The position numbers were made by a program, and so were the translations under genes. Below the pieces are notes generated by a model. The model was not told the origin of the DNA, made no database searches, and was given only the letters and a program-made list of their open reading frames with translations. Source: Candidatus Daviesbacteria bacterium RIFCSPLOWO2_02_FULL_41_8 (lineage in GTDB: Bacteria > Patescibacteriota > Microgenomatia > Daviesbacterales > UBA10151). From it: a stretch of 11,929 nt of DNA. The DNA is taken from contig MFDZ01000066.1 of the NCBI GenBank assembly GCA_001777455.1, positions 1 through 11,929 on the forward strand, in the 5' to 3' direction. Position 1 is the stretch's first letter. Each line of letters starts with the position of its first letter. This document shows, piece by piece, positions 1 through 11,929 of this stretch.

Positions 1-104
1 ATCCCGTTAAAAGAAATACGCGATTAAGATTAATAACCGCAGTTTCTCAAGTGATGAAAAGAGGGCTGTACTTGCTTGGTATAGAAGCACCGAACAGAAT
101 GTAA
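1..104 (+). CDS. argS: Arginyl-tRNA synthetase, C-terminal end (partial; 5' end outside window)
   Basis: ArgRS charges tRNA-Arg with arginine in the cytoplasm. Only the last 33 codons are here (in-frame codons from base 3, stop TAA at 102-104). They read as the final helices of the DALR anticodon-binding domain and end in LLGIEAPNRM-stop, which closely matches the usual ArgRS ending (LLGI-x-x-PERM). The preceding TRLRLITAVSQVMKRGL also fits the family pattern of R-L-x-L followed by an alanine-rich helix and V-L-x-x-G-L. The fragment is too short for an ordinary ORF caller. Its presence next to arginine biosynthesis genes and an aminoacyl-tRNA deacylase strengthens the arginine theme. The last 20 or so bases are repeated, degenerate, at 1469-1489. 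Confidence 0.85.
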   Translation, partial: PVKRNTRLRLITAVSQVMKRGLYLLGIEAPNRM

Positions 105-105
105 T
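85..105 (+). repeat. Direct repeat, copy 1 (end of argS)
   Basis: A 21-bp stretch covering the last six argS codons and stop. It matches 1469-1489 at 18 of 21 positions, including AAGCACC at the left and AGAATGTAAT at the right. The two copies bracket the methyltransferase and deacylase genes. Confidence 0.7.
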
Positions 106-108
106 AAA

Positions 109-930
109 ATGACAAACAAAATAGAGTGTGTAGCAGAACCTGCCACAACCGGACTTAAACACTTATCACGCATAGCAAGATTCTACGATTCAGAAATAGA
201 TGGCTACGATAATGGGTATTCAACTCCTTTGTGTCAAGCGGAAGATGAGGTATTGGTGCATTTAATTCAAGACATGGTAGGAAGTAAAGTAGTTGATGCT
301 GGTTGTGGTACTGGTGATTTTCTCAAGTACTTTCAGCCTACTGAATATGTAGGTTTTGATATTTCTCATCAAATGGTTAAAACGGCACAACAGAAGTATG
401 GAGGAACATTTATGGTTGCAGACATGCATCATCTTTCGCTTCCTAATGATTACTTCGATACGCTTGTCAGTTTTTATGGGCCAATGTCTTATTCTCTAAA
501 CCCCCAAGCACTAATTCAAGAATTCACAAGGGTCGTTAAGCCTGGAGGATCATTAATAGTAATGCCATATACCAAAAGATCTGGAGAGGCACAAAAATCT
601 TCAATATTAGAAAAGAAAGTTCTTACTGGAGATTATTCCACAGCTACAAATCCAAATATTGAGAAAGTTTTTTATTCGACAGAGATGCTTAAAGAACTAT
701 TTAAAGGCTTTGCTGATGTACGAATAGTAGGAATAAATTTTGCTGCTAATGGAATTGAATATGCCGATGGCATATTACAAAGCATGTTAAAAAAGGAGCC
801 GATTTCTGCTGAGTTTTACCGAAATTATATGCTGTGGGAACTAGAAAACATAGAAGAGAAAAACCGCCCGGTTGAATACGCACGGCACGCGCTTGTGACG
901 GCAAGAAAGCCTGGTAAATCTGAACCTTAA
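109..930 (+). CDS. Class I SAM-dependent methyltransferase, substrate unknown
   Basis: This is a 273-residue soluble protein with a Rossmann-type SAM-binding domain. Motif I is VVDAGCGTGDF (about residues 61-71), the acidic residue at the end of strand 2 is in VGFDIS (D84), motif II is around VADMHHLSLP (103-112), and VVKPGGSLIV (142-151) is the usual motif preceding strand 5. This is the Methyltransf_11/25 type that methylates small molecules. The C-terminal 100 residues, expected to cover the substrate, show no motif I recognise. No Shine-Dalgarno is visible before the ATG, which lies 4 nt after the argS stop, so translation may be coupled or the mRNA leaderless. The next gene follows closely (stop 928-930, next start 954). 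Family assignment is secure; the substrate cannot be inferred. Confidence 0.85.
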   Translation: MTNKIECVAEPATTGLKHLSRIARFYDSEIDGYDNGYSTPLCQAEDEVLVHLIQDMVGSKVVDAGCGTGDFLKYFQPTEYVGFDISHQMVKTAQQKYGGTFMVADMHHLSLPNDYFDTLVSFYGPMSYSLNPQALIQEFTRVVKPGGSLIVMPYTKRSGEAQKSSILEKKVLTGDYSTATNPNIEKVFYSTEMLKELFKGFADVRIVGINFAANGIEYADGILQSMLKKEPISAEFYRNYMLWELENIEEKNRPVEYARHALVTARKPGKSEP

Positions 931-941
931 TTATGTTAAAC

Positions 942-946
942 GAGGT
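942..946 (+). promoter_or_regulatory. Shine-Dalgarno that decides the deacylase start
   Basis: GAGGT lies 7 nt before the ATG at 954 and downstream of the alternative in-frame ATG at 933. The shorter protein is therefore the likelier product. Confidence 0.65.
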
Positions 947-953
947 TGACAAA

Positions 954-1448
954 ATGAAACCCTTTCAAGAAAAGAAAAGAAAAGAGATAAATCCATTTAA
1001 TGAAATTATCTCTATGCTTAATGCGAATCATGTTGAGTATCAAACCATAGAGCATGAACCGGTTTATACAAGTGCCCAAGCAGAAAGCATAACAGGGCTT
1101 GCTTTAAGTCAAGGCGCTAAAGCCTTACTATTAAAAACTGATGCGGATTTTGTTTTGGTTGTATTACCTGGCGACAGACATATCGATTTTGGCAAACTTA
1201 AACAGGCGTTGCTCGCAAAGAAAGTCAGATTTGCAGGAGAGAAAGAAGTAAAAGAGATTATGCATTGCGGACTTGGCGCCTGCTACCCAATCGGGTCTTT
1301 TTTAAATCTAAGAACATTAGCTGATCCCTCCTTGATAGAACATGAAACGATAGCATTTAATCCGGGAGTTAATGATAAATCAATAATTTTAAAGTCGAAA
1401 GACTATGTCAAAGTTGCCTCACCAGAAATTGCAAGAATAAGCAAATAA
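954..1448 (+). CDS. YbaK/EbsC-type aminoacyl-tRNA deacylase (ProX-like trans-editing protein)
   Basis: The family hydrolyses mischarged aminoacyl-tRNAs (Ala-tRNA-Pro, Cys-tRNA-Pro and relatives) in the cytoplasm. The 164-residue protein shows the single-domain fold in order: IEHEPVYTSAQAE near the N-terminus, SQGAKALLLKT (with the lysine expected in the active site), VLVVLPGDRHIDFGKLKQAL, then GLGACYPIGSF and a late FNPGVNDKSIILKSKDY strand pair. Length is normal for free-standing editing proteins. I chose the ATG at 954 because GAGGT at 942-946 lies 7 nt upstream; an ATG at 933 in the same frame would add 7 residues but has no ribosome binding site. It follows the methyltransferase and lies near argS, so a role in tRNA quality control is natural, but which tRNA it edits is not visible. 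Confidence 0.85.
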   Translation: MKPFQEKKRKEINPFNEIISMLNANHVEYQTIEHEPVYTSAQAESITGLALSQGAKALLLKTDADFVLVVLPGDRHIDFGKLKQALLAKKVRFAGEKEVKEIMHCGLGACYPIGSFLNLRTLADPSLIEHETIAFNPGVNDKSIILKSKDYVKVASPEIARISK

Positions 1449-1468
1449 AAGTTACAAATTGAGAACTT

Positions 1469-1489
1469 AAGCACCTGATAGAATGTAAT
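1469..1489 (+). repeat. Direct repeat, copy 2 (relic of an argS 3' end) upstream of the M20 gene
   Basis: In the argS-like frame this reads GCA CCT GAT AGA ATG TAA, that is APDRM-stop, compared with APNRM-stop at the true argS end. The codon before it is TAA (1468-1470), so it is not a working gene end. It looks like a decayed copy of the argS tail, left by a duplication or by an insertion that placed two genes behind argS. It also contains TGATAGAAT, an extended -10 box whose spacing (6 nt) to the ATG at 1491 would give a leaderless M20 mRNA. Confidence 0.6.
1477..1484 (+). promoter_or_regulatory. Candidate extended -10 box for a leaderless M20 transcript
   Basis: GATAGAAT (preceded by T at 1476, giving TG-n-TAGAAT) ends 6 nt before the start codon. 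No Shine-Dalgarno is present before this gene and no good -35 box is seen. The signal may be coincidental because the same bases belong to the argS-tail repeat. Confidence 0.35.
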
Positions 1490-1490
1490 T

Positions 1491-2606
1491 ATGATAAAAA
1501 CATTAAAAGCATTAATTAGCATACCTTCTTACTCCGGTCATGAGCAGGAGATACAAAAATGTATAAAAGATTATCTAGCATCTTCAGGGGTAGAATCTTT
1601 TTTTCAGGACGATAATCTCGTTGTCCATCTACGGGGCGAAAACCAAACCAGAGCTTTTATCTTTAACGGTCATGTTGATGTAGTAGACATCGGTGATGCT
1701 GAGAAGTGGAAACATAGTCCATGGGGTAGCGAAATAGAAGATGGCAAAATCTACGGCAGAGGTGCATCTGACATGAAAAGTGGCATTGCAACAATGATAG
1801 AAACCGCAAAATCCCTGGCATCGAGAGATAAAATACCCACAGATGTATGGTTTACATTTGTGGTAAAAGAGGAAACAGATGGCCAAGGAACAAAACAATT
1901 TGCAGAATGGTTCAAATCAAAAGGTTATTTAAACCAATACAAAGAGCTAGCTGCTATTTTTGCAGAACCTACTAACCTTGACACTGTCCAATATGGACAC
2001 CGTGGAAACTTTTTTATTCAGGCAGAAATAACCGGCATATCCGGTCATTCTTCCAGACCATTAGCCCTTCAGCCTCATGTAATCCTACAATTTAATGACT
2101 TTGTTAACGTTTTAACAAGACAAAATTCAATATGGCAAAAAAAGTTTAGCGAATCAGATTTTATGCCACCTGCTATTACCCCAACTTCAATTGAGGCTAA
2201 ATCAGAATCTCCAAATAAAACAGCAGATTATTGTCGGGCTAGCTTTGATTTACGGACGATTCCAGGATATCACCAAGAAGCGTTCGACAAAGTTCAGGCA
2301 TTGGCAGATGAAAAAGGAATAAAACTGTCATTTCTCCATGATCCATCCCCCATTGGATATACCAAACCGGATGCAAAAATTGTCAAGGTACTCCAAAAGG
2401 TAGTACCCGGAATAAAAACAGCCATAAACGATGCTTCAAACGATTTGGGATTCTTTACTAATATAGGAATCGAGGGTGTTGTTTTTGGACCGGGAGATAT
2501 GTCACAGGCTCACAGAACTGATGAATACGCAGATATTGATAAAATTACTGCCGCGCCAGCTATCTTTGAAACAATCTATTTTGCCTGGGCAGAAGATAAA
2601 AAATAA
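1491..2606 (+). CDS. M20-family metallo-deacylase (ArgE/DapE-like), possibly N-acylcitrulline or N-acylornithine deacylase
   Basis: M20 amidohydrolases use two zinc ions to cleave an N-acyl amide. The 371-residue protein has the full ligand set: GHVDVV (H61, D63), GRGASDMKSG (D94, bridging), VKEETDG (E127 general base, E128), FAEPT (E159) and AHRTDEY near the C-terminus (H341). The lid/dimerisation domain is inserted around SGHSSRP (H186). Length and motifs fit ArgE, DapE and related desuccinylases, and the sequence alone does not choose between them. The N-acylornithine carbamoyltransferase encoded nearby needs a later deacylation step, which this enzyme could supply by releasing citrulline. 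It is on the opposite strand from that operon. Start is the only ATG giving the complete N-terminal IPSYSGHE helix; no Shine-Dalgarno is visible. Confidence 0.8.
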   Translation: MIKTLKALISIPSYSGHEQEIQKCIKDYLASSGVESFFQDDNLVVHLRGENQTRAFIFNGHVDVVDIGDAEKWKHSPWGSEIEDGKIYGRGASDMKSGIATMIETAKSLASRDKIPTDVWFTFVVKEETDGQGTKQFAEWFKSKGYLNQYKELAAIFAEPTNLDTVQYGHRGNFFIQAEITGISGHSSRPLALQPHVILQFNDFVNVLTRQNSIWQKKFSESDFMPPAITPTSIEAKSESPNKTADYCRASFDLRTIPGYHQEAFDKVQALADEKGIKLSFLHDPSPIGYTKPDAKIVKVLQKVVPGIKTAINDASNDLGFFTNIGIEGVVFGPGDMSQAHRTDEYADIDKITAAPAIFETIYFAWAEDKK

Positions 2607-2638
2607 TACGGAATATTGAAATTATCCTTCAAATGTGA

Positions 2639-2644
2639 TATAGC
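2639..2644 (+). promoter_or_regulatory. Weak candidate -10 box, leaderless spacing
   Basis: TATAGC, preceded by TG-n, ends 8 nt before the ATG at 2653, where no Shine-Dalgarno exists. It resembles the arrangement at 1477 and 11399, but the sixth base is C in place of T and no -35 box is evident. Confidence 0.25.
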
Positions 2645-2652
2645 AATCTAAT

Positions 2653-3159
2653 ATGGCTGAGCGTATTCTTTTAATAGGTGATACAACAGGTATAAATAAT
2701 CAGGAGTTTTGTTCCTTCGTAAAAACAGTTGGTTGTTCGTACGGGGGAAGCTTCCCCAGTCATAAAGAAGGCCTTCCTGATGCAACAATCAGAGAAGAAA
2801 CATGCAATTTATTAGCTGAGGCCGGAATATTAGATCCTTCTCCCCTCGTCGTATGCGGCTCAGATCAGGAAAGAGCAGCGCAGATTTTGCAAATTTGCAG
2901 ACTGCGCAACGAACAAAATCAAGATGGCGAAGGAGAACTATATGTGGTTATAGACCATGATCCAGTTTCCCTTGCAGCAGCTGTGAAATCTGTTGCCAGA
3001 AATGGTAACGGTTGCCCATCAGCAACCTCACGCATAACCATGATCAAATTAGGTGCAGAGTACGGATATGATCATATAGATCCGGAAACTGGACTACGGC
3101 TTAATGCTCTCCCCCGTCCACTCCATCCTTTCCCTACACATCCTGATCCAGCCACATAA
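2653..3159 (+). CDS. Hypothetical soluble protein, 168 residues
   Basis: I do not recognise this protein. It has a continuous reading frame with ordinary codon use for the region, no signal peptide and no membrane segment. The N-terminus (AERILLIGDTTGIN) looks like a beta strand followed by a glycine/threonine turn, and two further strand-like segments occur at SPLVVCGS and GELYVVIDHDP, suggesting an alternating alpha/beta fold. Cysteines are numerous (five, about residues 21, 28, 51, 68 and 82, plus one near 120). The C-terminus is proline-rich (NALPRPLHPFPTHPDP) and probably unstructured. There is no Shine-Dalgarno before the ATG. It sits between the M20 deacylase and the separately promoted CtlX gene, so co-transcription with M20 is possible. 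Confidence 0.55.
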   Translation: MAERILLIGDTTGINNQEFCSFVKTVGCSYGGSFPSHKEGLPDATIREETCNLLAEAGILDPSPLVVCGSDQERAAQILQICRLRNEQNQDGEGELYVVIDHDPVSLAAAVKSVARNGNGCPSATSRITMIKLGAEYGYDHIDPETGLRLNALPRPLHPFPTHPDPAT

Positions 3160-3199
3160 TCCAGGTTATTCTACACCGTAACACAAGTAACACGCATGA

Positions 3200-3228
3200 T
3201 TGACAAGAATAATCTTCGGGTATACAAT
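3200..3228 (+). promoter_or_regulatory. Sigma70-type promoter for the CtlX-DDTD gene pair
   Basis: A perfect -35 box TTGACA (3200-3205) is separated by 17 nt from TACAAT (3223-3228). Transcription would start near 3235. This is the strongest + strand promoter in the window and starts a separate transcription unit. Confidence 0.7.
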
Positions 3229-3236
3229 CAGCCCTC

Positions 3237-3241
3237 AGGAG
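3237..3241 (+). promoter_or_regulatory. Shine-Dalgarno for the CtlX-like gene
   Basis: AGGAG lies 7 nt before the ATG at 3249 and supports that start. The contrast with the SD-less genes upstream is clear. Confidence 0.7.
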
Positions 3242-3248
3242 CCTCAAT

Positions 3249-4226
3249 ATGGCCATAGCAGAAATGCCTTTATCAACTAGACTCGCTCAACTTACAGACA
3301 CTGTCTTGATGATCAGTCCTGACAGTTTTGGCTTTAATGACCAAACAGCCTCAACTAACGCCTTTCAAAATAATCTGCCTGCAGATTCCAAAGATAAACC
3401 CCGAAACAAAGCTCTCTCGGAGTTTCATGATTCAGTTGATTTATTACGCAGAAACGGAATTAGAGTCGCAATATGCCCCAGCAAGACTAATGTAGCTACT
3501 CTTGATGCAGTCTTTCCCAATAACTGGATCTCGTTTCATAACGAAGTGAAAGGTATCAATACCGTCTTATATCCTATGCTTGCTCCTAACAGAAGAGTTG
3601 AGAGACAATTGGATGCTGTTGAACAAACTCTGGGAATAACAATCGATCCGTCAACTGTGCTGGACTTAACTCACTATGAAAAATTAGGGCATTTTCTTGA
3701 AGGTACCGGAAGTTTAATATTCGACCGGAAAAGAAAAGTTGTTTTTGCGCATGAATCAGCCAGGACTTCTTTCCGGGTTTTAGATGATTTTTGCGACCAA
3801 ACAGGATACCGGCCGGTTAAATTTCACGCACAGGACGAAGGCGGAAAACCTATCTATCACACTAATGTAGTAATGAGTATCGGAGAAGGTTTTTCTGTTG
3901 TCTGTCTGGAGGCAGTACAGGATAGACGGGAAAGATCCGCAGTCAAAGGTGCGTTATCAGAACTGGATTTGGAAATAATTAACATTACCCTGGACCAATT
4001 ACACGCTTTCTGTGGAAATATATTAGAAGTTCAATCTGTTTCAAAAGAGAATAAAATTATTATGTCCATTATAGCCTTTGGTGCTTTTACCGAAGACCAG
4101 CGGAAAAAATTGATGAGCTATGGCGACATCATTCTCTTCAATATCCCTACCATTGAAACCATTGGCGGAGGCAGTGCCCGTTGCATGCTAGCTGAAGTAT
4201 TTCATAAAGAAGAACAAACTAAATGA
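3249..4226 (+). CDS. CtlX-like citrulline/guanidino hydrolase (amidinotransferase superfamily)
   Basis: A 325-residue member of the guanidino-group modifying enzyme superfamily (arginine deiminase, DDAH, agmatine deiminase), closest in motif layout to CtlX/citrulline ureidase proteins. Visible motifs are DAVFPNNWISF (86-96, substrate-binding acid), FLEGTGSLIFDR (149-160, the E-G-T element), YHTNVVMS (His204 of the catalytic pair) and the nucleophile Cys312 in GGGSARCMLAEVF. All catalytic elements are intact. CtlX-type enzymes remove the ureido group of citrulline to give ornithine; dimethylarginine or another guanidino substrate is possible. It has its own promoter and Shine-Dalgarno, and its TGA overlaps the ATG of the next gene (ATGA), so the two are co-translated. 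A citrulline-consuming enzyme facing an arginine biosynthetic operon suggests recycling or a different substrate. Confidence 0.75.
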   Translation: MAIAEMPLSTRLAQLTDTVLMISPDSFGFNDQTASTNAFQNNLPADSKDKPRNKALSEFHDSVDLLRRNGIRVAICPSKTNVATLDAVFPNNWISFHNEVKGINTVLYPMLAPNRRVERQLDAVEQTLGITIDPSTVLDLTHYEKLGHFLEGTGSLIFDRKRKVVFAHESARTSFRVLDDFCDQTGYRPVKFHAQDEGGKPIYHTNVVMSIGEGFSVVCLEAVQDRRERSAVKGALSELDLEIINITLDQLHAFCGNILEVQSVSKENKIIMSIIAFGAFTEDQRKKLMSYGDIILFNIPTIETIGGGSARCMLAEVFHKEEQTK

Positions 4227-5230
4227 CATCCGGAAAAAGGCAGATCAACAAATCAACACCAAATACGTTTTATACTCCAACGGAGCTCCGCTTGAAATTA
4301 GGGAATAAAAAGTGGGTTATGGGTTACAACAGAATTATTGCGGTGGTAGATCCTGTTTCTCAAAAAGTGATGTATATAGAAGATTATGGTCCTCGAAACG
4401 GTTTTTTTATCGAAGGATGGAGAGCTTTGCACTTCCCCTTAACCAGCTCAATTGTAGAAAAAAGCTATCGGGAAGGAGGTATTACTATTTACATCATCAA
4501 ACAAGGAAAGGCTAAATTAAACTTGCTGCCATCTTTCGCTCCTATCGGGATTGAAGAATGTAAAGTTATTAATAATAAAGTGTCAATAACCTTTGCCGGT
4601 TTTGGTGGCGGTGGCGTCAGTGCTTCATTTTCAAGAGGTATGACAGAGGGTGTTGAAAAAGTCCAGGTGATACAACAAGGGGGCGGAAACAAATTAGGTA
4701 TAGGAAAAATATTCCTACCGGCAAAAAAGATAATCCTGATTGGTGTAGATGATACGGATAACGAAAACGAGGGTGCAACTTACGCTTTAGCACATAATAT
4801 TGCCACAGATATTGCCGGCAAATTAAACGTGTTTTATGCTACACACAACAATATACAGCTTTTCCCATACAATCCTTACAAAACAAAAAACTGCATGGCT
4901 ACAGTGGTTAGCTTTATCTACGATCATGATACCCAAGAAGAAGAAATTGTAAAAGAATTTGCAAAGTTACTTAAAAAGCATTCGGTTAGCAATCAAGCAG
5001 GTATGGCCACTTTTAAAGGATTTTCTTTGCCGAGACAATTAATTGATTTTAGTACAAGCATCAAGTTTCATATGCTGCACGATATGGATGAATTAAAAAA
5101 AGTATGTAATCAAACTGGAGTTAAGTTATATCCAATTACCGGCGAAAAGGGATTGATAGGGGCAGCGGCAGCATTAGGTTTTTTTGACAGACCTGATTTT
5201 GGGGCAAAATTACCTAACCAATGTTGCTAG
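4223..5230 (+). CDS. Protein with C-terminal TiaS-like DDTD domain (possible methanogenesis-marker-11-type relative)
   Basis: A 335-residue soluble protein in two parts. Residues 1-165 form an N-terminal domain of unknown type that ends in a glycine-rich stretch (FAGFGGGGVSASFSRG, 125-139). From about 170 comes ILIGVDDTDNENEGATYALAHNIA, with the DDTD motif (176-179) found in the kinase-like domain of archaeal TiaS, which couples agmatine to tRNA-Ile2 C34. The EGATYALA continuation resembles what I recall of methanogenesis marker protein 11; this cannot be verified here. None of the TiaS OB-fold or zinc-ribbon parts are present. Start overlaps the CtlX stop (ATGA), so it is translationally coupled to a guanidino-modifying enzyme. 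Its stop shares the palindrome CTAG with argH. I do not assign a function. Confidence 0.6.
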   Translation: MTSGKRQINKSTPNTFYTPTELRLKLGNKKWVMGYNRIIAVVDPVSQKVMYIEDYGPRNGFFIEGWRALHFPLTSSIVEKSYREGGITIYIIKQGKAKLNLLPSFAPIGIEECKVINNKVSITFAGFGGGGVSASFSRGMTEGVEKVQVIQQGGGNKLGIGKIFLPAKKIILIGVDDTDNENEGATYALAHNIATDIAGKLNVFYATHNNIQLFPYNPYKTKNCMATVVSFIYDHDTQEEEIVKEFAKLLKKHSVSNQAGMATFKGFSLPRQLIDFSTSIKFHMLHDMDELKKVCNQTGVKLYPITGEKGLIGAAAALGFFDRPDFGAKLPNQCC

Positions 5231-6711
5231 GAAATAACTTCTTTAACCAGCCTATCTGTTTCCTGGCTGGCGTTTTTAATGATGGTTTGTTTTTGTTGAA
5301 TCCGGGATAATTGTTTTCCAATATTCTTACCGGCTTCATCCAATAGCTTATTCATAACGGTCGGACTGCTCCCCCCCACATTATTTCTTTTGGCAATAAC
5401 TAACTTGGGATCCAGCGCCTGAGCGATTTCTTCATCAGAGACCTCGATCTTTAAATCCAAATCATCAGCCGCTTGCATAATTTCCGTCGCAGTAATCCGA
5501 TCGAGCGGTTTTCCCTTTTCAATGGCTTTATCAACTATCTGACCGATAATTTTATAAACTTGTCTGTATCCGATTTTGGTTTTCTGGGAAATATAATCGG
5601 CCAGATCGGTTGTTAACGAGTAATTTGATACTGCTAAATCAAGCATTCTTTGTTCATTAATCCTTAGGGTGGAAATAACCTTCTGCAATGAACTAACAAC
5701 TGAATTTGTTTTTATTAGTCCAAGATGAATATATTCTTTACTCTCCCTGCCATCCCGATTATAGCCCATTGGTAAGCTTGACAGGGTATTTGCCACAATA
5801 GACCAGAAACCAATCACTTGAGGTGTTGTTGAACGGATAATCTCCAAAATATCTGGGTTTTTCTTCTGTGCCATGACGGATGAACCGGTAATCGGATGCA
5901 TCCTTTGCGACACTTCATCCCCCAACTCCACCATGCCATATTCAAAAGTATTAAATAAAATTAAATCCTCATTCAATTTACTGGCCACCAAACATATTTC
6001 CGAAAGAGCTGCTAAATAACCCAGCTGGGCAAACCCCCGGGAGGAAATAGCATCTTGAGGCATCTCCCAAACCTTAGCAAAACCTAATATTTCGGCAGTA
6101 AATTCCCGGTCAAGCGGCCAAGATGTACCATATGACTCGCAGGCCCCTAAAGGATTCATATCATAAAGATCCAAATAATATTGAACTGTGCCCAAGGTTC
6201 TTAAGAAACCGTTTAGGTATGACAGCGCCCACTGCCCAACTGTGGTGATCTTTCCCGGTTGCATATGGGTATAACCAGGCATAATGGTTTGATTATGAAC
6301 AACAGCTAATTTGAACAGCTCTTCTGCAAGAGACACTACCCCTCCGGCAGCCGATAACATCTGTTCTCTTAGGTACAAAAGCTCAGCAACCATCACCTGA
6401 TCATTTCGGCTTCGACCGGTATGGACACTGTGAGCAGCTTCCCCTGCCCTTTTCACTAACTCAGCCTCTAAAGTCAACTGAGCACCCTTTTCCGGATCAA
6501 TTCTAAATTTATCTTCTTGTATTTCTTTTTTTATCTCGGTTAAGGCCTTCAGACAAACTTTAGCTTGGCCCTTATCAATAATCCCTGCTTTAAATAGCAT
6601 AAGAACATGCACTGTTGTCCCCCAAATATCAAATGGAAAAATTTCCATATCCAAGTTCATTTGTTGTTGGGAAACGATAAATGACGCTGATTGTAATCTC
6701 GGTTTATCCAT
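5227..6711 (-). CDS. argH: Argininosuccinate lyase (divergent)
   Basis: Splits argininosuccinate into arginine and fumarate, the last step of arginine synthesis. The 494-residue protein has the fumarase/ASL superfamily hallmarks: LDMEIFPFDIWGTTVH near the N-terminus, HTGRSRNDQ (97-105), GYTHMQPG with the catalytic-site His149, SYGTSWPLDREF, and the signature loop TGSSVMAQKKNPD with serine 278. It is some 35 residues longer than typical ArgH. Two changes stand out: the loop has A where most ASLs have P (SSxMPxKxNP), and the N-terminal GS before the conserved His is GTT. I chose the ATG at 6711 because AGGTGA (6722-6717) lies 5 nt upstream; the GTG at 6720 is part of that ribosome binding site. 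It overlaps the end of the carbamoyltransferase by 8 nt. Confidence 0.9.
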   Translation of the reverse strand: MDKPRLQSASFIVSQQQMNLDMEIFPFDIWGTTVHVLMLFKAGIIDKGQAKVCLKALTEIKKEIQEDKFRIDPEKGAQLTLEAELVKRAGEAAHSVHTGRSRNDQVMVAELLYLREQMLSAAGGVVSLAEELFKLAVVHNQTIMPGYTHMQPGKITTVGQWALSYLNGFLRTLGTVQYYLDLYDMNPLGACESYGTSWPLDREFTAEILGFAKVWEMPQDAISSRGFAQLGYLAALSEICLVASKLNEDLILFNTFEYGMVELGDEVSQRMHPITGSSVMAQKKNPDILEIIRSTTPQVIGFWSIVANTLSSLPMGYNRDGRESKEYIHLGLIKTNSVVSSLQKVISTLRINEQRMLDLAVSNYSLTTDLADYISQKTKIGYRQVYKIIGQIVDKAIEKGKPLDRITATEIMQAADDLDLKIEVSDEEIAQALDPKLVIAKRNNVGGSSPTVMNKLLDEAGKNIGKQLSRIQQKQTIIKNASQETDRLVKEVIS

Positions 6712-7738
6712 TATTTTCACCTATTAGGTAATCTAATATGGCCATTTGAATCCACATCCTGTTTTCAGCCTGGTCAATCACAATAGAAGAAGGACTGTCC
6801 AGCACTTCGTCCGTGACCTCAACATTTCTCCTGACAGGCAAACAATGCATAAAAAATGCATTATTTGTCAAACCCATCTTTTCCTTATCAACAATCCAGT
6901 GTCTCAGGCCTTCTTTCGCCTTTGTTTCCTTATCCCAGTCACCATAATGCTTAATTGCTCCCCAGCTTTTAGCGCATATAATATCAGCATCTTTAAATGC
7001 ATTCTGTTGCGAATGAACCAGTTTCAAGGAGCCGCCGGCTAGTTTAGCTCTTGCTTTGGCTTTCTCAATAACACCTGCATCAAGATCCCATGCTTCAGGA
7101 TAAGCAACAGTCACATCCATTCCTAAATCGCAGGCTGACATAAATTGTGAATTAGCTGTTGCCATGGGTAATGCTTTCGGGTGATATGCCCAAGTTAAAA
7201 CATATTTTTTGCTTTTAGGATTACTAAATTTTTCCATAATAGTCATGGCGTCCCCCAAACCCTGGCAAGGATGAAAAACATTTGACTCCATATTAATGAC
7301 TGGCACTTTCGCATACTTTGTAAAACTTGTAATCACAGTATCTTTTTTAGCTTCATTCCAGGAAGAAACCTCAACGCTTTTTGGCGCAGTAGTAACAAGT
7401 TCACTCGCACGAACAGCAACAGCATCACTTATCCGTGATACCACCGGTATGGCTTCTTTAACATGTTCAATAGTGCTTTTATCCATAACAACATTCTCCT
7501 CAAATTCAAATGGAAAACCACCGCTACCGGAAGATAAATCCACTGCTAAACCACCCAGTTTATCCATGGCTGCAATAAAAGATAACCTGGTTCGTAAAGA
7601 TGGGTTGAAAAAAAACATACTCAAAATTTTTCCCTTCAGCGTTTCTTTCCAGCCGGACTTTTTCATATCCATAGCTGTCTCAATTATCTTCATCAGCTCT
7701 TGTTGGCTGTAATCAGTAACGTCTAAAAAATGTTTCAT
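6704..7738 (-). CDS. argF': N-acylornithine carbamoyltransferase (AOTCase/SOTCase family)
   Basis: Transfers carbamoyl from carbamoyl phosphate to an N-acylated ornithine, giving N-acylcitrulline. The 344-residue protein has the carbamoyl phosphate loop NPSLRTRLSF (45-54), HPCQ (156-159), KSWGA (257-261) and HCLPVRRN (298-305). The RRN ending and the KYVLTWAYHPKALP segment are typical of acetyl/succinylornithine enzymes, not canonical ArgF. At the specificity position (Glu92 in Xanthomonas AOTCase, Pro90 in Bacteroides SOTCase) it has Ile90, in STIEHVKEA. The carboxylated Lys302 of AOTCase is Glu307 here. Published swap mutants at residue 92 suggest that a non-acidic residue favours succinyl over acetyl, so a succinyl-type or other acyl substrate is inferred. 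AAGGA (7748-7744) supports the start; the gene begins 1 nt after the upstream stop. Confidence 0.88.
   Translation of the reverse strand: MKHFLDVTDYSQQELMKIIETAMDMKKSGWKETLKGKILSMFFFNPSLRTRLSFIAAMDKLGGLAVDLSSGSGGFPFEFEENVVMDKSTIEHVKEAIPVVSRISDAVAVRASELVTTAPKSVEVSSWNEAKKDTVITSFTKYAKVPVINMESNVFHPCQGLGDAMTIMEKFSNPKSKKYVLTWAYHPKALPMATANSQFMSACDLGMDVTVAYPEAWDLDAGVIEKAKARAKLAGGSLKLVHSQQNAFKDADIICAKSWGAIKHYGDWDKETKAKEGLRHWIVDKEKMGLTNNAFFMHCLPVRRNVEVTDEVLDSPSSIVIDQAENRMWIQMAILDYLIGENNG
6717..6722 (-). promoter_or_regulatory. Shine-Dalgarno that decides the argH start
   Basis: AGGTGA precedes the ATG at 6711 by 5 nt and overlaps the upstream in-frame GTG at 6720, so that GTG is unlikely to be the start. 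Confidence 0.6.
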
Positions 7739-7739
7739 T

Positions 7740-8783
7740 TTAATCCTTTTTAGAAAAAACCTTTCTATTAATTGCCGTTATAGTTTTGTTAATTTCACGC
7801 CGGTTACTCTCAGCCTCAAGTTGAAAATATTTTTTAATCAATGCTGTTCCCAGTGAACTATTGGCAATAGGGCCAGTAACCAAATCAATTTCCATCCCGC
7901 ACTCTTTCTTAAGTAGTTCCTTGGCTCCGTAAACTCCGGTAAAATCATTAGCTGCTAAAACTATAAATGATAATTGTTTACTTATTGGTTTATGTTTGAG
8001 AATATCAAGTACATGATATTCTCCGATAATACCTTCGCCAAATTCCATCAGAATTAAATCTGGATTAGCTGACTTCGCGTGATCAATCAAATTTATTGTG
8101 GACTCAATCACCTGTTTAACATTACCATTACATGTTGAAGGTAAACCCATATCTGTAAAGTCCAAGACAAACTCTGTTCCGTTATCAATCAGTCTATAAG
8201 GATCTTGTTGGTAACTCACCCCCGTAGGCTTTATCGCCACTACCTTTTTCTTATGCTGTTTAAAATAATGGGCTATTTTACACGCCATAATTGTTTTTCC
8301 GGAATCCATTCTGGTAGCTAATAAACAAATGATTGGGACTTTTCGGGAGATAGGTTCAATTTTTGGCAACATATAGTTTTTCAAATTTAATGATTGACCT
8401 TTTTCGCCTGTGATTACTCCCAAAACCTTAACTTTCATTGGTTTGCCCCAGGCTTCATAAACACCGGAGATTTCTCCGATAACCCCGCTTTCACACAATA
8501 GGTACAACTGATCGCCTACCTTTACTTGTTTAGGAATCACTCCGGCAAATTCCACCGGCGCTTTTCTGTAACCTAATACTCCGGCAAAAATATCTCCTTT
8601 CAGTACTATCCCTAAACGGCCACCCACAAATTCAAATACGTCCTTTTTGCCGGAATTTTCTTCTGCCTGAACTACTATCAGCGCTCCTTCTTCGGCAGGT
8701 ATCTGATTATCAATCCATACCTCATTTGGTAGATTAACGTTTCTGAAAACTGAAGGAATTTTATCAAGCTTAATTTTTTTCAT
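7740..8783 (-). CDS. BioD-like SIMIBI P-loop protein of unknown function in the arginine operon
   Basis: A 347-residue soluble protein with no arginine-pathway family I can name. Residues 1-145 look like beta-rich barrel-type domains (GRLGIVLKGDIFAGVLGYRK; VKVGDQLYLLCESGVIGEISGVYE). Residues 150-305 resemble dethiobiotin synthetase: a P-loop LLATRMDSGKT (154-164, compare BioD GTDTEVGKT), a strand ending VVAIKPTG (181-188, compare KPVASG) and ILMEFGEG (244-251, compare VEGAGG). Similar P-loops occur in cobyrinate diamide synthases and DUF1611 proteins. AGGAG (8795-8791) gives a good start; the gene overlaps argG by 14 nt and ends 1 nt before the carbamoyltransferase, so it is certainly part of the operon. 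BioD carboxylates a diamine using ATP, which is suggestive beside a urea-forming pathway, but this is speculation. Confidence 0.75.
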   Translation of the reverse strand: MKKIKLDKIPSVFRNVNLPNEVWIDNQIPAEEGALIVVQAEENSGKKDVFEFVGGRLGIVLKGDIFAGVLGYRKAPVEFAGVIPKQVKVGDQLYLLCESGVIGEISGVYEAWGKPMKVKVLGVITGEKGQSLNLKNYMLPKIEPISRKVPIICLLATRMDSGKTIMACKIAHYFKQHKKKVVAIKPTGVSYQQDPYRLIDNGTEFVLDFTDMGLPSTCNGNVKQVIESTINLIDHAKSANPDLILMEFGEGIIGEYHVLDILKHKPISKQLSFIVLAANDFTGVYGAKELLKKECGMEIDLVTGPIANSSLGTALIKKYFQLEAESNRREINKTITAINRKVFSKKD

Positions 8784-10017
8784 TTGTTCTCTCCTGATCT
8801 ATTTTGGCAGCAAGAACGCTTTGTAATCCATAAATCTTAGAAAATCCTTCTACGTCCACTCCGCCCCACATCATATTTTCTTCTCCATATATTGCAACCT
8901 CAGAATTCATCAAAGAATAAGGGCTTTGACAACCCTCTATTATTATGTTGCCTTTGTAGAGTTTTACTCTAACATCCCCAGTCACATTTTTTTGGCTGCT
9001 ATTAATCAAAGATTCTATATCCCTCATAATCGGGTCAAAGTAGAGTCCTTCGTGCAATAAATTCCCATAAAAATTACCTAACATTTCTTTCCAAAATATC
9101 TGCCATTTTGTTTGTACTAACTTTTCAAGTTCTCTATGAGTTTTAATTAAAATTAAGGCAGCAGGAGCTGCAAAGGCTACTCTCCCCTTTATACCTAAGA
9201 TTGTATCCCCTAAGTGGATATCTTTACCAATTCCAAATTCTCCTCCAATTTTTGTCAAATATTTAAAGATTTCAACTCCCGACATCTTTTTATTATTTAC
9301 AGCAACAGGTAAACCCTCTTTAAACGAAATAATGTATTCCTTAAACTCATTAGGAGTTTTACTTAATGGAGTAACCCCTGGGTAGACTTCCTCAGGAGGA
9401 ACTTCCCATGAGCCTTTTGTCTCTTTTCCGCCAATCGTTACCCCCAACATTCCTGTATTTATAGAATATGGATTTGAATTTGTGGGAAAATCTAAATTGT
9501 ATTGATGTAGTAATCTTAATTCATCCTCTCTTTTTATCCCTAAATCTCTAATAGGCGTCAAGACCTTAATCTCGGGAGCCAAAATCTTAAGTGCTATGTC
9601 AAATCTAATTTGGTCATTGCCTGCACCGGTTGACCCATGAGCGATATATTCAGCTCCTACTTTTTTGGAAATCTTAACCAATTCTTGAGCAATAACCAAT
9701 CTCTCGGTACCGGCACACAGAGGATAAATTCCTCCCCGTAAAACATTGCCTTTGATAATATAGGAAACAAATTGATTATAAAGCTCGACCTTACCATCAA
9801 TAAAATAATGATTTTTGGCACCTAATAGTTTAGCCTTAGCAGCAATCTTATCTATCTCATCCTTACTAAATCCGCCTGTGTCTATTGTAACTGTTGTGAC
9901 TTCGTAACCCTGCTCTTTTAGATAAACCACACAATATGAGGTATCTAAGCCTCCCGAGAAAGCTAAAACTACCTTACTTATTGGTTTTTCTAAAGTATTA
10001 ACTACATCTTTATTCAT
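8770..10017 (-). CDS. argG: Argininosuccinate synthase
   Basis: Joins citrulline and aspartate with ATP to make argininosuccinate. The 415-residue protein has the ATP pyrophosphatase loop AFSGGLDTSY (19-28), EYIAHGSTGAGNDQIRFD (123-140) and PEIKVLTPIRDL, followed by YSINTGMLGVTIGGKET and the SWEVPPEEVYP block. The versions VTIDTGGF, HGSTGAGNDQ and GVTIGGKET match what I recall of Bacteroidetes ArgG more than the common proteobacterial or Bacillus type. It is the first gene of the operon, behind a T-box leader. AGAAGGA (10028-10022) is the ribosome binding site, 4 nt before the ATG. All motifs are intact. Confidence 0.95.
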   Translation of the reverse strand: MNKDVVNTLEKPISKVVLAFSGGLDTSYCVVYLKEQGYEVTTVTIDTGGFSKDEIDKIAAKAKLLGAKNHYFIDGKVELYNQFVSYIIKGNVLRGGIYPLCAGTERLVIAQELVKISKKVGAEYIAHGSTGAGNDQIRFDIALKILAPEIKVLTPIRDLGIKREDELRLLHQYNLDFPTNSNPYSINTGMLGVTIGGKETKGSWEVPPEEVYPGVTPLSKTPNEFKEYIISFKEGLPVAVNNKKMSGVEIFKYLTKIGGEFGIGKDIHLGDTILGIKGRVAFAAPAALILIKTHRELEKLVQTKWQIFWKEMLGNFYGNLLHEGLYFDPIMRDIESLINSSQKNVTGDVRVKLYKGNIIIEGCQSPYSLMNSEVAIYGEENMMWGGVDVEGFSKIYGLQSVLAAKIDQERTNEKN

Positions 10018-10052
10018 ATCATCCTTCTGTAATTCTTGGAGTTTTTTGTATT

Positions 10053-10093
10053 AAAAAACCCGTCCTTTACATCTAGCGTATATTAGGGACGAG
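10053..10093 (-). terminator. Intrinsic terminator of the T-box leader
   Basis: CTCGTCC (10093-10087) pairs with GGACGGG (10065-10059), with one G-U pair, followed by six T residues (10058-10053). The 5' arm overlaps the antiterminator's closing arm, as expected of a T-box switch. Confidence 0.85.
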
Positions 10094-10290
10094 TTTGATC
10101 CGTGGTGCCACCCTACTTTAATAATTATGGCTACCCATAAATTATTCTCATTTTGTGAACTTACTTTCCGCCTGGGCGAATTTCTTCAGTTCTTGCTCAG
10201 GGGCTCTTTTGGGCAAGATTAAATTTAAAGGCTTTCAGCTACCCTTCTTGCTATAAGATATCATCTTGCTTACTTTTTCCCTTCAACGCC
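10053..10290 (-). ncRNA. T-box riboswitch controlling the arg operon
   Basis: On the - strand the conserved T-box AGGGTGGCACCACG is at 10114-10101, followed by an antiterminator closing with CGTCCCT (to 10085) and an intrinsic terminator. The UGGC bulge would pair with a tRNA 3' end having discriminator G, as in many tRNA-Arg (also Asn, Asp, Glu, Ser, Trp). A hairpin TTATGG-GTAG-CCATAA (10140-10125) sits where stem III is expected. Stem I probably runs from GGCG (10290-10287) to CGCC (10178-10175), with AGTA on its 5' side. The specifier is not certain: AGA (Arg) at 10185-10183 fits the context, while AAC or CTG a few bases upstream are alternatives. Uncharged tRNA-Arg would allow transcription of argG onward. 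Confidence 0.88.
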
Positions 10291-10295
10291 GCTCT

Positions 10296-10325
10296 AGAAT
10301 ACCATAAATGAAACCGATTTGTCAA
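10296..10325 (-). promoter_or_regulatory. Sigma70-type promoter for the T-box/argG operon
   Basis: Perfect -35 TTGACA (10325-10320), 18-nt spacer, -10 TATTCT (10301-10296) with an upstream TG giving an extended -10. Transcription would begin near 10289, at the predicted base of stem I. The TGA inside TTGACA is the stop codon of pyrC. Confidence 0.75.
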
Positions 10326-11392
10326 CTTTTTGTTGCCGCAAAAACTTGTCCATACGGGCCAAAGATAGTTTGTCCGTCAAAGACCACTTTCCCTCTTAAA
10401 ACTACTTTCTTAACTTTCCCTGTTACCTGCATCCCGACAAATGGAGTCCAACCGCATTTGGTTTGCAGGTTTTTATCATCAATTGTCCAATTTTCTCCCA
10501 TATCCACTTCTACATAAGTTTCTTCCTGTTCAGGTATCCCAAAAACTTTCCTGGGATTTGTGGAAGTTAACTCAATCAATCTTTCAATAGTTAATCTATC
10601 CTCATTTACAGCCGTCAAAAGCAGCGGCAATGTAGTTTCCAGTCCAGGCACGCCGTAGGGTGGTTTCTCGCCTTCTTTTTCTGCTTTGGTGTGCGGGGCA
10701 TGGTCAGAGGCAATCATATCAATAGTCCCGTCAACCAGGGCTTGCCATAGGATATCTTGGTCTTCTTTGCTGGAAAGCGGCGGCTTCATCAGGCCATAAG
10801 GCCCCAACCTTTTTACATCATCATCAGTTAAAAACAGATGGTGGCAGCTAACCTCACAGCTTAAGTTTAAACCACTCTCTTTGGCCTGTTTAATTAATTC
10901 AATTTCTTTCGCCAAAGAAATATGGCAAACATGCAATCTATTGCCAAATTTCTTAGCCAAATCAATGGCTTTTTGCAAAGTATTCCCCTCTGCGTGGACT
11001 AATACAGGCAGGTCTTTTGGCCAGGCAGAAAAAACAGTTTCCAAAGTGCTATCATCCTCCATCAGTAAATCCCCTGTGGTCTGGTTCATATAAACTTTGA
11101 GTCCAAATACCTTACCGAAAACTTCCTGAAAATATTGCACACTTTTACCGCTGGCTCCAAAATGGAATCCCACGTCACAATAAATTCGCTTCTTCGCCAG
11201 ATCCATTTTTTCCTGCAAAGCTTCCGGCGAAGCAGTAGCAAGAGGATTATTCGGCATATCCAGAACACAAGTATAACCCCCGACAATAGCCGCCTTAGTT
11301 CCTGTTTCAAAATCTTCTTTTTGGGTAGCGCCGGGTTCACGGAGGTGAACATGCGGATCAATTAATCCCGGAAGTTTAATTATCTTTTGCAT
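10322..11392 (-). CDS. pyrC: Dihydroorotase, compact CAD-like type
   Basis: Cyclises carbamoyl aspartate to dihydroorotate in pyrimidine synthesis. The 356-residue protein has the metal-binding IDPHVHLREPG (H14, H16), the carboxylatable lysine in FGLKVYMN (K99), LVHAEGN (H133), VCHISL (H157), KPPLSSKEDQ and the catalytic aspartate in IASDHAPHT (D230). GVPGLETTLPLLL is also typical. The layout follows the dihydroorotase domain of eukaryotic CAD and is shorter than Bacillus-type PyrC (about 430 residues) because the N-terminal beta-sandwich portion before the HxH motif is almost absent. No Shine-Dalgarno precedes the ATG, and a -10-like box 7 nt upstream suggests a leaderless mRNA. Its product shares carbamoyl phosphate as precursor with the neighbouring arginine genes. 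Confidence 0.92.
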   Translation of the reverse strand: MQKIIKLPGLIDPHVHLREPGATQKEDFETGTKAAIVGGYTCVLDMPNNPLATASPEALQEKMDLAKKRIYCDVGFHFGASGKSVQYFQEVFGKVFGLKVYMNQTTGDLLMEDDSTLETVFSAWPKDLPVLVHAEGNTLQKAIDLAKKFGNRLHVCHISLAKEIELIKQAKESGLNLSCEVSCHHLFLTDDDVKRLGPYGLMKPPLSSKEDQDILWQALVDGTIDMIASDHAPHTKAEKEGEKPPYGVPGLETTLPLLLTAVNEDRLTIERLIELTSTNPRKVFGIPEQEETYVEVDMGENWTIDDKNLQTKCGWTPFVGMQVTGKVKKVVLRGKVVFDGQTIFGPYGQVFAATKS

Positions 11393-11398
11393 TTGCTA

Positions 11399-11404
11399 TA
11401 TAAT
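11399..11404 (+). promoter_or_regulatory. Candidate -10 box for the DUF5654 gene, leaderless spacing
   Basis: Consensus TATAAT ending 8 nt before the ATG at 11413. There is no room for a ribosome binding site, and no clear -35 box is visible. Confidence 0.5.
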
Positions 11405-11405
11405 A
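11400..11405 (-). promoter_or_regulatory. Candidate -10 box for pyrC, leaderless spacing
   Basis: TATTAT on the - strand, 7 nt before the pyrC ATG, with no Shine-Dalgarno between. It occupies the same bases as the divergent + strand box. Confidence 0.45.
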
Positions 11406-11412
11406 TTCTAAC

Positions 11413-11679
11413 ATGGCAAAAAAGAAAGTCAGCAGTTTCGTATTTCACAAAGAATTAATCCAACAAATGCTTACCCTGTCTACCTCAGCGTTTGGCCTGG
11501 CAGCAGCGTTGGCTTGGAATGAAACTATCCAGCAAACAGTTAAGGAATTTATTGAACCAAGACTACCCGGTTCAGGCATCTTATCCAGGTTTATTTATGC
11601 TATCTTAGTAACACTTTTAGGTGTAATCATTACCTTTCAACTCTCCCGCTTGGCTGCCAAATGGGGGCTAAAAAAATAA
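11413..11679 (+). CDS. Small two-helix membrane protein, DUF5654-like
   Basis: An 88-residue protein with a short basic N-terminus (MAKKK), a first hydrophobic segment at about 18-36 ending in AALAWNETIQ, a short polar loop with EPRLPGSG, a second hydrophobic segment at about 59-77 (FIYAILVTLLGVIITF) and a basic tail (AAKWGLKK). The AxAWNE motif at the end of helix 1 is what I recall of DUF5654, a family common in archaea and candidate-phylum bacteria; function unknown. It would sit in the cytoplasmic membrane with both ends probably inside. It is divergent from pyrC with only 20 nt between the start codons, and its stop lies 3 nt from the recF stop on the other strand. Confidence 0.7.
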   Translation: MAKKKVSSFVFHKELIQQMLTLSTSAFGLAAALAWNETIQQTVKEFIEPRLPGSGILSRFIYAILVTLLGVIITFQLSRLAAKWGLKK

Positions 11680-11682
11680 TTT

Positions 11683-11929
11683 CTAATTTCTAATTTCAAC
11701 TATTTTCCCATCCTCTACCCTTAAAATTCTGGCTGAATCCAGAAATTCTTGCGGGATGTTTTCTAACTCCACTGTGGCAATAATGGTTTGTTGCTTACTG
11801 ACTATCTCCACTACATGGGCCCGGTGACTGGCATCCAGTTCGGAGAAAACATCATCCAGTAGCAGTATCGGTCGCTTTCCCAAGATTTTGGTCATATATT
11901 CAAGTTGGGCCAGCTTAAAAGCCAAAGTG
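11683..11929 (-). CDS. recF: RecF, C-terminal part (partial; 5' end outside window)
   Basis: RecF is an ABC/SMC-type ATPase that loads RecA at gaps during recombinational repair. The visible last 81 or so residues include LAFKLAQLEYM (the helix after the signature motif), KRPILLLDDVFSELDASHRAHV (Walker B and D-loop of RecF) and a final IIATVELENIPQEF strand region. The TTG at 11925 is an internal leucine codon, not a start, because the RecF helix continues upstream of it to the window edge. The gene ends in TAG at 11685-11683. The last codons lie in a short TTTCTAA tandem repeat. Confidence 0.85.
   Translation of the reverse strand, partial: TLAFKLAQLEYMTKILGKRPILLLDDVFSELDASHRAHVVEIVSKQQTIIATVELENIPQEFLDSARILRVEDGKIVEIRN

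What the first reader, a model, noticed from the sequence alone, without database searches (positions are those of the whole stretch)
7740..8783. BioD-like ATPase embedded in an arginine operon
A 347-residue protein with a beta-rich N-terminal half and a dethiobiotin-synthetase-like P-loop half sits, translationally coupled, between argG and the acylornithine carbamoyltransferase. No known arginine pathway needs it. BioD uses ATP and CO2 to carboxylate a diamine and close a ureido ring; ornithine is a diamine and citrulline is a ureido compound, so an ATP-dependent carboxylation, amide-forming or acyl-activation step in this pathway is conceivable. The P-loop has alanine where BioD has glycine. 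Seen: motifs and coupling. Inferred: any role.
Basis: partly seen in the sequence, partly recalled or inferred. Interest (0 to 1): 0.72.

Follow-up and report, generated by a model that had tools for sequence, protein, structure and literature searches.

The report
P-loop enzyme for arginine's first step
An unannotated two-domain P-loop protein sits, in many unrelated microbes, exactly where the arginine pathway lacks its first enzyme, so it is probably a new kind of enzyme that caps the amino group of glutamate (or, in this genome, ornithine).

Summary
The gene is real: 347 codons on the minus strand, overlapping argG by 14 nt and ending 1 nt before the acylornithine carbamoyltransferase gene argF'. 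Only its C-terminal half resembles BioD, as a distant P-loop relative; the beta-rich N-terminal half matches no solved fold. It is not an isolated oddity. Of 373 genomes of its class, 9 have argF' over cut-off and all 9 carry X. In Bacteroidota, 28 of 385 genomes have a full-length copy, 28 of 28 as argG-X-argC. Complete operons hold every step of the acylated arginine pathway except the first, N-acylglutamate synthase. ArgJ was found in 0 of 373 class genomes and 0 of 10 other X genomes. Of 29 class genomes with argC over cut-off, 6 have X directly upstream and 21 have the LysX amino-protection enzyme there. X is most likely the amino-capping enzyme, a non-orthologous replacement of ArgA, ArgJ or GNAT synthases. 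argF' residues suggest a succinyl cap. This genome and its complete relative G007 lack argB and argC over cut-off, so their subtype (X1) is predicted to cap ornithine. No activity has been measured; ATP- versus CoA-driven chemistry is undecided.

The parts
7740..8783 (-). gene X (X1 subtype), 347 aa: N-terminal beta domain plus C-terminal P-loop domain; predicted amino-acid N-acylating (amino-capping) enzyme
8343..8783 (-). N-terminal all-beta domain, residues 1-147, with conserved G33, R73, G81, P84, G103; no match to a solved structure
   Evidence: AlphaFold2 pLDDT 90.0; Foldseek best E 0.55; conservation
7743..8342 (-). C-terminal P-loop (SIMIBI/BioD-like) domain, residues 148-347
8292..8318 (-). 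Walker A ATRMDSGKT, residues 156-164
8229..8231 (-). invariant Lys185, aligned with the second lysine of E. coli BioD (Lys37 in usual numbering, number recalled)
8205..8207 (-). Gln193: Arg/Lys in 16 of 16 X2 and X3 rows, Gln in 3 of 3 X1 rows; candidate specificity switch
8770..10017 (-). argG, argininosuccinate synthase
   Evidence: NF001770 and TIGR00032 over cut-off
6704..7738 (-). argF', N-acylornithine carbamoyltransferase with near-succinyl-type diagnostic residues (Ile90, Pro191, Glu307 in its own numbering)
   Evidence: NF003384 406.6 bits over cut-off 288
5227..6720 (-). argH, argininosuccinate lyase
   Evidence: TIGR00838 over cut-off
1491..2606 (+). M20 deacylase of the ArgE/DapE kind, candidate remover of the cap (divergently placed here; inside the arg operon in many relatives)
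   Evidence: TIGR01910 198.7 bits, below its cut-off 217.6
3249..4226 (+). CtlX, citrulline hydrolase, a possible source of ornithine
   Evidence: NF046062 340.6 bits over cut-off 334

Best explanation
X is the amino-capping enzyme of an acylated arginine pathway. It puts an acyl group, most likely succinyl, on the alpha-amino group of the pathway's entry amino acid. X2 proteins (next to argC, argD and argB) should make N-acyl-L-glutamate and so replace ArgA, ArgJ or a GNAT synthase. X1 proteins (this window, G007, G227, G190; next to argF', not argC) should make N-acyl-ornithine for argF', an ornithine-to-arginine shortcut. An M20 enzyme later removes the cap. Shown: operon logic, co-occurrence, a missing first enzyme, the fold, conserved catalytic-type residues. 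Inferred: the reaction, the succinyl group, the Glu/Orn split, and the chemistry. For the chemistry I favour BioD-like activation of a carboxylate by ATP and attack by the amine (about 0.55) over transfer from acyl-CoA (about 0.35).
For: (1) Operons with argG, X, argC, argD, argF', argB, M20 and argH together, hence all steps but N-acylglutamate synthase: in order argG-X-argC-argD-argF'-argB-M20-argH in 12 of 20 extended Bacteroidota stretches, a Bacteroidetes MAG (L041), a Balneolales MAG (L044) and a proteobacterium (L035); same genes in other order in CPR G071, G103, G119, G135 and an Aenigmarchaeota MAG. (2) Slot: argC passes its cut-off in 29 of 373 class genomes: in 6 X2 is directly upstream, in 21 LysX is (LysW seen in 20 of 21), in 2 (G323, G337) neither. 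LysX does amino protection by another chemistry. LysW was not found in any of 41 X stretches. (3) Co-occurrence: argF' over cut-off in 9 of 373, all 9 with X1 or X2; X1/X2 in 10 of 373; Fisher p 3e-17, ignoring kinship. (4) Bacteroidota: 28 of 385 have full-length X, 28 of 28 as argG-X-argC. (5) ArgJ 0 of 373 and 0 of 10 (controls ring in 10 of 14); ArgA over cut-off 0 of 18 (a weak test: 1 of 14 controls passes). (6) argF' of 38 X-bearing places: residue 92 never Glu, residue 185 Pro in 38, residue 302 Val/Glu/Ile in 37: close to the published succinyl-type rule (PMC4581275 passages). (7) No argB or argC over cut-off in G000 or in G007, listed as 100% complete. (8) X1 is a clade, support 100/100, with Arg/Lys193 changed to Gln. 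(9) Three of four CPR X3 outgroup loci and a Priestia plasmid also have an M20 enzyme beside or near X. (10) Lys163, Lys185, Asp194 and Glu247 are conserved in 19 of 19.
Against: No biochemical or genetic data for any X protein. X has no acyltransferase fold, and its N-domain gives no hint of CoA or substrate. GNATs exist: the ArgA model hits an unlinked GNAT domain in G000 (58 bits) and G007 (49.5 bits), weakly in G378, and a GNAT lies beside argH in G031; any of these could be the synthase. The GNAT synthase of Bacteroides (ArgA2/BT3761) was not searched for genome-wide in the X genomes. One X relative (Planctomycetota, L040) has no arg genes within 8 kb, and X3 locus L053 shows no M20. 11 of 38 argF' have Ile, Thr or Met at residue 92, outside the published list A/S/P/V/Q, the window among them. 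X1 gains acidic residues (78, 98, 110) but basic ones too (47, 114, 141, 158, 169, 175, 179, 237), so charge does not decide the substrate. X1 genomes G227 and G190 do carry LysW-type argC clusters on other contigs. The source of ornithine is unknown. Co-occurrence inside one mobile operon overstates independence. One of the 28 Bacteroidota copies (G383) has an in-frame stop.
Confidence: 0.66

Rival explanations
1. The synthase is an unlinked GNAT, as in some other bacteria, and X is an accessory or regulatory P-loop NTPase of the arginine operon (an arginine or energy sensor, assembly factor or metallochaperone-like ATPase).
For: SIMIBI NTPases such as FtsY, ParA/FleN and HypB are the nearest solved folds; GNATs with ArgA-like domains occur unlinked in G000 and G007, and one lies beside argH in G031.
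Against: The two unlinked GNATs lie in different neighbourhoods. In the six CPR X2 genomes the ArgA model hit only kinase (argB) domains in five and nothing in G326, though that model is a weak probe for other GNAT synthases. X sits in the LysX slot and inside otherwise complete operons of several phyla. Invariant Lys185 matches BioD, which phosphorylates a carboxyl group (mechanism recalled).
Confidence: 0.18
2. X transfers the acyl group from acyl-CoA, as the D-glutamate N-acetyltransferase DgcN is said to do (recalled), and the P-loop binds the CoA nucleotide or is regulatory.
For: Weak DUF1611 (PF07755) similarity in 14 of 19 X-family members at E<=1; homologous plasmid proteins are annotated DUF1611. 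Known N-acylglutamate synthases use acyl-CoA (established knowledge). A succinate-CoA-ligase-like gene, below its cut-off, lies near argG in G031.
Against: DUF1611 cut-off not met where scores were shown; that DgcN belongs to DUF1611 is recalled and could not be checked (paper not held). The BioD-type second lysine and acidic residues are conserved.
Confidence: 0.3
3. X is a BioD-like carboxylase or carbamoyl-forming enzyme: it caps the amine with CO2 plus ATP, or makes a ureido or cyclic product.
For: BioD-like P-loop and Lys185; some M20 enzymes hydrolyse N-carbamoyl amino acids (recalled).
Against: argF' carries N-acylornithine carbamoyltransferase signatures; N-carboxy amines are unstable in water (established knowledge).
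Confidence: 0.05
4. X1 in this window also acts on glutamate, or is a vestige of a lost full pathway with no present role.
For: X1 belongs to the same family as X2; G000 is only 84.7% complete; X1 charge changes go both ways.
Against: G007 is listed as 100% complete and has no argB or argC over cut-off, yet X1 is 75% identical there and coupled to argF'.
Confidence: 0.2

Closest known systems
ArgA2 (BT3761, GNAT type), proposed N-succinylglutamate synthase of Bacteroidetes (PMC7311316, PMC9026213)
   Same: Predicted same step, in the same kind of pathway (succinyl-type carbamoyltransferase, M20-like desuccinylase) and in arginine operons, by those papers
   Different: GNAT family by those papers; X is a P-loop protein with an unmatched beta domain and no GNAT or ArgJ hit in the scans
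BioD, dethiobiotin synthetase
   Same: P-loop half: GTxxxxGKT-like Walker A and a second conserved lysine; best BioD structure match shown 3of5_B, TM 0.61 by target length
   Different: Alignable over only 35 columns by profile; extra N-terminal domain; different operon; BioD cut-off not met
DUF1611 proteins (PF07755), said to include DgcN, a D-glutamate N-acetyltransferase (recalled)
   Same: Weak P-loop domain similarity (14 of 19 members, best E 7e-5). Full-length homologs in Rhodobacterales plasmids are annotated DUF1611.
   Different: No protein reached the 25-bit cut-off where scores were shown, those plasmid proteins included; the DUF1611 N-terminal model was not among the families shown
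LysX/ArgX with the LysW carrier
   Same: Occupies the same operon slot just upstream of argC/LysY and protects the same amino group
   Different: ATP-grasp (RimK-like) ligase with a carrier protein; no LysW was found in 41 X stretches

Membership tests
BioD (TIGR00347) | Curated HMM cut-off | tested here: not met
   Window protein not hit at E<=1; 10 of 19 family members hit weakly, best 2.4e-4
BioD (TIGR00347) | Walker A GTxxxxGKT and second lysine | tested here: met
   ATRMDSGKT in the window (Ala for Gly), Lys185 aligned with the BioD lysine
BioD (TIGR00347) | Whole-chain fold match | tested here: not met
   In the 50 matches shown only P-loop proteins; TM 0.40 by query length for 3of5_B
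CbiA P-loop domain (PF01656) | Pfam gathering cut-off 25.4 bits | tested here: not met
   Window 19.2 bits. Two distant relatives do pass: X3 of G026 33.2, Priestia 26.6.
DUF1611 (PF07755) | Pfam gathering cut-off 25 bits | tested here: not met
   Window: no hit at E<=1. Family: best E 7e-5; bit scores shown 13.7-21.
DUF1611 (PF07755) | N-acetyltransferase activity as in DgcN | not testable with these tools
   DgcN paper not held; activity recalled only
ArgJ (PF01960) | Sequence homology | tested here: not met
   No ArgJ hit for the window nor among the families shown for 19 members
ArgA / GNAT N-acylglutamate synthases | Sequence homology to the GNAT fold | tested here: not met
   No GNAT family among the hits shown; fold is P-loop
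N-acylglutamate / N-acylornithine synthase (function) | Acylation of the alpha-amine | not testable with these tools
   Only operon, co-occurrence and slot evidence
Succinyl-type pathway (argF' as SOTCase) | Residues 92 / 185 / 302 (AOTCase numbering) = A,S,P,V,Q / P / V,I,E | tested here: inconclusive
   Window I/P/E: two of three in the list, the third non-Glu. Of 38: residue 92 A23 I7 T3 Q2 S1 M1 V1, so 27 of 38 in the list; 185 P38; 302 V22 E9 I6 K1. Rule from PMC4581275 passages.

The most novel reading that the evidence does not exclude
X is a BioD-type ATP-dependent carboxylate-amine ligase (succinate + amino acid + ATP) that founds an unrecognised class of amino-capping enzymes in arginine biosynthesis and in phosphonate gene clusters. 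Its X1 branch has switched from glutamate to ornithine, giving some CPR bacteria an ornithine-capping shortcut to arginine that needs neither argB, argC nor succinyl-CoA.
Probability: 0.27. Interest if true: 0.85.

Novelty: new variant of a known kind. Interest (0 to 1): 0.72.

Why it matters
Arginine's first step has several known kinds of enzyme (ArgA, ArgJ, GNAT forms, the LysX/LysW route), yet genomes with the other arginine genes but no recognisable first enzyme are reported (PMC9026213 passages: ArgA missing in 228 gut genomes; PMC7311316). X fits such a gap in CPR bacteria, an Aenigmarchaeota MAG, Bacteroidota, a Balneolales MAG and Deltaproteobacteria. If right, it adds a P-loop enzyme to a step done elsewhere by quite different folds, could turn some organisms now scored as arginine auxotrophs into prototrophs, and predicts a glutamate-to-ornithine substrate switch testable with two purified proteins. 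In the listings and passages I saw, no held paper describes the family in this role (ten searches; open-licence library only).

Tried and rejected
BioD membership, DUF1611 membership, a carboxylation role and a chance neighbour were each tested and rejected or lowered (see membership test and rivals). A single-query scan of genome contigs found nothing; the alignment scan found 12 loci. Sequence search of solved structures with the window protein gave only chance-level hits; with the family profile, mostly P-loops of BioD, FtsY and others. DUF1611 was not found (E<=0.001) in 8 X genomes. The second structure job, on the N-terminal domain alone, gave a confident model with no PDB match under E 0.001. 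The ArgA model (TIGR01890) mostly rings on argB kinase domains and passes its cut-off in only 1 of 14 controls, so it says little either way. Naive ORF calling failed to find X in 8 of 20 Bacteroidota stretches; translated search found X in 20 of 20. In one search at most five candidates per genome were scored, so 28 of 385 is a lower bound. The ten more distant Bacteroidota homologs (139-181 bits) were set aside; two were looked at (L113, L114) and show no arg neighbours within 1.5 kb. Below-threshold P-loop-only hits were dropped before counting.

Full report
WHAT IS THERE. The ORF at 7740-8783 is on the minus strand and encodes 347 residues. As called, it overlaps argG by 14 nt and ends 1 nt before the ATG of argF'; argF' overlaps argH by 17 nt. 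argG, argF' (NF003384, 406.6 bits against a cut-off of 288) and argH pass curated cut-offs. The genome, G000, has 989 kb in 70 contigs and is 84.7% complete.

THE PROTEIN. An AlphaFold2 model built on 19 homologs has mean pLDDT 93.1 and pTM 0.91: an all-beta N-terminal domain (about 1-147) and a P-loop alpha/beta domain. In the 50 Foldseek matches shown, only P-loop proteins appear (SRP GTPases, ParA, FleN, HypB, BioD; BioD 3of5_B has TM 0.61 by target and 0.40 by query). The N-terminal domain folded alone (pLDDT 90.0) has no PDB match better than E 0.55. hhalign aligns E. coli BioD with the family over 35 columns only, including the Walker lysine and a second lysine at window Lys185. Lys163, Lys185, Asp194 and Glu247 are identical in 19 of 19 homologs. 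The window protein reaches no Pfam or NCBIfam cut-off. Full-length homologs on Rhodobacterales plasmids are annotated DUF1611 or dethiobiotin synthase; the two profiles match over 305 columns, E 5e-36, yet none of these plasmid proteins passes the DUF1611 cut-off.

DISTRIBUTION AND CONTEXT. In 373 genomes of the class, 14 have a strong match: 4 of type X1 (G000, G007, G227, G190), 6 of type X2 (G031, G071, G103, G119, G135, G326) and 4 of an outgroup X3 (G026, G182, G350, G057). The other 10 of the 24 matching genomes have only short P-loop hits and were dropped. X1 sits in argG-X-argF'-argH; in G190 this is inferred from two contig ends. X2 lies directly upstream of argC in 6 of 6 CPR genomes and in 9 of 10 non-CPR loci (the exception is Planctomycetota L040; the other two of the 12 loci are the G007 and G031 records). 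In the phylum of the Bacteroidetes MAG, 28 of 385 genomes have a full-length X (371-458 bits, one, G383, with an in-frame stop), and 28 of 28 are argG-X-argC. I extended 20 of these 28. All 20 go on with argC, argD, argF' and argB; 14 also show an M20 gene downstream, and 12 of these also argH, within the stretch; the other 6 show neither there.

THE MISSING STEP. argB, argC, argD, argF', M20, argG and argH are seven of the eight steps of the acylated linear pathway; the step without a gene is N-acylation of glutamate. ArgJ (PF01960) is found in 0 of 373 class genomes and 0 of 10 non-CPR X genomes, while 10 of 14 control genomes ring. The ArgA model passes its cut-off in 0 of 18 X genomes, but also in only 1 of 14 controls; its sub-threshold hits are kinase (argB) domains, except GNAT-domain hits in G000 and G007 and, weakly, G378. 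argC passes its cut-off in 29 of 373 class genomes. In 6 the upstream neighbour is X2. In 21 the cluster carries LysX (21 of 21) and LysW (20 of 21; the other runs off its contig). In 2 it lies in another context. LysX and LysW were scored by HMM for one cluster (LysX over cut-off, LysW below it) and by tblastn for the rest. No LysW was found in 41 X stretches; one weak LysX-like hit lies away from X in L122. Thus X2 fills the slot that an amino-protection enzyme fills elsewhere. argF' over cut-off occurs in 9 of 373, and all 9 have X. The tenth X genome, G326, has its contig end inside argC and an argF'-like gene elsewhere at 245.6 bits, below cut-off.

WHICH CAP. A review of transcarbamylases gives residues 92, 185 and 302 as separating acetyl- (Glu, Asn, Lys) from succinyl-type enzymes (A/S/P/V/Q, P, V/I/E) (PMC4581275, passages). 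Mutant structures of the Xanthomonas enzyme in the PDB let me place residue 92. In 38 argF' sequences, the window plus 37 X stretches (the partial copy in L005 left out because L079 holds the same gene), residue 92 is never Glu (A23 I7 T3 Q2 S1 M1 V1), 185 is Pro in 38, and 302 is V22 E9 I6 K1. The window has Ile, Pro, Glu. This favours succinyl, but Ile, Thr and Met at 92 (11 of 38) are outside the published list. The succinylated pathway and a GNAT N-succinylglutamate synthase are described for Bacteroides (PMC7311316 section 7 part 1 and passages; PMC9026213 passages). I take X to be an unrelated solution to the same step.

GLUTAMATE OR ORNITHINE. G000 and G007 have no argC or argB over cut-off, and G007 is listed as 100% complete. 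X1 is a clade with support 100/100. The Arg or Lys at 193 (16 of 16 X2 and X3) is Gln in X1, and Glu appears at 78, 98 and 110; but X1 also gains basic residues at eight positions, so charge alone does not decide. From the missing argB and argC I infer that X1 caps ornithine, which argF' then carbamoylates. CtlX in the window could supply ornithine from citrulline. This is a prediction, not a result. G227 and G190 (X1) also carry a LysW cluster on other contigs, so their ornithine or lysine supply is open.

CHEMISTRY. X keeps the Walker lysine, the second lysine and invariant acidic residues of the kind that BioD and CobB-like enzymes use to phosphorylate a carboxylate or carbamate (roles recalled). 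An ATP-driven ligation of succinate to the amine is therefore my favoured chemistry; acyl-CoA transfer remains a serious alternative. In G031 a succinate-CoA-ligase-like gene (below its cut-off) lies near argG, which would suit a CoA route. X3 relatives lie beside or near M20 deacylases in G026, G182 and G350 (not seen in G057), and in G182, G350 and a Priestia plasmid also near PEP mutase and phosphonopyruvate-decarboxylase-type genes (in G350 named by resemblance, not by HMM). That is consistent with a general cap-and-uncap pair.

LIMITS. No activity data exist. Many of the genomes are MAGs. Co-occurrence within one transferable operon is not independent evidence each time. ArgA2-type GNATs were not searched genome-wide in X genomes. 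The DgcN comparison rests on recall. Statements about print are limited to the ten searches named and to a library of open-licence papers, of which I saw listings, passages and one section part.

Noticed in passing
window 4223-5230 (+): A bacterial (CPR) protein over the cut-off of methanogenesis marker protein 11 (TIGR03280, 280 bits against 255.8), related to the TiaS kinase domain. It overlaps CtlX by 4 nt and is kept beside CtlX in G007 (L007 5208-6236).
   Followed up: no
window 2653-3159 (+): A 168-aa protein with no Pfam or NCBIfam hit, with relatives in G007 and G031 next to the M20 deacylase.
   Followed up: no
L045 5204-6214; G326:C36, G360:C13, G077:C2, G113:C16, G345:C12: A second, divergent carbamoyltransferase group in the class (210-249 bits to NF003384, below cut-off), beside M20 and argS in G227.
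   Followed up: no
L137 (Priestia megaterium plasmid NZ_CP085446.1, 85.4-94.1 kb): Apparent phosphonate gene cluster by its annotation: ornithine carbamoyltransferase, two ATP-grasp proteins, TPP enzyme pair, X homolog, M20, LLM oxidoreductase, PEP-mutase family protein.
   Followed up: partly
L135, L136, L138 (Rhodobacterales plasmids): X homologs followed by an ABC transporter gene in all three, with an alpha/beta hydrolase upstream in two; possibly another cap-and-export cassette.
   Followed up: partly
L005 12879-16499 (G031): A relative of nickel-pincer ornithine cyclodeaminases (below cut-off), a CtlX homolog (60% to the window's) and a further protein that looks by eye like an arginine deiminase, next to the arg genes: possibly an arginine-to-proline route.
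   Followed up: no
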